From: Bacteroidales bacterium
Lineage (GTDB): Bacteria > Bacteroidota > Bacteroidia > Bacteroidales > UBA932
NCBI GenBank assembly: GCA_017617035.1
Contig: JAFZWV010000026.1
Span: forward strand, 22,983 to 86,982
Direction: 5' to 3'
Length of the DNA: 64,000 nt
Position numbers and translations under genes: made by a program
Part shown: in pieces, positions 1 through 64,000 of the stretch
How the letters are laid out: each line of letters opens with the position of its first letter
How positions within the stretch are numbered: position 1 is the first letter of the stretch
The notes under the pieces: generated by a model
Told to the model about the DNA's origin: nothing
Seen by the model: only the letters and a program-made list of their open reading frames with translations
Database searches by the model: none

Positions 1-463
1 CGGTATGGACGGGCGAATAGGTGATGCAGAGCGAGGCCTGGGCGATCATTCCCGCTTCCTTTGCGTAATGGATGGAAGGGATGACGTTGCGAGGGTCGTT
101 AAGGCCGCAGAAGATACGGGTGATGTCCGTTCCCTGGGCTTTCTTGACCTTATAGAACAACTGGCGCAGGTCCTTGGCGCAAGGGGCCATACGAAGGCCG
201 TTGAGCGCACGGTCGAGCATGTGGGTCTGGATACCGGCCTCATGGAAGGGCTTGGTCCACTGACGCACAGCGTTGTTCGGGTTCTCTCCGTAGAGGAGGT
301 TTACCTGCTCGAAGCCGCCGCCGTTGGTTTCGACGCGGTCGAAGCATCCCATTTTGATGATCGCCGGAGCGATCTTCACCAACTGGTCTACGCGTGGCTG
401 GTACTTACCCGCACTCTGCCACATATCCCTGAAGACCAGGCTGAATTTTACTTCTCTTTTCAC
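1..463 (-). CDS. oadA: oxaloacetate decarboxylase alpha (carboxyltransferase) subunit, N-terminal part
   Basis: Partial gene running off the left edge; about 154 N-terminal residues are visible. It begins at a GTG (463-461) three bases after the stop of oadG, and reads VKREVKFSLVFRDMWQSAGKY. The RDxWQS motif (about residues 12-17) and the later ETNGGGFEQVNLLYGENP and GLNDPRNV stretches are typical of the TIM-barrel carboxyltransferase of oxaloacetate decarboxylase / pyruvate carboxylase subunit B. In the family this domain moves CO2 from oxaloacetate to biotin, and a membrane partner then uses decarboxylation to export Na+. Placement after oadG supports the decarboxylase role. The biotin domain, if present, lies outside the window. 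Confidence 0.9.
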   Translation of the reverse strand, partial: MKREVKFSLVFRDMWQSAGKYQPRVDQLVKIAPAIIKMGCFDRVETNGGGFEQVNLLYGENPNNAVRQWTKPFHEAGIQTHMLDRALNGLRMAPCAKDLRQLFYKVKKAQGTDITRIFCGLNDPRNVIPSIHYAKEAGMIAQASLCITYSPVHT

Positions 464-466
464 AGA

Positions 467-712
467 TTATAGTTTTTTGATATTTACGATGTGACCTTTG
501 CCGCCAGTAAGCTGTGCGACGGCGGCGTCCAAAACGGGCCTGACGGCCGAGAGGTCGTCCTGCTGTTGTTTAGGGGCGACTGTCTCTTCCGGGGCTATTT
601 TGTTGATAATCCTGATAAGGAGCCTGCTGCCGTAGATAACGATGAGGAGTATCACGAAGACCGTGACCATTCCCACAAGCATCAGCAGTAGACCGGTATT
701 AATATTTTCCAT
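467..712 (-). CDS. oadG: oxaloacetate decarboxylase gamma subunit (OadG family)
   Basis: Small membrane protein of 81 residues. One N-terminal hydrophobic segment (about residues 7-28, LLLMLVGMVTVFVILLIVIY) is followed by a charged, Gln-rich linker and a C-terminal tail ending GGKGHIVNIKKL. This size and layout fit the gamma chain of sodium-pumping decarboxylases, which anchors the alpha subunit to the membrane beta subunit. The stop codon is three bases before the oadA GTG, so the two are translationally close. A TAATTTTG box on the minus strand (752-745), inside the end of the cobW-type gene, could give it a promoter, but read-through from upstream is equally possible. Confidence 0.85.
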   Translation of the reverse strand: MENINTGLLLMLVGMVTVFVILLIVIYGSRLLIRIINKIAPEETVAPKQQQDDLSAVRPVLDAAVAQLTGGKGHIVNIKKL

Positions 713-738
713 AAAAGGTTTGGTTTTATCGCGCTAAT

Positions 739-1998
739 TTACTGCAAAATTACTTCATCGACAAGACAGGCATCCAGAGCATCTGCAATTTCTTTCTTAT
801 TGAGATGCTGGCCGATGAAGACCAGTTTCTGCATTCTGTCTCCGTAATTGTCGTCCCAGTCACGCCTGAGAATCGGGTCCTGGATCATCATGGTCTCCAG
901 CTGGTCGGCCGGCATAGTTGCGAACCACTGGCCTACGTTTTTAAGACCGATTTGCTTTCCGGCCTGTTCGAACAGGTAACACACATCCGGATTCTGGCTG
1001 AAATAGCAGAGTCCCTTGGCTCGGATCACGTCTTTGGGCCAGCGCCTGGCGATGAAATTGTCGAACTTGTTTATATCCAGAGGCTGACGCCTATAGTAGA
1101 CATATGTTCCGATTCCGTACTCCTCGACTTCCCCGCCTTCATGGTCATGGTGGTGATGATGATGGTGATGCTCGTGCTCGTCGTGATCGTCGTCTTCATC
1201 GTGATCATGATGATGGTGGTGGTGTTCGTGTTCATCGTGATCGTCGTCATCATCATCGTCATCGTCTTCGTAGGCGCCTTCGACTTTGCTGATCCAAGTA
1301 GCTGAAGTAGCTACCGCATCGAACTGGAAGAGATTGGTATGGAGTATCTTCTCGAAAGGGACGTCGCCGTAGTCGCACTCGATAATCTCCGCCTTGGGCT
1401 GGAGCTCGCGAACTATGCGGCGTACTTTTGCCAGTTCTTCAGAGCTAATCTCGGAGGCCTTATTGAGGAGTACTATATTGCAGAACTCTATTTGCTGAAT
1501 CACGAGGCTCTCTATATCCTCTTCGCCGATTCCAGCCGTGGTAAGGTCTGAGCCCGAATTGAACTCGTCGCGCATGCGCAGCGCGTCGACTATGGTGACG
1601 ATGCAATCAAGCCTTGCGTAGCCGTCCTTGATGAACTCGGGGCCCATCTGAGGGATGGAGCAAATAGTCTGGGCGATAGGCTCGGGCTCGCAGATACCGC
1701 TTGCCTCGATGACTATGTAGTCGAAGCGCTTCATCGCGGCTATCTCGCGTATCTGCTCGATGAGATCCATCTTGAGGGTGCAGCAGATACATCCGTTCTG
1801 CAGCGCTACGAGGCTTTCGTCTTTCTTGCCGACTACCCCGCCCTGCTCAATAAGGCTCGCGTCTATATTCACCTCGCCGATATCGTTTACGATCACGGCG
1901 AACTTGATTCCTTTTTTATTAGTCAGGATTCTGTTGAGAAGCGTCGTCTTTCCGCTTCCCAGATATCCCGTCAAAAGCAAAACCGGTATTTCTTTCAT
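739..1998 (-). CDS. CobW/COG0523 family metal-binding GTPase with His/Asp-rich insert
   Basis: G3E-family GTPase of 419 residues. The Walker A loop is at residues 11-19 (GYLGSGKTT) and the metal-binding CxCC motif at 70-73 (CICC), which in this family gates GTPase activity on Zn binding. LNKASEI (about 178-184) is the NKxD-like guanine motif. Residues 244-287 are almost only Asp, Glu and His and form a strong metal-binding linker before the C-terminal CobW domain (about 294-419). Such proteins load or deliver zinc, cobalt or related metals; the specific client is not visible. The start lies one base after the stop of the DUF4015 gene, so the two are co-transcribed. Confidence 0.9.
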   Translation of the reverse strand: MKEIPVLLLTGYLGSGKTTLLNRILTNKKGIKFAVIVNDIGEVNIDASLIEQGGVVGKKDESLVALQNGCICCTLKMDLIEQIREIAAMKRFDYIVIEASGICEPEPIAQTICSIPQMGPEFIKDGYARLDCIVTIVDALRMRDEFNSGSDLTTAGIGEEDIESLVIQQIEFCNIVLLNKASEISSEELAKVRRIVRELQPKAEIIECDYGDVPFEKILHTNLFQFDAVATSATWISKVEGAYEDDDDDDDDDHDEHEHHHHHHDHDEDDDHDEHEHHHHHHHHDHEGGEVEEYGIGTYVYYRRQPLDINKFDNFIARRWPKDVIRAKGLCYFSQNPDVCYLFEQAGKQIGLKNVGQWFATMPADQLETMMIQDPILRRDWDDNYGDRMQKLVFIGQHLNKKEIADALDACLVDEVILQ

Positions 1999-1999
1999 A

Positions 2000-3802
2000 C
2001 TATTCGTTTGCGTAATCTATCGAGTACGCTTCTTTCTGATTTCTATATCTTTCGATGTTGGAAGACGACAGCCATGGGATATAGCCGTCTTTGAGGCCGA
2101 CAGAGCAGAGGCCGCGGATTTCCTTGGCTATGTTTTCGGCGTTGTAGTCGATTCCGTCTTTGTCGACATACTTCATGACATGATAGGCCTGGACCCAGGT
2201 GCGGACTTTAGCCGGTGTCGGGGTCTCGGACTGACGTGCGTTGACGCGGCGGCCCCAGGCGCTGAGTATCTCGAAGGGGTGGTTCCATGGCTTTGAGATG
2301 CCGTAGAATCCATCGGAGAAGTGATCGGGATAAGGCATGCCGCACATGACATCGGCAACGTTCGAGAGGGCAGGCCAGTACTGGCCATAGGCGGTCGTGT
2401 AACCGGGATTCGCGCACTCTCCAAAGACGTCGATAGAGACGTATGCGCCAACTGCATGGATCTCGTCGCAAGCGTAGGTCACGAAGCGCTGAATGGCCTG
2501 GACCTTAGATTCACCGTATTTGTTGTGGTAGTCGATATGGTCCTCGATCTTGGTCATGCGGTCCGGGAAGCGGACGTAGTCGAAGTTGACTTCGTCGAAG
2601 CCGAAGCGGCGCACTGACTCCTTGGCAAGTTCCACGTTGAATTCCCATACCGAACGGTCGAAGGCGCTTGGCCAGTGGGACTTGTTGTGGTAAAGCGGCT
2701 CGCCGGTCGAAAGGTCGGTGATGGCGCAGTCGGGGTTGTCCTTGACGAAGTAGGAGTCCTTGAAGACGGTGATACGTCCCACGACGTAGAAGCCTTCTTC
2801 ATGGAGCCGGCGAACGGCGCGCGCGTACATGTCGACGCCCTTCTTGCTGGCCCTGGCGTAGTTGGTCGGCGAATAAAGCTTCATCGCATCGGCTTTGTAA
2901 CCGGGGCACTCGTTGTCCTTGATGTCGAGGACGAAAGTGTTGATCTTGGTCTCCTTAGCGAGGGCGATGTAGGACTCGATATTGCCGATTACGCCGGGTG
3001 CAAAGTTCAAGTAAAGCGAGTAGCAAGCATTGGGCATGGCGACATGGTTATGGCCATCGCGGGGGCCGCCTGCGAATACCGGCTTTTCGTGGGGGTAGAA
3101 GTCCAGGCCGCTGGCACGTCCGCCGCCGAATGTGTTGCGCACCGCATTGTGGATAGAGTCGTACTTTTCAGGCATGTAGTTGAGTTGCGCCTCGGCAGCT
3201 TCGTACACCGTGTACTTGGAGTATATCCAGCCCTCTGCTGACGGGAGGTTTTTAGCCTGCTTTGCGGTGAGAGTACTGTCTGGCTTTGCGCCTATAGCCT
3301 TGCCGGTATTCTTGTAGCGAATCTTGTAACGGTTTACCTTGCCGGTAAGCGGGTCCAGCCTGTCATAGCCGACTATTTCGAGCGCTGCGCCCTTGGAGGC
3401 TAGCGTTCCTATCTTGGAGATCGCAGTATCGCTGAGGACAGAACTGGCGCTGCGGGTGTAAACGCGTTTTTCCAGAACGACCTGAGTGCTGTCTTCAGCA
3501 AGATTTTCTTTAAGGGCGTAAGCGAAGGTCTTGCGCGCCCTTTTGACGAGAACGTAGGTCTGCTTATCTATTTTCTTTGTCTGAGTCGGGATAACCTGAA
3601 GCCTGAAGCCCCTGAAAAGTGTGTCTGAAGGCGTTACAGTCAGAGCGTCATCTTCTCCCTCAATGCTGTATAGGCAGGCTGTGGGCCTATCGGAGGCCAG
3701 CCATCTATACTCCGTAACATCCTTATTATCCCCCTTGCAACCCGCCAGAGCCAGCGCGGCTCCAGCGAGCGTAAGAAAGCGTATGATTGTTGACATTATC
3801 AT
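2000..3802 (-). CDS. DUF4015 putative glycoside hydrolase lipoprotein
   Basis: About 600 residues. The best starts are the paired ATG codons at 3802 and 3796; the longer reading begins with TTG. The N-terminus has a lipoprotein signal (LTLAGAALALAGC). The C-terminal half matches the putative glycosyl-hydrolase TIM-barrel domain PF13200: NTFVLDIKDNECPG, YVVGRITVFKDSYF and FDEVNFDYVRFPD are its typical strand ends, with acidic residues at barrel-end positions. The N-terminal third (about residues 20-220) is unassigned. The substrate is unknown. It is the first gene of a tight pair with the CobW-type GTPase and has a TATATTTG box upstream (3828-3821). Confidence 0.75.
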   Translation of the reverse strand: MIMSTIIRFLTLAGAALALAGCKGDNKDVTEYRWLASDRPTACLYSIEGEDDALTVTPSDTLFRGFRLQVIPTQTKKIDKQTYVLVKRARKTFAYALKENLAEDSTQVVLEKRVYTRSASSVLSDTAISKIGTLASKGAALEIVGYDRLDPLTGKVNRYKIRYKNTGKAIGAKPDSTLTAKQAKNLPSAEGWIYSKYTVYEAAEAQLNYMPEKYDSIHNAVRNTFGGGRASGLDFYPHEKPVFAGGPRDGHNHVAMPNACYSLYLNFAPGVIGNIESYIALAKETKINTFVLDIKDNECPGYKADAMKLYSPTNYARASKKGVDMYARAVRRLHEEGFYVVGRITVFKDSYFVKDNPDCAITDLSTGEPLYHNKSHWPSAFDRSVWEFNVELAKESVRRFGFDEVNFDYVRFPDRMTKIEDHIDYHNKYGESKVQAIQRFVTYACDEIHAVGAYVSIDVFGECANPGYTTAYGQYWPALSNVADVMCGMPYPDHFSDGFYGISKPWNHPFEILSAWGRRVNARQSETPTPAKVRTWVQAYHVMKYVDKDGIDYNAENIAKEIRGLCSVGLKDGYIPWLSSSNIERYRNQKEAYSIDYANE

Positions 3803-3820
3803 CGAATTAATGAAAGCCAA

Positions 3821-3828
3821 CAAATATA
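3821..3828 (-). promoter_or_regulatory. -7 box TATATTTG for DUF4015 gene
   Basis: Minus-strand TATATTTG matches the Bacteroidota TAnnTTTG -7 element and lies 19-25 bases upstream of the paired ATG codons. No clear TTTG -33 element was found. Confidence 0.45.
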
Positions 3829-3843
3829 CTGAAAAGATTGCTT

Positions 3844-4359
3844 TTAATCGTTGATAATCTCAATCTTATTGCTACTTTTGTACAAGGAAATGGCGGCACC
3901 CAAATCTTCACGACTAAACGTAGGGCTGATTTGCGTAGATCCGGATTGAGTACTAACCTCGCTGGTTTCACCCGCTTTTTCTTTTTTCTTCCACCCGTTA
4001 AATAACCAAGTCTCCCTTTCGCCATTACGCGTCAGGGCCAGCACCGCCTCGTACTCGCCGTCTGTAAGAACTACAGTTTTGTTTCCTTCGACATATCTGT
4101 CTATTGCTCCTTGGGAAATAACAGTCAGCGCTCGCAAAACTGAATCAACCCCATGCTTGGCCCCAATATGGGATATACCGTAACCTTTTTTGTAGTTCTT
4201 TTTAGGATCTCCGGTATATCCCCAATAAAAAGTAATGGCTGTACAAGCGCCAAACTGATTCAAATCCTTGCGAAACATAGCATTCTCAATAATATCCTCT
4301 CCCTCAGCGATACGTTCAAGAGCATCTAAACCAGCAAAGATATTGCTGTCTATCATCAT
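3844..4359 (-). CDS. putative barnase/colicin E5-like (BECR fold) endoribonuclease
   Basis: Protein of 171 residues without signal peptide or membrane segment. The core (about residues 58-123) reads KGYGISHIGAKHG, then an ISQGAIDRYVEGNK helix-turn, then EYEAVLALTRNGERETWLFNGWK. This pattern (GxxHIxxKHG ... G ... R ... W(L/T)xxGW) is what I know from phage-associated barnase-EndoU-colicin-RelE type nucleases. H64, H69, R111 and W118/W123 are candidate active-site residues. The Ser/Thr-rich tail (128-171) resembles the tail seen after this domain in larger phage proteins. It starts 12 bases after the Myb-like gene, so the pair looks like one operon. Family recognition is by eye; activity and toxicity are inference. 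Confidence 0.6.
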   Translation of the reverse strand: MMIDSNIFAGLDALERIAEGEDIIENAMFRKDLNQFGACTAITFYWGYTGDPKKNYKKGYGISHIGAKHGVDSVLRALTVISQGAIDRYVEGNKTVVLTDGEYEAVLALTRNGERETWLFNGWKKKEKAGETSEVSTQSGSTQISPTFSREDLGAAISLYKSSNKIEIIND

Positions 4360-4371
4360 GGCAACGCTATC

Positions 4372-4902
4372 TCAATAACGTCTGACTGCTGGATCAGATA
4401 GTGTGAAACCGAGACGTTCTAGGCGGATTTTGATGGCGTTGGCGGGGCGGCCGAACATTTCAGAGAGATCTTTCCAGTCCAGGCCGGCTTCGCCTTTACG
4501 GTTATAAATAGCGCGGAGATCCTCGTCGTCCTGTTCTGTCCACTTCTGGAAGGTGTTGGGATATCTGGTTCTAATACCAGAGCGATTTAGTTCGCGGAAG
4601 TTGACGAAACGCAAAATCAGATCATCAATCTGACCATCAGCACCCTTGTCGATCCATTCGTAGAGGTCTTCTTTGCGATATACTTCCAAGAAAAGGGAGA
4701 ATTGATCAGGAGTGAATCCGCATACTGTCTTTTCAATAACGGGCAGTTCTCCCGTTTCATTGAGGCGAGATTCCAGACTCTCACAGATTTCGTCCAGACA
4801 GTCTGCGAGTTCGGATTTAATAAGATTGATTGATGCTTGGCGGCCACTCAGGATAATGGCGCGGACCTCTTTAGAGAGATCATTCTTTTCGATGTTGTCC
4901 AT
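4372..4902 (-). CDS. Myb/SANT-like HTH protein, candidate antitoxin/autoregulator
   Basis: Protein of 176 residues, not recognised as a named family over its full length. The first 115 residues are helical and acidic (for example ELADCLDEICESLESRLNE). Residues 119-166 look like a Myb/SANT helix-turn-helix: QKWTEQDDEDLRAIY, then LDWKDLSEMFGRPANAIKIRLERLGF. A DNA-binding protein directly upstream of a putative RNase, with a 10-bp inverted repeat over its own promoter, suggests a toxin-antitoxin arrangement with autoregulation. No homology to a known antitoxin family was recognised, so this role is inferred from context only. Confidence 0.6.
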   Translation of the reverse strand: MDNIEKNDLSKEVRAIILSGRQASINLIKSELADCLDEICESLESRLNETGELPVIEKTVCGFTPDQFSLFLEVYRKEDLYEWIDKGADGQIDDLILRFVNFRELNRSGIRTRYPNTFQKWTEQDDEDLRAIYNRKGEAGLDWKDLSEMFGRPANAIKIRLERLGFTLSDPAVRRY

Positions 4903-4910
4903 AGTAACGT

Positions 4911-4952
4911 TGTTTTAGGTGAAACAAATTGTTGTTCGTCAAACCTAAAACA
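4911..4952 (-). promoter_or_regulatory. inverted-repeat operator overlapping promoter of the HTH/RNase pair
   Basis: Perfect 10-bp arms TGTTTTAGGT (4911-4920) and ACCTAAAACA (4943-4952) are separated by 22 bp, so their centres are 32 bp apart, about three helical turns. The proximal arm ends 9 bases from the start codon at 4902. The distal arm overlaps a minus-strand -7 box TAGGTTTG (4947-4940). A repressor bound here would block the promoter; the downstream Myb-like protein is the obvious candidate. Confidence 0.55.
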
Positions 4953-4999
4953 TTTTATCGGAAAACCACCGAAAAAAACGTCGCTTTCGTAGAAAAAAA

Positions 5000-6268
5000 T
5001 TATTTAAACTCGTAGTAGCCGGACCAGTAGATGGTGTTGTCCTTCTTTAGGACGAGGGCGCTGGAGGTACCCTGCATGTCGCCGATTAGCATGTAGTAGC
5101 CCTTGCCGTTACCCGCGCCGTAGTACTGGGTCAAAGCGGAATATGCAGGAGTGGCCTTAGAGAAGGTTCCGAGACCTTCGTCGAACATGTGGGCTATAAC
5201 GCAGTGACCGCCCGTAGAATATCCTGTCATATCGCGGACCTTGCCGGGACAGTTGAAATTACCAGTGGTTGTCTTCACATCACCATCATCGGTAGTGAAG
5301 GTAAAGCGGCTGCAGAAGCCGTTCGCGATTTGCATACCATAGTAAATGGTTATGCGGACATCCTCGATAGCGGTAATATCGACGCGAACATACAGGCGGC
5401 TCTCTTTGAAAGTATAGGTAACATCCTCGCAGATAGTAAACCTCTTGGATTCGCCGAGTTTGGTATTCAAGGCCTCTACCTTGTTGTGGACCACGACCTT
5501 GGCTTCAGAACCAGTAGCTGTTCCACTCGGCAATTCCGAACCGTCGAGAAATACCTCGATAGATTCAGTAACAGCGGTAGGATCACCCGTACCGTCGCCG
5601 TTGGAGGCGTGCCAGCCGCCGACAAAGCCGCTCAATTTCTCCGTCTGAGTAGTCGTCGCGACTGTCTTCATATTGTAAGGGCCAATCCAGTCGGTATAGC
5701 TCTGGAAGGATTCTGAGCCAATAGAATACCTGTCTATCTGGACAGTCTTATTAGCGCTGACCTTTCCCAGAGTAACAATTACATCCTCGCCATTAACAGA
5801 TTTGCTTCTGAATTCAACTGCGAAGCCAGCTGCGTCGGCAGTAATAGTAACGGGCTCGGCGGCAGGCTGAGGAGGCTCAGGTCCCGGTTCCGGCGCCGGC
5901 ATCGCCAGCGAATCCGAATAGACAATCGCGCTGCCGGCCGAGGCGCCCTTGGCCTTCACTCCGAAGTAGTAAGTCTCCCCTGCCTTCAAGCCCTCAAAAA
6001 CGTACGAGCGCTCCGAGGCCGGCAGCGGCGAGGCCTGATTCAACGGCAAAGAACTAACCCCTTCCGAGGCCTTACGCAAAAACACCCACCAACCTTCCAC
6101 TCCTACACCGTCGTGCTGCCAGCTAAGCGAAGCCGAAGTCTCGGAAACCACTGTAGCCTGCAATCCATACGGATCGGCCAGAGCCTTAACAACGCCAGAC
6201 GGTTCTTTACTGCCGCAAGACAACACCGCCATTGCCGCAATCAACAGAGGGAAGAAATACTTTTTCAT
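5000..6268 (-). CDS. lipoprotein with fibronectin type III domain
   Basis: Protein of 422 residues with a lipoprotein signal ending LSC (Cys18). Residues about 30-125 form a FnIII-like fold (SLSWQHDGVGVEGWWVFLRKA ... LKAGETYYFGVKAKGAS). A Pro-rich linker (PEPGPEPPQPAAEP) leads to an unassigned, Thr-rich C-terminal region of about 280 residues with no recognised catalytic motif. It is probably anchored in the outer membrane and may be surface exposed. It is not in an evident operon: the regulator on the right is on the other strand and the HTH/RNase pair on the left has its own promoter. Function unknown. Confidence 0.7.
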   Translation of the reverse strand: MKKYFFPLLIAAMAVLSCGSKEPSGVVKALADPYGLQATVVSETSASLSWQHDGVGVEGWWVFLRKASEGVSSLPLNQASPLPASERSYVFEGLKAGETYYFGVKAKGASAGSAIVYSDSLAMPAPEPGPEPPQPAAEPVTITADAAGFAVEFRSKSVNGEDVIVTLGKVSANKTVQIDRYSIGSESFQSYTDWIGPYNMKTVATTTQTEKLSGFVGGWHASNGDGTGDPTAVTESIEVFLDGSELPSGTATGSEAKVVVHNKVEALNTKLGESKRFTICEDVTYTFKESRLYVRVDITAIEDVRITIYYGMQIANGFCSRFTFTTDDGDVKTTTGNFNCPGKVRDMTGYSTGGHCVIAHMFDEGLGTFSKATPAYSALTQYYGAGNGKGYYMLIGDMQGTSSALVLKKDNTIYWSGYYEFK

Positions 6269-6425
6269 CGGAAGCGCGTGGTTATTTCTCGTAAATATAC
6301 GAAAAATTTAACCAGCCGCCTACCGTAAGGCGCGATTTGGTCGAATCCGACGGCGTTTGCGCACCGGCGCAGACTGCGAATAAAGTAAGTGCAATTACTA
6401 TGTGTATTTTATAACCACAAATAGG

Positions 6426-6433
6426 TATATTTG
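6426..6433 (+). promoter_or_regulatory. -7 box TATATTTG for hemerythrin-LuxR gene
   Basis: Match to TAnnTTTG ending only 8 bases before the ATG at 6442, which implies a leader of a few bases or none. The 150 bases to the left, up to the divergent lipoprotein start, hold nothing else I can support. Confidence 0.5.
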
Positions 6434-6441
6434 CAGGCGAA

Positions 6442-7269
6442 ATGACAAACAGGAAGTTACAAAGCGTAAATGGAATCAGCCCGGGATTGTTCGCAACCCT
6501 GTGTGAAATCTACACCTCAGACAACCCTCAGGTAGATCTCCAGAAACTGGATACTTTCGACATTCCTGTTCTTTTGAGAATCCTTCGCAACACACACAGA
6601 CACTACCTCGAAGCGTCAATTGTCGCCATCCACGACAACGTCCACCGTATGACCCAGCTCTCCACCCCCGAGAACAGCGCGGTCATCAACCGTTTCTTCG
6701 ACGAATATGAGGCCGATATCCGGTCCCATATCCATTTCGAGGAAAAGGTAGTGTTCAAATATGTCGAAGGTCTGCTCAAGGGCGAACGCGACTCCCGCTT
6801 CTCTGTTAGCATGCTCGCCGAGATGCACAACGACGCCGAGGAAAAGCTCACCGACTTCAAGAATATAGTCATGAACCACCTCCCCGACAGCGACACAAGC
6901 GACGCCCGCTACGAGGTTCTCGTCGGAATTCTGAATGTCGAAGACGCCATCAGGCGCCACACCGTAGTGGAGGAAAAAGTTCTTCTGCCTCTCGCAGAGT
7001 TACTGGAGAAAGGTCAGAACAGGTTCGAGCCTAAACACGAAGAGGAAGAAAGCGGAAGCATCCTTTCCGACCGTGAAAAGGAAATAGTCGCTGAGGTCGC
7101 TCGCGGCCTGACAAACAAAGAGATTGCAGATAAACTCTTTATTTCTGTATTTACCGTCACAACTCACCGTAAGAATATCACCCAGAAACTGGGAATCAAG
7201 AGTATTGCGGGTCTGACCGTCTACGCCCTGATGAACGGGCTGATACGGCAGGATGAAATAGAATTATAA
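6442..7269 (+). CDS. hemerythrin-like HHE domain fused to LuxR-type HTH regulator
   Basis: Soluble protein of 275 residues with two parts. Residues about 45-190 form a four-helix hemerythrin-like domain. His and Glu residues that could bind a di-iron centre are spaced along it: H52/H54 (THRHYLE), H98 with E100/E101 (HIHFEE), H129 (EMHND) and H173 with E177/E178 (RRHTVVEE). Residues about 206-268 are a LuxR/GerE HTH (LSDREKEIVAEVARGLTNKEIADKLFIS ... THRKNITQKLG). Hemerythrin domains in other bacteria sense or handle O2, NO or iron, so a redox or nitrosative-stress sensing regulator is a reasonable inference. Its targets are not visible. Confidence 0.85.
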   Translation: MTNRKLQSVNGISPGLFATLCEIYTSDNPQVDLQKLDTFDIPVLLRILRNTHRHYLEASIVAIHDNVHRMTQLSTPENSAVINRFFDEYEADIRSHIHFEEKVVFKYVEGLLKGERDSRFSVSMLAEMHNDAEEKLTDFKNIVMNHLPDSDTSDARYEVLVGILNVEDAIRRHTVVEEKVLLPLAELLEKGQNRFEPKHEEEESGSILSDREKEIVAEVARGLTNKEIADKLFISVFTVTTHRKNITQKLGIKSIAGLTVYALMNGLIRQDEIEL

Positions 7270-7301
7270 AATAAGGGCCAGTCTTTCGACCGGCCCTTAT
7301 T
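7270..7301. terminator. bidirectional terminator hairpin
   Basis: Arms AATAAGGGCC (7270-7279) and GGCCCTTATT (7292-7301) pair perfectly around a 12-base loop that can pair further. It lies between the convergent regulator gene (ends 7269) and the lipoprotein gene (ends 7317) and can serve both. Confidence 0.75.
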
Positions 7302-7316
7302 AATTATTAGAATCTA

Positions 7317-8900
7317 TTATTTCTTCTCACGGGTGAGTTCAAGCCTGCGCAGAGTCGAAGACTTGTCACTGCCGGGAGTTGCGAACATAACTGCGATGTG
7401 ACCGGTAGAAGTGGCAGCATCGTAGATATAAGCTACGGAGCAAAGTCCGCCGCCACTCATAGCGCCAGTGTTAAGGCTGGTGGTAGGATAGAGAGCAACG
7501 GTGTTGCCTGCGGTAGAGGCAGTGACGTCGACCACTGTGAGGTGGGTCTCGTTCCAGTTGCTTCCTGCAACAGCAGCATAGACATTTCCACTATACTTGA
7601 AGGCCTTGACGGCACCGGTCATACAGTGGTTGCCCCAGCCATAGAGTCCGCCGTAGCGGTGAGGCTTAGTCTTTCCGTTAACAGTCTCGGCGGTACCTTC
7701 GAGGATGAGGTCGGTTCCCTGATAGCCCTGGCGTGCTGCCACTATCATACCGGCGTTGCCGTCCTTACCCCACTTGTCAGTGCTGTACTCAGGATCTGCC
7801 TGGGCGAGGCCGGTAAGAGCCTGACCATAAACGAAGAGTGCGTCTGCCTTGTCGACTCCCAGAGGGCAGCAGGTGCTACCTGCGGAAGCTCCAAGTCTCC
7901 ATGCACCAGGAGTGTAGTTCTGAGTTCCGGTGATAGGAACCTCAGCGATTCCGGTCTCGAACCAAGCCCACTTGGCACCGCTGACAACGCCCTTCTCGAA
8001 GTGGAAGAGGTGGTGGTTTCCATTACCGCCGTCGTTGCTGCCCTGCTTTGCTACGATAAGCATGTTGTTGTTGTAGTCGCCGCTGACATTCATGTACATG
8101 AGGCGGCTGCCGTTCTCATAGAACTTAACAGGAGCCTGATCCCAGCCATTCGGCCATGCATAGAAGCGGGTGCCGCTTGTGTAGTTCCATGTAACTGCGC
8201 CGTCTCCGTCGACAGGTGCTACAGTCCACTCAGGATCGCCGTAAGCGACAGCTGCGATAAGGACACCGTTGTCGTCGTTGCCAAGGCCCATGATAGCTGC
8301 GGTAGGAAGGATGTCTCCCCAGTTCAGTTCGCCGACGAACTTGAAATCAAGATCGTAGACGCGCCTGTCGCAGGTAACGATGTTGGAAGTACCGGAGAAA
8401 GCGAGCTCGTTGCCGCCATAGAAAGCGATGTCGTTGTTGGCGCCTGCTGCAGTAAGGAGCATTCCGTCGACTCCTGCGACAGGAGAAATCTTAACGTCAT
8501 ACTCGAGCGGGGTCGCCTTGACGGTGTACTCGTTCTTTGTCTCACCATCCTCAGCGGTAACAGTAAGTTTTACGTCCGCGCTCCAATCCTTGATAGTTGC
8601 AGGATCGGGATCGATGGTAGCCTTCTCGGAAATCGTGTAGGCTGCGGTACCGTCGGTAATAGCGTCAGCCTCTTCAGGGTTGTACTGAAGCTCAACTACC
8701 TTGTCGGCATCGAAAATCTCACCTGCTACAGTGATAGTACCGTTTGTCAGGCTGAAAGTAAGGAGCTTTGCTGCCTTGCTCTTCTCTGCGGGTGTGGGTT
8801 CCGGCTCCGGTTTGTCGCCAGGTTTCTCTTCAGGACCACACGAAATGGCGAATGTTCCGATTACCAGAGCACTTGCCAGAAACAAAAAGAATTTTTTCAT
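7317..8900 (-). CDS. DUF5018-like lipoprotein, last gene of the enzyme-free SusCD locus
   Basis: Protein of 527 residues. The lipobox is ISC (Cys21), then a Pro/Glu-rich linker (PGDKPEPEPTPAEKS). Residues about 40-130 look like the DUF5018 Ig-like domain (KLLTFSLTNGTITVAGEIFDADKVVELQY). The remainder is a Gly/Asn-rich beta-structured region of about 380 residues with repeated NG/GN turns, possibly propeller-like, and no recognised catalytic motif. It is the distal gene of SusC-SusD-lipoprotein-lipoprotein. Such genes usually encode surface glycan-binding proteins; that role is inferred from position. Confidence 0.7.
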   Translation of the reverse strand: MKKFFLFLASALVIGTFAISCGPEEKPGDKPEPEPTPAEKSKAAKLLTFSLTNGTITVAGEIFDADKVVELQYNPEEADAITDGTAAYTISEKATIDPDPATIKDWSADVKLTVTAEDGETKNEYTVKATPLEYDVKISPVAGVDGMLLTAAGANNDIAFYGGNELAFSGTSNIVTCDRRVYDLDFKFVGELNWGDILPTAAIMGLGNDDNGVLIAAVAYGDPEWTVAPVDGDGAVTWNYTSGTRFYAWPNGWDQAPVKFYENGSRLMYMNVSGDYNNNMLIVAKQGSNDGGNGNHHLFHFEKGVVSGAKWAWFETGIAEVPITGTQNYTPGAWRLGASAGSTCCPLGVDKADALFVYGQALTGLAQADPEYSTDKWGKDGNAGMIVAARQGYQGTDLILEGTAETVNGKTKPHRYGGLYGWGNHCMTGAVKAFKYSGNVYAAVAGSNWNETHLTVVDVTASTAGNTVALYPTTSLNTGAMSGGGLCSVAYIYDAATSTGHIAVMFATPGSDKSSTLRRLELTREKK

Positions 8901-8943
8901 AATAAAAATAAGTGATTAAAGGTGTTATTGGTTGTTAGTGTAA

Positions 8944-9396
8944 TTAATCGTCGGTACGTTTGATATATGCCCAGACCTTGTACTTTTTCTCAAAGCCGGT
9001 ACGGGAAGACTTGACGGTGAGTTCCAGACGCGGCTGGTCGGCGTCGTCGAGTGTAAGGTCGTACTGACCGCTAAGGCCAGGGGTAATATATAGATCGTAG
9101 AACAAGGTAGCCTGAAGGGTCACCTTAGTCAGATCCCAGTATGTACGTTTGTTACGGGGCACTGCGAAGACAATCTCGCCAACCTCGTCAGGAGCATTCT
9201 GGGTAATAGTCGCTTCAACAGATTCCTTCCTGTCGAAAGGACTGTCGGCCGTAAGGTTCTTGAACGGGAGATTCCACATAAGCATCGATGTGATCTGCAC
9301 ATCGCTGTCGGCGTGGGTAAAAGGCATCTCCACCTGCTTGCACGAGACTGAGCAAAGCGCAAGCGCAGCCAGAATTACTAAAGCTAACTTTTTCAT
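8944..9396 (-). CDS. small SusCD-associated lipoprotein
   Basis: Start set at the ATG at 9396, where a lipoprotein signal begins (MKKLALVILAALALCSVSC, Cys19). The longer reading overlaps susD and has no signal. The mature protein has about 130 residues, is predicted beta-rich, and contains no motif I recognise. It starts 4 bases after the SusD stop, within the same transcription unit. By position it may bind substrate at the cell surface. Confidence 0.7.
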   Translation of the reverse strand: MKKLALVILAALALCSVSCKQVEMPFTHADSDVQITSMLMWNLPFKNLTADSPFDRKESVEATITQNAPDEVGEIVFAVPRNKRTYWDLTKVTLQATLFYDLYITPGLSGQYDLTLDDADQPRLELTVKSSRTGFEKKYKVWAYIKRTDD

Positions 9397-9400
9397 AATA

Positions 9401-11077
9401 TCACCATCCGGGGTTGTTGACACCGCCAAGCGCGGCATTGTTGTTAAGCTCTGAGGAAGGAAGCGCGAAGCAGTAGTAACGCTCCATAAAGACACGCAGA
9501 CCGCTCGGAGTATCGTCGCAGTCGCTGACTTCGTATGTAAATCCACCGGGAGCCGTATCGTCTTTCTTGATCAAGACACCGTGGAAGCTGACGTTGTTGA
9601 GCCTTTCTACTCCCTTACGCCAGCGGCGCAGATCCCAGAAACGGAAGTTTTCTCCACCGAGTTCGACTATTCTTTCGTGCTCCAGGATATTCATAAAGTC
9701 GTCGAGCGAACTGGCCGTCTTGCCGGGCAGACTGACTCGGGCGCGAATGTCGTTCAGGGCCTTAAGGGCCGCCGTCTGATTCGCAGCCCAATCTTTCTGG
9801 GCAAGAGCCTCTGCTTTATTGAGCAGGACCTCGCCATAGCGGAGCATGATATCGAAGTGATTGCTTCCTGCTGCGTCCCATGAATGGTCGCCCTCGGTAA
9901 TATACTTCCTGAAATAGTAACCGGTGCAGGTCGCCGAAGGAGTCGTCGTCGACTTCCAGAATTTCTGGATTCCGTCCGCTCCCCCTTCGTAAGCCTCGAT
10001 CTTACGGCCTTCCCAATCCTCGTTGTTGTAGAGGATGGTAGCATAGAAGCGCGGCTCGCGGCCGGAGAAAGGATCGTTGCCCCAAGCGGCGGGATTGGCG
10101 TTGTAGGCCGCCCAGCTGAACGGAGTGCCGTCGGCCATCTCGAACGCATCGGCAAACTCAGCGGTCGGGGTGATGGGAACGCCGAAGCCCTTGTTGCCAT
10201 GGTTGGCGTTGTCGCCGGCCGGGCGGAAGAGCTGGTCTGCGTTGTGATTAAGGCCGGTGGGCTGGAAGTCCACGACCATCAGATTCTCCTTGCTGAAGTG
10301 GTTCGCGAAGATATCGGCATAGACGGGCTCGAGACCGGCGCCCAGCAGAGCGCATGAATCCGCAGCCTCGATTACAACGTCCCACTGCTTTGCGTAAAGC
10401 GCGACACGGGAGAGGAAGCCATAGGCGGCGACTCTTGTCATACGCGAGAAATTGGACGCCTCCCATGCGACCGGGAGGTCGGGGATGCAGGCCTTGATTT
10501 CATCTATGACCCACTGCCATGACTCTGCCTCGGAAAGGCGCGGCTGGTCGTTCTCCTCGGGTCCCGGGTAATGGTCGCGAAGAACCACACCGCCGTAGAC
10601 GCGGATGAGGTAGAAATACTGCATGGCCCTCATATAGCGGACCTCCGCGATACGGGGCTTAAGGAAATTGGTATTGTAGAGGTCTCCGTAGATCTTTACG
10701 TCGCGGAGGAACTCGTTGAAACGGCGGATACGGGTATACGAGTCGCCCCAGTTCGACAGGATAGAAGCGTCGTCGGAGTTGAAGGGCTCGTAGTTGAACA
10801 TCTTACGGTTGTAGCGGCGGGACTGAGTCCAGTCAGCATCCTTGAGGATGTCCGTCATACAGTCCGTAAACTGGCTGTCGTTCATCTTCAAGGTCGATTT
10901 CTCGCGAACCGCGCCGTAGAGGCCGATTACATACTGGTCCAGGATAGCTTCGCTGCCGGACCAGATAGCGTTCTGGTCAAGCCTGTCGGTCGCAGGAATA
11001 TCGATAACGTCGTTGCAGGCAACAAGGCTGAGCAGGATGCCTGCCAGAGGGAAAAGTCTGAATATCTTGTTTTTCAT
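9401..11077 (-). CDS. RagB/SusD family nutrient uptake lipoprotein
   Basis: Protein of 558 residues with lipobox VAC (Cys21) after MKNKIFRLFPLAGILLSL. Features of the SusD fold are visible: an N-terminal TPR-like part (RIRRFNEFL, AEVRYMRAMQYFYLIRVYGGVVL) and the C-terminal FRFWDLRRWRKGVERLN and RYGEVLLNKAEALAQ segments. SusD proteins form the lid over their SusC channel and bind the incoming ligand. It lies 14 bases after susC and is followed by two lipoproteins. No enzyme is next to the locus, so the ligand cannot be guessed. Confidence 0.93.
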   Translation of the reverse strand: MKNKIFRLFPLAGILLSLVACNDVIDIPATDRLDQNAIWSGSEAILDQYVIGLYGAVREKSTLKMNDSQFTDCMTDILKDADWTQSRRYNRKMFNYEPFNSDDASILSNWGDSYTRIRRFNEFLRDVKIYGDLYNTNFLKPRIAEVRYMRAMQYFYLIRVYGGVVLRDHYPGPEENDQPRLSEAESWQWVIDEIKACIPDLPVAWEASNFSRMTRVAAYGFLSRVALYAKQWDVVIEAADSCALLGAGLEPVYADIFANHFSKENLMVVDFQPTGLNHNADQLFRPAGDNANHGNKGFGVPITPTAEFADAFEMADGTPFSWAAYNANPAAWGNDPFSGREPRFYATILYNNEDWEGRKIEAYEGGADGIQKFWKSTTTPSATCTGYYFRKYITEGDHSWDAAGSNHFDIMLRYGEVLLNKAEALAQKDWAANQTAALKALNDIRARVSLPGKTASSLDDFMNILEHERIVELGGENFRFWDLRRWRKGVERLNNVSFHGVLIKKDDTAPGGFTYEVSDCDDTPSGLRVFMERYYCFALPSSELNNNAALGGVNNPGW

Positions 11078-11091
11078 CTCTTTGTCCTCCT

Positions 11092-14000
11092 TTAGAATGT
11101 CATGTTAACACCAACACTGTATGTGTGTTGCTGGGGATAGTATCCGTTGTTGACGCCAGGGTTCTCGGGATCAAGATACGGGTAGTTGGACAGGGTCCAG
11201 AGGTTGGTACCTGCGAGGTAAACCATCAGCTTCTGAACCTTGATCTTACGGGTAATGTTCTGAGGGATGGTGTAGCTTACCTGGAGGTTCTTGAGCCTCA
11301 GGTAAGAACCGTCGATCAGCCACCAGTCTGAAAGGACGTCGTTGTTGGCGTTGCGGCTGTTGTGCATACGCGGATAACGGGCCTTAGAGTTGTCAACGAC
11401 TCTCGAAGGATCGTAGGCGGCTACGATATCCGGATCGAGCCAGGAGTTCTCTACGACGTGTTTGAAAGCGTTTCCGCCGGCTCCGTACCAGGGACGGGTA
11501 AACATGGTTCCGTCGGAGTGGCCGTTTGAATAAATACCCATGATAGGATAGTTACAGAGAGTAACGCCGTAGAACAGAGCTGTCAGCGCAAAGCCCTTGT
11601 AAGAAAGGTCCACATTGAACGAGAAGTTCATTTCAGGGATCTGGGAATAACCGAGCCAGACCCAGTCGCGGCCGTTACGGTCGATCTTACCGTCGCCGTT
11701 CTGGTCTTTGTAGCGGAGGGCGCCGAGCTCAGGAATACCTGCCGGGGCCGAAGGTGCGGCATCGACCTGCTCCTGGGTATTGAAGAACGGGCTGCCGTTC
11801 TCATCCCTTACGGTCTCGAGGCCGTACCACTGGCCGAGCGGACGTCCGATTTCGATATTGTTGCGCGAATAGGCGTCGGTGATGTAACGCGAAAGCACCT
11901 TGTTGCGCGACCACGCCAGCGTTCCCCTCAGGTTGTAGTTGAATCCCGAAGGCAGGAAGTTGGTATGGGTAAGTATGAGCTCGAATCCCCTGTCGTCCAT
12001 GGTACCGGAGTTCACCCAGGAAGGGTTAGCACCGCCGAGCGAAGGCGAATAGCTGGTTCCGCCGCTGTTTTCGAGAATGCGGTCGGTGTACTTGTAGAAC
12101 CAGTCGAACTCGACATTGAGTTTGTTGCGAAGGACGGCCAGGTCAAAGCCCGCATTATATGCAGTTGTGTGTGACCATGTCAGGTCCCTGTAGACATAGG
12201 GATTGTCCTGATAGAAGCCGTAGACGGGGGTAGTTCCGCCGCCCAGGTACCAGGTTACTGAGCCGCTGCTCTTGAACGATGACTGGAAGAGGTAGGCCGC
12301 CGTATCGCAGGAACCGAGCTGACCGATGGAGGCCCTGAGCTTAAGGTTGTCGAGCCAGCCTATCTGCGACATGAAGTCTTCCTTGGAGATGTTCCAACCG
12401 AGGGAGACCGACGGGAATGTTCCCCAGCGGTTCTCGGGAGCGAACTTATAGGAGGCCTCACGGCGGACCGAAGCCTCGATCAGGTATTTACCGTCGTAGT
12501 TGTAGGACAGACGGCCTACGAAGCCGCATTCGCCCGACCAGCCATACCAGCCGTAAACATCGGGGTCGACGGCGGCCTGCTTGGTTCCAAGGCTGATATC
12601 GACCGGGAAGGTCGTAGCATAGCCTCTGCGGTAGCCGCTCATGCCCTCGCTGTAGCGCTTCGTACGCTCGAACAGTCCTATAAACGAAATGTTGTGCTTG
12701 CCGAAACTGCGGTCGTAGTTGATCTGGGGACGGAGGTTAACCGCGTCGCCCCAGTCGATCTGCTTCATGAAGCTGTGTTCGGTAATACCTTCCGAGATAC
12801 CCTTCTCCACCTTGAAAGTGTTGGTGTTGAAGCCGTAGACAGTATAGTTCTGCATGAACTGCCTGTAGTCGGCCAGGGTCAGGTTCAAACCGGCGAACAT
12901 CGAGAGTTTGAGTCCATAGAGGAAGGAATCCTTGCCGAAAGCATATTCCAAAGTTCCACGGCCGGCGAAATCCCATGCCTGCCAGGTCTGTGAACCGGAC
13001 TGGTCGAGACCCGAATTCGGCTGGAAGATGGCGTCGCCGTTCTTCGCTCCGAGAGGATAGACGATTCCGCTGTCTGGGTCGGTATACGTACTGGCTATGA
13101 TAGGAAGCATGTAGTTGGCCCTCTGAATAGGGTCGAAGTACGCCTGGACACCCATATCATAACCCGGCATGTATCGGTTGGACTGCCTGAGCGACATGTT
13201 CATGCTGAACGTAAGTTCGTTGGTAATCTTCGCGTTGAAACTGCCGCGAATATTGATACGGTTGTAACCGGTATTGCGGACGGTACCGACCTGATCCATA
13301 TAACCGATACTGCCGAAATAGGTCACCTTATCGGTTCCGCCATTTACGGAGAGGTTATGCTGCTGGATAGTACCGAACTTATTATAAATAAGCGAGCGCC
13401 AGTCTGTGTCTGCATAAATGCCGGCGTCTTTCATTCCCTGGATGACTTCCGGGGTCCATTTGTCGGGCTTTCCGTCCATCCTGAGACCGAGGTTGTACCA
13501 GTAGATGTACTCGTCTGCATTGAGCAGTTCAGGCTCGTTGAAGTTCTTGGAGATGGTGTATGAACCGTCGTAGGAAACCGTAGCCCTGCCAGCCTTGGAG
13601 CCCTGTTTGGTGGTGATGATGATAACACCGTTACCACCGCGCACACCGTAGACCGAAGCAGCCGCTGCGTCCTTAAGGACGGAGATGCTCTCGATATCCG
13701 AAGGGTTAAGGTTGACCATCTGGCCGGACTCCATACCGTCGATGATATAAAGCGGACGGTTATCGGATCCATAGGTTGAGAAACCGCGGACAATGATATC
13801 GGCATGGTCTGCACCCGGAGTACCCATGGTCTGAACGGCTGTCACACCGGGGAGTTTTCCGGCGAGCATGCTCGAGACATTGGTCTGAGGAGCCTTCTGC
13901 AGATCCTTTGACGTTACGCTTACGACCGAAGAAGTCATATACTCCTTCTTCTGGACGCCGTAGCCGACGACCACTACTTCATCGAGGAAGAGGGCGTCTT

Positions 14001-14307
14001 CGGTCAAAACGATCCTGAGGTCTTTTCCGGAGAACTTTACGGTCTGATTTGCGTAGCCTATGCAGCTGACTTCCAACTGAGCACCCACGGGCACCATGAT
14101 AATGAACTCGCCCTGGGCACCGGTAACGGTACCATTTCCGGGAGAGCCCACCTCGATGACCGCGGCGCCGGGAACAGACAGACCTGTTTCATCCACCACT
14201 ACGCCCTTCGCGGCAACGGCTTTCTGGGCGAAAGCAACGAAAGGCATACCCGCGAATGACAACAGCAATGCCATGCAGGTAATGAATAGTTTTCTTGAAT
14301 AAGTCAT
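11092..14307 (-). CDS. SusC/RagA family TonB-linked outer membrane protein
   Basis: Protein of 1071 residues. Signal peptide about 1-27 (cleavage near AFAQ), carboxypeptidase-regulatory-like domain about 32-110 (AKGVVVDETGLSVPGAAVIEVGS), then a TonB-box-like DEVVVVGYGVQK, a plug domain with the SusC signatures RPLYIIDGME and YGVRGGNGVIIITTK, and a long beta-barrel ending in Phe (SVGVNMTF). It imports ligand captured by SusD using TonB energy. It is the first gene of a four-gene unit and has its own promoter overlapping the terminator hairpin of the upstream peptidase gene. Confidence 0.95.
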   Translation of the reverse strand: MTYSRKLFITCMALLLSFAGMPFVAFAQKAVAAKGVVVDETGLSVPGAAVIEVGSPGNGTVTGAQGEFIIMVPVGAQLEVSCIGYANQTVKFSGKDLRIVLTEDALFLDEVVVVGYGVQKKEYMTSSVVSVTSKDLQKAPQTNVSSMLAGKLPGVTAVQTMGTPGADHADIIVRGFSTYGSDNRPLYIIDGMESGQMVNLNPSDIESISVLKDAAAASVYGVRGGNGVIIITTKQGSKAGRATVSYDGSYTISKNFNEPELLNADEYIYWYNLGLRMDGKPDKWTPEVIQGMKDAGIYADTDWRSLIYNKFGTIQQHNLSVNGGTDKVTYFGSIGYMDQVGTVRNTGYNRINIRGSFNAKITNELTFSMNMSLRQSNRYMPGYDMGVQAYFDPIQRANYMLPIIASTYTDPDSGIVYPLGAKNGDAIFQPNSGLDQSGSQTWQAWDFAGRGTLEYAFGKDSFLYGLKLSMFAGLNLTLADYRQFMQNYTVYGFNTNTFKVEKGISEGITEHSFMKQIDWGDAVNLRPQINYDRSFGKHNISFIGLFERTKRYSEGMSGYRRGYATTFPVDISLGTKQAAVDPDVYGWYGWSGECGFVGRLSYNYDGKYLIEASVRREASYKFAPENRWGTFPSVSLGWNISKEDFMSQIGWLDNLKLRASIGQLGSCDTAAYLFQSSFKSSGSVTWYLGGGTTPVYGFYQDNPYVYRDLTWSHTTAYNAGFDLAVLRNKLNVEFDWFYKYTDRILENSGGTSYSPSLGGANPSWVNSGTMDDRGFELILTHTNFLPSGFNYNLRGTLAWSRNKVLSRYITDAYSRNNIEIGRPLGQWYGLETVRDENGSPFFNTQEQVDAAPSAPAGIPELGALRYKDQNGDGKIDRNGRDWVWLGYSQIPEMNFSFNVDLSYKGFALTALFYGVTLCNYPIMGIYSNGHSDGTMFTRPWYGAGGNAFKHVVENSWLDPDIVAAYDPSRVVDNSKARYPRMHNSRNANNDVLSDWWLIDGSYLRLKNLQVSYTIPQNITRKIKVQKLMVYLAGTNLWTLSNYPYLDPENPGVNNGYYPQQHTYSVGVNMTF

Positions 14308-14329
14308 CAGTTATTAGTGTTTAGTGGAA

Positions 14330-14337
14330 CAAAGTTA
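14330..14337 (-). promoter_or_regulatory. promoter of the enzyme-free SusCD operon
   Basis: Minus-strand TAACTTTG (14337-14330) fits the TAnnTTTG -7 box. An ATTG about 20 bases upstream resembles the TTTG -33 element. It ends about 22 bases before the susC ATG. The -33 region lies inside the terminator hairpin at 14346-14376. Confidence 0.5.
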
Positions 14338-14342
14338 CAAAT

Positions 14343-14376
14343 AAAAAAGCGTCCGAGCAATAAGCCCGGACGCTTT
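14343..14376 (-). terminator. rho-independent terminator of the M16 peptidase gene
   Basis: Arms 14346-14355 (AAAGCGTCCG on the plus strand) and 14367-14376 pair perfectly over 10 bp with an 11-base loop. On the minus strand the stem is followed by a run of T (complement of 14343-14348). It sits 19 bases beyond the peptidase stop codon. Confidence 0.85.
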
Positions 14377-14394
14377 AAATAATGTATTCAAAAG

Positions 14395-17199
14395 CTATTC
14401 TTTTCCTACCATGACGATCTTCGAGGTATTGCCCTGATCTATGATGGCCTTAAGGGCTGCCTTTGCGTCGTCGATGGTGATACTCTCGAGGGTCTCGAGG
14501 TAATTGCTGTCCATATCGACGCCACTGCGGATCCAGTCGAAGAGAACGCCGGAGAAGTAGGAGTTCTCGGTCTGGTTTGCCTTGTATTCCTTAGCGAGGT
14601 ACTCCTTAGCCTTCGCGAGATCCTCGGCCGAGGGACCGGTCTCGAGGAACTCTGCGAGGAGCTCAGCCACCCTGCCTTCAGTGTATTCCACCTTCTCGGG
14701 GTTGGTCTGGTAGACTATCTGCATGTAGGCCTGCTGGGTAGGGATATCGTTCAGTGAGCCGTAGGCACCAATGGAATAGGTTGCGCCTTCCTTCTCACGA
14801 ATCTCGTCGAGCAGAACCATCGAGAGGGTCTGGCATGCGAGATCGAAAGCGAGGTCGTTGCGGAGGTTGTACTGGAAATCGCCGGAGAAGAGCGAGAAGC
14901 TGGTAGCCATAGGGGTACCCATCTGGCGGTCGAACTTGACATTGAGAGCACCCTTGCGGAACTCAGCGCCGCTGAGCTTGAAGCTCTCTTTCTTGTTCTT
15001 CTTAGCGGGGAGTGAACCGATGTACTTCTCGATCAGAGGTTTAGCCTGCTCGAGGCTGATGGCGCCGGTGATGATGAAGTTGAAGTCTGCGGCATTGGCA
15101 AAGCGCTCGGAAGCGATCTTCATGGCGCGGGCATAGTCGACCTTGTCGATATCAGCGCTCTTAAGCTTGTAGGCGCGCTCAGGACGGACGTTGATGAGTT
15201 TCAGGCTGTCCTGGAGAGCAGACATAGGCTGGGCCTCCTGGTTTGCGAGGACAGCTGCGGTCTTGGTCTTCCAAGAGGCGAAGGACTCTTCGTCGCTGCG
15301 AAGAGCGGTGAAATACAGATAGTTGAGCTGGAGGAGAGTCTCGAAATCCTTAGGAGTCGACCAGCCCCTGAGGTACTCGGTGTACTCGCTGACACCAGCG
15401 TTGAGTCTTACCTTCTTACCGGTGAGGGCTTTCTTGAGATCAGGATTCGAGAATGCTCCGAGACCGGCGACGTCGATCAGGTCGTTGAGTTCGGCCATCG
15501 ATACGAGGTCTGCATCGGGATAGAGCGACTTTCCACCAAAGCTGTTGGCCCTGAAGATGATTTCGTCCGCATTGAAATCGGTCTCGCGGAAATAAACGAC
15601 AGCGCCGTTCTTAAGAGTGAGCTTGGTATATCCGAATGCTACAGGCTCGGTCTTCTTAACCTTTCCGGCCTTGGGCTCTTTAGCGATAAGCGGCTCGTCG
15701 GAGACCTTGTCCTCGTAAGGAGCAATCTCCTCAGCCTCTACTGCCTCGAGAGCGGCCTTAACCTCTGCTTCAGTAGGATAAACTACGCCCTCTTTGTCGG
15801 GAAGCATGCAGACAACCACGAGATTGTCGGGCTCGATGACGGAAGAGACGATCTGGTTTACTGCCTCTACGGGAATCATAGGAGCGAGCTGCTGGGCAAG
15901 GGCATATTCCTGCTCGATACCCATGATGGGCTCGTTGTCGATGAAGTGGCGTACATACTCACGGCAATACTGGCCGCTTGTTATCTTCTCACGCTGGTTG
16001 AACTGAGTCTCGAGGTTGGCGAGGATCTCAGTACGGGCGCGGTCATACTCGGAAGCGGTGAAGCCGTTGCGCAGGACGCGGAGCATCTCACGGTAAACGG
16101 AAGTCATACCGCGGAGGAGCTGGTTCTCATCGCAGATAACGGTACCTGCATAAGCCTCTTCGGTCTTGGAGAGGAAGAACTCCTCTGTTCCGATTCCGGC
16201 GTGGATGAAGTCGGGATCAGCTTTCTCGGTCATTTCGTTCAGACGCTGGCTGACCATGTGGTCCGCGGCATTCATCGCATAGTAGTAAACTATGTAATTG
16301 AGGTCACCCTTCTCCTCGGGCTTGACGGCTGCGTGCTTCTTGAAAATATAGGAGATTGCGTAAGGCTGCTCCTTATCCTTGGCGATGGAGATGATGGGCT
16401 CCTTGTTGTCTTCGATAGGCAGATAGTAGCGCTCGGCTGCATCCGGACCTGCTGCAGGAAGCGAGCCGAAGATCGAAGCGATCTTAGCCTCGACTGCATC
16501 GACATCGATATCACCGACAACTACGATAGCCTGCTGATCGGGACGATACCACTTCTTATAATATGCGCGGAGAGCGTCGTAAGGGAAATAGTCGACTACC
16601 GACATGAGGCCGATAGGCATACGCTGACCATACTTGTTTCCAGGGTAAATCTCAGGAAGGATCTTTTCGAGCATGCGCATCTGGGCATTCTGCCTGGAGC
16701 GCCACTCCTCGTGAATAACTCCCCTTTCCTTATCGATGTCCTCGCCTTCGAGAAGAAGGTCGCCGGCCCAGTCGTGGAGAATGAGGAGGCAGGAATCGAT
16801 TGCTGTCGGGAATGTTGCAACAGGGACATTGTCAATGTTGTAAACTGTCTCGTCGATGCTTGTGTAAGCGTTGAGATCGGCACCGAACTTAACTCCGATA
16901 GACTCGCAATACTTTACGATGTTGTTTCCGGGGAAGTTCTTGGTTCCGTTGAAACACATGTGCTCAAGGAAGTGAGCAAGACCTCTCTGGTCTTCTTCCT
17001 CAAGGATGGAACCCACTTTCTGGGCGATGTAGAAGTTAGCCTGGCCCTTAGGCTCTTCGTTATGCCTTACATAGTAAGTAAGACCGTTTTCGAGCTGACC
17101 GATGCGCACCGCGGGATCGATAGGAATCGGGGGCATCTGCTGGCCAAAGCACATTGCGCCGGCAAGAATCGCCAGCGCGGCGAGGATTGTTTTTCTCAT
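14395..17199 (-). CDS. M16 family (pitrilysin-type) zinc metallopeptidase
   Basis: Protein of 934 residues with an N-terminal signal (MRKTILAALAILAGAMCFGQ). The inverted zinc motif HxxEH is at residues 76-80 (HFLEH), followed by the typical MCFNGTKNFP, and the distal Glu falls in the DKERGVIHEEW segment. The length matches two M16 repeats in one chain, of which only the N-terminal one is catalytic. It is likely periplasmic or outer-membrane associated, degrading peptides. It appears monocistronic: own promoter box at 17238-17231 and a strong terminator after it. Confidence 0.93.
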   Translation of the reverse strand: MRKTILAALAILAGAMCFGQQMPPIPIDPAVRIGQLENGLTYYVRHNEEPKGQANFYIAQKVGSILEEEDQRGLAHFLEHMCFNGTKNFPGNNIVKYCESIGVKFGADLNAYTSIDETVYNIDNVPVATFPTAIDSCLLILHDWAGDLLLEGEDIDKERGVIHEEWRSRQNAQMRMLEKILPEIYPGNKYGQRMPIGLMSVVDYFPYDALRAYYKKWYRPDQQAIVVVGDIDVDAVEAKIASIFGSLPAAGPDAAERYYLPIEDNKEPIISIAKDKEQPYAISYIFKKHAAVKPEEKGDLNYIVYYYAMNAADHMVSQRLNEMTEKADPDFIHAGIGTEEFFLSKTEEAYAGTVICDENQLLRGMTSVYREMLRVLRNGFTASEYDRARTEILANLETQFNQREKITSGQYCREYVRHFIDNEPIMGIEQEYALAQQLAPMIPVEAVNQIVSSVIEPDNLVVVCMLPDKEGVVYPTEAEVKAALEAVEAEEIAPYEDKVSDEPLIAKEPKAGKVKKTEPVAFGYTKLTLKNGAVVYFRETDFNADEIIFRANSFGGKSLYPDADLVSMAELNDLIDVAGLGAFSNPDLKKALTGKKVRLNAGVSEYTEYLRGWSTPKDFETLLQLNYLYFTALRSDEESFASWKTKTAAVLANQEAQPMSALQDSLKLINVRPERAYKLKSADIDKVDYARAMKIASERFANAADFNFIITGAISLEQAKPLIEKYIGSLPAKKNKKESFKLSGAEFRKGALNVKFDRQMGTPMATSFSLFSGDFQYNLRNDLAFDLACQTLSMVLLDEIREKEGATYSIGAYGSLNDIPTQQAYMQIVYQTNPEKVEYTEGRVAELLAEFLETGPSAEDLAKAKEYLAKEYKANQTENSYFSGVLFDWIRSGVDMDSNYLETLESITIDDAKAALKAIIDQGNTSKIVMVGKE

Positions 17200-17230
17200 A
17201 ATTAACCTACTTAAAGAATTTTTTAGTGGT

Positions 17231-17238
17231 CAAATATA
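17231..17238 (-). promoter_or_regulatory. -7 box TATATTTG for the M16 peptidase gene
   Basis: Minus-strand TATATTTG lies 31 bases upstream of the ATG at 17199, in the gap after the GH3 terminators. Confidence 0.45.
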
Positions 17239-17273
17239 CAAAAATTATGCTAGAATAGTGCGCAAATAAAAAA

Positions 17274-17306
17274 CACAGGGTAAGCCCATTTTTGGCTCAC
17301 CCTGTG
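17274..17306 (-). terminator. second terminator hairpin after the GH3 gene
   Basis: Arms CACAGGGTAAGCC (17274-17286) and GGCTCACCCTGTG (17294-17306) pair with one A-C mismatch. On the minus strand the stem is followed by TTTTTTATTT. It ends the minus-strand polysaccharide operon. Confidence 0.8.
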
Positions 17307-17314
17307 AGAATTAG

Positions 17315-17349
17315 CCACAGGATGCGGCAAAAAACGCCTCACCCTGTGG
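17315..17349 (-). terminator. first (imperfect) hairpin after the GH3 gene
   Basis: Outer arms CCACAGG (17315-17321) and CCTGTGG (17343-17349) close an imperfect stem. It precedes the stronger hairpin at 17274-17306 and shares its CACAGGGTGAG core, so the two look like tandem variants. Confidence 0.5.
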
Positions 17350-17356
17350 TTATAGG

Positions 17357-19675
17357 TTATAGTAATTCGAACGAAGCAGAATTGGCAGTTCTGGAGTCTC
17401 CTCCGATGAAGACCTGGAACTCTCCGGGCTCAGCACCGTAGACCATATCCTGATTCCAGAAGGACAGAGCATCGATGCCGATCTCAAAGCTCAGGGTCTT
17501 TGACTCTCCGCTCTGCAGAAGCACTTTCTCGAAACCCTTCAGTTCGCGCACCGGACGCGACACGGAAGCCTTTACATCTTTAATATAAAGCTGCGCAACT
17601 TCCTTTCCTGCCACCGCTCCGGTATTCGTAACAGTAACGCTTGCGGTAATCTTCTCCCCCGCCTTCATCGATGTCGCGGAGAGAGTTACAGGGCTGTACT
17701 CGAAAGTGGTATAGCTCAGGCCGTATCCGAAAGGATAAACAGGATCATTGTCGACATCCAGGTAGTTCGAGCGGAACTTGATGAACCACTGACCGTTTCC
17801 GTCAGCGCCCTCAAGAGGACGTCCCGTATTCTTATGCGAATAATAAATAGGAATCTGACCCACATTCTTAGGGAAGGTCATAGCAAGCTTACCCGAAGGA
17901 TTCACATCGCCGAAGAGAACATCAGCAATAGAATATGCCGCCTCCGTTCCTCCATACCATACGTTAAGGATGGCCGGAACATTTTGGCTCTCCCACTCTA
18001 TCGTAAGCGGACGGCCGTCGAACAGGACGAGCACGACCGGCTTGCCGAGCTTGAGCAGGGCCTTCAGCAACTCTTTCTGAACGTCGGGGATATCAAGGTT
18101 CGTACGGGAAGAGCTCTCGCCCGACATCTCTGCCGACTCTCCGAGCGCGGCGACTACAACATCCGAGCGCAGGGCGACTGCGATAGCCTCGGCCAGCATA
18201 GCCCTATCCGAGCGGCTGTCGCGTCCGAGATCCTTGCCGAACATGGTCGAATTGGCCTCGAGGGTAGCGTCCTCGCACAGGTTCGAGCCCTTTGCGTAAA
18301 GCACCTTCACGTCGGGGCCGGCGACTTCCTTCAGACCGTCGACAAGCGAGGTAGTGCGGGCGTGCTGGGCAGCCACGCTCCAAGTTCCGGGCATATTGTT
18401 TCCGGCGTTCGCGAGGGGGCCGATAACCGCGACCGTGCCCTTGCGCTGCAGCGGGAGCACCGGCTTACCCTTGAATTCGTCGTTCTTCAGGAGCACGTAC
18501 GACTCGCCGGAGATGCGGCGGGCTACCGCGCGGTTCTCGTCGGAATAAACGACCTTAGCCGCCTCTTCCTCACGGCAGAACTTATACGGGTCGTCGAACA
18601 GGCCGAGCTTGTACTTCGCCTCGAGGACGCGGCGGCATGCCTGGTCGACCGTCTTCATCTTGATCTCGCCCTTCTCCAGGCCTGGTTTCGTCTGGGTCAG
18701 CAGCGCTTCCGCGACCATGTCCATGTCCATACCGGCATTCAGCGCACGGACTCCGACTTCATGGTAGTCACCCACCCCGTGCATGATGCACTCCGAGATG
18801 CCGGTGTAGTCCGAGACGACGAAGCCGTCCCAGCCCCACTGCTCGCGCAGCACGTCTGTAAGGAGCCACTTGTTGACGGACGCGGGCACGTCGTCGACCA
18901 CGTTGAACGAGGCCATGAACGATCCGGCGCCTGCGTCGGCCGCGGCTTTGTAGCCGGTCATATACTCGTTGAACATGCGCTGATGGGACATATCGACCGT
19001 GTTGTAGTCGCGGCCGGCCTCCGCGCCGCCGTAGAGCGCGAAGTGCTTGACGCACGCCATAATCTGGTCTTTGGAGGCAAACTGCTCGCCCGGGCGGCCT
19101 TGGTAACCATAGACCATGGCCTCGGCGATACGGGCGTTGAGATACGGGTCTTCGCCGCTACCCTCGCTTACACGGCCCCAGCGGGGATCACGCGCAAGGT
19201 CGACCATGGGGCTGAATGTCCATGCGATACCGTCGGACGAAGCCTCGAGCGCGGCGATGTGGGCCGACTCCTCTACCGCGGCCATGTCCCAGGTGCAGGC
19301 CAGGCCGAGCGGAATCGGGAAGGTCGTTTCGTAGCCATGGATGACGTCCATGCCGAAGATGAGCGGAATCCCAAGGCGGGACTGCTCCACCGCAATCTGC
19401 TGGTATTTGCGAATCTCGGCGGCGCCCTTTACATTGAACAGGCCGCCGACCTCGCCTTTGGCGATGCGCTCCTCGACATTGATGCTGGCGCCCTCACCGG
19501 TAACGATAGTTCCTGCAACCGGGAGATTGAGCTGGCCAATCTTCTCCTCGAGGGTCATCTTTTTCATCAGACCGTCGATGAATTGGTCCATCTTGGCGTC
19601 TTTGTAAACAGCTTTGTTGCCAGTGCACCCGAGTGCTAGAGCGGCAAGAAGTAGAAGGCTTAGGGTCTTTTTCAT
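17357..19675 (-). CDS. bglX: GH3 beta-glucosidase lipoprotein (BglX-like)
   Basis: Protein of 772 residues; lipobox Cys17. GH3 N-terminal TIM barrel about 30-380, with GWDGFVVSDYTGI carrying the catalytic nucleophile Asp289. An alpha/beta sandwich domain follows, then a C-terminal FnIII-like domain (about 660-772). KHFALYGGAEAGRDYN and DPRWGRVSEGSGEDP are strongly BglX-like. It hydrolyses terminal beta-glucosides in the periplasm. It begins 6 bases after the GH144 stop. In Bacteroides a GH3 paired with GH144 acts on beta-1,2-gluco-oligosaccharides such as sophorose, so the same role is inferred here. Confidence 0.93.
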   Translation of the reverse strand: MKKTLSLLLLAALALGCTGNKAVYKDAKMDQFIDGLMKKMTLEEKIGQLNLPVAGTIVTGEGASINVEERIAKGEVGGLFNVKGAAEIRKYQQIAVEQSRLGIPLIFGMDVIHGYETTFPIPLGLACTWDMAAVEESAHIAALEASSDGIAWTFSPMVDLARDPRWGRVSEGSGEDPYLNARIAEAMVYGYQGRPGEQFASKDQIMACVKHFALYGGAEAGRDYNTVDMSHQRMFNEYMTGYKAAADAGAGSFMASFNVVDDVPASVNKWLLTDVLREQWGWDGFVVSDYTGISECIMHGVGDYHEVGVRALNAGMDMDMVAEALLTQTKPGLEKGEIKMKTVDQACRRVLEAKYKLGLFDDPYKFCREEEAAKVVYSDENRAVARRISGESYVLLKNDEFKGKPVLPLQRKGTVAVIGPLANAGNNMPGTWSVAAQHARTTSLVDGLKEVAGPDVKVLYAKGSNLCEDATLEANSTMFGKDLGRDSRSDRAMLAEAIAVALRSDVVVAALGESAEMSGESSSRTNLDIPDVQKELLKALLKLGKPVVLVLFDGRPLTIEWESQNVPAILNVWYGGTEAAYSIADVLFGDVNPSGKLAMTFPKNVGQIPIYYSHKNTGRPLEGADGNGQWFIKFRSNYLDVDNDPVYPFGYGLSYTTFEYSPVTLSATSMKAGEKITASVTVTNTGAVAGKEVAQLYIKDVKASVSRPVRELKGFEKVLLQSGESKTLSFEIGIDALSFWNQDMVYGAEPGEFQVFIGGDSRTANSASFELL

Positions 19676-19681
19676 ATGATA

Positions 19682-21265
19682 CTATTTCCAAGTAAATCCG
19701 AGTTTTATCAGGCCGGCCTGAACATCCTCGTCCTGCATGAAGCAGTTCCAGAGGAGGCCGGTCTTGTAGTTCTCCATCATGACCACGATAGGGCCCTGGT
19801 CGATGGCAATGTATGAGTTTGCGAACCAGTTATACTTTAGGGCGAAGGCGTCGTAGAAGCCGTACAGGCCCCAGAGATGGTCGCCTAGTACGTAATAGAA
19901 GTATTTCATAGCCGCCATTGACTCGTTTGGTGAATAAGGGAAAGATGCCAAGGCGGCGGTAGGAGCTATTGTGCCGGTATCTTTATTCGGACACGACGCA
20001 ATGTAACCGTCGTAATAATCCGAGGCAGTAAGTCCCCAGCATTCTGAGCTGTAGCCATAACCGGCGGTAGAGTTTACACAATACTCATAGTTGGTGCGGA
20101 CGTGTCTGCAGAGCTGCTCCCAGTGGTCTGCATAGGCGTCTTTCAGTTTCCTCGGATCCAGTCCAAGGTAGGAGTAATGTACGAAGAACAAAGGGTTTTT
20201 GTAGTTGTAGGTATTGGTTCCCTTCCAGCCTTCGTCATACACTTGTTTTGTTATAGGGTAAGTAGGAGACGAGGCCGCCAGTATGTAGGTAATCAGGCAC
20301 TCGTTCCAACTTCTGATTTTCATATTCATGTCCCAGCCGTAGTTGGGCGACCAGTGCCAGTACAGGACATTTTGTCCGCCGCGCTGGAACCAGGTCCATT
20401 CGACTCCCTCCCAGAGGGTCTTGATGCCGGAACGTATCTCCGTTTCGGTAGCGTTGGAGCCGGTGAAGTAGTGTTTTACGGCCAGAAGCCCTTCGATCAG
20501 GAAGGCCGTCTCGACGAGATCGGCGCCATCGTCCTTGGCCCCGAAAGGAATCGCTTTTCCGGTTTTGCCGTTGAGCCAATGCGGCCATGCGCCATGGAAG
20601 CGCTCTGAGCCCAGGAGGAAACGCACGATTTTTAGCATGCGCTGCGCCCCCTCTTCCCTGCTGATCCACCCATGTTCGATGCCGACCGGGATGGTCATGA
20701 TTCCGAAGCCGCTGCCTCCGGAGGTCACAGTATCGCCCGAGCCAAGCCGCTCGCGCGCCAGGCCGCAATCGGGATGGGCGTAATCCCAGAAATATCCGAA
20801 CGCCGCCTTTTGAACCTTTTCAAACAGCTCGTCGTCGGGGATACGGGGGAATTTATCGGAAGAATCGTAGGCCGTAGTAAAACGGAATTTGTAGTCGTAA
20901 AGCAGGTTAATCCCGAAATTGGGGCCCGAATAGAAGTTTATCGATATTGAAGTATAGGGCGGTAGAGCATGGTTTGACGCAAGAATAAGGTCACGACCCT
21001 CGACACTTAAGTCGAAAAGGTCTGATGACACTCCCATTATAATAAGATTATTGGAGTCGAACTTGCGTATATCCAGCTCTTTACTGAAAGTGAAGCGATA
21101 TATCACCGCCTCCGAGACACCGGTTGGGACCGTATTCTCGGAAATGGTTTTTCCATTGAAAGAGATCGACACTATCTCAGCATCGCGAACGACAGGTGTC
21201 TCTTCCTCCTCTGGAGTACATGCAAACAGCGCTGCAATCAAAAGTAACGCTATAAAACGCTTCAT
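19682..21265 (-). CDS. GH144-type glucanase lipoprotein with N-terminal Ig-like domain
   Basis: Start placed at the ATG at 21265 (MKRFIALLLIAALFAC), giving 527 residues with a lipobox; the longer reading lacks a sensible signal. Residues about 20-120 form an Ig-like domain (VSISFNGKTISENTVPTGVSEAVIYRFTFSKELD). The rest matches the glycoamylase domain PF10091 of GH144: GDTVTSGGSGFGIMTIPVGIEHGWISREE, FHGAWPHWLNGKTGK, and IAIDQGPIVVMMENYKTGLLW. Characterised GH144 members are endo-beta-1,2-glucanases. It follows the LamG gene and precedes the GH3 gene. Confidence 0.88.
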   Translation of the reverse strand: MKRFIALLLIAALFACTPEEEETPVVRDAEIVSISFNGKTISENTVPTGVSEAVIYRFTFSKELDIRKFDSNNLIIMGVSSDLFDLSVEGRDLILASNHALPPYTSISINFYSGPNFGINLLYDYKFRFTTAYDSSDKFPRIPDDELFEKVQKAAFGYFWDYAHPDCGLARERLGSGDTVTSGGSGFGIMTIPVGIEHGWISREEGAQRMLKIVRFLLGSERFHGAWPHWLNGKTGKAIPFGAKDDGADLVETAFLIEGLLAVKHYFTGSNATETEIRSGIKTLWEGVEWTWFQRGGQNVLYWHWSPNYGWDMNMKIRSWNECLITYILAASSPTYPITKQVYDEGWKGTNTYNYKNPLFFVHYSYLGLDPRKLKDAYADHWEQLCRHVRTNYEYCVNSTAGYGYSSECWGLTASDYYDGYIASCPNKDTGTIAPTAALASFPYSPNESMAAMKYFYYVLGDHLWGLYGFYDAFALKYNWFANSYIAIDQGPIVVMMENYKTGLLWNCFMQDEDVQAGLIKLGFTWK

Positions 21266-21279
21266 AAATAATAAGGGCA

Positions 21280-21298
21280 GGGCTGCGCAGGGCAGCCC
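21280..21298 (-). terminator. intra-operon hairpin between LamG and GH144 genes
   Basis: Arms GGGCTGC (21280-21286) and GCAGCCC (21292-21298) with a 5-base loop. There is no strong T run, so it is more likely a transcript-processing or attenuation hairpin than a full terminator. Confidence 0.35.
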
Positions 21299-21322
21299 CG
21301 CCACTAAGTAAAGGTAATGTAA

Positions 21323-22195
21323 TTAGTCGATGTTTGCAACTTCTGCGTCGTAGAGAGCCTTGGCCTCTTCGGCGGTAAGAGCGCGCTTGTAGATACGGAA
21401 CTCATCGAGACCAGCCTCATCCATGTGGCCGATCCATGCATCGCCCCACTGGAAGCCGTCGTAGTAACGAACAGGCCAGTTGCCGATCCAAAGCTGAGCA
21501 GCGTTCATGAACTGGAGGTCGCCTACGGGCTGTGCAGGATCACCGACAACGCAAGGTACGTCAGCCTCAGGAGTAACGTCTACACCATTGCAGTATGCGT
21601 GGAACTCGGAAGAAACATTGTCGTAGGTAACGATAATGTGGTTCCAGCGTCCTGCAGGCCAGCAATCTGCATAACCGTCATTCCAAGTCTTCCAGACAGA
21701 TCCTTTTTCGCCCATCCTAAATTCCCACTTGTAGGTAAGGAAGCCAGCGCCGGTAGCGGTACGGTCGACACTCATTCCGAGGTTGCCCCAGCATGCATCC
21801 GTAGGATCGGAGATGTTGAAGTACATAGGAACGGGAGCGTGGTCATAGTCGATCTCAGCCTGCTTGAGCCACAGAGATACTGTGAAGGCCTTGAGGTCCT
21901 TAAGAGGGCAGTTCTCGCCGAGGTCATAGGCAAGATAAGAGTTGACTGTTCCGAAATAAGCCTTTCCGGTACGGCCAGCCTTGAAGTTGTCGGCGTTGCC
22001 GCTTCCTTCAGATGCGAGGGTGAAATCACCAACCTCAGGAGTAGCTGACTCCATAGGGAGATAAGCTACGAGGTCTGCCTCAGCGACGGTAATCTTCGCT
22101 TTGCCATTGGCTCCCTTCTCGGGACCCTTGTTCTCAGGGGTACATGATGCGATAACTGCAAGTGCTAAAACACTGATTGCAAAAATCTTTTTCAT
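21323..22195 (-). CDS. LamG/concanavalin A-like lipoprotein, probable surface glycan-binding protein
   Basis: Protein of 290 residues with lipobox ASC (about Cys18). After a short linker, residues about 45-285 are a laminin-G/ConA-like jelly roll (LVAYLPMESATPEVGDFTLAS, FTVSLWLKQAEID, GRWNHIIVTYDNVSSEFHAYCNG, ending DEFRIYKRALTAEEAKALYDAE). This fold with a lipid anchor directly after SusD suggests a surface glycan-binding protein. No catalytic residues were recognised. It is part of the minus-strand glucan locus. Confidence 0.8.
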   Translation of the reverse strand: MKKIFAISVLALAVIASCTPENKGPEKGANGKAKITVAEADLVAYLPMESATPEVGDFTLASEGSGNADNFKAGRTGKAYFGTVNSYLAYDLGENCPLKDLKAFTVSLWLKQAEIDYDHAPVPMYFNISDPTDACWGNLGMSVDRTATGAGFLTYKWEFRMGEKGSVWKTWNDGYADCWPAGRWNHIIVTYDNVSSEFHAYCNGVDVTPEADVPCVVGDPAQPVGDLQFMNAAQLWIGNWPVRYYDGFQWGDAWIGHMDEAGLDEFRIYKRALTAEEAKALYDAEVANID

Positions 22196-22243
22196 AATGT
22201 TTGTTTGTTAGTTAATAAAAAAGGTTGATAAATAAAGTGGTTT

Positions 22244-23731
22244 CTAATATGTATATCCTTCGCTCGGGTCAAGAGCCGTGTTAAGGGTTACCTGGGTTGA
22301 AGGATAAGGGAAATATCCGTGGAAATTGGTCTTGGCTTTTGCCACCTGGGCGCCAACTACGTCTCCGACCTTTCCAAGGCGGATAAGGTCGAAGATGCGG
22401 TTGCCTTCAAGGGCAAGCTCTGCACGACGCTCATCGTAGATATTGTCAAGAGTAGCCGCAGTATTTGTTATACCGGCACGGTTCTGGACCAGATGAAGTG
22501 CGTCGTCTGCGCTTAGACCGCATGATCCAGCGGGAGCTCCATTGGCGAGAGCCTCAGCATAAATGAGGAGAATCTCGGCGTAGCGGATCAGGCGGATGTT
22601 GTGGTCATAGCCATAGGCGTTCGTATTGTACGTATTATAGACGTTGGGAGTATAGACCTTTCCGTTGTAGTACTGATTGGGGCACTTGCTGCTGATGTAG
22701 TCGCCCTCAGGAGTAGTAGTATCCCTCTCAAGGAAGGTGATCGCCTGACGCTTTGCATCTCCCCTGCCCTCGAAGAAGGCCTTCAGGTTATCGTTCGGGA
22801 CATTGAATCCCCAACCCTGCATACCGGACGGCTCGTTGTTGCGAGGTCCCTGGTAATACGCGTATGTAAGGTAGGGAGCGTCTCCTGAAGTCTGACCGAG
22901 ATCTGAAGCCTCGATTTCCATGAGCGATTCGTTGCAGCCTTCGCCGTCGACCGAGAAGAGGAAACGGTAATCGGCCTGGAGACCGAACTTACCGGAAGCG
23001 ATGATCTCGTTTGCGGCTGCGGCTGCGGTAGCCCAATCGGCCCTATACATAGCATGCTTTGCCTTAACGGCGAGAGCAGTATACTTGGTGTAGCGTGTAC
23101 CCCATGCCTTGCCATAGGACTCGGGAAGAGTGTCGATGGCCTCGTCGAGATCTTTGCACACATATTCGTAAAGCTTATCCAGCGCTACGGGCGGGTTATT
23201 GGCGAGCTCATCGGAGGTCATATTGCCCTCAACGATGGGGACAGCTCCGAAAGTACGCATGAGTTCCAGGTATGCATATGCCCTGATGACCTTTGCCTCG
23301 TTGGCGCACTCGCGGCAATAACGCCTGTTGTCGTCGGTAGTCATCTCATTGTAGTAGAGGACCTCCTGGATAAGAGCGTTGTTGGCAGCCGAGATTACAT
23401 TGTAGTGATCAACCCAGAAGCTATTGAACATGTAGTTGTAAGGAGTGAAGGTATATTCATCCATTTCCTTGGCGTACGCATTGTCAGTAGGGGTTGAGCC
23501 CTTATCTGAGTCGTCGGAGGTAACATCAGTTATGCAGATATACGGGAACCAGTCGACGGCACGCATCTGAGCATAAGCTGCACTTACAGGCTGGAAGATA
23601 TTTTCAACCTTGGTATAGTCGGTTCCTGTCGAGGGCACTGTGCCTTCTACGCGAATATTGAGGAAATCGGAGCAGGAAGCAGCGATTGCGACTGCTGCGG
23701 CGAGCGAAAGAATGTTTATGATCTTTTTCAT
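22244..23731 (-). CDS. RagB/SusD family lipoprotein of the glucan locus
   Basis: Start set at the ATG at 23731 (MKKIINILSLAAAVAIAASC), preceded by AGAGAG; an ATG at 23743 is the alternative. The length is 495 residues. SusD features include EAKVIRAYAYLELMRTFGAVPIVEG, NIRLIRYAEILLIYAEALANG and the C-terminal ELALEGNRIFDLIRLGK. It binds the imported oligosaccharide over the SusC pore. It starts 13 bases after susC and precedes the LamG lipoprotein. Confidence 0.93.
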   Translation of the reverse strand: MKKIINILSLAAAVAIAASCSDFLNIRVEGTVPSTGTDYTKVENIFQPVSAAYAQMRAVDWFPYICITDVTSDDSDKGSTPTDNAYAKEMDEYTFTPYNYMFNSFWVDHYNVISAANNALIQEVLYYNEMTTDDNRRYCRECANEAKVIRAYAYLELMRTFGAVPIVEGNMTSDELANNPPVALDKLYEYVCKDLDEAIDTLPESYGKAWGTRYTKYTALAVKAKHAMYRADWATAAAAANEIIASGKFGLQADYRFLFSVDGEGCNESLMEIEASDLGQTSGDAPYLTYAYYQGPRNNEPSGMQGWGFNVPNDNLKAFFEGRGDAKRQAITFLERDTTTPEGDYISSKCPNQYYNGKVYTPNVYNTYNTNAYGYDHNIRLIRYAEILLIYAEALANGAPAGSCGLSADDALHLVQNRAGITNTAATLDNIYDERRAELALEGNRIFDLIRLGKVGDVVGAQVAKAKTNFHGYFPYPSTQVTLNTALDPSEGYTY

Positions 23732-23744
23732 GACTCTCTGCATT

Positions 23745-26700
23745 TTAGAAGTTGACATTCACGCCGAGCGTGTAGATAGACTGCATCGGGTAGACACTGC
23801 TGTCGATGCCGGTGCTGATAGGAGATCCGCCGATTTCGGTGGTGAATCCGTTGTAACCGAAGAGAGTGAGCGGACGCTGAGCTGAAACATAAGCCCTTAC
23901 GCTCTTGGCCCACTTCATTCCGGAGAATGTGTAACCGACCTGGACATTGTTGATACGGAACGAAGAGCCGTCTTCGAGATAGAATTCGTTGCAGGTCTGT
24001 ACGAAAGAAGTACCTGCAGCTTCTGACGAAGGATAGCTGGTTCCCATGTTGTCCTTGGTCCAACGGTTATTGTAGAAGTCGACATCGTAGTTGGCCTCGG
24101 AGAAGACACCGCGCTGCATCCTCTTGTTGTTGAGAATCTTGTTGCCGACCTGGAGGTTGAGTACCATCGAGAAATCCCAGTTGCGATAGTTAGCTCCGAG
24201 ATTGAATCCCATCATAAGCCATGGAAGCGGACTTCCAAGATAGGTGATATCGTCTGCGTTGATGACCTTGTCATCATTCATATCCTTATACTTGGGGAAA
24301 CCGGCGTCCTTGATGTTCTGCGAGACTGGATCCTGAAGGGCTTCCTTCTCGGAAGCGTAAATCTTGTCAATCTTGTAGCCCCAAAATCCGCCGATAGGAT
24401 AACCTATGGCAGCACGGGTTGCATAGTTACCGTTGATTTCTGTACCCGGGACATAGTCGTATTTACTGAGCTCAAGTCCGGAGAGCTTGGTAACACGGTT
24501 CATGTTAAAGGTAGCATTCATTCCGAGATTGTAGCTGAAGTCTGCGCTGACTCGTTCGGCCCAGCTGAGCGAAAGCTCCGCTCCGAGGTTCATTACGGAA
24601 CCATTGTTGGAAAGAAGGTTGGTTGTACCGCCTCCTGCAGCGATAGGAGTGTAGAACACTACGTTGTCGGTGACGCGGTCATAGAGGTCGAGTTCACCGT
24701 GGAGCTTACCCTCCACCATGGAGAAGTCAGCACCGATGTTGGCCTCGGTCACGACCTCCCACTTGAGGTAGTTGTTATAAACTGTCTGAGCACCGACTCC
24801 GTCGTATACGGTATCGCCGAATACTGCGGAAGCGCCCATTCCGGATGCTCCGAGGGTGACAGAAGAGTTGGCCGGAACATTATCGTTACCAAGCATACCC
24901 CAGGAAGCGCGGAGCTTTAGGTAATCGAATACCTGCTGGTCCTGCATGAAGTCTTCGTCGGAAATGTTCCAACCTAGACCAATCGACGGGAAGATTCCCC
25001 ACTTCTCCTGATACTTGGAGGATCCATCAGCACGGAGGGTAACGGTAGCGAGATATTTCTCGTTATAGTTGTAGGTTCCGCGGGCGAAGAATGAAAGGCC
25101 ATTGTAGCGGGAAGCACCATCGTTGGAATACTGATTCTTCGGAGATCCGTTCCTGAGATACCTTGATGCGGCGTCGAAATTCGGGACTGAATTCCTGGTA
25201 CCGTTCAGCCATGAAGAGAAGTTCATTCTGACAGAGTTACCGACCATCACTGAATAAGCATGCTTACCGTTGCGCCCATTGTAGGTAAGGACGTTGTCGA
25301 TAAGCTGATTGAACGAGTAACCGAAAGTCTTGGTAAATGAAGAGGTTGCAACGCTCTGGCTTCCGCCCACGTTAAACTCAGGAGTGTAATTCTGGTTGTC
25401 GTAGTAGTGGAAGTCGACGTTATACGAAGTCTTGAAGGAAAGTTTCTCAGGGATAATGGTGAACTCAGCGTATGTTGCGAGCACTTCCTTGAGACCTGTC
25501 TCTGCCACATTGTGATAATATGCGTTCGCGACAGGGTTGCCGTAAGCGTTTGCGAATCCGTAGAGCTGAGGAGAATCGAACTTCACGGGATAAGCGCCGA
25601 CGTTGGCATCATTATAGACGCTGTATACCGGCGGATTGAGGAATGCCTGATAAAAAGCATTGCCGTTGTAGTCGTTGCGGATGTAGCGGGAGAACACGGA
25701 GTTCATACCCATCTTCAGCCAAGAGTTCATCTTCTGGTCCAGGCGGGTGCGGATATTGAACCTGTTGTAATCGTTGGTACAGTAGTTCATGATACCGTCC
25801 TGGTAGAAGTAGCTTAAACCGACCGAGTAGTTGGTATTGTCGGATGCGCCTGAAAAATCTACGGAGTGGCTGGTCGTGAAGGCGGGCTTTACAAGTTCCG
25901 CATACCAGTCAGTGTCACCGTTATAGTCGGCAGCCGATATAGGAGTCCACTTGATATTATTGACATTGGCCTCGTTCATCAACTCGATATACTGGTCAGC
26001 CGAGCAAAGGTCCATGATGTTGGTCGGGATCTGGAGTCCGCCGTAGCCCTCATAAGTGATGTTCAGGCGGTCCTTAGTACCTTTCTTGGTGGTGACGATG
26101 ATAACGCCGTTTGCTGCGCGCACACCGTAGATAGCAGCCGCTGATGCATCCTTAAGGACTGTGAGACTCTCGATATCAGTGCTCGAGAGGAAGTCGATGT
26201 TATCTACAAACGTACCGTCAACCACATAGAGAGGGGTCGCATAATCGGAAATCGAACCGACACCACGTACCTTTACGGTAGGTGACGCACCAGGGGCGCC
26301 GCTGTTGATAATCTGGACGCCGCTGACCATACCCTGAAGGGCCGACATCGGGTTGGAGGAAACCTGCTTTGAGAGTTCCTCGCCCTTGACGGTAACGATA
26401 GGAGCGGTGAGGTCTTTGGACTTCTGGGTGCCGTAACCTACGACCACCACCTCTTCGAGAAGGAGGTTGTCGGGCTGCATCGTGACATCAATCGTCGTTC
26501 TTCCGTTTACCGGCACTTCCATATCCTGGAAGCCATAGTAAGAGAAAACAAGGATTGCGTCTGCAGACACCTTAATGCTGTAAGCTCCATCGAGGTCGGT
26601 GACTGTACCGTTGTTGGTGCCTTTCTCGAATACGCCGGCCGAGATCTGCGGCCAGCCCTGATCGTCGAGCACGGTACCGCTCACTGTGATAGTCTGTGCG

Positions 26701-26753
26701 TAGGACACCAGACTGATCAGAGCTAAGGTTAGAATTGTTGCTAAACGCTTCAT
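23745..26753 (-). CDS. SusC/RagA family TonB-linked outer membrane protein of the glucan locus
   Basis: Protein of 1002 residues. Signal peptide (MKRLATILTLALISLVSYAQ), carboxypeptidase-regulatory-like domain about 22-100, TonB-box-like EEVVVVGYGTQK, plug with TPLYVVDGTFVDN and IYGVRAANGVIIVTTKKG, and a barrel ending LGVNVNF. It transports oligosaccharides released at the surface. The ATG lies three bases from the stop of the upstream GH144 gene, so enzyme and transporter are co-transcribed. Confidence 0.95.
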   Translation of the reverse strand: MKRLATILTLALISLVSYAQTITVSGTVLDDQGWPQISAGVFEKGTNNGTVTDLDGAYSIKVSADAILVFSYYGFQDMEVPVNGRTTIDVTMQPDNLLLEEVVVVGYGTQKSKDLTAPIVTVKGEELSKQVSSNPMSALQGMVSGVQIINSGAPGASPTVKVRGVGSISDYATPLYVVDGTFVDNIDFLSSTDIESLTVLKDASAAAIYGVRAANGVIIVTTKKGTKDRLNITYEGYGGLQIPTNIMDLCSADQYIELMNEANVNNIKWTPISAADYNGDTDWYAELVKPAFTTSHSVDFSGASDNTNYSVGLSYFYQDGIMNYCTNDYNRFNIRTRLDQKMNSWLKMGMNSVFSRYIRNDYNGNAFYQAFLNPPVYSVYNDANVGAYPVKFDSPQLYGFANAYGNPVANAYYHNVAETGLKEVLATYAEFTIIPEKLSFKTSYNVDFHYYDNQNYTPEFNVGGSQSVATSSFTKTFGYSFNQLIDNVLTYNGRNGKHAYSVMVGNSVRMNFSSWLNGTRNSVPNFDAASRYLRNGSPKNQYSNDGASRYNGLSFFARGTYNYNEKYLATVTLRADGSSKYQEKWGIFPSIGLGWNISDEDFMQDQQVFDYLKLRASWGMLGNDNVPANSSVTLGASGMGASAVFGDTVYDGVGAQTVYNNYLKWEVVTEANIGADFSMVEGKLHGELDLYDRVTDNVVFYTPIAAGGGTTNLLSNNGSVMNLGAELSLSWAERVSADFSYNLGMNATFNMNRVTKLSGLELSKYDYVPGTEINGNYATRAAIGYPIGGFWGYKIDKIYASEKEALQDPVSQNIKDAGFPKYKDMNDDKVINADDITYLGSPLPWLMMGFNLGANYRNWDFSMVLNLQVGNKILNNKRMQRGVFSEANYDVDFYNNRWTKDNMGTSYPSSEAAGTSFVQTCNEFYLEDGSSFRINNVQVGYTFSGMKWAKSVRAYVSAQRPLTLFGYNGFTTEIGGSPISTGIDSSVYPMQSIYTLGVNVNF

Positions 26754-26755
26754 TG

Positions 26756-28072
26756 TTATTGGTTGTTAGTGTAATAAAATCCTAATTCCTGCAGTCCGTC
26801 GGCTACCTCCGGGGCGCTCATGAAGAGCTTCCAAATAAGACCGCTGCGGTAGTTCTCGATCATCACTGCAATCGGGCCCTGGTCGATAGCGAGATAGCTG
26901 CGGACGACCTGTTTGTCCGCCGGCATCGAAGGGTTGTAGGCATCGTAGAAGCCCATGGGGCCAAAGAGTTCGTCTCCGAGATCATCGTATAGATGACGCA
27001 GGCATTTCATGGACTCCTTCGGAGAATAAACGATAGAAGATATCGCCGCCGTGGGCGAGACCGTTCCATTTTCATCCGGAGTGCCAGGATGATGTGAGCA
27101 ATAGCCCACCTTCGGATCGTCCGAAGAGGTAAAGCCCCACAGCTCGGCGCCGTAGCCTTTGTGGTGTTTGGGGTTCTCTATCGCGTAGTTGTAATGAATA
27201 AGCGAATGTGCTCTTCCCCGCTCATAATAGTCCGTCAGGCCATCTGTCAGCCCGCGAGGGTCGAGCCCCAGGAAGGAATAGTGTGTAAAGAAAAGCGGCC
27301 CGCCGTACTCCATTCCTATCGTCAGAGGAATTCCGTAGTAAGACTTGCCGTTGTAATAATAAGGAGAATTCTTGTAGCAGGCTTCGTAGACCTTTTTGCT
27401 GATGGGATGGGTGGGAGAAGAAGCTCCTAGCACATAGGCGATAAGACACTCGTCGTAGCCTTTGATTCTGTGGTTCATCTTCCAGCCGTAGTTCTTGGAC
27501 CAGTGCCAGTAGAGCGAATCAGTACCCTGAGTATACCAGTCCCATTCCATTCCGCGCCAGAGTTCATCAGCCCTGCGTGCAAGTTCAGGGGCGCTTTCTT
27601 TGAAATACTGCCTCATGGTGAGAAGGCCCTGCGCCAGGAATGCTGATTCCACGAGGTCTCCCCCGTCGTCGTACTTGCTGAAGGGATAGACTTTTCCGGA
27701 AGCGCCGTCGTACCAGTGGGCCCACATGCCGTGGAAGCGCTCACACTTTTCAAGGAAACTCAGAGACTTGTCGAAAAGATAGATACCGTATTCCCTGCTG
27801 AGATATCCCCTTTCGATACCCGCGATTATCGCCATCATACCGAAGCCCGAACCGCCTGTCGTCACGATATCGCCGAAACGGTCGTTTGAACGCTCTCGCG
27901 CCAAACCTGTATTGGGTTCGGAAAAATCGGTGAAATAAAGGGTGGTACGCCTCTGGACAGAGTCAATCAGAGCCTCATCAGACACAAAAACACCAGCCCT
28001 GCGATTGCCACAGGAAGAAGCTAATACCAGAGATGCTGTTATCAGCAGGAAAAAGATCGAATTCTTAAACAA
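26756..28072 (-). CDS. GH144-type glucanase lipoprotein, first gene of the glucan operon
   Basis: Protein of 438 residues; the only usable start is TTG at 28072 (MFKNSIFFLLITASLVLASSC). The glycoamylase/GH144 domain covers nearly the whole chain: GDIVTTGGSGFGMMAIIAGIERGYLSREYG, FHGMWAHWYDGASGKVYPFS, SLYWHWSKNYGWKMNH, and LAIDQGPIAVMIENYRSGLIWK. Unlike the second copy at 19682 it has no Ig-like domain. Two enzymes of the same family in one locus may divide surface and periplasmic cleavage; that is inference. Confidence 0.88.
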   Translation of the reverse strand: MFKNSIFFLLITASLVLASSCGNRRAGVFVSDEALIDSVQRRTTLYFTDFSEPNTGLARERSNDRFGDIVTTGGSGFGMMAIIAGIERGYLSREYGIYLFDKSLSFLEKCERFHGMWAHWYDGASGKVYPFSKYDDGGDLVESAFLAQGLLTMRQYFKESAPELARRADELWRGMEWDWYTQGTDSLYWHWSKNYGWKMNHRIKGYDECLIAYVLGASSPTHPISKKVYEACYKNSPYYYNGKSYYGIPLTIGMEYGGPLFFTHYSFLGLDPRGLTDGLTDYYERGRAHSLIHYNYAIENPKHHKGYGAELWGFTSSDDPKVGYCSHHPGTPDENGTVSPTAAISSIVYSPKESMKCLRHLYDDLGDELFGPMGFYDAYNPSMPADKQVVRSYLAIDQGPIAVMIENYRSGLIWKLFMSAPEVADGLQELGFYYTNNQ

Positions 28073-28098
28073 ACGGTTTGTTTTGTGTTATTGCGCCG

Positions 28099-28106
28099 CA
28101 AATATA
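28099..28106 (-). promoter_or_regulatory. -7 box TATATTTG for the glucan operon
   Basis: Minus-strand TATATTTG (28106-28099), 26 bases before the TTG start of the first GH144 gene and directly after the GH43 stop. It supports a transcription unit 28072 to 17357. No good -33 element is seen. Confidence 0.5.
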
Positions 28107-28126
28107 ACGAAACCCTTCGAAATATC

Positions 28127-29893
28127 CTAATGCGCCTGTGCGCGCACCATCTCGGAAACGCCGCAGGAGTTGAACGCCTCCACGGCGAACCAGTATTCCT
28201 GATCCACGGCGAGCGACGGGAGAAGAAGGTGGTCTTCGCCGTAAACCATCCAGGTGCTGTAGAGTTTATCCGGTGCGATTCCCCAGAAGACGTTATAGCC
28301 CTGGGCGGTCGGATCCAACTTCCAGGAAATCAAAGCATTGCGGCGGTCGGCGCAGCGCTCGGCGCGGACGTCCGCCGGGACGGAAGGGGCCTCGCCGGAG
28401 CCCAGGCCGAACACGCGGATCTCGGAAATAGCCAGACTCGGCGCAGACACCTCAATGTTGCGATAGCGCACGAAACGGGCTTTTACTGGATGGCGTAACT
28501 GAATGTAGGCGTTAGGCGCGTCTTTATCGGATTTAGACCTGTTTTCGAGCACGAACCATTTGACACCATCCAGGCTCCCCTCCAGGACATAGCGCTGCCT
28601 GAGGCCCTTCGGACGACCATAGAGCCCGGTATTATGGTCGAAATAGTTTACCTGGACAGCATGAACCATAGCCTCGTCTTCCAGATCGATGACAGCCCAT
28701 TCGCTGCGACCGTTAGAGGCTGCCAGCCAGTAGGTCTTGCAGTTTTCGTCCGTCAGGTTCGAGGGCTCGAAGGTCGCGGAAGTCTCCGGCCGGTTCCATG
28801 GCGCGAAGCCCTGGGCCTCGGCTGCCCTGCCCGCTTGGAACGAAGAAGCGCTGACCGGCTTGCCATACGAAAGGAGCATCCAGCCCGCAAACTCACCCTG
28901 CCTGCCCGGCTCAGAGGGCGCAAAGTGTGGATAATCGCCGAAACGGGTGTCGCACCACATCACACCGTCGTCATCGAACCATGTCGGGAAGGCACACAGC
29001 CTGCGTTCCCAGTTGACTATGGCCGAGAGCGACATGGAACCGTAGTGCCACCATTGACCGCCCGGGCCTTGAACGGTGCTGCCATGGCCGGCGCCACACA
29101 TATAGCCGCCGGGCTTGTAGCTCACCGGGTTATGGGCCTGATAGGTATACGGGCCGAGCGGGTCGGTAGCGGTATAGACACCGTCGCCGTAGACATTGAA
29201 CTCGGTTCCGGGCGCGGCGTACTGCATGTAGTAGGTTCCGTCGTGCTTGGTAAGCCATGGCCCTTCGATGTAGGCCGCAATCCGCGTATCGGAATGGTTC
29301 TGGCCGAAGCGCTCCCAGCCGTGGCGCTCGCCGTCGGCGTTGAAAAGCTCAACCGTCTGGCCTGCTACGAGAAAACGGTCGCGCATGTCGAGCTTCTTAC
29401 CCCGAATCGGGTAGACATTGGACGAGCCCCAGAATATGTAGGCCTGAGCGTCGTCGTCGATGAAGAGGGCCGGGTCCTGCAGGTCATGTAAAATCGCCGG
29501 CACGGCCTTCCACTTCCCCGATGCCGGGTCGTCGGAATAGAGTATGCTCATCGAGCCGGAAGGGTCGCCGCACACGTAGAGCAGCGAATCGCGGTAGTTC
29601 CATGCCGCCGGGGCGTTGGATCCCTGGGGATACCAGGTGCTGGCAGGTTCGACAAATTCCCATTTCGTCAGGTCCTTAGAATGCCAGTAGCCCAGGCTGC
29701 GCGTAACGAACATGTAATATTCTCCGCGGAATTCCACTACGGCAGGGTCTGCTCCAGACCGATAAGATAGATTCTGGTCGGAGTTATAGACCATGTAGGT
29801 ATAGTCTATGTCCAGCGGATTGCAGTATGTCTGCGTTTTAGTGCAAGCAGCCAGGGCGAGAAGGCCGAGGGCTAAGGGGTATGTGGCTTTCAT
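28127..29893 (-). CDS. GH43-like glycosidase lipoprotein with F5/8C and FnIII domains
   Basis: Start at the ATG at 29893 (MKATYPLALGLLALAAC); 588 residues. The five-bladed GH43 propeller covers about 25-350. Candidate catalytic residues are Asp49 (SGADPAVV), Asp140 (LQDPALFIDDD) and Glu210 (YIEGPWL). Residues about 360-495 form a discoidin/F5-8C-like carbohydrate-binding domain (ASATFEPSNLTDENCKTYW..., ARFVRYRNIEV) and about 505-588 a FnIII domain. Specificity (arabinosidase, xylosidase or galactosidase type) cannot be decided. It is separated from the glucan operon by a promoter-like box, so it may be independent. Confidence 0.85.
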   Translation of the reverse strand: MKATYPLALGLLALAACTKTQTYCNPLDIDYTYMVYNSDQNLSYRSGADPAVVEFRGEYYMFVTRSLGYWHSKDLTKWEFVEPASTWYPQGSNAPAAWNYRDSLLYVCGDPSGSMSILYSDDPASGKWKAVPAILHDLQDPALFIDDDAQAYIFWGSSNVYPIRGKKLDMRDRFLVAGQTVELFNADGERHGWERFGQNHSDTRIAAYIEGPWLTKHDGTYYMQYAAPGTEFNVYGDGVYTATDPLGPYTYQAHNPVSYKPGGYMCGAGHGSTVQGPGGQWWHYGSMSLSAIVNWERRLCAFPTWFDDDGVMWCDTRFGDYPHFAPSEPGRQGEFAGWMLLSYGKPVSASSFQAGRAAEAQGFAPWNRPETSATFEPSNLTDENCKTYWLAASNGRSEWAVIDLEDEAMVHAVQVNYFDHNTGLYGRPKGLRQRYVLEGSLDGVKWFVLENRSKSDKDAPNAYIQLRHPVKARFVRYRNIEVSAPSLAISEIRVFGLGSGEAPSVPADVRAERCADRRNALISWKLDPTAQGYNVFWGIAPDKLYSTWMVYGEDHLLLPSLAVDQEYWFAVEAFNSCGVSEMVRAQAH

Positions 29894-29898
29894 ATTTC

Positions 29899-29906
29899 CA
29901 AAGATA
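29899..29906 (-). promoter_or_regulatory. -7 box TATCTTTG for the GH43 gene
   Basis: Minus-strand TATCTTTG (29906-29899) ends 5 bases before the GH43 ATG, implying a leaderless or nearly leaderless transcript. It lies back to back with the fakA box at 29919-29926. Confidence 0.5.
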
Positions 29907-29918
29907 GCCATTTTTTAT

Positions 29919-29926
29919 TATCTTTG
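29919..29926 (+). promoter_or_regulatory. -7 box TATCTTTG for the fak operon
   Basis: Plus-strand TATCTTTG, 12 bases before the fakA ATG at 29939. Only 12 bases separate it from the divergent GH43 box, so the two promoters overlap. Confidence 0.5.
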
Positions 29927-29938
29927 TGGCGCTTAATT

Positions 29939-31588
29939 ATGAAGACAAGTACTATAACCTCAGCCTGTTACCTGGCTATGGTGCGTCGCGGCTGCGCGAG
30001 GCTCCACGCCAGCAAGGACGTCATCAACGACCTCAATGTCTTCCCTATTCCGGACGGCGATACAGGCGATAACATGTTCATGACAATCAATTCCGGTTGC
30101 CAGAACGCTTCCCTCTCTGAATCCCTCGGCGAAACCGCCAAATCAATATCATCTGGTATGCTCTTGGGCGCCCGCGGCAACAGCGGCGTAATCCTCTCGC
30201 GCATCTTTGCCGGCATCGGCAAAGGGCTCGCGGGAGTCTCTCAGGCAGACGTGCCGGCCTTCGCCGCCGCCATGGCCGCGGGCGTCGAAGAATCCTACAA
30301 GGCGGTCTCTGTCCCGGTCGAGGGAACCATCCTGACCGTGTTCCGCGAGGGAGTGCAGAAAGCGGCTGAAAAGCCTACAGACTCGCTCGAGGACTATTTT
30401 TCGGCTCTCATCCCCGAGATGGAAGCCTCTCTCGAGCGCACTCCCGACCTGCTACCGACATTGAAGGAAGCGGGAGTGATCGACAGCGGCGGCGCAGGCA
30501 TTCTTTCGATAGTGCGCGGTATGGCCGAAGCCCTGGAATCGACCGACGATGTCGACCTGCCCGACAATCCCGCCCCCGAGGCTGCCCATGGCAAGGTGGA
30601 TCTGAACGCCTTCGGCCCTGACGACGTCCTGGAATTCGGCTACTGTACCGAGTTCCTGCTTCGCCTCCAGAGTTCGAAGGTCGACCTCGCTTCCTTCGAC
30701 GAGAGCGAAATACGCGACTACCTTACCTCGGTCGGCGAGTCGGTGGTCTGCTTCCGCGAGGACTCAATCGTGAAGGTCCATGTCCACACCCATACCCCGG
30801 GCGACATTCTGAACCATTGCCAGCGCTGGGGCGAGTACTTGACACTTAAGATCGAGAACATGGCCCTTCAGCACAACGAAACGCAGATGCGCAAGGCTGC
30901 AGAAGAGCCAGAGTTCAAGATTCAGAAGCACTACGGCGTAGTTACCGTCGCATCCGGCGAGGGTCTCGTACAGACCTTCCTCGAAGCTGGCGCCGACGAA
31001 GTGATACGCGGCGGCCAGACTATGAATCCCTCGGCCCAGGACTTCATCGACGCCTTCAAGCGCCTCGGAGCCGAGACCGTGTTCGTCTACCCCAACAACT
31101 CCAATATAGTCCTTACCGCCCTGCAGGCCGCGAGCATGTTCGAAGACTCCAAAGTCATTGTCATCCCGACCAAGACCATAGGCGCTGGTTACGTCGGCAT
31201 CGCCTCGCTCGACAAGAGCAACAAAGACGTCGACGCGCTGGTCGAGGAGCAAAAAGAAACGGTCGCTGGAGTTACCTGCGGCATGGTCTCCAAAGCCAAC
31301 CGCGACACAGAACTCAACGGTGTTGCCGTCAAGGAAGGCGACTATATTGGCATCTGCGGAGGCGAAGTCGTATGCGACAACCCTTCGTGTAAAGAAGCGC
31401 TTTACACCCTTTGCAAGCAGACGGAAGCCGGCGACCACGACGTAGCTGTCGTATTCTACGGCCAGGACGTCCCTGCAGAGGAGGCCGACGAGGTCGCGGC
31501 AGCCCTCCAGGCCAAATATCCCATGACAGAATTTATGTTTATCGACGGCGGACAGCCGGTATATAATTACATCTTGACACTATGTTAA
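29939..31588 (+). CDS. fakA: fatty acid kinase catalytic subunit FakA (DAK2/DhaL domain)
   Basis: Start at the ATG at 29939; 549 residues, the usual FakA length. The N-terminal DhaL nucleotide-binding domain (about 1-200) contains NVFPIPDGDTGDNM and GARGNSGVILSRIF, which bind ATP and Mg. A middle domain and a C-terminal DegV-like domain follow (HYGVVTVASGEGL, NSNIVLTALQAASM). FakA phosphorylates a fatty acid presented by FakB to give acyl-phosphate. Its stop overlaps the fakB start by 7 bases. It is the first gene of the cluster with plsX. Confidence 0.9.
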   Translation: MKTSTITSACYLAMVRRGCARLHASKDVINDLNVFPIPDGDTGDNMFMTINSGCQNASLSESLGETAKSISSGMLLGARGNSGVILSRIFAGIGKGLAGVSQADVPAFAAAMAAGVEESYKAVSVPVEGTILTVFREGVQKAAEKPTDSLEDYFSALIPEMEASLERTPDLLPTLKEAGVIDSGGAGILSIVRGMAEALESTDDVDLPDNPAPEAAHGKVDLNAFGPDDVLEFGYCTEFLLRLQSSKVDLASFDESEIRDYLTSVGESVVCFREDSIVKVHVHTHTPGDILNHCQRWGEYLTLKIENMALQHNETQMRKAAEEPEFKIQKHYGVVTVASGEGLVQTFLEAGADEVIRGGQTMNPSAQDFIDAFKRLGAETVFVYPNNSNIVLTALQAASMFEDSKVIVIPTKTIGAGYVGIASLDKSNKDVDALVEEQKETVAGVTCGMVSKANRDTELNGVAVKEGDYIGICGGEVVCDNPSCKEALYTLCKQTEAGDHDVAVVFYGQDVPAEEADEVAAALQAKYPMTEFMFIDGGQPVYNYILTLC

Positions 31589-32451
31589 CCTATTTCGTAG
31601 ACTCTGATTGCGATTTCAATCTTCAGGACTGCAAAGAACTGGGCTGCAAGCTCATCAGCATGCCTTACAGCATCGACGGTAAAACAACCTACCCTTATGT
31701 AGATTTCAAGGAATTCGACTCCCACGCCTTCTATGACGGCCTACGCGGAGGAATCCTCCCTACTACAAGCGCAATTCCCGAAGAGGAATACCGCAATTAC
31801 TTCGAGCCCGAATTCAAGGCCGGAAACGATATCTTCTACTTCCACTTCAGCGAGGCTATGACCATGACCTTCGGCAATATGAGAAAGGTCGTAGACGAGT
31901 TGCTTAAGAAGTACCCCGAGCGCAAGTTCTATGAGATCGACTCTAAGGGCATCACCATCATCAGCTACCTCATGGGTCGCGATTTCTTCAAACTCGTGAA
32001 GGCCGGAAAGACCCCCGAAGAGCTCGTAGAATGGGGAAAGAAGGAAGTTGACCACTACGCCCAGTATTTCTTCGCCGACGACCTCAAGTTCTTCCGCAGG
32101 AGCGGTCGAGTGAGCGGTCTGGCAGCCACCATGGGCGGTCTGATCGGCCTTCGCCCCGTCATCACCATGAACGAGGAAGGCAAGATGGTCAGCGTCGGAA
32201 CCGAGAAGGGCCGCATCAAGGCCATGAACCGCCTCGTAAATGAGGTTGTTGAGAAAGGCGACGACGTCAAGGCCCACGGCGTAGTAGTCGGCCACACCGA
32301 CTCTCCCGAGGTCGCGAACCAGATTGCGGACATGCTCCGCGAGAAGTTCGGCGCCGATCTCGAAATACGCATCATCCCCACCAACCCGACTGCTGGCAGC
32401 CATTGCGGCCCCAACGGCGTAGGTGTGACTTTCCACTCAAAGTGCAGATAA
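31582..32451 (+). CDS. fakB: DegV family fatty-acid-binding protein FakB
   Basis: Protein of 289 residues, full DegV length. LPTTSAIPEEEY and FHFSEAMTMTFGNM are the conserved acyl-binding loop and Ser-containing strand; RRSGRVSGLAATMGGLIGLRPVITM is the second DegV signature. FakB holds the fatty acid carboxylate for phosphorylation by FakA and exchanges acyl-phosphate with the membrane or PlsX. Overlap with fakA shows translational coupling. The preferred acyl chain cannot be read from sequence. Confidence 0.9.
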   Translation: MLTYFVDSDCDFNLQDCKELGCKLISMPYSIDGKTTYPYVDFKEFDSHAFYDGLRGGILPTTSAIPEEEYRNYFEPEFKAGNDIFYFHFSEAMTMTFGNMRKVVDELLKKYPERKFYEIDSKGITIISYLMGRDFFKLVKAGKTPEELVEWGKKEVDHYAQYFFADDLKFFRRSGRVSGLAATMGGLIGLRPVITMNEEGKMVSVGTEKGRIKAMNRLVNEVVEKGDDVKAHGVVVGHTDSPEVANQIADMLREKFGADLEIRIIPTNPTAGSHCGPNGVGVTFHSKCR

Positions 32452-33576
32452 ATGATTGAAGTAAAAAAGGTTACGACACGTAGGGAGCAGAGGCAGTTCC
32501 TCCGCTTCCCTCTCGACCTCTACAAGAACAACCCTTGCTTCGTCCCGCCGCTCTGGATGGACGAGAAGAAGATTTTCGACAAAGACTATCTCTACCACGA
32601 CCAGTGCGAGGACGTTTGCTTCCTCGCCTATAAAGACGGCAAGGTAGCCGGCCGTATCCAGGGCATACTCCAGAAGGCTTCGAACGAGAAGACAGGAGAA
32701 AAGCGAATCAGGTTCACCAGGTTCGACACCATCGAAGATTTCGAGGTTGCAAAAGCCCTTTTCGAGGCAGTCGAGGCCTGGGCCCGCGAGATTGGCATGA
32801 ACGCCGTCTGCGGACCTCTGGGCTACTCCGACCTTGAGCGCGAAGGCCTCCTGATCGAGGGTTTTGACCAGCTCTCCACCTTCGAGGAGCAGTACAACGC
32901 CCCCTACTACGGAGAGTTCATCGAAAAACTGGGCTACGAGAAGGAAATCGACTGGAACGAGAGCCAGCTGCGCGCCCCCAGCCCAGAGGTTGGAGCCGAG
33001 CTGAAGCAGCTCTCCGAGTTCATCATCAAGCGCTATAAACTCCACATAGGAGAGGCAAAGAACGCCAACGACTTCATAAAGAAGTACGCCGACGGCCTGT
33101 TCGAGGTCCTCGACCACTCCTACGATGGTCTTTACGGCACAGTTCCGTTCACCGACGGCATGAAGAAACTTCTCATCGACAACTTCAAGCTGGTCGTGAA
33201 CCCCAAGCGCACGGCAGTCCTTCTCGACGAGAACGACAAGGTTATCGCCTTCGCCGTGAGTTTTGCTTCCCTCGCCAAGGCCGTCCAGCCTTCGCAGGGC
33301 CGCCTCACTCCCCTGACGCTCATCCGCCTTCTGAAGGCCCTCAAGAAACCGGACATCATCGACCTTTGCCTTGTGGGCGTCGAGCCCGAATGGCTTAACC
33401 GCGGCGTTAGCACAGTCTTCGTAAGCGGCATGGTCGACATGCTCGCCGACCCTCACGTGAAGTATCTGGAGACCAACCTCAATCTCGAGGACAACTACAT
33501 GATACAGAATATGTGGAAGAGGTTCGACCGAACCATCCACAAACGCCGCCGTTCGTACCTAAAGAAACTCGCGTAG
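32452..33576 (+). CDS. GNAT-like acyltransferase in the fak-plsX operon
   Basis: Soluble protein of 374 residues whose ATG directly abuts the fakB stop. It opens with IEVKKVTTRREQRQFLRFPLDLYKNNPCFVPPLW, seen in a large group of poorly characterised GNAT-like proteins (YghO-type). A C-terminal region (IDLCLVGVEPEWLNRGVSTVFVSGMVDML) resembles the acetyl-CoA-binding part of the GNAT fold. Its place between fakB and plsX, each junction with 0-1 bases, suggests it uses or makes acyl groups from the same pathway. The reaction is unknown; an acyltransferase role is inference. Confidence 0.65.
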   Translation: MIEVKKVTTRREQRQFLRFPLDLYKNNPCFVPPLWMDEKKIFDKDYLYHDQCEDVCFLAYKDGKVAGRIQGILQKASNEKTGEKRIRFTRFDTIEDFEVAKALFEAVEAWAREIGMNAVCGPLGYSDLEREGLLIEGFDQLSTFEEQYNAPYYGEFIEKLGYEKEIDWNESQLRAPSPEVGAELKQLSEFIIKRYKLHIGEAKNANDFIKKYADGLFEVLDHSYDGLYGTVPFTDGMKKLLIDNFKLVVNPKRTAVLLDENDKVIAFAVSFASLAKAVQPSQGRLTPLTLIRLLKALKKPDIIDLCLVGVEPEWLNRGVSTVFVSGMVDMLADPHVKYLETNLNLEDNYMIQNMWKRFDRTIHKRRRSYLKKLA

Positions 33577-33577
33577 T

Positions 33578-34597
33578 ATGGTAAAAATCATAGTAGACTG
33601 CTTCGGCGGCGACCGCAGCCCCCAGGCCAATATCGACGGAGCTCTGGCCGCTCTGCAGAACTTCGACGACCTCCATATCATCCTTACGGGCGACGAAGAA
33701 ATCCTGAAGTCAGAGCTCGCAACGCGCGAATACCCCGCCGACCGGTTGGAAATAGTCCATGCCCCTGAGGTAATCACTTGCGAGGACAAACCCACCGACG
33801 CGATTCGCCTTAAGCGCAACAGTTCCATGATGAAGGCTGTCATGATGCTGCGCGACGACGACTCGATAGGCGGAATGGTCAGCGCCGGCTCGACCGGAGC
33901 GCTGGTAACCGGCGCGCTCGTCCGTGTAGGCCGTCTCGCCGGTGTCATCCGACCTGCCTTCTGCCCTGTCCTCCCGACCATGGACGGAGGAATCGTCGGA
34001 ATCTGCGACAGCGGCGCCAATGTCGAGGTGCAGCCCGACATGCTCAGGCAGTTCGCGATCATGGGCTCCATCTACATGGAGACAGTCTATGGGGTCAAGA
34101 ACCCGCGCGTTGCTCTGCTCAACGTCGGAGTCGAGGCCGAGAAGGGCGACACTCTTCGCCAGGAGACCTACAAGCTCCTGCAGGAAACCGACTGCATCAA
34201 TTTCGTCGGCAACATGGAAAGCCGCGACCTGCTTTCGGGCAAATACGACCTGGTCGTCTGCGACGGTTTCTCCGGAAACGTGCTGGTCAAGACTACGGAA
34301 GGCACCGCCCTCGAACTGCTTAAGATGCTGAAAAAGAGCATCTTCTCCCGCACCGTCTACAAGATCGGCGCTCTCTTTATGAAGAAGATGTTCGCCGACA
34401 TGAAGTCCTTCATGGACTACCAGAACTACGGCGGAAGCGTCCTCATCGGAACTTCGAAAGTCGTGGTCAAAGGCCATGGCAGTTCTAAGGCCAAAGCCAT
34501 CGAAAAATGCATCGAACAGGCCTACCGCATGGAAACTGGCGCCATAGGGCCACGTATTGAAACTGAATTGGCTAAATATTCACATTACGAGGAATAA
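33578..34597 (+). CDS. plsX: phosphate acyltransferase PlsX
   Basis: Protein of 339 residues. It begins VKIIVDCFGGDRSPQANIDGALAAL, a variant of the usual DAMGGD opening of PlsX. The family pattern VSAGSTGALVTGAL and CDGFSGNVLVKTTEGTA is clear. PlsX interconverts acyl-ACP and acyl-phosphate. Together with FakAB it lets exogenous fatty acids enter the ACP pool or phospholipid synthesis. It lies one base after the GNAT-like gene and is followed by a large inverted repeat and then acpP. Confidence 0.92.
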   Translation: MVKIIVDCFGGDRSPQANIDGALAALQNFDDLHIILTGDEEILKSELATREYPADRLEIVHAPEVITCEDKPTDAIRLKRNSSMMKAVMMLRDDDSIGGMVSAGSTGALVTGALVRVGRLAGVIRPAFCPVLPTMDGGIVGICDSGANVEVQPDMLRQFAIMGSIYMETVYGVKNPRVALLNVGVEAEKGDTLRQETYKLLQETDCINFVGNMESRDLLSGKYDLVVCDGFSGNVLVKTTEGTALELLKMLKKSIFSRTVYKIGALFMKKMFADMKSFMDYQNYGGSVLIGTSKVVVKGHGSSKAKAIEKCIEQAYRMETGAIGPRIETELAKYSHYEE

Positions 34598-34608
34598 TGA
34601 ACTAAAAT

Positions 34609-34712
34609 AATTGCAGACTACCCCTTTCCCATCGCTATCGCTCAATGACGCTGCGCGTCTGGGAGCGACCCTGGTCCGGGCAAAAAGCGAGGGAAAAGGG
34701 TAGTCTGCAATT
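34609..34712 (+). repeat. large inverted repeat with structured loop after plsX
   Basis: Two 22-base arms (34609-34630 and 34691-34712) pair with one mismatch; the left arm begins AATTGCAGACTACCC. The 60-base loop can fold further: GACGC/GCGTC, TCGCTC/GAGCGA and CCTGG-type pairings give a branched structure. A T-rich stretch follows the right arm. It fills most of the plsX-acpP gap. It could be a terminator, an mRNA processing structure or a small repeat element; sequence alone does not decide. Confidence 0.7.
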
Positions 34713-34770
34713 CAATTTTTCATAATTAATAAATAATAATTAACACTTATTCTCTATATACCAATTTGTT

Positions 34771-35007
34771 ATGTCAGCAATGTTTGAAAAAGTGCAGGCT
34801 ATTTTAGCTAAGCAGCTGCGTATTGCCGATCCTGCCAAGATTAAGCCCGAATCTCTGATCTCCAAAGATCTCGGCGCCGACTCGCTCGATATTCTTCAAC
34901 TCTTGATGAAAATCGAAGACGAATATGGCATCGTCATCCCAGACGAAACCCTAGCTAAATTCCAAACTGTCGGTGACGTCGTAGATTTTCTCGAAAAACA
35001 CGAATAA
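34771..35007 (+). CDS. acpP: acyl carrier protein
   Basis: Acidic protein of 78 residues with the phosphopantetheine attachment motif GADSLD (Ser about residue 38) and the helix II/III pattern LMKIEDEYGIVIPDE. It carries growing or imported acyl chains as thioesters. It lies after fakA-fakB-GNAT-plsX, so it may receive acyl groups from PlsX; whether it is the only ACP of the cell is not known from the window. Confidence 0.92.
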   Translation: MSAMFEKVQAILAKQLRIADPAKIKPESLISKDLGADSLDILQLLMKIEDEYGIVIPDETLAKFQTVGDVVDFLEKHE

Positions 35008-35019
35008 TAATTATTTATT

Positions 35020-35027
35020 TATATTTG
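35020..35027 (+). promoter_or_regulatory. -7 box TATATTTG for asd
   Basis: TATATTTG ends 4 bases before the asd ATG at 35032, which predicts a leaderless transcript. It lies in the short gap after acpP. Confidence 0.5.
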
Positions 35028-35031
35028 GGCT

Positions 35032-36039
35032 ATGAAAGTAGCTATCGTTGGCGCCAGCGGCGCCGTAGGTCAGGAATTGATGAAGGTCCTCGCCGAGAGG
35101 AACTTCCCCGTCGATGAACTATTGCTGTTCGGATCCGAGCGCAGTGCGGGCCGAAACTACACCTTCCGCGGCCAGGACTGCGAGGTGCGCCTCCTGCAAC
35201 ACGACGACGCCTTCGACGGAGTCGACGTAGCGTTCGTCTCGGCAGGAGCCGGGACCTCCGCAGAATACGCCGCGGACATCACCCGTTTCGGCGCGGTGAT
35301 GATAGACAATTCCAAGGCCTTCAGGATGGATCCTGACGTCCCGCTGGTAGTTCCCGAAGTTAACCCTGAGGACGCCCTGAACCGTCCGCGCGGAATCATA
35401 GCCAACCCTAACTGCACCACCATCCAGATGGTGGTCGCCCTGAACGCCATAGAAGGCCTGAGCCACATCAAGAAGGTCCATGTCAGCACCTATCAGGCGG
35501 CGAGCGGGGCGGGCGCGCAGGCGATGGCTGAGCTTCTAGAGCAGACCCGCCAGTCTCTCGCCGCCGAGCCGGTGACAGTCAACAAGTTCAAGTATCAGCT
35601 CGCCTTCAATCTTATCCCCCAGATCGACGTCTTCTGCGAAAACGGCTACACTAAAGAAGAGTTGAAGATGTTCGACGAAACGCGCAAAATCATGCACTCG
35701 GATGTAAGGACCAGCGCGACATGCGTGCGCGTTCCGTCGCTCAGGAGCCATTCCGAGAGCATCTGGGTGGAAACCGAGCGTCCTATCAGCGTAGAAGAAG
35801 CCCGCGAGGCATTCTCAAAAGCCCCGGGCGTAGTGCTTATGGACAACCCCAAGGAGTCCGAATACCCCATGCCTTTGTTCCTTGCCGGCAAAGATCCAGT
35901 ATACGTGGGCCGTATCAGAAAGGATCTGGCAGAGGACAACGGCCTTGCCTTCTGGATCGTAAGCGACCAGATCAGGAAGGGCGCCGCGCTGAACGCGGTT
36001 CAGATTGCGGAATATCTTATAGCGAAGAAGTCGCTCTAA
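35032..36039 (+). CDS. asd: aspartate-semialdehyde dehydrogenase
   Basis: Protein of 335 residues. The N-terminal Rossmann NADP loop is [18 protein letters not shown]; the catalytic Cys lies in [10 protein letters not shown]; the later substrate-binding [15 protein letters not shown] segment is typical. It converts aspartyl-phosphate to aspartate semialdehyde for lysine/diaminopimelate, threonine and methionine synthesis. The 3' end overlaps the convergent cstA gene by 23 bases. Confidence 0.95.
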
Positions 36040-37468
36040 GCCTTTTCAGCCTAGCTACATAGAAGAGCACCAGGGAGATGGCGAAAGTCACCGTCCCGAG
36101 CCATGGTATCCACGATGCCGGAAGGTTGAAGCCTATCTTGGCCGTCAGAATGAAGGTGACGGTTACGGAGGTCATAAAGCAGGCAGGCCAGAGAGTCATC
36201 ACATAACTCAAACCCTTGCGACGCCTCGAAAGGAAGGCCGTAACGGTCCAGAGCACGAACACGGCCAGGGTCTGGTTTGCCCAGCCGAAGTACCTCCAAA
36301 TCACGTTGAAGCCATTCTCGTCTGCGATATTGTACCAAAGAAGCAGGCCGGTCACGACGAAGATCGGAATCGAGACATAGAGCCTGTTCTTGATGGGAGC
36401 CTGGTCGAGCTTCACGGCGTCCGCTATAATGAGGCGCACCGACCTTAATGCCGTGTCACCGCTTGTGATTGGAGCTGCAACAACGCCGAGGATGGCAAGC
36501 AGGCTGCCCACGACTCCCAGCCAGTGCTTGGAGACAATGGTAACAACCTTAGGGGCGGCAGTCACTCCGACCGCACCCATTTCGATATTGCCCCCGCCGT
36601 AGAAGAAATACGAAGCCACGGTAGCCCAGATGAGGGCGACGAGGCCTTCGGTGATCATGGCGCCGTAAAAAACGGGGCGACCGAGTTTCTCGTTCGTAAG
36701 GCAGCGCGCCATGAGCGGCGACTGGGTCGAGTGGAAACCGCTGACCGCACCGCAGGCTATGGTGATAAAGAGCGCCGGGAACAGCGAGCCGTTCGAGGGA
36801 GCACGGTTCTGCAGGCCGTCCCAAACCTCAGGGATGCTGCCGGGCCACTTGATGAGCAGGCAGACGAAGAGCGAGACCGCCATGAACAGCAGCGCGATAG
36901 CGAATATCGGGTAGATCTTGCCTATGATCTTGTCGATCGGGACCATGGTCGCGAGTATGTAGTAAAGCAGAATCGCGAGGACCCAGATCATGGTCGTTTT
37001 GCTTCCCGTCATTTCGCCGAGTATCAGGGCCGGGCTGTAGACGAAGACCGTGCCCACGAGTATGAGCATCACGACCGAGAATACCAGCATCACCTTGCGG
37101 GTGCCGCCGCCGAGTTCCTGCCCCACTATCGCGGGTACGTTCGCGCCCCCGTTGCGTATGGAGAGCATGCCGGTGAAATAGTCGTGGACCGCGCCGCCAA
37201 AGATGCAGCCCAGCACTATCCAAAGGTAGCACGACGGGCCGAAGAGCGCGCCCATGATAGCGCCGAAGATAGGACCCGTTCCGGCAATGTTAAGGAACTG
37301 AATCATGAATACCTTCCAGGTAGGCATGGGGACATAGTCCAGGCCGTCCTGTTTGGTGTAAGCCGGGGTCTTGGCTGCCGGATCAGGGCCGAAGACCTTC
37401 TCGACTATCTTGCCGTAGACCAGATAACCTACGACGAGGCAGACGATGCTGATAAGAAGGGTGAACAT
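36017..37468 (-). CDS. cstA: carbon starvation protein A family transporter
   Basis: Polytopic membrane protein of 483 residues with many hydrophobic segments, starting with [60 protein letters not shown] and [16 protein letters not shown] are family signatures. CstA-type proteins take up peptides or pyruvate under carbon limitation. It is somewhat shorter than the E. coli protein, as usual for this clade. It is the last gene of a four-gene minus-strand set and overlaps asd at its 3' end. Confidence 0.9.
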
Positions 37469-37471
37469 AGT

Positions 37472-38944
37472 TTAAATCTTGCTGATTTTCTTTACGGGGT
37501 CGCAGGTCAGGTCGACTCCCAGTTTCTTGAAGACCTTGCGGTCGACTTCGCTGAGCAGAACAGTAGAGTGAACCTGGCAGCCCTTGAACTTGGGGAGTTG
37601 TTCGAGCGCGAGCTTGCAGCGCTCGTCTTCTACGCTGAGTATGCTCAGGGCCACCAGCACCTCGTCTGTGTGGAGGCGCGGGTTGTGTCCATGGAGGAAG
37701 TCCACCTTGGTTTTCTGTATGGGCTCTATCATCCTCTGGGGGATGAGTTTCACGCTGTGGTCGATTCCCGCGAGATGCTTTGCAGCATTGAGGATAAGGG
37801 CCGCGCTCGGTCCCAGCAGGTCGCTGGTTTCCGCAGTGATAAGGGTGCCATCCTGGAGCTCGATGGCCGCGCATGGTTTCTGGCTCTTTGACTGGCGCTC
37901 CGCCGCAGCGACGGTGGCCTTGCGGTAGTCGGTACTCAGGCCGGCCTTCTGCATCAGCAGGAGAATCTTGTTGACCTCCGACTCGCTGCCGTCTTTTTCG
38001 ACGAGATTGCAGAGCGCGGCGTAGTAACGGCGGATAATCTCGTTCATGCCGGCCTTTCGGCAAACGTCGTCGTCGGAGATACACCAGCCAATCATGTTTA
38101 CGCCCATGTCGGTAGGCGACTTGTACGGGCTCTCGCCATAGATACCCTCGAAGAGGGCCTTCAGGACCGGGAATATCTCGATGTCGCGGTTGTAATTGAC
38201 CGCCACCGAGCCGTAGGCGTCGAGGTGGAAGGGGTCAATCATGTTGACATCGTTAAGGTCTGCCGTAGCGGCCTCGTAGGCGAGGTTGATGGGATGATTA
38301 AGCGGAATATTCCAGACCGGGAAGGTCTCGAACTTCGCGTAACCTGCCTTGACGCCCTTCTTATTGTCCTGATAGAGCTGGCTAAGGCAAACAGCCATCT
38401 TTCCTGATCCGGGGCCAGGGGCAGTTACTACGACCAGCGGACGCTGGGTCTTTACGTAGTCGTTCTTGCCGAATCCTTCGTCGGAATCGATGAGAGCAAC
38501 GTTGTTGGGGTAGCCTTCTATAGTGTAGTGGTAGTAGACTTTGATGCCCTTGCGCTCAAGCCTCTTACGATACTGGGCGGCGCTTGCCTGGCCGTTGCAG
38601 TGGGTAATCACTACGGAACCCACAAAGAAGCCGCGCTTTTCGAATTCACTGCGAAGGCGCAGGACGTCTTCGTCGTAAGTAATACCGAGGTCTCCCCTTA
38701 CCTTGTTCTTCTCTATGTCGAGAGCGCTGATGACTATCACTATCTCGACTAAGTCAGACAGGGTGTTGAGCATCTGGAGTTTACTGTCGGGCTGGAAGCC
38801 TGGCAGTACCCTGCTGGCGTGGAGATCGTCGAAAAGTTTCCCTCCGAACTCCATGTAGAGTTTGTCGCCAAACTGGGCGATACGTTCCCTAATATGCTCT
38901 GACTGTATCTTAAGATACTTTTCGTGGTCGAATCCTTGAACCAT
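37472..38944 (-). CDS. DUF1846 domain protein
   Basis: Soluble protein of 490 residues, the standard length of the UPF0371/DUF1846 family. It begins VQGFDHEKYLKIQSEHIRERIAQFGDKLYMEFGGKLFDDLHASRVLPGF, which is diagnostic. VVTAPGPGSGKMAVCLSQLY looks like a nucleotide-binding loop. The biochemical role of the family is not established. It lies 3 bases from cstA and 4 from the kinase gene, so it is in the same operon. Confidence 0.88.
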   Translation of the reverse strand: MVQGFDHEKYLKIQSEHIRERIAQFGDKLYMEFGGKLFDDLHASRVLPGFQPDSKLQMLNTLSDLVEIVIVISALDIEKNKVRGDLGITYDEDVLRLRSEFEKRGFFVGSVVITHCNGQASAAQYRKRLERKGIKVYYHYTIEGYPNNVALIDSDEGFGKNDYVKTQRPLVVVTAPGPGSGKMAVCLSQLYQDNKKGVKAGYAKFETFPVWNIPLNHPINLAYEAATADLNDVNMIDPFHLDAYGSVAVNYNRDIEIFPVLKALFEGIYGESPYKSPTDMGVNMIGWCISDDDVCRKAGMNEIIRRYYAALCNLVEKDGSESEVNKILLLMQKAGLSTDYRKATVAAAERQSKSQKPCAAIELQDGTLITAETSDLLGPSAALILNAAKHLAGIDHSVKLIPQRMIEPIQKTKVDFLHGHNPRLHTDEVLVALSILSVEDERCKLALEQLPKFKGCQVHSTVLLSEVDRKVFKKLGVDLTCDPVKKISKI

Positions 38945-38948
38945 AGGT

Positions 38949-40622
38949 CTAGTACTTGAAACTGCTGCCGCCGACGAATTCCCTCAGGAGTGACGTAGAA
39001 GGAATCTCTGCGTCGGATATGGCTATAAAATAATGTATGAACTTAAGGAGCCTGTGGGCCTCCGCATACTCGGGTGTGTTTTTCGACACTGCCCTCAGTA
39101 TGCTGTCTGCGTGGTTGCGCAGAACTGCGAACTCTACCAGATACGAAGAGTTGAACATCACGTCCGCGTTTTCCTGGTAAGGGTAAATCCATTTCTCCTC
39201 GGCGTCGAGGACATTGGGCCACTGCCTGATAGTCTCGGTCGGTGAGAATGCGCCCTTGTTGTAGTCGCGGATGATACGTCTGAGAAGACGGTTGTCGCTG
39301 GTAGGTATGCAGTTGTGGTTATCCAGGCTGATACTTGTAAGGGTCGAAATGAAAATGCGGAACTTACGATTGTCTTCCACCTTGTCGGTAAGGCGGGGAT
39401 TAAGGGCGTGGATACCTTCGATCAGGAGGACTGAACCTTCGCGCATCTTGAGTTTCTTGCCCTTGTATTCGCGCATTCCGGTCGTGAAGTTGTAGCTCGG
39501 GACCTCCACTTCTTCTCCGTTCAGCAGCCTGACCAGATCTGCCTGCAGGGCTTCATGGTCTACGGTCTCGAAATTGTCGAAATCGTACTGGCCGTTGGGC
39601 AGAAGAGGGGTGTCGACCCTGTTGACGAAATAATCGTCTGTAGAGAACGAGATAGGCTGAAGTCCGCAGGCTTTAAGCTGAACCGAAAGCCTCTTGCAGA
39701 AGGTTGTTTTTCCCGAACTGCTCGGTCCTGTAATCAGGACGAGATTCACCTTGTTCTCGCCGTAGTAACGGGCCTCGATCTCTTCGGCTATCTTGACTAT
39801 CTTCTTTTCCTGAAGGGCCTCGGCGACCTGGATGAGCTCGCTCGCGCCGCCCTTGCGGATTTTGTGGTTCACATCACCGACGTTGTTGAGTTTGGTGATG
39901 ATATTCCAGCGCAGAGCCTCGGAGAATATCTCGTAGGTCTTGGGCTGGTCGATATAAGGGGTAAGCTGATTGGGGTTATGCCTGTCAGGGACGCGCAGAA
40001 GCAGACCGTCGTGGCAGGGCATGATGTCCCAGACTTTCAGGTAACCGGCTGAAGGGAGCAGACGGCCGTAGTAATAATCCGGAGAATCTCCGAGCAGGTA
40101 GTAGTCCGTGTAGACCTCCGGGCTGGTGTCCAGAAGCCTGACTTTGTCTATATAACCCAGCTCACGGAAAAGTTTGATGGCTTCTCCGATCTGCACTTCC
40201 CTTCTGTGGAATTCCATGTTCTCGTCAACTATCTCCCACATCCTTGCCTTTATGCGCTCTATGTCTTCGGGCGTAAGGCCTTCCTCGGCGTCTTTCTTTT
40301 TCAAGTTGCAGTAGAAGCCTCCTGAAAGAGGGTGCTCGATATAGACCCTGCAGCCCTGGAAGACTTCGTGGGCGGCCTTACACAACAGGAAGAACAGCGA
40401 GCGCAGGTACACGCGGTGGCCGCTGGACTCCGTTCCGTCTACATATTCCACGTCGCGGCTGTTGTAAACCCTGAAGTTAAGGCCCTGGGAGACATTGTTA
40501 ACCTTAGCCGAAAGAATCTGGTAGGGCTGTTCGAATTCGAATTCAGGAAGCATTTCCAGGAGCGTCGTTCCTTCCTGGAATTCCTTGTAAGTCTGGGTGT
40601 TCTTGCAAAAAATACGGACCAT
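38949..40622 (-). CDS. uridine-kinase-like P-loop nucleoside kinase with long N-terminal region
   Basis: Start at the ATG at 40622, just after the upstream stop; 557 residues. The N-terminal about 70 residues resemble a TGS/ubiquitin-like domain (VRIFCKNTQTYKEFQEGTTLLEMLPEF), then a ThrRS-like region (YIEHPLSGGFYCNLKKK). The C-terminal half is a PRK/uridine kinase domain with Walker A ITGPSSSGKTTFCKRL and the SFSTDDYFVNR loop. Related proteins are annotated as nucleoside kinases; the true substrate is uncertain. It is cotranscribed with the NagZ-like gene and DUF1846. Confidence 0.85.
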   Translation of the reverse strand: MVRIFCKNTQTYKEFQEGTTLLEMLPEFEFEQPYQILSAKVNNVSQGLNFRVYNSRDVEYVDGTESSGHRVYLRSLFFLLCKAAHEVFQGCRVYIEHPLSGGFYCNLKKKDAEEGLTPEDIERIKARMWEIVDENMEFHRREVQIGEAIKLFRELGYIDKVRLLDTSPEVYTDYYLLGDSPDYYYGRLLPSAGYLKVWDIMPCHDGLLLRVPDRHNPNQLTPYIDQPKTYEIFSEALRWNIITKLNNVGDVNHKIRKGGASELIQVAEALQEKKIVKIAEEIEARYYGENKVNLVLITGPSSSGKTTFCKRLSVQLKACGLQPISFSTDDYFVNRVDTPLLPNGQYDFDNFETVDHEALQADLVRLLNGEEVEVPSYNFTTGMREYKGKKLKMREGSVLLIEGIHALNPRLTDKVEDNRKFRIFISTLTSISLDNHNCIPTSDNRLLRRIIRDYNKGAFSPTETIRQWPNVLDAEEKWIYPYQENADVMFNSSYLVEFAVLRNHADSILRAVSKNTPEYAEAHRLLKFIHYFIAISDAEIPSTSLLREFVGGSSFKY

Positions 40623-40624
40623 GG

Positions 40625-41686
40625 TCAAATCTGGATTATTCCCAATTTCTGCTTGAGTTTCAGAACTCTGTATACTTTTTTGTCTAATTCTTCTACCGGA
40701 TACTCTCCCGCCTCAATCTTTGCCGTGATAGCGTCAATTATGGCCCTGCAGCTTACCGGGGCAAGGATAAGGTCTGCGCCCGCCTCAAAGGCCGCTACGC
40801 TGGCCGGAACGTCACTGCCATCGAAGAGCGATGTAACACCCTTCATGTTCATGCCGTCGGTAACGATGACGCCGGCGAAACCAAGGCTGTCGCGCAGGAA
40901 GTCGTTGACGGGCTTTGAGATGCTCGCGGGCGTCCCGGTCGAGTCGAGCGCGGGAACGCTGAGATGCGCGGTCATGACCATCTCCACTCCGTCTGCAATA
41001 AGGCGGCGGAACGGCAGCAGTTCGACGCTATCGAGTCTGGCGCGGTCGTGAGGAACCACCGGCAGGGCTTTGTGGCTGTCGACTGACGTGTCGCCATGGC
41101 CAGGGAAATGCTTTGCGCAAGCCGCTATCCCTTCGGAATGAAGGCCTGCTGCGTAACGGCTGGCCAGTTCGGCTACCATGGTGGGGTTATCGCCGAAGGA
41201 GCGCGTTCCAATTACGGGGTTGTTGGGGTTGGTGTTTACATCGGCGACCGGGGCGAGGTTAGCCGCTATTCCGAGGCTCTTCAGCTCGAGGGCGGTAAGC
41301 CGGCCTATCTCGAAGGCAAGGCTGTCGGCATTCTTGCTACGGCCTATAGACATAGCGCGCGGATGGCGCGGAAAATCTTCCTTCATGCGCATCGAGGCGC
41401 CCCATTCGGCGTCGATGCATGTAAATAACGGGATCTTGGATTCGGCCTGAAGCCTTGGAAGGAGAGTGTCGATCTCCGCCCTGGTGCTGACCATTACAAT
41501 CACTCCGCCGATGTGGTCATTGACGACAAGGGAATCTATATCGGGATCGTAGTGATGGGCTACGATTAGCTGTGCGACTTTGTCGCGCACGGACATTTGC
41601 GAAATGAGCTCCGCAATAAGGTCCGGACGGCATGCCGGAGTTAGGAGAATAAACAAAAAGGCGAGGGTCGACAGCAGCTTTTTCAT
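40625..41686 (-). CDS. GH3 beta-N-acetylhexosaminidase (NagZ-like)
   Basis: Protein of 353 residues with an N-terminal signal, possibly a lipoprotein (LLTPAC). The NagZ hallmark KHFPGHGDTSVDSHKALP supplies the His general acid/base on a flexible loop, and VTDGMNMKGV carries the nucleophile Asp. The enzyme type releases N-acetylglucosamine from muropeptides or chitin fragments. Unlike cytoplasmic NagZ this one is predicted to be exported. First gene of the operon with the nucleoside kinase, DUF1846 and cstA; AAAGGAAAG before the ATG is a clear ribosome binding site. Confidence 0.9.
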   Translation of the reverse strand: MKKLLSTLAFLFILLTPACRPDLIAELISQMSVRDKVAQLIVAHHYDPDIDSLVVNDHIGGVIVMVSTRAEIDTLLPRLQAESKIPLFTCIDAEWGASMRMKEDFPRHPRAMSIGRSKNADSLAFEIGRLTALELKSLGIAANLAPVADVNTNPNNPVIGTRSFGDNPTMVAELASRYAAGLHSEGIAACAKHFPGHGDTSVDSHKALPVVPHDRARLDSVELLPFRRLIADGVEMVMTAHLSVPALDSTGTPASISKPVNDFLRDSLGFAGVIVTDGMNMKGVTSLFDGSDVPASVAAFEAGADLILAPVSCRAIIDAITAKIEAGEYPVEELDKKVYRVLKLKQKLGIIQI

Positions 41687-41705
41687 CTCTTTCCTTTGTA
41701 ATGTG

Positions 41706-41713
41706 CAAAAATA
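41706..41713 (-). promoter_or_regulatory. -7 box TATTTTTG for the nagZ-like operon
   Basis: Minus-strand TATTTTTG (41713-41706), about 20 bases before the ATG at 41686, divergent to the M23 peptidase box only 11 bases away. Confidence 0.45.
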
Positions 41714-41724
41714 AATATTTTGCG

Positions 41725-41732
41725 TAAATTTG
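41725..41732 (+). promoter_or_regulatory. -7 box TAAATTTG for the M23 peptidase gene
   Basis: TAAATTTG ends 7 bases before the ATG at 41740, predicting a leaderless or very short-leader mRNA. Confidence 0.5.
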
Positions 41733-41739
41733 TGGTAAT

Positions 41740-42951
41740 ATGGACAAGAAGATAATTCTCATTTTTTCCACAATTCTTCTGCTCGCCGGATGCGGCGGCC
41801 GTACTCCTCAGAAACAGGAAGAACCTATGCCTCCCATCGGCTTTCGGGCCAAGCTTTACCAACACGACTCTACTAAAGTAAAGAGCGGAGAGACCTTCCC
41901 CGGCCTCATGATGCGCCTGGGCCTCACCAGAGCCGATGCAAATACGCTTTACTCGCGTCGCGACACCATGTTCGACGCCCGTAGGATGAAGGCGGGAGCA
42001 TGGGTGGACGCCTATTATTCCCAGGCCGATTCTTTGAGGCAGCTCGAGTACGTTGTTTATAACCATAGCAAACTTCGCAAGACTGTCTTCAAGTGCACCG
42101 ATTCGCTCTACATGTGGAATTATGCGAGACCCACCGTAGTCGAAGACAAATATATTGATGTCACTATCCATTCATCGCTTTGGGTGGATCTTCTCCATGC
42201 CGGGCTGACCGAGGCCGCTACCGGCCAGATGGTCGATCTTCTTGCCAACGACATCTATGCATGGACAGTCAACTTCTTCGGCCTTCGCGAGGGCGACCGT
42301 TTCCAGGTAGCCTTCAAGCAGAAGGTAAGCGAAGGTGAATTCATCTCTCTTGAAGGAATCGACTGCGCCCGCTACAGCAGCGGAAATGAGAGTTTATATG
42401 CTTTGACTCTTCCCTACTCTGATATAGGCAGGAACTATTTCGACCAGACGGGTAAGAATCTCCGCAAAGCCTTCCTTAAGGCGCCTCTTAAATACAACAG
42501 GGTCAGCAGCAAGTTTACCTATCACCGCAAGCATCCCGTTACAGGAAAGGTCAAGGCCCACACTGGAGTCGATTTTGCCGCTCCTGCCGGGACTCCGGTC
42601 CGTTCGATAGGCGACGGCCGTGTCATTTCAGCAGGTTGGACCACCACCGGAGGAGGCAATGTGATTAAGATCGAGCACAACCAGACCTACAGGACAGGAT
42701 ATCTTCACCTCCAGAGCTTCGCTAAGGGCATCAAAGCCGGCGTAAGGGTAAAGCAGGGCCAGGTCATCGGCTATGTCGGAAATACCGGCGTCAGTACAGG
42801 CCCTCATCTCGATTTCAGGGTATGGAAGAACGGCACTCCTATTGATCCGCTTACCATGAAATCTCCGCCCGCAGATCCTCTTCCGGCGAAGTACAGGCCC
42901 GAACTTGATTCGCTCTATAATCATTACAAGGTGATTTTCGAGGGTGAGTAA
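41740..42951 (+). CDS. M23 (LytM) peptidase lipoprotein
   Basis: Protein of 403 residues with lipobox LAGC (about Cys18). Residues about 30-240 contain an OapA/LysM-adjacent type region (FPGLMMRLGLTRADANTLYS...). The C-terminal M23 domain (about 265-375) has the zinc-site pattern HTGVDFAAPAGTPV, GYLHLQSF and GPHLDFRVW. These proteins cut peptidoglycan cross-links or activate amidases at the cell envelope. The stop overlaps the GTG start of trmO by 8 bases. Confidence 0.93.
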   Translation: MDKKIILIFSTILLLAGCGGRTPQKQEEPMPPIGFRAKLYQHDSTKVKSGETFPGLMMRLGLTRADANTLYSRRDTMFDARRMKAGAWVDAYYSQADSLRQLEYVVYNHSKLRKTVFKCTDSLYMWNYARPTVVEDKYIDVTIHSSLWVDLLHAGLTEAATGQMVDLLANDIYAWTVNFFGLREGDRFQVAFKQKVSEGEFISLEGIDCARYSSGNESLYALTLPYSDIGRNYFDQTGKNLRKAFLKAPLKYNRVSSKFTYHRKHPVTGKVKAHTGVDFAAPAGTPVRSIGDGRVISAGWTTTGGGNVIKIEHNQTYRTGYLHLQSFAKGIKAGVRVKQGQVIGYVGNTGVSTGPHLDFRVWKNGTPIDPLTMKSPPADPLPAKYRPELDSLYNHYKVIFEGE

Positions 42952-43645
42952 TATTCAGCCCATAGCCTTTTTCCGCAGCCCGCTTCCCCAGAAGTTCGGG
43001 CTGCCTCGTCAATCGGGATTGGTTGAATCCCTCGAAGGCCGGATTGAGTTTGAACCTAAATACCGCACGCCCGATGCCCTGCGCGGGCTTGATGGCTTCG
43101 ACTATATCTGGCTGATCTGGGGATTCAATCTGAATCCTTCGTCTGAGTTTTCACCTACAGTACGACCGCCTCGCCTGGGAGGCAACGAGCGAGTGGGGGT
43201 ATTCGCCTCCCGCTCCCCTTTCAGGCCCAACGGTCTCGGGCTCTCGTCGGTCAAGGTTCTGGGTATTGATTGGGAACGCTGCGAGATTATCGTAGCTGGT
43301 GCCGACCTTGCTGACGGTACACCCATATATGATATTAAGCCGTATGTAGCGTATTGCGATTCGCATCCAGGGGCGCGAAGCGGGTTCGCCGACGCCCGGG
43401 AGTGGCAGCGCCTCGAAGTCCGGGTCGCCTCTCCGGAGCTGGAAAGCGCGTTACTAAAGGCCCTCGGCGAACACCCCCTTCGCGCCCTGCTCGGCGTTCT
43501 GGCCGAAGACCCTCGCCCCCAATACCACGACGACCCCGCGAAAGAATATGGTCTTTCCTTCGGAGGATACAATGTTCGTTTTAAAGTAAAGGGAACTGTC
43601 CTGATTGTTCTGGCTATTTCCCCAGAACCTCAAGATCCTTCTTGA
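42944..43645 (+). CDS. trmO: tRNA (N6-threonylcarbamoyladenosine37-N6)-methyltransferase TrmO
   Basis: Protein of 233 residues starting at GTG 42944, inside the end of the M23 gene (GTGAGTAA junction). TrmO/YaeB signatures are clear: GFDYIWLIWGF, RPPRLGGNERVGVFASRSPFRPNGLGLS and the DIKPYVAYCDS strand. In the family it uses S-adenosylmethionine to methylate t6A37 of certain tRNAs. The 3' end overlaps the convergent hypothetical gene by 32 bases. Confidence 0.93.
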   Translation: MSNIQPIAFFRSPLPQKFGLPRQSGLVESLEGRIEFEPKYRTPDALRGLDGFDYIWLIWGFNLNPSSEFSPTVRPPRLGGNERVGVFASRSPFRPNGLGLSSVKVLGIDWERCEIIVAGADLADGTPIYDIKPYVAYCDSHPGARSGFADAREWQRLEVRVASPELESALLKALGEHPLRALLGVLAEDPRPQYHDDPAKEYGLSFGGYNVRFKVKGTVLIVLAISPEPQDPS

Positions 43646-44174
43646 GCATCACCTTCTTATCCATCATAGAAACCTTCTGGAAGAGAATGATCTGATTGGC
43701 GAGGTTGAGATAAACCTTGTCTTCGTGTTTACCTTTTCTCCACCACTTGTAGAAGCCGACGGGATCGGTCTCGAAGGGAATCCTGGCGACGATGCCCGAG
43801 CCGTAGCCGGGATAGTCGATGACCAGTTTCAAGCCCATGAAACGCTTGTAGTAGTCGGGATCTGCGCGGCGGAGTTTGCTGACTAAGGGATTGAGAACCT
43901 CGATTTCGTCGACATGGAGAGTTTTCTCCCTGATAATTAGTTTGTGGAGCCTTACGGGGTCGACGAAAACCCACACCCCGACTTTCATGGTCTTCTGCCC
44001 CTCTTCAGTCTCGAGAGTAAGCAAATCGGACGAGCGATAAACTTTCTCCGGGTCAAGCGGCGAGTAGACTTCTTCTTCCGGGGCTGCCTGTTCTGATTGG
44101 ATGCCGAACTCCTGCTCGAGAGACGCAATCTCCTCCGCAGTTGGTTCAGTCATGATTGCTGAAATAGGCTCCAT
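43614..44174 (-). CDS. hypothetical protein, 186 residues
   Basis: Not recognised. The first about 55 residues are acidic and probably disordered (TEPTAEEIASLEQEFGIQSEQAAPEEEVYSP, in part). The rest is mixed alpha/beta and basic (YYKRFMGLKLVIDYPG, PVGFYKWWRKGKHEDKVYLN) without signal peptide or membrane segment. A TACATTTG box (minus, 44198-44191) precedes the ATG at 44174, and codon use matches its neighbours, which supports a real gene. It overlaps trmO tail to tail by 32 bases. Confidence 0.65.
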   Translation of the reverse strand: MEPISAIMTEPTAEEIASLEQEFGIQSEQAAPEEEVYSPLDPEKVYRSSDLLTLETEEGQKTMKVGVWVFVDPVRLHKLIIREKTLHVDEIEVLNPLVSKLRRADPDYYKRFMGLKLVIDYPGYGSGIVARIPFETDPVGFYKWWRKGKHEDKVYLNLANQIILFQKVSMMDKKVMLKKDLEVLGK

Positions 44175-44190
44175 GGATACACTAACTTAG

Positions 44191-44198
44191 CAAATGTA
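44191..44198 (-). promoter_or_regulatory. -7 box TACATTTG for the hypothetical gene
   Basis: Minus-strand TACATTTG, 16 bases before the ATG at 44174. It is divergent to the arginase-fold gene promoter. Confidence 0.45.
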
Positions 44199-44200
44199 AG

Positions 44201-44218
44201 AATTTTTCTCGAAAAATT
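44201..44218. promoter_or_regulatory. 18-bp palindrome between divergent promoters
   Basis: AATTTTTC-TC-GAAAAATT is a perfect inverted repeat lying in the spacer directly upstream of the TACCTTTG -7 box (44220-44227). Position between two divergent promoters makes an operator plausible; a simple hairpin is the alternative. Confidence 0.35.
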
Positions 44219-44219
44219 G

Positions 44220-44227
44220 TACCTTTG
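44220..44227 (+). promoter_or_regulatory. -7 box TACCTTTG for the arginase-fold gene
   Basis: TACCTTTG directly abuts the ATG at 44228 and lies 6 bases before the ATG at 44234. Transcription would begin at about the second ATG, so translation is probably leaderless from 44234. Confidence 0.5.
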
Positions 44228-44233
44228 ATGCGG

Positions 44234-44854
44234 ATGAAGTGCGTTTTAATCGACATTAGCGGCGTTTTCGACCAGGAAGAGTTTACCGACCTGCCGTCCA
44301 TCGATCTCAAAGACCTCGAAGGAACCAACTGTTACTGCAGCCCCGAAGCTGCCGCTGTCATCAGCCATGAAATAGACCGTATTCCCCTTTCGACCGTATG
44401 CTGGATTGACACCGGGGATTATCATTACTTGTCGTACTTTAGGGGCCGCCAGATTACCGAGCCCTTCGAGCTCATACTCCTGGATAATCACACCGACGAC
44501 TTCGACGACGCCGACTGCCTTAGTTGCGGCAACTGGGTCCGTGCCCTTCGTCGCGACGCTCCAATGTCATTCCAAGCGGAGCGAAGGAATCCATTGTCAT
44601 TACCGGTATTTTTGTCCATCGACCTAGACGTTTTGAATCCCAACGAATTCAAAACCAACTGGGACCAGGGTACGATGACCTTCGACGAACTCATGGAAAC
44701 GATACGCTCCATCGCGGCGCAGCGTCGAATCATCGCAATAGATATCTGCGGCGGCATCACCGAATCCAAAGGCGCCCTCTCCTGCGACCTCTCGTTCAAT
44801 CGCCTCCAGCGCCAGCGCCTTCTTGATTTCCTTCAAAAATTATTTGCAGAATAG
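44234..44854 (+). CDS. arginase/ureohydrolase-fold protein with in-frame repeat copy
   Basis: About 207 residues, shorter than true arginases (near 300). Metal-site motifs are present: DTGDYHYL, LDNHTDDFDD and SIDLDVLNPNEF. The Asp/His ligands of the Mn site are therefore largely kept, but the substrate is unknown. The sequence MSFQAERRNPLS before LPVFLSIDLD is encoded by a copy of the 26-base repeat at 44565-44591 and has no place in the fold I know, so it is probably a tolerated insertion. Start chosen at 44234 because the -7 box ends at 44227; 44228 is the alternative. Confidence 0.75.
   Translation: MKCVLIDISGVFDQEEFTDLPSIDLKDLEGTNCYCSPEAAAVISHEIDRIPLSTVCWIDTGDYHYLSYFRGRQITEPFELILLDNHTDDFDDADCLSCGNWVRALRRDAPMSFQAERRNPLSLPVFLSIDLDVLNPNEFKTNWDQGTMTFDELMETIRSIAAQRRIIAIDICGGITESKGALSCDLSFNRLQRQRLLDFLQKLFAE
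44565..44591 (+). repeat. short copy of the coding palindromic repeat (copy C)
   Basis: TGTCATTCCAAGCGGAGCGA and the following GGAATC differ at two positions from the end of the full element in citX (51362-51388). It is read in frame inside the arginase-fold gene. Confidence 0.75.
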
Positions 44855-44873
44855 GAAAATAATACTACCTTTG
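44843..44873 (+). promoter_or_regulatory. tRNA-Phe promoter
   Basis: TTTG (44843-44846) and TACCTTTG (44866-44873) with 19 bases between them match the Bacteroidota -33/-7 consensus well. The -33 element lies within the end of the arginase-fold gene. Confidence 0.7.
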
Positions 44874-44887
44874 CAATCCCAAACAAT

Positions 44888-44960
44888 GGTGCTGTAGCTC
44901 AGATGGTAGAGCAAAGGACTGAAAATCCTTGTGTCGGCAGTTCGATTCTTCCCAGCACCA
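44888..44960 (+). tRNA. tRNA-Phe (GAA)
   Basis: 73-base cloverleaf. Acceptor arms GGTGCTG and CAGCACC pair fully; D arm GCTC...GAGC; anticodon stem AAGGA/TCCTT with loop CTGAAAA, anticodon GAA; T arm GGCAGTTCGATTCTTCC, with one mismatch in the stem. The 3' CCA is not encoded. Confidence 0.95.
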
Positions 44961-44963
44961 CAA

Positions 44964-44993
44964 AAAAAGACCGCAGTTCGCTGCGGTCTTTTT
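44964..44993. terminator. bidirectional UUCG-loop terminator
   Basis: Arms AAAAAGACCGCAG (44964-44976) and CTGCGGTCTTTTT (44981-44993) pair perfectly around a TTCG tetraloop. It ends tRNA-Phe on the plus strand and the M6 protease operon on the minus strand. Confidence 0.92.
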
Positions 44994-45009
44994 CGTTTAG
45001 TACAGTTCC

Positions 45010-47046
45010 CTACTGAACTTGTATCTTGAGTTTCAGAGTTTCCTTGCGGCCGTCTGGATAGGTCAGCTTAGCCTTGACGGTGTGGGTCCCGGCCTGGAGG
45101 GTAACGGGAGAATTGACGGCCTGGCCATCGAACTGCCATGCAACCTGCGCCTGGACGCCCTCGGGCAACTCTACACTGAGCGGGAAGACGGCACCGGTTG
45201 TATAAGTGCCGTTCTCGGGATCTGAGATGACGGGGATGCCGACCTGCGGGAAAGAGGTGGCGTCCGGCTCGTCGTAATACTCCATAGCCGCGGTAACCTT
45301 GGTGGTGTGCCGCTCCACATTGAGGTCCATCCAGTTAGTTGCACATCCTTTTTTCGAGAAGGTCAGGCGACCTTCATCTGCGCTGAAATCGTTAATGACC
45401 ATGGTGAACGATCCGTTGCTTTCGGTGATGGCCTCGCATATTTCCGAACCGTCTCCGCCAGGTCGGCTTAGCGCAACATAGACGCCTCCGATTCCGAAGC
45501 CGGCATTATCGAACACCTGACCCTTGATTGTCTTATCCGTCAAGAATGTGGATGTCAAGCTGACATTGCCGCCGGAATAGGCTATGGAAGACAGACGGAT
45601 GTGGGCATTGCCGTCCCAGTCTATCGGAGTATAGGTCGTAATGCTCGAAGCACCCGGGAACATCCAACTGCTCTCGGAGCCGCTGAAACGAAGATCCTTC
45701 TGCGCTGTCGACGGGATAACATAGAACATAGGATGGCTTCCGAAGGCATTGATATCGTTGTACCACTCCCAATGAGTCCAATGCTCATAGGCAGAAACTC
45801 CGCCTATGATATGGGACGAGGCTTTGTCGACATGATAAACCAACAGGCCTTTGCCGATCGGGGCGTCCCAGCCGCTGCCGTCGCGGCATTCCAGCAGGAA
45901 GTACTCCCCTTCTGTCTCGCAGGAAGTCTTGTATGCGATGTCGTCCTTGACGGAGCCGAAAGAAACCGGTCCTCCAGTCAGTTCGACTATGTCGTCGTCT
46001 ATCATCCAGTTCAGGTAAATGCGCTCCTCTGCATTGAAATACGGAGGGGTGCGGCCGTCGTTGTTGTAGCTACCCGAACACATGGTCGAGAAAGTATATA
46101 GCGCTGAGCACTGACCATTGTCGCTGTAGTCAGTGTCGTAGAAATCCGGCAATCCGAGGGAGTGGCCGAATTCGTGGCAGGTTGTTCCGATTCCGCACAT
46201 TCTGGTGCCCCTGTTGCCCTTAAGCTCGGAGGTACAGAAATAGCGGCTTACCCTCTTACCGTCGAAAAGATTATTTCCCGACATGTAACTCTGGTGGGGC
46301 CATATTGCATCCTCGGAACCGCCCTCTGCCGTGTTATAACCGGCATAGTAGAAAAGGGTCATGTCTACGTAACCGTCGTTGTCGTAATCGTACTGACTAA
46401 AATCTATCTGACTGTTCAGCAGGTTACATGCGTCGCGAAGGGCTTCGCCCGGACGGGAATCATGTGAAATAATGTTGCCGCGACTGTCCTTGACGGGTTC
46501 TCCATAGTACTTCATGTCATGGGGCAGGGTCACCGGGCCGTATACATCGAATATCGGCTGGAACTGGCCCTTTGAGTTGTCCATGTAAAAGTCCTGGACG
46601 CTGCCGGTTCCTCCGTTTGCAGAATAGTTGTGCTCATTGAGCAGAGCTTCGAACTGTTGAGCCGGGTTCTCGATGGAGAAGCCCAGATCGGAGTAGGCCA
46701 CAAGCAGGACAGGGATATGCCTAGCGCCATGGGTCATGGGGTTGGGGGTATGCGTACGCCTGTCGTTGAGTTTGCGCTCATCCAAAGCTTGCGCACGGCG
46801 GCGTGCGGCTGCTTTCCTGACCGAATTGTCGAGGGTGGTTTTACGCCAATAGCCGTTATCGTCCAGAACGACAACCTGATTTGTACCAGCTAGTGTCGTC
46901 CAAGCGAAGAATTCGTCGCCATGAAGTTCGAGCCTTACGACAGAGCCGTCGGGCTGGGTGTATGAGAAAGCGCCCGGTTTAGCCGGGATAGCGCTTGCCA
47001 CAGTTGCGATAAGGAAGGCCGCTGTCAATAATATGATCTTTTTCAT
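45010..47046 (-). CDS. M6 family secreted metalloprotease
   Basis: Protein of 678 residues with signal peptide (MKKIILLTAAFLIATVASA). The zinc motif CHEFGHSLGLPDFYD (HExxHxxGxxD) places it in the M6 immune-inhibitor-A group. Residues about 525-600 look like a carboxypeptidase-regulatory-like beta domain (IKGQVFDNAGFGIGGVYVALSRPG). The last about 80 residues are Ig-like (PVTLQAGTHTVKAKLTYPDGRKETLKLKI, in part). It is likely exported and degrades protein. It begins 3 bases after the BACON lipoprotein stop, so they share a transcript. Confidence 0.9.
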   Translation of the reverse strand: MKKIILLTAAFLIATVASAIPAKPGAFSYTQPDGSVVRLELHGDEFFAWTTLAGTNQVVVLDDNGYWRKTTLDNSVRKAAARRRAQALDERKLNDRRTHTPNPMTHGARHIPVLLVAYSDLGFSIENPAQQFEALLNEHNYSANGGTGSVQDFYMDNSKGQFQPIFDVYGPVTLPHDMKYYGEPVKDSRGNIISHDSRPGEALRDACNLLNSQIDFSQYDYDNDGYVDMTLFYYAGYNTAEGGSEDAIWPHQSYMSGNNLFDGKRVSRYFCTSELKGNRGTRMCGIGTTCHEFGHSLGLPDFYDTDYSDNGQCSALYTFSTMCSGSYNNDGRTPPYFNAEERIYLNWMIDDDIVELTGGPVSFGSVKDDIAYKTSCETEGEYFLLECRDGSGWDAPIGKGLLVYHVDKASSHIIGGVSAYEHWTHWEWYNDINAFGSHPMFYVIPSTAQKDLRFSGSESSWMFPGASSITTYTPIDWDGNAHIRLSSIAYSGGNVSLTSTFLTDKTIKGQVFDNAGFGIGGVYVALSRPGGDGSEICEAITESNGSFTMVINDFSADEGRLTFSKKGCATNWMDLNVERHTTKVTAAMEYYDEPDATSFPQVGIPVISDPENGTYTTGAVFPLSVELPEGVQAQVAWQFDGQAVNSPVTLQAGTHTVKAKLTYPDGRKETLKLKIQVQ

Positions 47047-47049
47047 TTC

Positions 47050-48288
47050 CTAGTCCTCCTTTTCGATTATAAAGTATGAGCCCGAGCTCTCCTTGAACCA
47101 ATATCTGTCTCCGTCTTTATAGACGAGGCAGACTGTGCACTGCTTGAAGAAAGGAACGTAGGCCCCGCTCCTAAGCCTCAACTGCATTTTATTCTCCTGC
47201 ATGTACGGGACGTCGAAAGGAATTCCGCTCAGTTCAACGGCGGAGATGACGCCTGTGCTGGCCACCCTTACCTGATAACTGCCGTCGGGATACTCCAGAA
47301 GCGAACTCTGGTTCCATCCGTCTTCGCCCCAGATGTAATCCTGGCCGTCTACAGAATAGAAACCGGGCTTATTCTCGAGCAGGAAAGGATCTACTGCGTC
47401 CTGAGTGACGGTAAGGCTCAAAGGAAGAGCATCGCCGCCCAGGAACTTGATCACACCTGTTCTGGGCTGGTCTCCGTTGTTTTCCTCAACCGAGAAGCGC
47501 TCCACACCCTCATTGAGCGGAGCCTTAGTCGAGATATGATGTATCCATGGCACAGATATCTCTACGCTATAGTCGACATTGTATTGTGTATCGACGCTGA
47601 ACTCCTGGGCTGCAAAAGCAAGGCTTACGGTAGCGTCGGAGCTGAGAATAATGTCTTTCTGGTACTGAACAACGGGCAGTTCCAGAAGATGCATTCCTAT
47701 AGTAACTCGTACACGGCCTTCCCTGGACCCAAGATTCTCATTTGCATCTTTGGCCTTGCACTCCAATACCGAGGAACCGCTCTCTCCGGAAGCAGATGTG
47801 ATGGTAAGCCACTCTGAGCCGTCAATCACCTCTGCGACCCATGAGCCGGGGGCATCGAAGGTTACAGAGCCAGGTTTGGTTCCTGAAAGCTCAAGAGTAC
47901 GGGGTTTGAAGAAAGAACCGAGGCCGCCCTGGACTATCTTTTCGGAAATCTCTCCCTTACCTGCCTTTACGACAAGAGTATTCTCCCTGTCCTCCATGGA
48001 AGTATTCTCACTCATCAGAATGTAGAAGCTGCCTCCTACGCCTTCTTCTGTCGATATAACCTTTATGCTTCCCCATGAAGGGTCTTCGAGTTCGGCTGTC
48101 CAGTGGAAGTCACACTTGACAGACACTAAGACTTTAGTCTTGAATGCATCGGGAGTCGTTGTTGCTACAAATATCTGTAGCTGCTCCGGGTAGCGCTCCG
48201 ACTCGGGTTTCTCGCAGGCGACTACGCCTCCGAAAAGGGCGCAGGCTGAGAGTAAATAAATTCCTTTACTTATAAGTCGTCTTAACAT
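47050..48288 (-). CDS. BACON-domain lipoprotein
   Basis: Protein of 412 residues with a lipobox (GGVVAC, about Cys25). Three Ig-like repeats resemble BACON domains: about 35-120 (WTAELEDPSWGSIKV), 125-210 (GSWVAEVIDGSEWLTITSASGESGSS) and 215-300 (SVEISVPWIHHIS). A C-terminal about 100-residue region is unassigned. BACON domains are thought to bind carbohydrate or mucin. Pairing with an M6 protease suggests a surface partner for the protease; this is inference. Confidence 0.82.
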   Translation of the reverse strand: MLRRLISKGIYLLSACALFGGVVACEKPESERYPEQLQIFVATTTPDAFKTKVLVSVKCDFHWTAELEDPSWGSIKVISTEEGVGGSFYILMSENTSMEDRENTLVVKAGKGEISEKIVQGGLGSFFKPRTLELSGTKPGSVTFDAPGSWVAEVIDGSEWLTITSASGESGSSVLECKAKDANENLGSREGRVRVTIGMHLLELPVVQYQKDIILSSDATVSLAFAAQEFSVDTQYNVDYSVEISVPWIHHISTKAPLNEGVERFSVEENNGDQPRTGVIKFLGGDALPLSLTVTQDAVDPFLLENKPGFYSVDGQDYIWGEDGWNQSSLLEYPDGSYQVRVASTGVISAVELSGIPFDVPYMQENKMQLRLRSGAYVPFFKQCTVCLVYKDGDRYWFKESSGSYFIIEKED

Positions 48289-48307
48289 ATGCTTGCAATA
48301 AATTGCA

Positions 48308-48315
48308 CAAAGATA
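48308..48315 (-). promoter_or_regulatory. -7 box TATCTTTG for the BACON/M6 operon
   Basis: Minus-strand TATCTTTG (48315-48308), 19 bases before the ATG at 48288. Confidence 0.45.
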
Positions 48316-48336
48316 ACCCTTTACGAAAATAATTCG

Positions 48337-48344
48337 TAATTTTG
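48337..48344 (+). promoter_or_regulatory. -7 box TAATTTTG for the citrate lyase operon
   Basis: TAATTTTG, 25 bases before the citD ATG, divergent to the BACON promoter. No good TTTG -33 element was found at the right spacing. Confidence 0.45.
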
Positions 48345-48369
48345 TTCCACTAAAACTGATTCACTGGCA

Positions 48370-48645
48370 ATGGAAATCAAAAACGCTACGGCCGGCACTC
48401 TCGAATCGGGTGACATCGTAATCCAGATCGCCCCGGGAGACGGCCTTAATATTGACCTCAATAGCACCGTCTCGGCCCAGTTCGGCCGCCAGATCAAGCA
48501 GGTCATCACAGAAACCCTCAAGGGGCTTGGAATCGAAAACGCGACAGTTACAGCTACCGACAAGGGAGCCCTGGACTGCACCATACGCGCACGTGTAACT
48601 GCGGCAGCCGTCCGCGCAACGGGTAAAGACGTATGGAAAGACTAA
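48370..48645 (+). CDS. citD: citrate lyase gamma chain (acyl carrier protein)
   Basis: Protein of 91 residues. NATAGTLESGDIVIQI carries the conserved Ser (about residue 13) that receives the 2'-(5''-phosphoribosyl)-3'-dephospho-CoA prosthetic group. DCTIRARVTAAAVRA is also typical. It holds the acetyl/citryl thioester during cleavage. It overlaps citE by 13 bases and is the first gene of the operon. Confidence 0.95.
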   Translation: MEIKNATAGTLESGDIVIQIAPGDGLNIDLNSTVSAQFGRQIKQVITETLKGLGIENATVTATDKGALDCTIRARVTAAAVRATGKDVWKD

Positions 48646-49523
48646 GGAGAACCATGATGTTCGTTCCGGGCAACAACCCCGGAATGATGGCAGACGCCCA
48701 CATCTATGGCCCCGACTCGATCATGCTCGATCTCGAGGACTCGGTGACCATGGCGGAAAAAGACACCGCCCGTCTGCTGGTATACAACGCACTTAAATCC
48801 ATAGACTACGGCGATACCGAAATGGTCGTCCGCATCAACCCTCTCAGCACTCCCTACGGTAAGAAAGACGTCGAGGCGGTCGTAAAGGCTGGTGTGGACG
48901 TCATCCGTATGCCTAAGACCGAAACCGCCGACGAAGTCCGCGAACTAGAGGCCGAAATCATAAAGGTCGAGACCGAGCTGGGCTGCGTAGGAAGGACCCT
49001 GATCATGGCCGCTATCGAGAGCGCACTCGGAGTCGTCAACGCCTTCGAGATTGCAAGCGCATCGAAGCGCATGATGGGTATCGCGCTCGGCGCAGAAGAC
49101 TATTCGGCGAGCCTGAAGACGCAGCGCACCCCCGGAGGGGCGGAGCTGCTGTTGGCCCGCGAGACGATAGTCGTAGCAGCCCGAGCGGCGGGTATTTCCT
49201 GCTTCGATACGGTCTACTCCAATCTCGACGACATGGAGACCTTCCGCAAGGAGGTCGAACTCATCCGCGACCTTGGCTTCGACGGCAAGTCCATTATCAA
49301 CCCCCGCCAGATCGAGGTCGTCAACGAAGTATTCACCCCCACCCCAAAGGCCATAGAAAAGTCGCTGAAGATAGTCGCCGCCATCAAGGAGGCCCAGGCC
49401 AAGGGCTCCGGCGTCATCTCAGTCAACGGAAAGATGGTCGACCGTCCGGTTGTAATCCGCGCCGAACGCACCATCGCTTATGCCATCGCATCCGGTGTTC
49501 TTAAAGAGGAGGACGTGCTATGA
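48633..49523 (+). CDS. citE: citrate lyase beta chain (citryl-ACP lyase)
   Basis: Protein of 296 residues of the HpcH/HpaI TIM-barrel type. LRRTMMFVPGNNPGMMADAHIYGPDSIMLDLEDSV and the ALGAEDYSASL loop are diagnostic; Glu/Asp ligands for Mg are present. It cleaves citryl-ACP into oxaloacetate and acetyl-ACP. Both ends overlap neighbours (citD by 13 bases, citF by 4). Confidence 0.95.
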   Translation: MERLRRTMMFVPGNNPGMMADAHIYGPDSIMLDLEDSVTMAEKDTARLLVYNALKSIDYGDTEMVVRINPLSTPYGKKDVEAVVKAGVDVIRMPKTETADEVRELEAEIIKVETELGCVGRTLIMAAIESALGVVNAFEIASASKRMMGIALGAEDYSASLKTQRTPGGAELLLARETIVVAARAAGISCFDTVYSNLDDMETFRKEVELIRDLGFDGKSIINPRQIEVVNEVFTPTPKAIEKSLKIVAAIKEAQAKGSGVISVNGKMVDRPVVIRAERTIAYAIASGVLKEEDVL

Positions 49524-50941
49524 GAAATTCAAAGGTAGTTTCGCTCGAAGAAGCAATACGCCGCTCCGGACTTAAGAACGGCCAGACAATATCGTTCCAC
49601 CACCATTTCCGCGGTGGAGACAAGGTAGTCAATCTCGTGGTCGACAAGCTGGCCGAGATGGGGTTCAAGGACCTCAAGCTCGCCGCATCCAGCCTGTCAG
49701 ACGTCCACGCTCCGCTTATCGACCATATCAAGAACGGCGTCATCACCGGAATCAGCACCTCAGGCCTTCGCGGCGAGCTGGCAAACGCCATCTCCCATGG
49801 CCTGCTGAAGGAACCGGTAGTCTTCCGGTCCCATGGCGGACGCGGCAGCGCGATTGCGAGCGGCGAGCAGCACATCGACGTCGCCTTCCTGGGCGCATCG
49901 TCATGCGACGAGCTCGGCAACGCCTCAGGCTGCCCGCGCTCCGAAAATGCAAAGTCGATCTGCGGTTCGCTGGGCTATGCCCTCCCTGACGCCGAGTACG
50001 CCGACCATGTAGTCGTCCTGACAGACGACCTGGTCGCATACCCCAATGTCCCCATGTCCATAAAGGCCAGCCAGGTAGAGTCGGTAGTGGTCGTTGAGTC
50101 CGTGGGCGACAGCTCGAAGATCTCTTCGGGCGCCATCCGCGATTCGAAGAACCCGCGCGACATCCTGCTCGCAAAGCAGGCCGCCAAGGTCATCATCGCC
50201 AGCGGCTATTTCAAGGACGGTTTCTCTATTCAGACCGGCACTGGCGGTGCTTCGCTCGCGGCCGTCAAATACATACGCGAGAGCATGATCGAGCAGGGCA
50301 TCAAGGCCTCCTTCGCCCTGGGCGGAATCACCGCGCACATGGTCAAACTCCACGAAGAGGGCCTGATCGACAAGCTGATCGACGTGCAGTCCTTCGACAA
50401 GGTCGCGGCCGAATCCATTGCCCATGACCAGTCGCACCAGGAGGTGTCGGCCGTGGACTATGCCAGCGCAGACCATCTCGGCTCGGCCGTCCATGCCCTT
50501 GATATCGTCATTCTTTCGGCCCTGGAGGTCGACGTGGACTTCAATGTAAACGTGCTCGTGGGCTCCGACGGCATCATCCGCGGCGCCATAGGCGGCCACC
50601 CCGATACGGCCGAGGACAGCGCGCTTTCGATTATCGTATGCCCTTTGCTTCGCGGTCGCATCCCTTGCGTTGTGCCTAAGGTCACGACGCTCATCACTCC
50701 CGGTTCGTCGGTCGATGTAGTCGTTACCGAGTACGGCATAGCCGTGAACCCGGGCAGGCCTGAGATTGCCGCCCGCCTAAGCGCCGCAGGGCTCAAGGTC
50801 GTGGATATCAAGGACCTCGCCGCGAAGGCAAGCTCTATTATCGGCACTCCCTATCCCCTGCCGTTCGGCGACAAGGTAGTCGGAGTGGTCATGGACCGCC
50901 ATGGCAAGGTGCTCGATGAGATCCATAACATAGTGGAGTGA
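49520..50941 (+). CDS. citF: citrate lyase alpha chain (citrate:acetyl-ACP transferase)
   Basis: Protein of 473 residues, slightly shorter than many CitF chains (near 500). ISFHHHFRGGDKVVNLVVDKLAEMG and the TGTGGASLAAVKYI and VTEYGIAVNPGRPE segments match the CoA-transferase-like fold of CitF. It swaps acetyl for citrate on the carrier. It starts within the end of citE (ATGA-type overlap) and its stop overlaps the GTG of citX. Confidence 0.94.
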   Translation: MRNSKVVSLEEAIRRSGLKNGQTISFHHHFRGGDKVVNLVVDKLAEMGFKDLKLAASSLSDVHAPLIDHIKNGVITGISTSGLRGELANAISHGLLKEPVVFRSHGGRGSAIASGEQHIDVAFLGASSCDELGNASGCPRSENAKSICGSLGYALPDAEYADHVVVLTDDLVAYPNVPMSIKASQVESVVVVESVGDSSKISSGAIRDSKNPRDILLAKQAAKVIIASGYFKDGFSIQTGTGGASLAAVKYIRESMIEQGIKASFALGGITAHMVKLHEEGLIDKLIDVQSFDKVAAESIAHDQSHQEVSAVDYASADHLGSAVHALDIVILSALEVDVDFNVNVLVGSDGIIRGAIGGHPDTAEDSALSIIVCPLLRGRIPCVVPKVTTLITPGSSVDVVVTEYGIAVNPGRPEIAARLSAAGLKVVDIKDLAAKASSIIGTPYPLPFGDKVVGVVMDRHGKVLDEIHNIVE

Positions 50942-51540
50942 TAACGCTCGAACAACTTTTGGACAGCCGGGACAGGCGTGTGCAGCACCAAAGCGAGTTG
51001 CTGTCGGCCTTTCCCGGGTGTTCGCTTATATGTCTGACCGTTCAGCTGCCCGGGCCCGTTAAACGCTCTCCCGATTCGCTGGTCATAGGCGGAGCGGGAC
51101 TGGCGGCTCTGATGGGCGTGTTCGGAAGCGTGCTTCGCCATGCCCAGGTACGCGACCTGGAGACCGGGTACGAGGCCTATTTGCTGGTTCCCCTGCCCGC
51201 GCTCGAGGTAAAGAAGCGCTGCTGCAAGATTGAAGACGAGCATCCGCTGGGGAGGTTGATGGATATAGATGTTATTGCTGAGATCTCTCCACGCGCTTGC
51301 TTCACCCCACCAATTTGCAATTGGCGGGGGCCCCGATCGCTTGGTCGAGACGACATTTCGGTTGTCATTCCGAGCGGAGCGAAGGAACCTCCTATTAGCC
51401 GTTCGGACATCGGTCTTTCGCCCCGGCGCTGCCTGTTGTGTTCGCGCGAGGCGCGTTACTGCATGAGGGCACACACGCATACAACTGAAGAGTTGCTTGC
51501 AAAAATTGCTAAAATGGTAGAAGAGTATACGAAATCGTAA
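50938..51540 (+). CDS. citX: citrate lyase holo-ACP synthase CitX with in-frame repeat insertion
   Basis: Protein of 200 residues, starting at GTG 50938 in a GTGA overlap with citF. CitX motifs flank an insertion: HPLGRLMDIDVI before it, and SRSDIGLSPRRCLLCSREARYC after it. Residues about 115-151 (EISPRACFTPPICNWRG and onward) are encoded by the palindromic repeat copy A and are absent from normal CitX as I know it; removing them gives the usual length near 165-180. CitX transfers the prosthetic group to CitD. Whether the enzyme still works is open, but the frame is intact through both conserved halves. Confidence 0.92.
   Translation: MITLEQLLDSRDRRVQHQSELLSAFPGCSLICLTVQLPGPVKRSPDSLVIGGAGLAALMGVFGSVLRHAQVRDLETGYEAYLLVPLPALEVKKRCCKIEDEHPLGRLMDIDVIAEISPRACFTPPICNWRGPRSLGRDDISVVIPSGAKEPPISRSDIGLSPRRCLLCSREARYCMRAHTHTTEELLAKIAKMVEEYTKS
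51280..51389 (+). repeat. protein-coding palindromic repeat, copy A (in citX)
   Basis: About 110 bases. It contains two palindromes: CCCCACCAATT/AATTGGCGGGG around TGC (51305-51329, one mismatch), and a second near 51341-51373 (GTCGAGACGACA...TGTCATTCCGA). The first 108 bases match copy B (53335-53228, opposite strand) at 100 positions without gaps; the first 58 are identical. The repeat is read in frame as about 37 codons of citX. Confidence 0.92.
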
Positions 51541-51608
51541 TATTATTCGTATCTTAGCTTTGTATTTCATAAGTGGGTCGTACCGGGAGTATTGGGAAGC
51601 CTGCAAAA

Positions 51609-53438
51609 ATGGAAACTATCGCAGAACAGGACATACAGGAGATGCCGTTGTCGTCTCCTTTCTTCCGCACAAAAGTGGAGCGCTTCCTCGAAGAAAATGG
51701 TCTTCGGTCGGAAGCTCTTGATTTTTATTACACCATTCAGTCTTCAGACGCTTCGATAGTCGCAGGAGCGGGTATCGCAGGCGATGTAATAAAGTGTGTG
51801 GCCGTCTGTCATGCCGCCCGTTCGGAAGGACTTTTGGTCCCGCTTATTTCGCATGTAGTTTCCGAAGCGGCAGCGCGAGGAATTCTCAATCTAAAGGTGT
51901 TCACCAAACCCGAGTATCGTGCAGTATTTGAAAGCCTCGGATTCACGGTTTTGGCAACAGCCCCTCTAGCGGTGTTTATGGAAAACGGCCATGGCCTCGA
52001 GGATTACTGCAGGTATCTGGGCGAACACAAAGCGTCGGCGGTCATAGTGATGAACGCCAACCCGTTCACTCTCGGCCACAAATATCTTGCTGAAGCGGCA
52101 TCCAGGTTCGGTTCAAGATCTGTCGCGGTGATTCCCGTACGCGAGGATGTCTCCGAATTCACATATTACGAGCGCCTGGAGATGATACGCAAAGGCTGTG
52201 AAGGGCTGGCAGAGGTAGTTGAAGGCTCTTCATATCAGATTTCCGCCGAGACCTTCCCCACTTACTTTCTGAAGGATTTGTCCGACGCATCCGAGACCCA
52301 GATGCGCCTCGATATAGATTTGTTCGGCAGACATATAGCCCCGGCACTCGGTGCTTTCGCCCGTTACGTAGGTTCTGAACCCACGGATCCTCTGACAGCA
52401 AGGTACAACGCCTTGATGAAGGAGATACTGCCGGGCTACGGATTAGAGGTGGTGGAGGTTCCGCGATTTGAAGCGGAAGGAGTTGCAGTCAGTGCGGCGC
52501 GCGTGCGCGAGGCGCTCGAGGGCGGCGACTTCGCCTCGGCGGCAGCTCTGACGCCCCCGTCGAGCTACCCGTATCTTCTCGCCGCCCTCGCCGAGCGCGC
52601 CCTGCGCCTCGAACTCGACACACCGCTGAAGCCTGGTCTAGTCGGTCCAGATGGTCCGGGAGCACATAAAGATATGGACTATGCGCTGATGCTCAGGAGC
52701 ATTAAGGCGCTGCGCCCTTTCTGGTCCCGAATGGCTGTTGCAACTGATGCCGACGAACTTCGCCGGCTGGGAATCGAGGCCGAGGAGGCGATGCTCGCCG
52801 CGACCGGCGGTGTAAACACCCACCGCGGCGCCATCTTCGCCCTCGCCCTCGCCCTCAACGCCGTTTCGACCTTACCCACTCACCAGGGCCGTAAAGTGGA
52901 AGCCCTTAATACTCAGGCACTTATCCAAAATCGCCTATCAGAAATCGCGCAGGCGATTTTCGACAAATCCCTGACACACAGAGAGTTACACTTTACACCC
53001 AAATCTCACGGAGAGGAGGCGACTAGCAAATATGGGGTAAAAGGCGCGAGGCAGATGGCACTGGATGGATACAAACCTCTGTTTGAGGACTGGCTGCCGT
53101 ATTATAGAAGTCTCGCCAATGACGAATTGCAGATTCAAAAGACTCTGCTGCGCATAATGTCCACTCTCGACGACACCTGCATCATCCACCGCGTCGGCTA
53201 CGACAGGGCGCAGGAGGTAAAAAAAGATTCCTTCGCTGCGCTCGGAATGACAGCCCCACTGTCATCTCGACCGAGCAATCGGGGCCCCCGCCAATTGCAA
53301 ATTGGTGGGGTGAAGCAAGCGCGTGGAGAGATCTCAAAGCTCTGCTCCCAATTCGCAACCGAAGGCGTATCCCCTGGCGGGGCCGCTGATATGCTTGCAT
53401 TGACACTATTCATAAACTCAATACTAAAAACCAATTAA
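51609..53438 (+). CDS. citCG: fused citrate lyase ligase (CitC) and triphosphoribosyl-dephospho-CoA synthase (CitG), with in-frame repeat
   Basis: Start at the ATG at 51609 (GGGAAG upstream); 609 residues. The N-terminal about 325 residues are CitC: a GNAT-like start (ALDFYYTIQSSD) and a nucleotidyltransferase domain with NPFTLGHKYL. CitC acetylates the prosthetic group using ATP. The C-terminal part (about 330-609) is CitG: LDTPLKPGLVGPDGPGAHKDMDY, GGVNTHRGAIFALAL, SPGGAADMLALTLF, which makes the prosthetic-group precursor from dephospho-CoA and ATP. Residues about 540-576 come from repeat copy B, inserted between LDDTCIIHRVGYDRAQEVKK and the final SPGGAAD helix. Confidence 0.92.
   Translation: METIAEQDIQEMPLSSPFFRTKVERFLEENGLRSEALDFYYTIQSSDASIVAGAGIAGDVIKCVAVCHAARSEGLLVPLISHVVSEAAARGILNLKVFTKPEYRAVFESLGFTVLATAPLAVFMENGHGLEDYCRYLGEHKASAVIVMNANPFTLGHKYLAEAASRFGSRSVAVIPVREDVSEFTYYERLEMIRKGCEGLAEVVEGSSYQISAETFPTYFLKDLSDASETQMRLDIDLFGRHIAPALGAFARYVGSEPTDPLTARYNALMKEILPGYGLEVVEVPRFEAEGVAVSAARVREALEGGDFASAAALTPPSSYPYLLAALAERALRLELDTPLKPGLVGPDGPGAHKDMDYALMLRSIKALRPFWSRMAVATDADELRRLGIEAEEAMLAATGGVNTHRGAIFALALALNAVSTLPTHQGRKVEALNTQALIQNRLSEIAQAIFDKSLTHRELHFTPKSHGEEATSKYGVKGARQMALDGYKPLFEDWLPYYRSLANDELQIQKTLLRIMSTLDDTCIIHRVGYDRAQEVKKDSFAALGMTAPLSSRPSNRGPRQLQIGGVKQARGEISKLCSQFATEGVSPGGAADMLALTLFINSILKTN
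53226..53335 (-). repeat. protein-coding palindromic repeat, copy B (in citCG)
   Basis: Same element as copy A but inverted relative to the gene, so the opposite strand of the element is translated, again about 37 codons without a stop (DSFAALGMTAPLSSRPSNRG and onward). It differs from copy A at 8 of 108 positions; four of these are in the loop of the second palindrome. Confidence 0.92.
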
Positions 53439-53444
53439 CTTATT

Positions 53445-55679
53445 ATGGTAGAACTTATCGAACACGGTGTTTACCTTCTTGATGGCAAGACCATCTCGGA
53501 AACCGCTCCTCTGTCGCCCGACGAGGCTCGCGAAAACACCATCGCCTACGGAATCCTGAGGGCTCACGACGTAGACAATTCCAAGGGCAACAAACTTCGC
53601 ATCCGTTTCGATGCGATGGCATCGCACGACATTACTTACGTAGGCATCATCCAGACCGCCCGCGCGAGCGGCCTCGACACCTTCCCCATTCCCTACGCAA
53701 TGACTAACTGCCACAACTCGCTATGTGCAGTCGGCGGTACGATCAACGAAGACGACCATGTCTTCGGCCTCAGCGCAGCCAAGAAGTACGGCGGAATCTA
53801 TGTGCCTGCAAACCAGGCTGTTATCCACCAGTACGTAAGGGAGAAACTCTCCGGCTGCGGCCGCATGGTCCTCGGCTCCGACTCCCACACCCGCTATGGC
53901 TCTCTCGGCTGCATGGGCGTTGGCGAAGGCGGCGGCGAGCTCGTCAAGCAGCTCCTCAAGAACACCTGGGACATCAACGCTCCCGAGGTCGTTCTCGTCT
54001 GGCTCGAAGGCAAGCCCAAGCATGGCGTAGGCCCTCATGACGTGGCGATCAGCCTCGTCAAGGCCGTATTCGAATCCGGCTTCGTAAAGAACAAGGTGCT
54101 CGAATTCGCAGGCCCTGGAGTAAAGGAACTCCCCATCGACTTCCGTAACGGCATCGACGTGATGACTACCGAGACTACCTGCCTCAGCTCCATCTGGATC
54201 ACCGACGAAGAGGTCAAGCACTACTTCGACATCCACGAGCGTCCGGAAGCATTCAAGGAGCTCAAGCCCGGCAAGATCGCATACTACGACAGCATGATCA
54301 GGATCGATCTCAGCACCCAGGAGTGTATGATCGCCCTCCCCTTCCATCCGAGCAACGCTTACACCATCCACGAACTCCAGGCCGATCCCGAAGGCATTCT
54401 CAGGGCAGTCGAGGAAGACACCCGCAAGCGCTTCGGCGACAAGGTCCAGGTTGACCTCGTCAGCAAAATTAAAGACGGCAAGGTCGTAGCAGACCAGGCC
54501 CTCATAGCCGGTTGCTCCGGCGGTACCTACGACAACCTCGCCGAGGCCGCCTCTATCCTCAAGGGCAAGACTATCGGCAACGACTACTTTACCATGAGCT
54601 GCTACCCGCAGTCCACTCCGGTTTACCTGGCAACCACCCGTGACCATATCGCCGAGGAACTGCTCGAGGCCGGCGTTGTAATCAAGCCCGCCTTCTGCGG
54701 ACCTTGCTTCGGCGCAGGCGACGTACCCGCCAACAACGGCTTCTCCATCCGCCACACTACCCGCAACTTCCCTAACCGTGAGGGCTCCAAGCCCGGCCAG
54801 GGCCAGATTTCGCTCGTATCGCTGATGGACGCACGTTCTATCGCAGCTACAGCAGCCAACGGCGGAGTTCTTACCGCCGCGACCGATATCGAGTACACCG
54901 ACAACCATGCCCCTTACAAGTTCGACGGCCGAATCTACAAAAGCCGCTGCTACGACGGCTTCGGCAAGGCCGATCTCAGCGTGGAGCTTCGCTATGGACC
55001 TAACATCAAGGACTGGCCGACCATGTACCCGATGGAGGAGAACATGCTCCTCGAGCTGGCCGCGGTCATCCATGACCCCGTGACGACCACCGACGAGCTC
55101 ATCCCGTCCGGCGAGACCTCGAGCTACCGCTCGAATCCGCTGAAACTCAGCGAGTTCGCACTCAGCCGCAGGGTGCCCGAATACGTAGGCCTTTCGAAGG
55201 CCATCCAGGCTCAGGACCTCGACCGCAGGGCAGGCAAACTGTCCGACAAATTGGCTGCGGCCCTTAAGGCGGTCGGAGCAAGCGCCGGCAACACCTCGCT
55301 AGGCTCCTGCGTCTTCGCGAACAAGCCCGGCGACGGCTCCGCCCGTGAGCAGGCCGCTTCCTGCCAGAAGGTTCTCGGCGGCGACGCCAACATCTGCTTC
55401 GAATACGCTACCAAGCGCTACCGCTCGAACTGCATCAACTGGGGTATCGTCCCGTTCACCATCGCACCCGATACCAAGTTTGACTATGAGCCCGGCGACT
55501 ACGTGTTTGTTCCCGGTATTCGCAAGGCTATCCTCGAAGGCAAGGAGGAGATTGACGCACAGGTCATCACAAAGAACGGCGTAAAACCGCTCCACCTCTT
55601 CTTCCAGAACCTCACCGCCGACGAAAGGCAAATCCTAGCCGACGGATGTCTCATGAATTATTACAAAAACCGCAAATAA
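53445..55679 (+). CDS. aconitate hydratase
   Basis: Protein of 744 residues of the aconitase type common in Bacteroidota. The [4Fe-4S] region includes [15 protein letters not shown] and [13 protein letters not shown], and [16 protein letters not shown] and [22 protein letters not shown] form the active site. It isomerises citrate to isocitrate. It lies 6 bases after the citCG stop and overlaps icd by one base, so it belongs to the same operon as citrate lyase. Confidence 0.9.
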
Positions 55680-56890
55680 TGAAAAAGATTGCTATGACAA
55701 CGCCGCTCGTCGAAATGGACGGCGACGAGATGACCAGGATCCTCTGGAAGATGATAAAGGATGAACTCATCCTCCCCTTCGTGGACCTGAAAACAGAATA
55801 CTATGACCTGGGACTTCCCAACCGCGACGCAACCGCCGATCAGGTAACTCTCGATGCGGCACTCGCTACCAAGAAATACGGCGTTGGCGTAAAGTGCGCC
55901 ACCATCACCCCTAACGCCCAGCGCATGGAGGAGTACAAGCTCCACCAGATGTGGAAGAGCCCGAACGGCACTATCCGTTCGACCCTCGACGGTACTGTCT
56001 TCCGCACCCCTATCACTATCCCTTCAATCCACCCGGCAGTAAAGTTCTGGAAGAAACCCATCACCATCGCCCGTCATGCCTATGGCGACGTCTACCGCGA
56101 TGTTGAGATCCAGGCCACCGAGCCCGGTATCGCAAAGCTCGTCTTCGAAGGCGTTTCCGGAAAGAAGGAGGAAATGATAGTCCATGAATTCAAGGGCCCC
56201 GGCGTCCTCGAAGGCATGCACAACACCGACAAGTCGATCCGCAGCTTCGCCCATTCATGCTTCCAGTTCGCCCTCAGCCTCAAGCAGGACATCTGGTTCG
56301 CAACCAAGGACACCATCTCCAAGAAATACGACGGCCGCTTCAAGGCCATCTTCGAGGAGGTATTCGAAGCCGAATACAAGGACAAGTTCAAGGAGGCCGG
56401 AATCGAGTACTTCTACACCCTCATCGACGACGCAGTCGCTCGCGTTATGCGCAGCGAGGGCGGATTCATCTGGGCCTGCAAGAACTACGACGGCGACGTG
56501 ATGTCCGACATGGTCTCGACCGCATTCGGATCGCTCGCAATGATGACCTCGGTTCTCGTCAGCCCCGACGGCAAGTATGAGTACGAGGCCGCACATGGCA
56601 CCGTTACCCGTCACTACTACAAGTATCTCCAGGGCGAGGAGACTTCCACTAACCCCATCGCAACCATCTTTGCATGGAGCGGCGCATTCCGCAAGAGGGG
56701 CGAGATGGACAACCTTCCCGAACTGATCAACTACGCCGACCAGCTCGAAGGCGCCTGCCTCGACACCCTCAACGACGGCCTCGCAACCAAGGACCTCGTG
56801 AACCTGATGGAGGGCATCACCCCCACCCAGCTCAGCTCGGCCCAGTTCCTCAAGGCAATCCGCGAAAGACTCGAAAAGCGTTTGGCATAA
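55679..56890 (+). CDS. icd: NADP-dependent isocitrate dehydrogenase
   Basis: Start at the ATG at 55679 (TAATG junction with the aconitase stop); 403 residues, as in the eukaryotic-like dimeric class. [37 protein letters not shown] and [25 protein letters not shown] are characteristic; the last segment contacts NADP. It oxidises isocitrate to 2-oxoglutarate and supplies NADPH and the glutamate precursor. Confidence 0.95.
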
Positions 56891-56895
56891 TTTGC

Positions 56896-56903
56896 TATAT
56901 TTG
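56896..56903 (+). promoter_or_regulatory. -7 box TATATTTG for aspA
   Basis: TATATTTG, 23 bases before the aspA ATG, so aspA can be transcribed apart from the citrate genes. Confidence 0.45.
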
Positions 56904-56926
56904 CAATAGGCTAACAACTGTTTATT

Positions 56927-58339
56927 ATGTCCGAAATCAAGTATAGGGTCGAATCAGACCTCCTCGGCGAACTCAAGGTTCCCGCAGACGCCTACTACGG
57001 CGTACAGACTCAAAGAGCCTTAGACAATTACAAGATCTCGACGACGCACATGCGCGATTATCCCGAATACATAATCGCGATTGCATACGTAAAGATGGCG
57101 GCTGCCGAAGCCAATGCCCGCCTGGGCGTGCTCGACCGTAAGATTGCAGACGCAATTGTAGAGGCCTGCAAGGAGATTGTAGACGGCAAGTTCCACGACC
57201 AGTTCCCTGTCGACATGATGCAGGGCGGCGCCGGAACTTCGGTGAACATGAACGCCAACGAAGTCATCGCCAACCGTGCCCTCGAACTCATGGGACATAA
57301 GAAGGGCGAGTACCAGTTCTGCTCTCCCAACGACCATGTCAACTGCGCGCAGTCGACCAACGACGCCTATCCGACTGCCTTCCGCTACACCTTCGTCAGG
57401 ATGGACCGCAAGCTTCAGGAGTCCCTCAAGGCCCTGATCGAGGCGTTCCGCGCGAAGGGCGAAGAGTTCGCAAGCATCATCAAGATGGGCCGCACGCAGC
57501 TCCAGGACGCCGTTCCCATGACATCGGGTCAGGAATTCAAGGCCTTCGCCGACAACCTGGAGGAGGAGATCGCAAACCTTACGCGCAACGCCGTTCTTCT
57601 CAAGGAAATCAACATGGGCGGCACCGCCATCGGAACCGGCCTCAACGCCGTTCCCGGCTTCGCTGAGCTCTGCACAAAGCTCCTGTCGGAATTCTCGGGC
57701 GACGAGTTTTCCGTCGCGGCCGACCTCGTAGAGGCGACCCCTGATACGGGCGCATACGTGAGCTATTCTGCCGCACTCAAGAGGCTCGCAGTGAAACTGT
57801 CGAAGACCTGCAACGACCTCAGGCTCCTGGCCTCCGGTCCGCGCTGCGGTCTTGGAGAGATCAACCTCCCGCCCATGGCCCCGGGCTCTTCTATCATGCC
57901 CGGCAAGGTGAACCCCGTCATCCCTGAGGTAACCAACCAGGTTTGCTTCAAGGTCATCGGAAACGACACCTGCGTGACTTTCGCCGCCGAGGCCGGCCAG
58001 CTCCAGCTCAACGTCATGGAACCCGTCATCGCCCAGAGCATACTCGAGAGCCAGACCTGGCTCATGCATGCCATGGACACCCTCCGCGTGAAGTGCATCA
58101 ACGGCATTACGGTCAACGCCGAGCATTGCTACAAGATGGTCAAGAACTCCATCGGAATCGTCACAGCCCTCAACCCGTACATCGGCTACAAGGCCTCTAC
58201 AAAGGTCGCCAAGGAAGCCCTTGAGACAGGCGGCAGCGTCTACGATCTCGTTCTGGAGCACGGCTACATGTCAAAGGAAAAACTCGACGAAGCCCTCGAC
58301 CCTAAGGCGATGACCGCTTCGCACGAACTTTTGAAATAA
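56927..58339 (+). CDS. aspA: aspartate ammonia-lyase
   Basis: Protein of 470 residues of the fumarase/aspartase superfamily. The catalytic loop [28 protein letters not shown] has the aspartase-type IPEV...[11 protein letters not shown] continuation rather than the fumarase one, although Gly replaces the usual Ala in [23 protein letters not shown] and the closing [15 protein letters not shown] also point to AspA. It converts aspartate to fumarate and ammonia, feeding fumarate respiration. Confidence 0.9.
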
Positions 58340-58347
58340 TTTTTTCA

Positions 58348-58377
58348 GTTACTTTGCCCCCGCGGGGGCAAAGTAAC
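58348..58377. repeat. perfect 30-base palindrome after aspA
   Basis: GTTACTTTGCCCCCG and its exact complement form a perfect palindrome 8 bases after the aspA stop and just before the TPP riboswitch. It may terminate aspA transcription, but no long T run follows; a protein-binding site is the alternative. Confidence 0.6.
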
Positions 58378-58383
58378 CATATT

Positions 58384-58453
58384 TTCGGGGTACTCCGCAA
58401 GGAGTTGAGAGAGTCCCATTGAACCTGACGCGGCCAATACCGCCGTAGGAAAG
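58384..58453 (+). promoter_or_regulatory. TPP riboswitch (THI element)
   Basis: All parts of the thiamin pyrophosphate aptamer are visible: the ACTCC-GCAA-GGAGT hairpin, TTGAGAGAGTCCC, the invariant TGAACCTGA, GCGG-CCAATA-CCGC, and the closing CGTAGGAAAG. P1 pairs TTTTC (about 58382-58386) with GAAAG (58448-58452). The AGGAAAG in P1 is also the ribosome binding site of the gene starting at 58460, so TPP binding should block translation directly. Confidence 0.93.
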
Positions 58454-58459
58454 TAGAAT

Positions 58460-60673
58460 ATGAACTCATCATTACTTATTGCTGCACTTGCAGCGCTCGG
58501 CGCATTCGCGCCAACAGATTCACTCAAAACAGAACGTATAGACAGCGTTGTGGTCTCATCAGGCTGGGCGCGCTATGAAACTCCCGTTACGCAGACTAGA
58601 GTCGGGAGTCTCGAACTTGCCAACTCAAGTCCTATTAATTCCCTTCCGATGACGCTTTCATTGCAGCCTTCCGTAGTAACGACGAATGAAGGCGGAACCG
58701 GACTGGGTTATTCTAAAATGACAGTTCGCGGATCGAAGGGAACGCAAATCAATGTTACTCTAAACGGAATTACACTTAATGATTCCGAGTCCCAGGAGGT
58801 ATTCTGGGTGAATATCCCGTCCCTTTCGAGGATACTCTCATCGGCTCAGTTACAGCGCGGCCTTGGAACTTCTGTCAGCGGACCGGGAGCATTCGGTGCG
58901 AGCCTCAATCTGGAGGAGGACAAGTGGGATCTTGGACGTTCGGCAATAATCGATTTCTCTTATGGATCGTTCAATACATCCTCGACTACGATTTCCCTCG
59001 ATACCGGCGTGTCGAAGAAAGGCTTCAGGGCCTATGGCGCATATTCGAGAGGAATCACCGACGGTTATATCAGAAATGCTTTCGGCAATGTCCAGTCTGC
59101 CTTCACAAAACTCAGTTGGACCGGACGGTATGATGATGTATCCCTTACCTGGCTTATGGGCGACCAGCATACCGGTATAACCTGGAATGGAATATCAAAA
59201 GCTGATCTGGCTATCGACAGGACCTACAACAGCGCAGGGCAATACAAAGACTCGGAGGGTAACATCGTTTACTACCCCAATGAAACCGACAACTATACTC
59301 AGCACCATCTTCAGTTGAAATATCACCACCGCTGGGGTCTTAAACTCCACTGGACTTCTGTCCTGAACTGGACCAGAGGCAATGGCTATTACGAACAGTA
59401 TAAGACAGGGAAAAAGTTCAAGGCCTATGGATTCGGCTCTTCCGATGTTGCAGACCCTTCCGCAAAGAGCGATTTCATCATCAACAAATCGATGAGCAAC
59501 GATTACTTCGTAGTGAAATCGGATTTAAAATATTTCGGAGACCGGAGCATCTTATCCGGAGGAGTCTACCTTTCCGCTTTTGACGGTCTTCATTTCGGCG
59601 ACGTAATATGGAATAAGGAACTAGGCCAGGTATCGAATCACCAGTGGTATCTGAACGAGGGCCTTAAAAAGGAAGCGAATGTCTGGGCACGCGCAGAGTA
59701 CACGCCTGTCCCGGCTGTGAACGCCTACGTTGACCTACAATACAGAGGAATACTCCACTCCATGAACGGCATCGACGACGAGTTCAGCGACATGACCTGG
59801 GACGGCGGATGGTCGTTCTTCAATCCGCGCGCCGGGCTCACCTGGGCCCCCATACGCGGCCACAAAACCTACGCGTTCGTAGCCCTGGGCCACCGTGAGC
59901 CCGGCCGCTCCGACATCAAGGAAATAATCGAGACGAACAACGCTGCCGGCACTTCGCTCGAAATCAAGCCTGAAAAGATGGTCGACACCGAGATTGGCTA
60001 CGAATACCATGGCCGCTTCGCCAAGGCCTCCGCCAATATCTACCTGATGGAGTACAAGGACATGCTCCTCGAAACCGGGAAACTCACCGACTCCGGCTAC
60101 GCTATAAAGGAGAATGTCCCCCGCAGCTGGCGGCGCGGAATAGAACTCGCTGCAGCCTGGAACCCGTTCAGTAGGATCACCCTTGAGGGCAACGCAACCT
60201 TCAGCGTCAACCAGATCAAGGACTACACTGCATACTACGAAGAATACGACAATATCGACGACTGGAACTTCGTAGGACAATACCAGGAACACTTCGATAA
60301 AACCACTATGCTGATGTCCCCGTCCGTAGTCGCCATGGCCCGCGCCACATGGAGAACTTTCCTGGGACTTAACCTTTCCGCCGATCTTAAATTCGTTGGC
60401 AAACAATACTGGGACAACACCGCCAGCGAAGATCGCTGCCTGCCGGCATACACGGTTGCCAATGCTTCAGCCAGCTACACCTTCTACCTTGGCAGGATGG
60501 GAGGCCTGACTTTGGGTCTCTATTTCGGCAACCTCTTCAACCGCATGTACGAAGCCGACGCTTGGGTCTACCGCGCCCACTTCCGTGGGGGCTCGCAGGA
60601 ATGGTACCAGGAAGAAGGACTCTTCCCGCAGGCTCCATTCAACTGCATGTTCCGAGTTTCTTTGAGTATGTAG
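58460..60673 (+). CDS. TonB-dependent receptor under TPP riboswitch, probable thiamin transporter
   Basis: Protein of 737 residues with a short signal (MNSSLLIAALAALGAFA). A TonB-box-like stretch (IDSVVVSSGWARYETPV), plug domain about 30-160 (YSKMTVRGSKGTQINVTLNGITLNDSESQEVFW) and a 22-strand-type barrel ending in FRVSLSM follow. It lacks the carboxypeptidase-like domain of SusC, as usual for vitamin/metal receptors. Control by a TPP riboswitch is the main evidence for thiamin or a thiamin precursor as ligand; the same arrangement is known in Bacteroides. Confidence 0.9.
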   Translation: MNSSLLIAALAALGAFAPTDSLKTERIDSVVVSSGWARYETPVTQTRVGSLELANSSPINSLPMTLSLQPSVVTTNEGGTGLGYSKMTVRGSKGTQINVTLNGITLNDSESQEVFWVNIPSLSRILSSAQLQRGLGTSVSGPGAFGASLNLEEDKWDLGRSAIIDFSYGSFNTSSTTISLDTGVSKKGFRAYGAYSRGITDGYIRNAFGNVQSAFTKLSWTGRYDDVSLTWLMGDQHTGITWNGISKADLAIDRTYNSAGQYKDSEGNIVYYPNETDNYTQHHLQLKYHHRWGLKLHWTSVLNWTRGNGYYEQYKTGKKFKAYGFGSSDVADPSAKSDFIINKSMSNDYFVVKSDLKYFGDRSILSGGVYLSAFDGLHFGDVIWNKELGQVSNHQWYLNEGLKKEANVWARAEYTPVPAVNAYVDLQYRGILHSMNGIDDEFSDMTWDGGWSFFNPRAGLTWAPIRGHKTYAFVALGHREPGRSDIKEIIETNNAAGTSLEIKPEKMVDTEIGYEYHGRFAKASANIYLMEYKDMLLETGKLTDSGYAIKENVPRSWRRGIELAAAWNPFSRITLEGNATFSVNQIKDYTAYYEEYDNIDDWNFVGQYQEHFDKTTMLMSPSVVAMARATWRTFLGLNLSADLKFVGKQYWDNTASEDRCLPAYTVANASASYTFYLGRMGGLTLGLYFGNLFNRMYEADAWVYRAHFRGGSQEWYQEEGLFPQAPFNCMFRVSLSM

Positions 60674-60696
60674 CAGATTTTCCGTAATTTAGCAAC

Positions 60697-62919
60697 ATGA
60701 ACCGCATAATTACTCTTTGTTGCCTTCTCGTACTGCCCCTTGCAGCGAAGGCACAAATCACTTTGGTCGAAGACGGCAAACCAGCCGCAGAAATCATTCT
60801 GACCGACCCCGATAATGCAGCAGATCAAAGGGCTGCCGAACTGCTCAACCTGTTCGTAGAGCGCATAAGCGGCGCAGTGCTGCCCTTCTCCGCAGACAGC
60901 CTTAAAGCCAAAGTCATAATCGGCGGCGCGACCGACGCTGCCTCCGAAGACGGCTTCCTGATCGAATGCGCAGGCGACACGCTGCGCATCCTCAGCGGCG
61001 GCGGCAAAGGCAGCGTCTACGGCGCCGTCACCCTTCTGGAGCGCTACATGGGCGTATCCTATTACGCCAAGGACACCTATACCCTGACGGAAAGCAGTAC
61101 AATAGAACTGCCGGCAATTAGCCTCACAGAATCCCCCGCCTTCCGTCATCGTCAGACCTACAGCTATGGCAACGACGACCCTGTATATCGCGACTGGTTC
61201 CGCCTCAAAGATCCTCAGGAAGTCTTTGCGGCCGGCCTTTGGGTCCATACCTTCAACCCGCTTCTTCCTTCCGAGCAGTACGGCGAGACTCACCCCGAGT
61301 ACTATGCCCTCATCAATGGAGAGAGGCGTCCGGGCCGCCACAGCCAGTGGTGTCTGACCAATCCCGAAGTATTCGAGATAGTAGCCGCCAGGATCGATTC
61401 CATCTTCCAGGCAAATCCCGGCATGAAGACTATCTCCGTGAGCCAGAACGACGGCAACGACACCTACTGCACATGCCCTGAATGCAAGGCTGTAGACGAA
61501 TATGAAGGCTCGCCTTCCGGCAACCTCATCCGCTTCATGAACAAACTGGCGGAGCGCTTCCCCGATAAGGAGTTTTCGACCCTCGCCTACCTATACAGCG
61601 TACAGCCGCCCCAGCATGTCAAGCCCCTTCCCAATGTAAACATCATGCTCTGCGACATCGACTGCAGGCGCGAAGTTCCCCTTACCGAGAATGAATCGGG
61701 CAAGGAATTCATGAAGGCCCTCGAAGGCTGGGGAAAGATTAGCAACAACATCTTCGTCTGGGATTACGGCATCAACTTCGACAACCTCGTCTCGCCCTTC
61801 CCCAACTTCCACATCCTTCAGCCAAACATGCTGGAGTTCAAGAAGAACGGCGCAACCATGCTCTTTGAGCAGGTAAACGGCAACCGCGGCACCGACTTCG
61901 CTGAGCTGCGCGCCTACGTTATCGCTAAGCTCATGTGGGATCCCGAGCAGGACGTCGAGGCACTCATTGACGAGTTCATGGAGGGTTACTATGGAGAGGC
62001 CGCGCGCTACATCAAGGCATACCAGCTGTCGCTGCGCAACTCTATGCTCGTGAGCCACATTCCCCTCTGGATCTACGACTCCCCCATCTCGCATAAAGAG
62101 GGCATGCTGAGCGCCCCCATGCTCCACCTCTACGATTCGCTCTTCGACAAGGCCGAAGCCGCTGTTGCCTGCGACCAGGACCTCCTCGACAGGGTATGGC
62201 TCTCCCGCCTGCCTCTACAGTACTCGGAGTTGGAGATAGCCCGCACGGAACCCATAGAAGACCGCGAAGCTCTCAGGGAAAAGGTCCTTACCTTCAAAGA
62301 CCATTGCGAGCGTCTGGGAGTTGAAGCCCTTACCGAAAGGGGTATCGATCCGTCATTCTACTGCGATCAGTATCTCGAGCGTTATCTGGCCGACGACAGC
62401 GGCAATCTCGCCCTCGGAGCTAAGGTCACCCTCAAAAAAGCTCCTACAGGCAGGTACGCTGAATTCGGAGAGACTGCTCTCACCGACGGCCTCTACGGCG
62501 GAAGCACCTTCGTCGAAAGCTGGGTTGGTTGGGAAGGAACCAATGCCGATATCATCATCGACCTTGGAGAAGAGAAGACCTTCAACTGCATCGAAGCCGA
62601 TTTCCTGCACCAGCTAGGCGCATGGATTCTGCTTCCTGAGTCCGTATTCTTCCTCGTCTCCCCTGACGAAACTTCATACAAGCTCTTCGGAGTCCATGAA
62701 TTCGAAGAAGACCGCGACCTGGCCGTCAAGTTCAAAAAGGCGACCGCTGTTTCCAAAGAACCCGTTACCGCACGTTTTGTCAGAGTACATGTATTCGGAG
62801 TAGGACTCTGCCCCGACTGGCACTACGGCGTAGGCCACCCCGCCTGGTTCTTCCTCGACGAAATTACCGTCAGCAATAGAACAGGAGATTTCTCGACTAC
62901 GCTCGAAATGACAGATTAG
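60697..62919 (+). CDS. DUF4838 domain protein with F5/8C-like C-terminal domain
   Basis: Protein of 740 residues with signal peptide (MNRIITLCCLLVLPLAAKA). Residues about 20-125 look like the alpha-glucuronidase/GH20 N-terminal domain (GSVYGAVTLLERYMGVSYYAKDTYTL). The DUF4838 barrel is about 170-440, with ISVSQNDGNDTYCTCPECKAVDE and MLCDIDCRREV. The C-terminal about 150 residues resemble F5/8C. It is probably an exported glycosidase-like protein of unknown substrate. The last residues (GDFSTTLEMTD) are encoded by a repeat copy (62884-62914). The stop overlaps the convergent cyclotransferase stop. Confidence 0.82.
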   Translation: MNRIITLCCLLVLPLAAKAQITLVEDGKPAAEIILTDPDNAADQRAAELLNLFVERISGAVLPFSADSLKAKVIIGGATDAASEDGFLIECAGDTLRILSGGGKGSVYGAVTLLERYMGVSYYAKDTYTLTESSTIELPAISLTESPAFRHRQTYSYGNDDPVYRDWFRLKDPQEVFAAGLWVHTFNPLLPSEQYGETHPEYYALINGERRPGRHSQWCLTNPEVFEIVAARIDSIFQANPGMKTISVSQNDGNDTYCTCPECKAVDEYEGSPSGNLIRFMNKLAERFPDKEFSTLAYLYSVQPPQHVKPLPNVNIMLCDIDCRREVPLTENESGKEFMKALEGWGKISNNIFVWDYGINFDNLVSPFPNFHILQPNMLEFKKNGATMLFEQVNGNRGTDFAELRAYVIAKLMWDPEQDVEALIDEFMEGYYGEAARYIKAYQLSLRNSMLVSHIPLWIYDSPISHKEGMLSAPMLHLYDSLFDKAEAAVACDQDLLDRVWLSRLPLQYSELEIARTEPIEDREALREKVLTFKDHCERLGVEALTERGIDPSFYCDQYLERYLADDSGNLALGAKVTLKKAPTGRYAEFGETALTDGLYGGSTFVESWVGWEGTNADIIIDLGEEKTFNCIEADFLHQLGAWILLPESVFFLVSPDETSYKLFGVHEFEEDRDLAVKFKKATAVSKEPVTARFVRVHVFGVGLCPDWHYGVGHPAWFFLDEITVSNRTGDFSTTLEMTD
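62884..62914 (-). repeat. short relative of the coding palindromic repeat (copy D)
   Basis: On the minus strand it reads CTGTCATTTCGAGCGTAGTC followed by GAGAAATCTCC. This is the same consensus as the end of copies A and B (TGTCATTYCGAGCG...GAA), with a few differences. It supplies the last codons of the DUF4838 gene. Confidence 0.65.
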
Positions 62920-63674
62920 TCTGCTTCGACTAGTTTGACCTCATACAGTCTGGGCCAATTCTTTCCGGTAAGGAAGATGCGGCCCTTACTGTTTACTGCA
63001 ATACCATTCAGAACATCGGTATCGCGGGTGCGAAGTTTTTCCGGCAGAAGGCCCGAACAATCGATAGTGGCCTCCACCTTTCCGTTTGATGGATTAATTA
63101 CCAGAATGATATCGGTAGTATAGACATTCGCCCATATGCGTCCGTCTACCCATTCCAGCTCGTTAATGTATCGGACCGGGCGACCGTTCATAGTGACCAT
63201 AACGGAGCGAAGTTGCTGAAGTTCAGGAGTATAGAAAGTCAAACGAGCCGACCCATCGGAGGCTATCAACTGCTTCCCATCTGTCGTCAAGCCCCATCCC
63301 TCACGAGCGAACGAATAACTCATCTGATACTCCATCGAAGCGGCGTCATAAACAAATACCACTTGATTCTGCCAGGTCAGTACGTACAGCTTATCTCCAA
63401 GCACGCACGATCCCTCGGCAAAATACTTCTTCGATATATTACGCGACTCCAGAACCGAGCCCGTCGACAAATCCACCTTTCTCAGCGACGACTTCCCATT
63501 CAGGCCTGTCGACTCATACAGCTCGTCCTGATAGAAAAACAATCCCTGCGTATATGCTCCCGTATCGTGATTGTATTCCTTAACCACCTCCACCTCGAAC
63601 CTTTTCACCTGCGCCTCCGCACACGACGACGCAAGCAAACACGCAACCAGAGCAACCAAACATCTCATTCGCAT
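62916..63674 (-). CDS. glutaminyl-peptide cyclotransferase (plant/bacterial beta-propeller type)
   Basis: About 252 residues; starts at the ATG at 63674 or 63668, with lipobox ASSC. The beta-propeller signatures of this family are present: NHDTGAYTQGLFFYQDELYESTGLNGKSSLR, YFAEGSCVLGDKLYVLTWQN, YINELEWVDGRIWANVY and VLNGIAVNSKGRIFLTGKNWPRLYEV. It forms N-terminal pyroglutamate on exported proteins. In Bacteroidota many mature secreted proteins begin with Gln, which fits an envelope location. The stop overlaps the DUF4838 stop. Confidence 0.92.
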   Translation of the reverse strand: MRMRCLVALVACLLASSCAEAQVKRFEVEVVKEYNHDTGAYTQGLFFYQDELYESTGLNGKSSLRKVDLSTGSVLESRNISKKYFAEGSCVLGDKLYVLTWQNQVVFVYDAASMEYQMSYSFAREGWGLTTDGKQLIASDGSARLTFYTPELQQLRSVMVTMNGRPVRYINELEWVDGRIWANVYTTDIILVINPSNGKVEATIDCSGLLPEKLRTRDTDVLNGIAVNSKGRIFLTGKNWPRLYEVKLVEAD

Positions 63675-63680
63675 AACATG

Positions 63681-63688
63681 CAAATTTA
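63681..63688 (-). promoter_or_regulatory. -7 box TAAATTTG for the cyclotransferase gene
   Basis: Minus-strand TAAATTTG (63688-63681) ends 6 bases before the ATG at 63674, predicting a leaderless or near-leaderless mRNA. Confidence 0.5.
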
Positions 63689-63699
63689 ATATTTTTTTC

Positions 63700-63707
63700 T
63701 ACCTTTG
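63700..63707 (+). promoter_or_regulatory. -7 box TACCTTTG for RNase P RNA
   Basis: TACCTTTG identical to that of tRNA-Phe, placing the RNA start at about 63713-63715. It is divergent to the cyclotransferase box. Confidence 0.55.
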
Positions 63708-63713
63708 CAGCCA

Positions 63714-64000
63714 GTTGAAATTGAAATAGGCGGGGATTTCCGTCGCGGTCGAAAGACTGAGGAAAGTCCGGACAAGAAAGGGCATCGCACTGCGGAAAGC
63801 GCAGGTGGGGGTAACCTTACGTACGCCGTAACAGAGAATTACCGCAGAAATGCAAGGGTGAAAACGCGAGGTAAGAGCTCACGACTTCGGGTAGCGATAC
63901 ACGAGGGGTACGGCACTGCGACTTGCAAAACCAAATATACTGACAGATGAGGGCTGCCCGTCCGATGTCAGGGGGTAGGTTGCGAAGATAAATGACGGAT
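63714..64000 (+). ncRNA. rnpB: RNase P RNA, 5' part (runs off right edge)
   Basis: The catalytic core motifs of bacterial type A RNase P RNA are clear: GACTGAGGAAAGTCCGGAC, then ACAGAGAATTACCGC, then GGTAAGAGCTCACGA, and near the edge GGGGTAGGTTGCGAAGATAA followed by ATGACGG. These are the CR-I, CR-II and CR-III type segments and the beginning of the CR-V region. The 3' end lies beyond the window. The start is estimated from the promoter. Reading frames over this region are not genes. Confidence 0.93.

Follow-up and report, generated by a model that had tools for sequence, protein, structure and literature searches.

The citX and citCG genes and their repeat copies

The window, a 64,000-nucleotide stretch of a Bacteroidales draft genome (33 contigs, 1.64 Mb, 80% complete), holds on its plus strand citX (50938..51540), an ORF of 200 aa for apo-citrate lyase phosphoribosyl-dephospho-CoA transferase, and citCG (51573..53438), an ORF in which citrate lyase ligase and triphosphoribosyl-dephospho-CoA synthase are fused. 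The citX product was matched by Pfam CitX (PF03802, E 4.9e-44) in two stretches, the best of which ends at residue 115, and the fusion by Citrate_ly_lig (PF08218) and CitG (PF01874). By sequence, a CitX homologue with solved structure was identified in the PDB (7dcm), while none was shown there for CitG. Rfam, searched over 50900-53500, returned nothing at gathering score and one sub-threshold snoRNA match.

Each gene carries one long composite element, copy A (51280..51390, plus strand) lying in citX and copy B (53225..53335, minus strand, inverted relative to copy A) in the CitG part of citCG. The sequence-only reading had described two closely similar copies, identical over their first 58 positions, placed between conserved parts of CitX and CitG, stop-free and read from opposite strands of the element, all of which was borne out: 51280-51389 aligns ungapped with the reverse complement of 53226-53335, 101 of the 110 positions being identical, and blastn within the window aligned A with B over 112 bp at 92% (E 2e-42), the other matches there being two partial ones at 44565-44589 (E 5e-6) and 62880-62913 (E 0.11). 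Predicted peptides across the insert junctions include those around VIPSGAKEPPISR in CitX and around EVKKDSFAALGMT in CitG. An origin of copy B from copy A by local duplication was dismissed, because A and B (102/111 identical) are no closer to each other than each of them is to the remaining two long copies of full length (102-104/111).

Each copy consists of two REP-like hairpin units which carry TGTC tags and are inverted relative to each other, with a 7-bp spacer between them and 39 extra bp nested in one of the units. In copy A, the long arm (51281..51355, plus strand, 75 nt, AGATCTC...GAGACGACA) was assigned from its sequence and the family pattern, the strict form of which misses it owing to one change, GACGACA for GATGACA; it bears the 39 nested bp and the inner palindrome CCCCACCAATTTGCAATTGGCGGGG (51305..51329, plus strand), which among the own-genome matches listed (40 of 78 candidates scored) was found only in the seven long copies. 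The spacer (51356..51362, plus strand) is followed by the short arm (51363..51390, plus strand, 28 nt, TGTCATTCC...GGAACCT), read VIPSGAKEP. Copy B comprises a short arm of 28 nt (53225..53252, plus strand), read DSFAALGMT, a 7-bp spacer (53253..53259) and a 75-nt long arm with the same nested palindrome (53260..53334, minus strand), read SSRPSNRGPRQLQIGGVKQARGEI. A further single unit, AGATTTC...GAAATGACA, is located at the C-terminal end of a called 740-aa ORF (62886..62913, plus strand).

A repeat family in the genome and inside its proteins

The unit underlying both copies is a short hairpin of 28-42 nt, or 75 nt in the long form, with the pattern AGATYYC...GRRAT and a terminal GACA, which reads TGTC on the opposite strand. 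The own genome was searched for further copies, on which the earlier claim of a mobile repeat depended, by blastn and by pattern, and many were found: 152 pattern matches, a few of them nested double counts, were obtained in 1.64 Mb as opposed to 0 in the reversed control, the highest count among the genomes listed (next 112). Every pattern match contains TGTC, as the pattern itself demands; the long copies recovered by blastn contain it too, with a neighbouring change in one of them.

Closer characterization relied on a sample of 122 units, obtained from pieces centred on known units, with contigs after C23 sampled only via blastn matches. The variable stem positions are complementary in 121 of the 122, where 37.5 would be expected by independence, and the continuous stem starting from AT..AT is 5 bp long in all 122, the rest of the hairpin being interrupted. 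The element has imperfect inverted arms, and its earlier description as a palindrome with two hairpins held for the short hairpin units but not for the whole, as the 131-nt stretch, taken as DNA, folds no better than its shuffles (z -0.54, 51 of 200 equally good); support for the hairpins is drawn from stem covariation and not from folding energy. Neighbouring units less than 80 bp apart form 42 pairs, 29 with tags inside, 2 with tags outside and 11 in tandem.

Half of the sampled units (62/122) lie inside called ORFs, where 31 proteins have internal inserts; beyond those, CitX and two genes read as TldD and PrmC were missed by the pattern or by the gene caller, a home-made codon-score procedure which overlooked several genic units, so that about 34 called proteins of this genome carry internal in-frame copies. 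Frame usage within genes departs from chance. Of 22 sites where the 28-nt unit is internal to a gene, three of them in the TldD and PrmC genes, 16 give VIPSEAKES or something close to it (P 1e-7 if five frames were equally likely, 3e-6 for four). One open-through case, on contig C28, reads CHSERSE; it seems to lie ahead of a gene start and was left out of the frame count, which with it becomes 16/23 (P 4e-7 against five frames). The spacing of the pairs is probably non-random as well, the 7-bp spacer being found in 12 of 14 genic pairs, with the PrmC pair counted as genic, versus 1 of 5 others (Fisher P 0.017). Identical insert peptides turn up in unrelated proteins. By their stop-free, in-frame position the inserts are expected to be translated as extra loop peptides.

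Insert-free homologues and loops occupied by unrelated repeats

Among seven host proteins compared with PDB sequences, five solved homologues were found to be free of the insert, namely RNase R (8cdu), urocanase (6uek), carbamate kinase (1b7b), ManC (2x5s) and a RibF-like chain (3op1), the last deposited under another name and the loosest of the five comparisons; for the other two, MurF and UvrC, the alignments stop short of the insert site. Presence of the same residues in orthologous CitX and CitG, which would have spoken against an insertion, was tested and the element was absent from the parsed orthologues, excepting unit-derived stretches such as CHPERSEGS in CitX of L217 and L220. CitX of the two nearest relatives, L153 and L154, is without the element, its loop measuring 16 and 12 aa respectively as compared to 42 aa here. 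Across 97 parsed CitX loci (of 110, with 13 unparsed; 21 of the 97 duplicate others), this loop has 8-9 aa in 51 and 4-14 aa in 68. The corresponding CitG segment is 57 aa long here, 35 aa in 21 of 39 parsable loci and 29 aa in L154. The proposed addition of about 37 codons consequently describes the length of the insert correctly and overstates the net gain, which is smaller. As the gain in CitG falls below the insert length, about 9-15 host residues beside copy B (by subtraction) were lost or replaced, and since adjoining host residues are missing, copy B does not represent a clean insertion. No exact nucleotide-level empty site was found and no target-site duplication was established.

In related rumen Bacteroidales, several unrelated palindromic repeats occupy the same CitX loop and also CitG and CitC, and most of the families tested are multi-copy in some carrier genomes. 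Counts for three of them (F2, F4 and F6, from a set that also comprises F3 and F7) in 11 genomes gave 25, 25, 27, 17 and 18 matches of F6 in five genomes and 0 in six, 18 and 12 matches of F4 in two and 0 in nine, and 26, 9, 1 and 1 matches of F2 in four and 0 in seven; genome G163, whose CitX carries F2, gave one match, so that multi-copy status of F2 is not apparent in that genome. F6 lies in the CitX loop in both orientations, in different species. Signatures of these families were identified in 29 of 152 CitX and CitCG gene-loci versus 0 of 246 loci for CitD, CitE, CitF and aconitase, the loci not all being independent, and no such insertion was seen in CitD, CitE and CitF of these relatives. 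Gapped tblastn counted inserts in 25 of 69 CitC and 24 of 63 CitG, figures which are upper estimates that include alignment artefacts (e.g., L204, L229 and L196). L199 (RUG579) and L204 (RGIG2644) have a CitX insert in common, 99.4% identical over 171 nt; an apparent insert in L232 is a host duplication. Given that several unrelated families ended up there in related species, the loops of CitX, CitC and CitG appear to be permissive sites.

Origin of the inserts and relation to known palindromic repeats

The units are multi-copy, keep their stems complementary and lie in frame inside about 34 called proteins, and copies A and B are very probably members of a dispersed REP-type family which is tolerated in frame in permissive loops, filtered by selection and similar in its working to the palindromic elements of Rickettsia. 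Units, often paired in inverted orientation with their TGTC tags facing inwards and, in genes, mostly 7 bp apart, would have spread to many places of the genome; copies which break the frame, bear a stop in the used frame or strike a critical part would be purged by selection, whilst those in surface loops of accessory enzymes would be kept and translated as extra loop peptides.

For the mobility step only, a resident RAYT (TnpA_REP; Y1, HUH) transposase was considered, which would move the units in trans as REPINs in the way proposed for GTAG-tagged REPs. Known REPs are likewise hairpins that bear a 5' tetranucleotide and lie in inverted pairs (PMC6006769), and PF01797 was matched six times in the own genome, in ORFs 79-386 aa long, with four of the matches exceeding the cut-off. 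However, none of these six loci, taken with about 1.5 kb flank on each side (19.3 kb in total), contains a unit, a weak test given that the density of units predicts 1.8 there (probability of finding none 0.17). Among six genomes of the same genus, four with PF01797 matches, 2 of 10 PF01797 loci (30.6 kb) contain one unit each versus 1.2 expected. Moreover, genomes G067 (98% complete, 53 pattern matches of the unit) and G118 (83% complete, 80 pattern matches) are without a PF01797 match at E<=0.001. A RAYT gene flanked by cognate units was not seen within flanks of about 1.5 kb, and the guide tetranucleotide GTAG or GTGG is absent, the tag of the unit being TGTC. The link to PF01797 genes was therefore rejected on the own genome, where the test is weak, and the same-genus genomes, and mobilisation by RAYT is considered doubtful. 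From the earlier suggestion of a MITE-like or REP-like unit, a REP-like repeat tolerated inside proteins can be retained; MITE-like movement would be conjectural, neither a target duplication nor a link to a mobilising gene (judged on PF01797) having been established.

That the inserts are functional peptides kept as useful, for example as regulatory or interaction loops, would agree with the strong preference for the VIPSEAKES reading and with the repeated striking of the same loops; it is improbable, as the CitX loop is occupied by unrelated families, with F6 in either orientation, has merely 4-14 aa in 68 of the 97 parsed loci, and the same peptides are found in unrelated proteins. That short-read metagenome binning produced a false assembly at the repeats, conceivable for an 80% complete, 33-contig draft with near-identical 110-bp repeats 1.9 kb apart, is highly improbable, since in citX as in citCG the two parts of the gene follow each other in the right order and frame, and comparable inserts recur in independently named assemblies (L199 and L204), while copies A and B themselves come from one assembly. 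Barely credible is that the insert stays untranslated because it is cut out of the transcript or skipped by ribosomes, as with the mobile bypass elements of Magnusiomyces mitochondria and T4 gene 60: hairpin structure and conserved enzyme blocks on either side would suit it, but in-frame stop-free use, frame bias and the 7-bp spacer would be unneeded if the element were skipped, and in the 11 cases among 37 non-genic clusters where frames are open to either side, no gene with a disrupted frame could be recognised.

The dispersed, tolerated repeat family favoured here is close to the Rickettsia palindromic elements (RPE) reportedly described by Ogata in 2000 and 2002. As in RPE, palindromic repeats keep the reading frame of the numerous, mutually unrelated metabolic and housekeeping genes which they occupy, are read as extra peptides and form several families within one lineage (PMC10969869, PMC3733652), and the defining feature of protein-coding palindromes, a palindrome in frame in ORFs of unrelated genes, is found here in about 34 called proteins. 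In contrast to RPE, compared here by description and not by sequence, the present family belongs to another phylum, has a shorter unit (28-42 nt, 75 in the long form) with 5-bp stems and paired units with tags inside, and several unrelated families are common to the same CitX, CitC and CitG loops in different species. As to REPs proper, Di Nocera et al. 2013 reported REPs with a CGTC tag, which often takes the form TGTC, from five phyla, Bacteroidetes among them, described REPs inside ORFs in several species and equated RPE-4 and RPE-6 of Rickettsia with this superfamily (PMC3733652). The assumption that no such family is described in Bacteroidota was thus only partly right; a description of the present family in the host genus was not found among the open-access matches listed, and searching the literature text for its DNA and peptide strings brought up nothing relevant among the papers listed. 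With the CGTC superfamily (CGTC-1 to -4) it shares the motif at the foot of the hairpin (CGTC, TGTC or CCTC there, TGTC here), the AT..AT stem start, a short tail, frequent pairs with unlike arms, occurrence in Bacteroidetes and partly inside ORFs and, as far as the cited text goes and judged here on PF01797 only, the lack of a dedicated transposase (PMC3733652). It differs in having a continuous stem of 5 bp instead of a stem of 8-9 bp with a 4-5 bp loop, in the predominance of tags inside (29/42) instead of outside (HH) (PMC3733652), and in its long form with 39 nested bp. REPINs and BIMEs with RAYT are likewise short tagged hairpins in inverted pairs at high copy number, whereas the present family has no GTAG tag, no RAYT gene link seen and many copies inside genes.

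Protein-coding palindromes are best known from Rickettsia, and intragenic REPs are listed for some other species (PMC3733652); here, a phylum-distant gut group is found to have dozens of decorated proteins in one genome. For annotation this is a warning, as repeat-derived protein segments in these genomes could pass for novel domains. Loops which are empty, carry different repeats, or carry the same repeat in opposite orientation are natural replicates, and hence allow direct questions as to where proteins tolerate added sequence, whether the encoded peptide is under selection and how the repeats move. In its widest form, which we consider evenly poised, the finding would mean that new protein loops regularly arise from families of small DNA palindromes in this rumen Bacteroidales clade, where unrelated families may repeatedly have entered permissive CitX, CitC and CitG loops and where the active family, read mainly in one harmless frame, may have both genes and intergenic space as its habitat.

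Copies A and B in the citrate-lyase operon

The genome around the window, whose genus may be akin to Cryptobacteroides, is a draft of 1.64 Mb in 33 contigs with a completeness of 80%, and the loci related to the window are titled as Bacteroidales MAGs, rumen being common among them. The citrate-lyase operon comprises citD, citE, citF, citX and a citCG fusion and is followed by ORFs whose sequences suggest aconitase, isocitrate dehydrogenase and a fumarase/aspartase relative, whereby Pfam backs CitX, CitC and CitG and the remaining names are readings of the sequence. The near-identical repeat which the sequence-only reading had placed in citX (copy A, 51280-51389) and in opposite orientation in citCG (copy B, 53226-53335) was recovered, the copies being identical at 101 of 110 positions and each, as claimed, open in the frame of its host gene. 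Empty orthologous sites bear out the insertion in CitX, the loop measuring 42 residues in the window and, without the element, 16 and 12 residues in loci L153 and L154, the closest CitX relatives on the tree (SH-aLRT 97). For CitG, the window has 57 residues between IIHRVG and SPGG. In 21 of the 39 loci parsed for this segment its length is 35, in L154 it is 29, and in L153, which has a different insert of its own here, it is 73. The earlier figure of about 37 added codons thus stands as insert size and fails as net gain of CitG, which amounts to 22-28 residues when segment lengths are compared with relatives; as the segment measures 57 residues in the window and 35 or 29 elsewhere, copy B seems to have replaced host residues, about 9-15 in number. 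Further copies, as the initial reading had anticipated, do exist: when copy A was searched against the own genome, the 40 of 78 candidates that were scored yielded at least 46 matches, at least seven of them long.

Anatomy and abundance of the TGTC unit

The short matches of this search share the unit AGATYYC-loop-GRRATGACA, a small hairpin termed TGTC unit after its tag on the other strand. Of 122 units sampled from 248 kb of own-genome pieces surrounding matches, 121 have complementary bases at the two variable stem positions, where 37.5 would be expected if these were independent; the stem occurs in four versions (TC 47, TT 43, CT 18, CC 14) and its uninterrupted part measures 5 bp throughout. 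Pairs of units less than 80 bp apart have their tags inside in 29 cases, are tandem in 11 and have tags outside in two, and the arms, i.e., the paired units of one element, were of unequal length in all 19 close tags-inside pairs. In the long form, one arm of such a tags-inside pair contains an additional 39 bp, which are near-invariant across the seven long copies. Folding of the whole 131-nt element was no better than that of shuffles (z -0.54); the case for a hairpin rests on covariation, and folding energy gives it no support.

The pattern AGATYYCN{8,38}GRRATGACA matches the own genome 152 times, including a few nested double counts, and its reversed control not once. At least one match was identified in 118 of 151 same-genus genomes and, phylum-wide, in 275 of 395, whereby the own genome is counted in both lists and leads both, the runners-up having 112, 111 and 108 matches. 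Since controls give 0-2 matches per genome, tens of copies per genome are not due to chance, and a single match can be of chance origin. Within the window, a called ORF of 740 aa has an additional full unit (62886-62913) at its C-terminal end, and positions 44565-44589 partially match the repeat family of copies A and B.

Units inside proteins and their reading frame

A codon-score gene caller placed 62 of the 122 units inside ORFs, which is a lower bound, as in-frame inserts were missed (e.g., in genes read as TldD and PrmC), 49 between ORFs and 11 at edges. Internal inserts, defined by at least 40 codons before and at least 25 after, were found in 31 called proteins, or 34 counting CitX, TldD and PrmC. 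PDB matches named RNase R, urocanase, carbamate kinase, MurF, UvrC and ManC, and Pfam, applied to 16 proteins, recognised among others an FAD synthetase/riboflavin kinase (RibF), FtsK, a SpoU methylase, a radical SAM protein and a transpeptidase of PBP2-like type. The PDB homologues of RNase R, urocanase, carbamate kinase, ManC and, in the loosest alignment, RibF are without insert at the site; the alignments of MurF and UvrC stop short of it.

Frame use, spacer length and the frames around non-genic clusters give hints that selection acts at the protein level. All 44 copies of the 28-nt TC-stem arm are open in four frames and 39 of the 44 also in a fifth, whereas one frame is closed. At 22 internal sites the arm reads VIPSEAKES or a close variant in 16, DSFASLGMT and variants in four and CHSERSE/CHSERSR in two, both in PrmC. 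The probability of at least 16 of 22 sites sharing one frame is 1e-7 for five equal frames and 3e-6 for four, the sites being partly non-independent, with two in one gene on contig C8. The gene read as PrmC/HemK (contig C14, 62948-63248; loci L029 and L130) apparently holds three in-frame units, at 63010, 63172 and 63209, including the CHSERSE reading, which is rare elsewhere. A 7-bp spacer occurs in 12 of 14 genic pairs vs. one of five others (P 0.017) or, with the PrmC pair classed as non-genic, in 12 of 13 vs. one of six (P 0.003). Among 37 non-genic clusters, 11 cases are flanked on either side by an open frame of 80 codons or more, and in none of these was a frame-broken gene recognised: seven are open through, and in the other four, which lie between genes read as separate, the element contains a stop.

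Unrelated families in the same loops and the probable working of the repeat

In the CitX loop after the DxDV motif, 97 of 110 loci were parsed (21 of the 97 being duplicates), of which 68 have 4-14 aa and 25 at least 28 aa. The long loops carry F2, a hairpin reading ENYFS..KNQF, F4, a SLKKPVFADG tandem repeat, F6, a 110-bp element in opposite orientations across species (inverted match of 90% over 110 bp), and F3, an 80-bp piece likewise found in both orientations. At one loop position, F6 in L092 and L187 is opposite to that in L097, L199, L204 and L098; as the arms are alike on both sides, one ancestral insert could have been inverted by exchange between palindromic arms. In L110, L186 and L190, the insert start and adjoining citX form a near-perfect 37-nt palindrome (arms ~18 nt), suggestive of DNA synthesis by snap-back or template switching when the insertion occurred. 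On the CitX tree of 76 distinct sequences, many branches of which are weakly supported, at least nine changes are needed for presence/absence and 13 for family states, L232 being labelled as insert there and actually being a host duplication.

Across 11 genomes, with counts that may include several pieces of one copy, F6 has 17-27 matches in five (CitX with F6 in three, with F3 in two) and none in the other six, the two genomes whose CitX carries F4 have 18 and 12 F4 matches and the other nine none, and F2 has 26 and nine in two carriers, one each in a third carrier (G163) and in G069, and none in seven. F1, F2 and F6 are also present in CitG and CitC. By eye, two families were seen within one citCG gene at L155, L202, L217 and L219, L155 holding ENYFLQGFAKNQFS plus a TGTC-unit reading. 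Insertions of at least 12 aa were found in none of 55 CitD, 62 CitE and 67 CitF and in two of 40 aconitase sequences, and family signatures in 29 of 152 CitX and CitCG gene loci vs. none of 246 for CitD, CitE, CitF and aconitase.

Loci of the Y1 transposase (PF01797) had no units nearby in the own genome (1.8 expected) and two in relatives (1.2 expected), hence no excess, and the related genome G067, 98% complete and with 53 pattern matches, gave no PF01797 match. The own genome's six PF01797 matches (L055-L060), several of which fall within ORFs of 289-386 aa, have no TGTC units nearby. CGTC-tagged REPs (PMC3733652) share with the TGTC repeat the tag, a stem starting with AT, pairs of unlike arms and the absence of a transposase, but differ in stem length and pair orientation, and because of these two features the TGTC repeat was kept out of CGTC-1 to -4. 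Within the literature searched, three aspects appear to be new: its scale in one Bacteroidota genus, the bias in reading frame and the occurrence of unrelated families in common enzyme loops. The palindromic elements of Rickettsia (reviewed in PMC10969869) work in the same way as the TGTC repeat, which probably acts by spread, loss and survival in tolerant loops: a dispersed hairpin repeat would spread through the genome, the majority of its insertions into genes would be lost, and survivors would be those of frame-keeping length, with an open harmless frame and in a tolerant loop, to be translated as part of the host protein.
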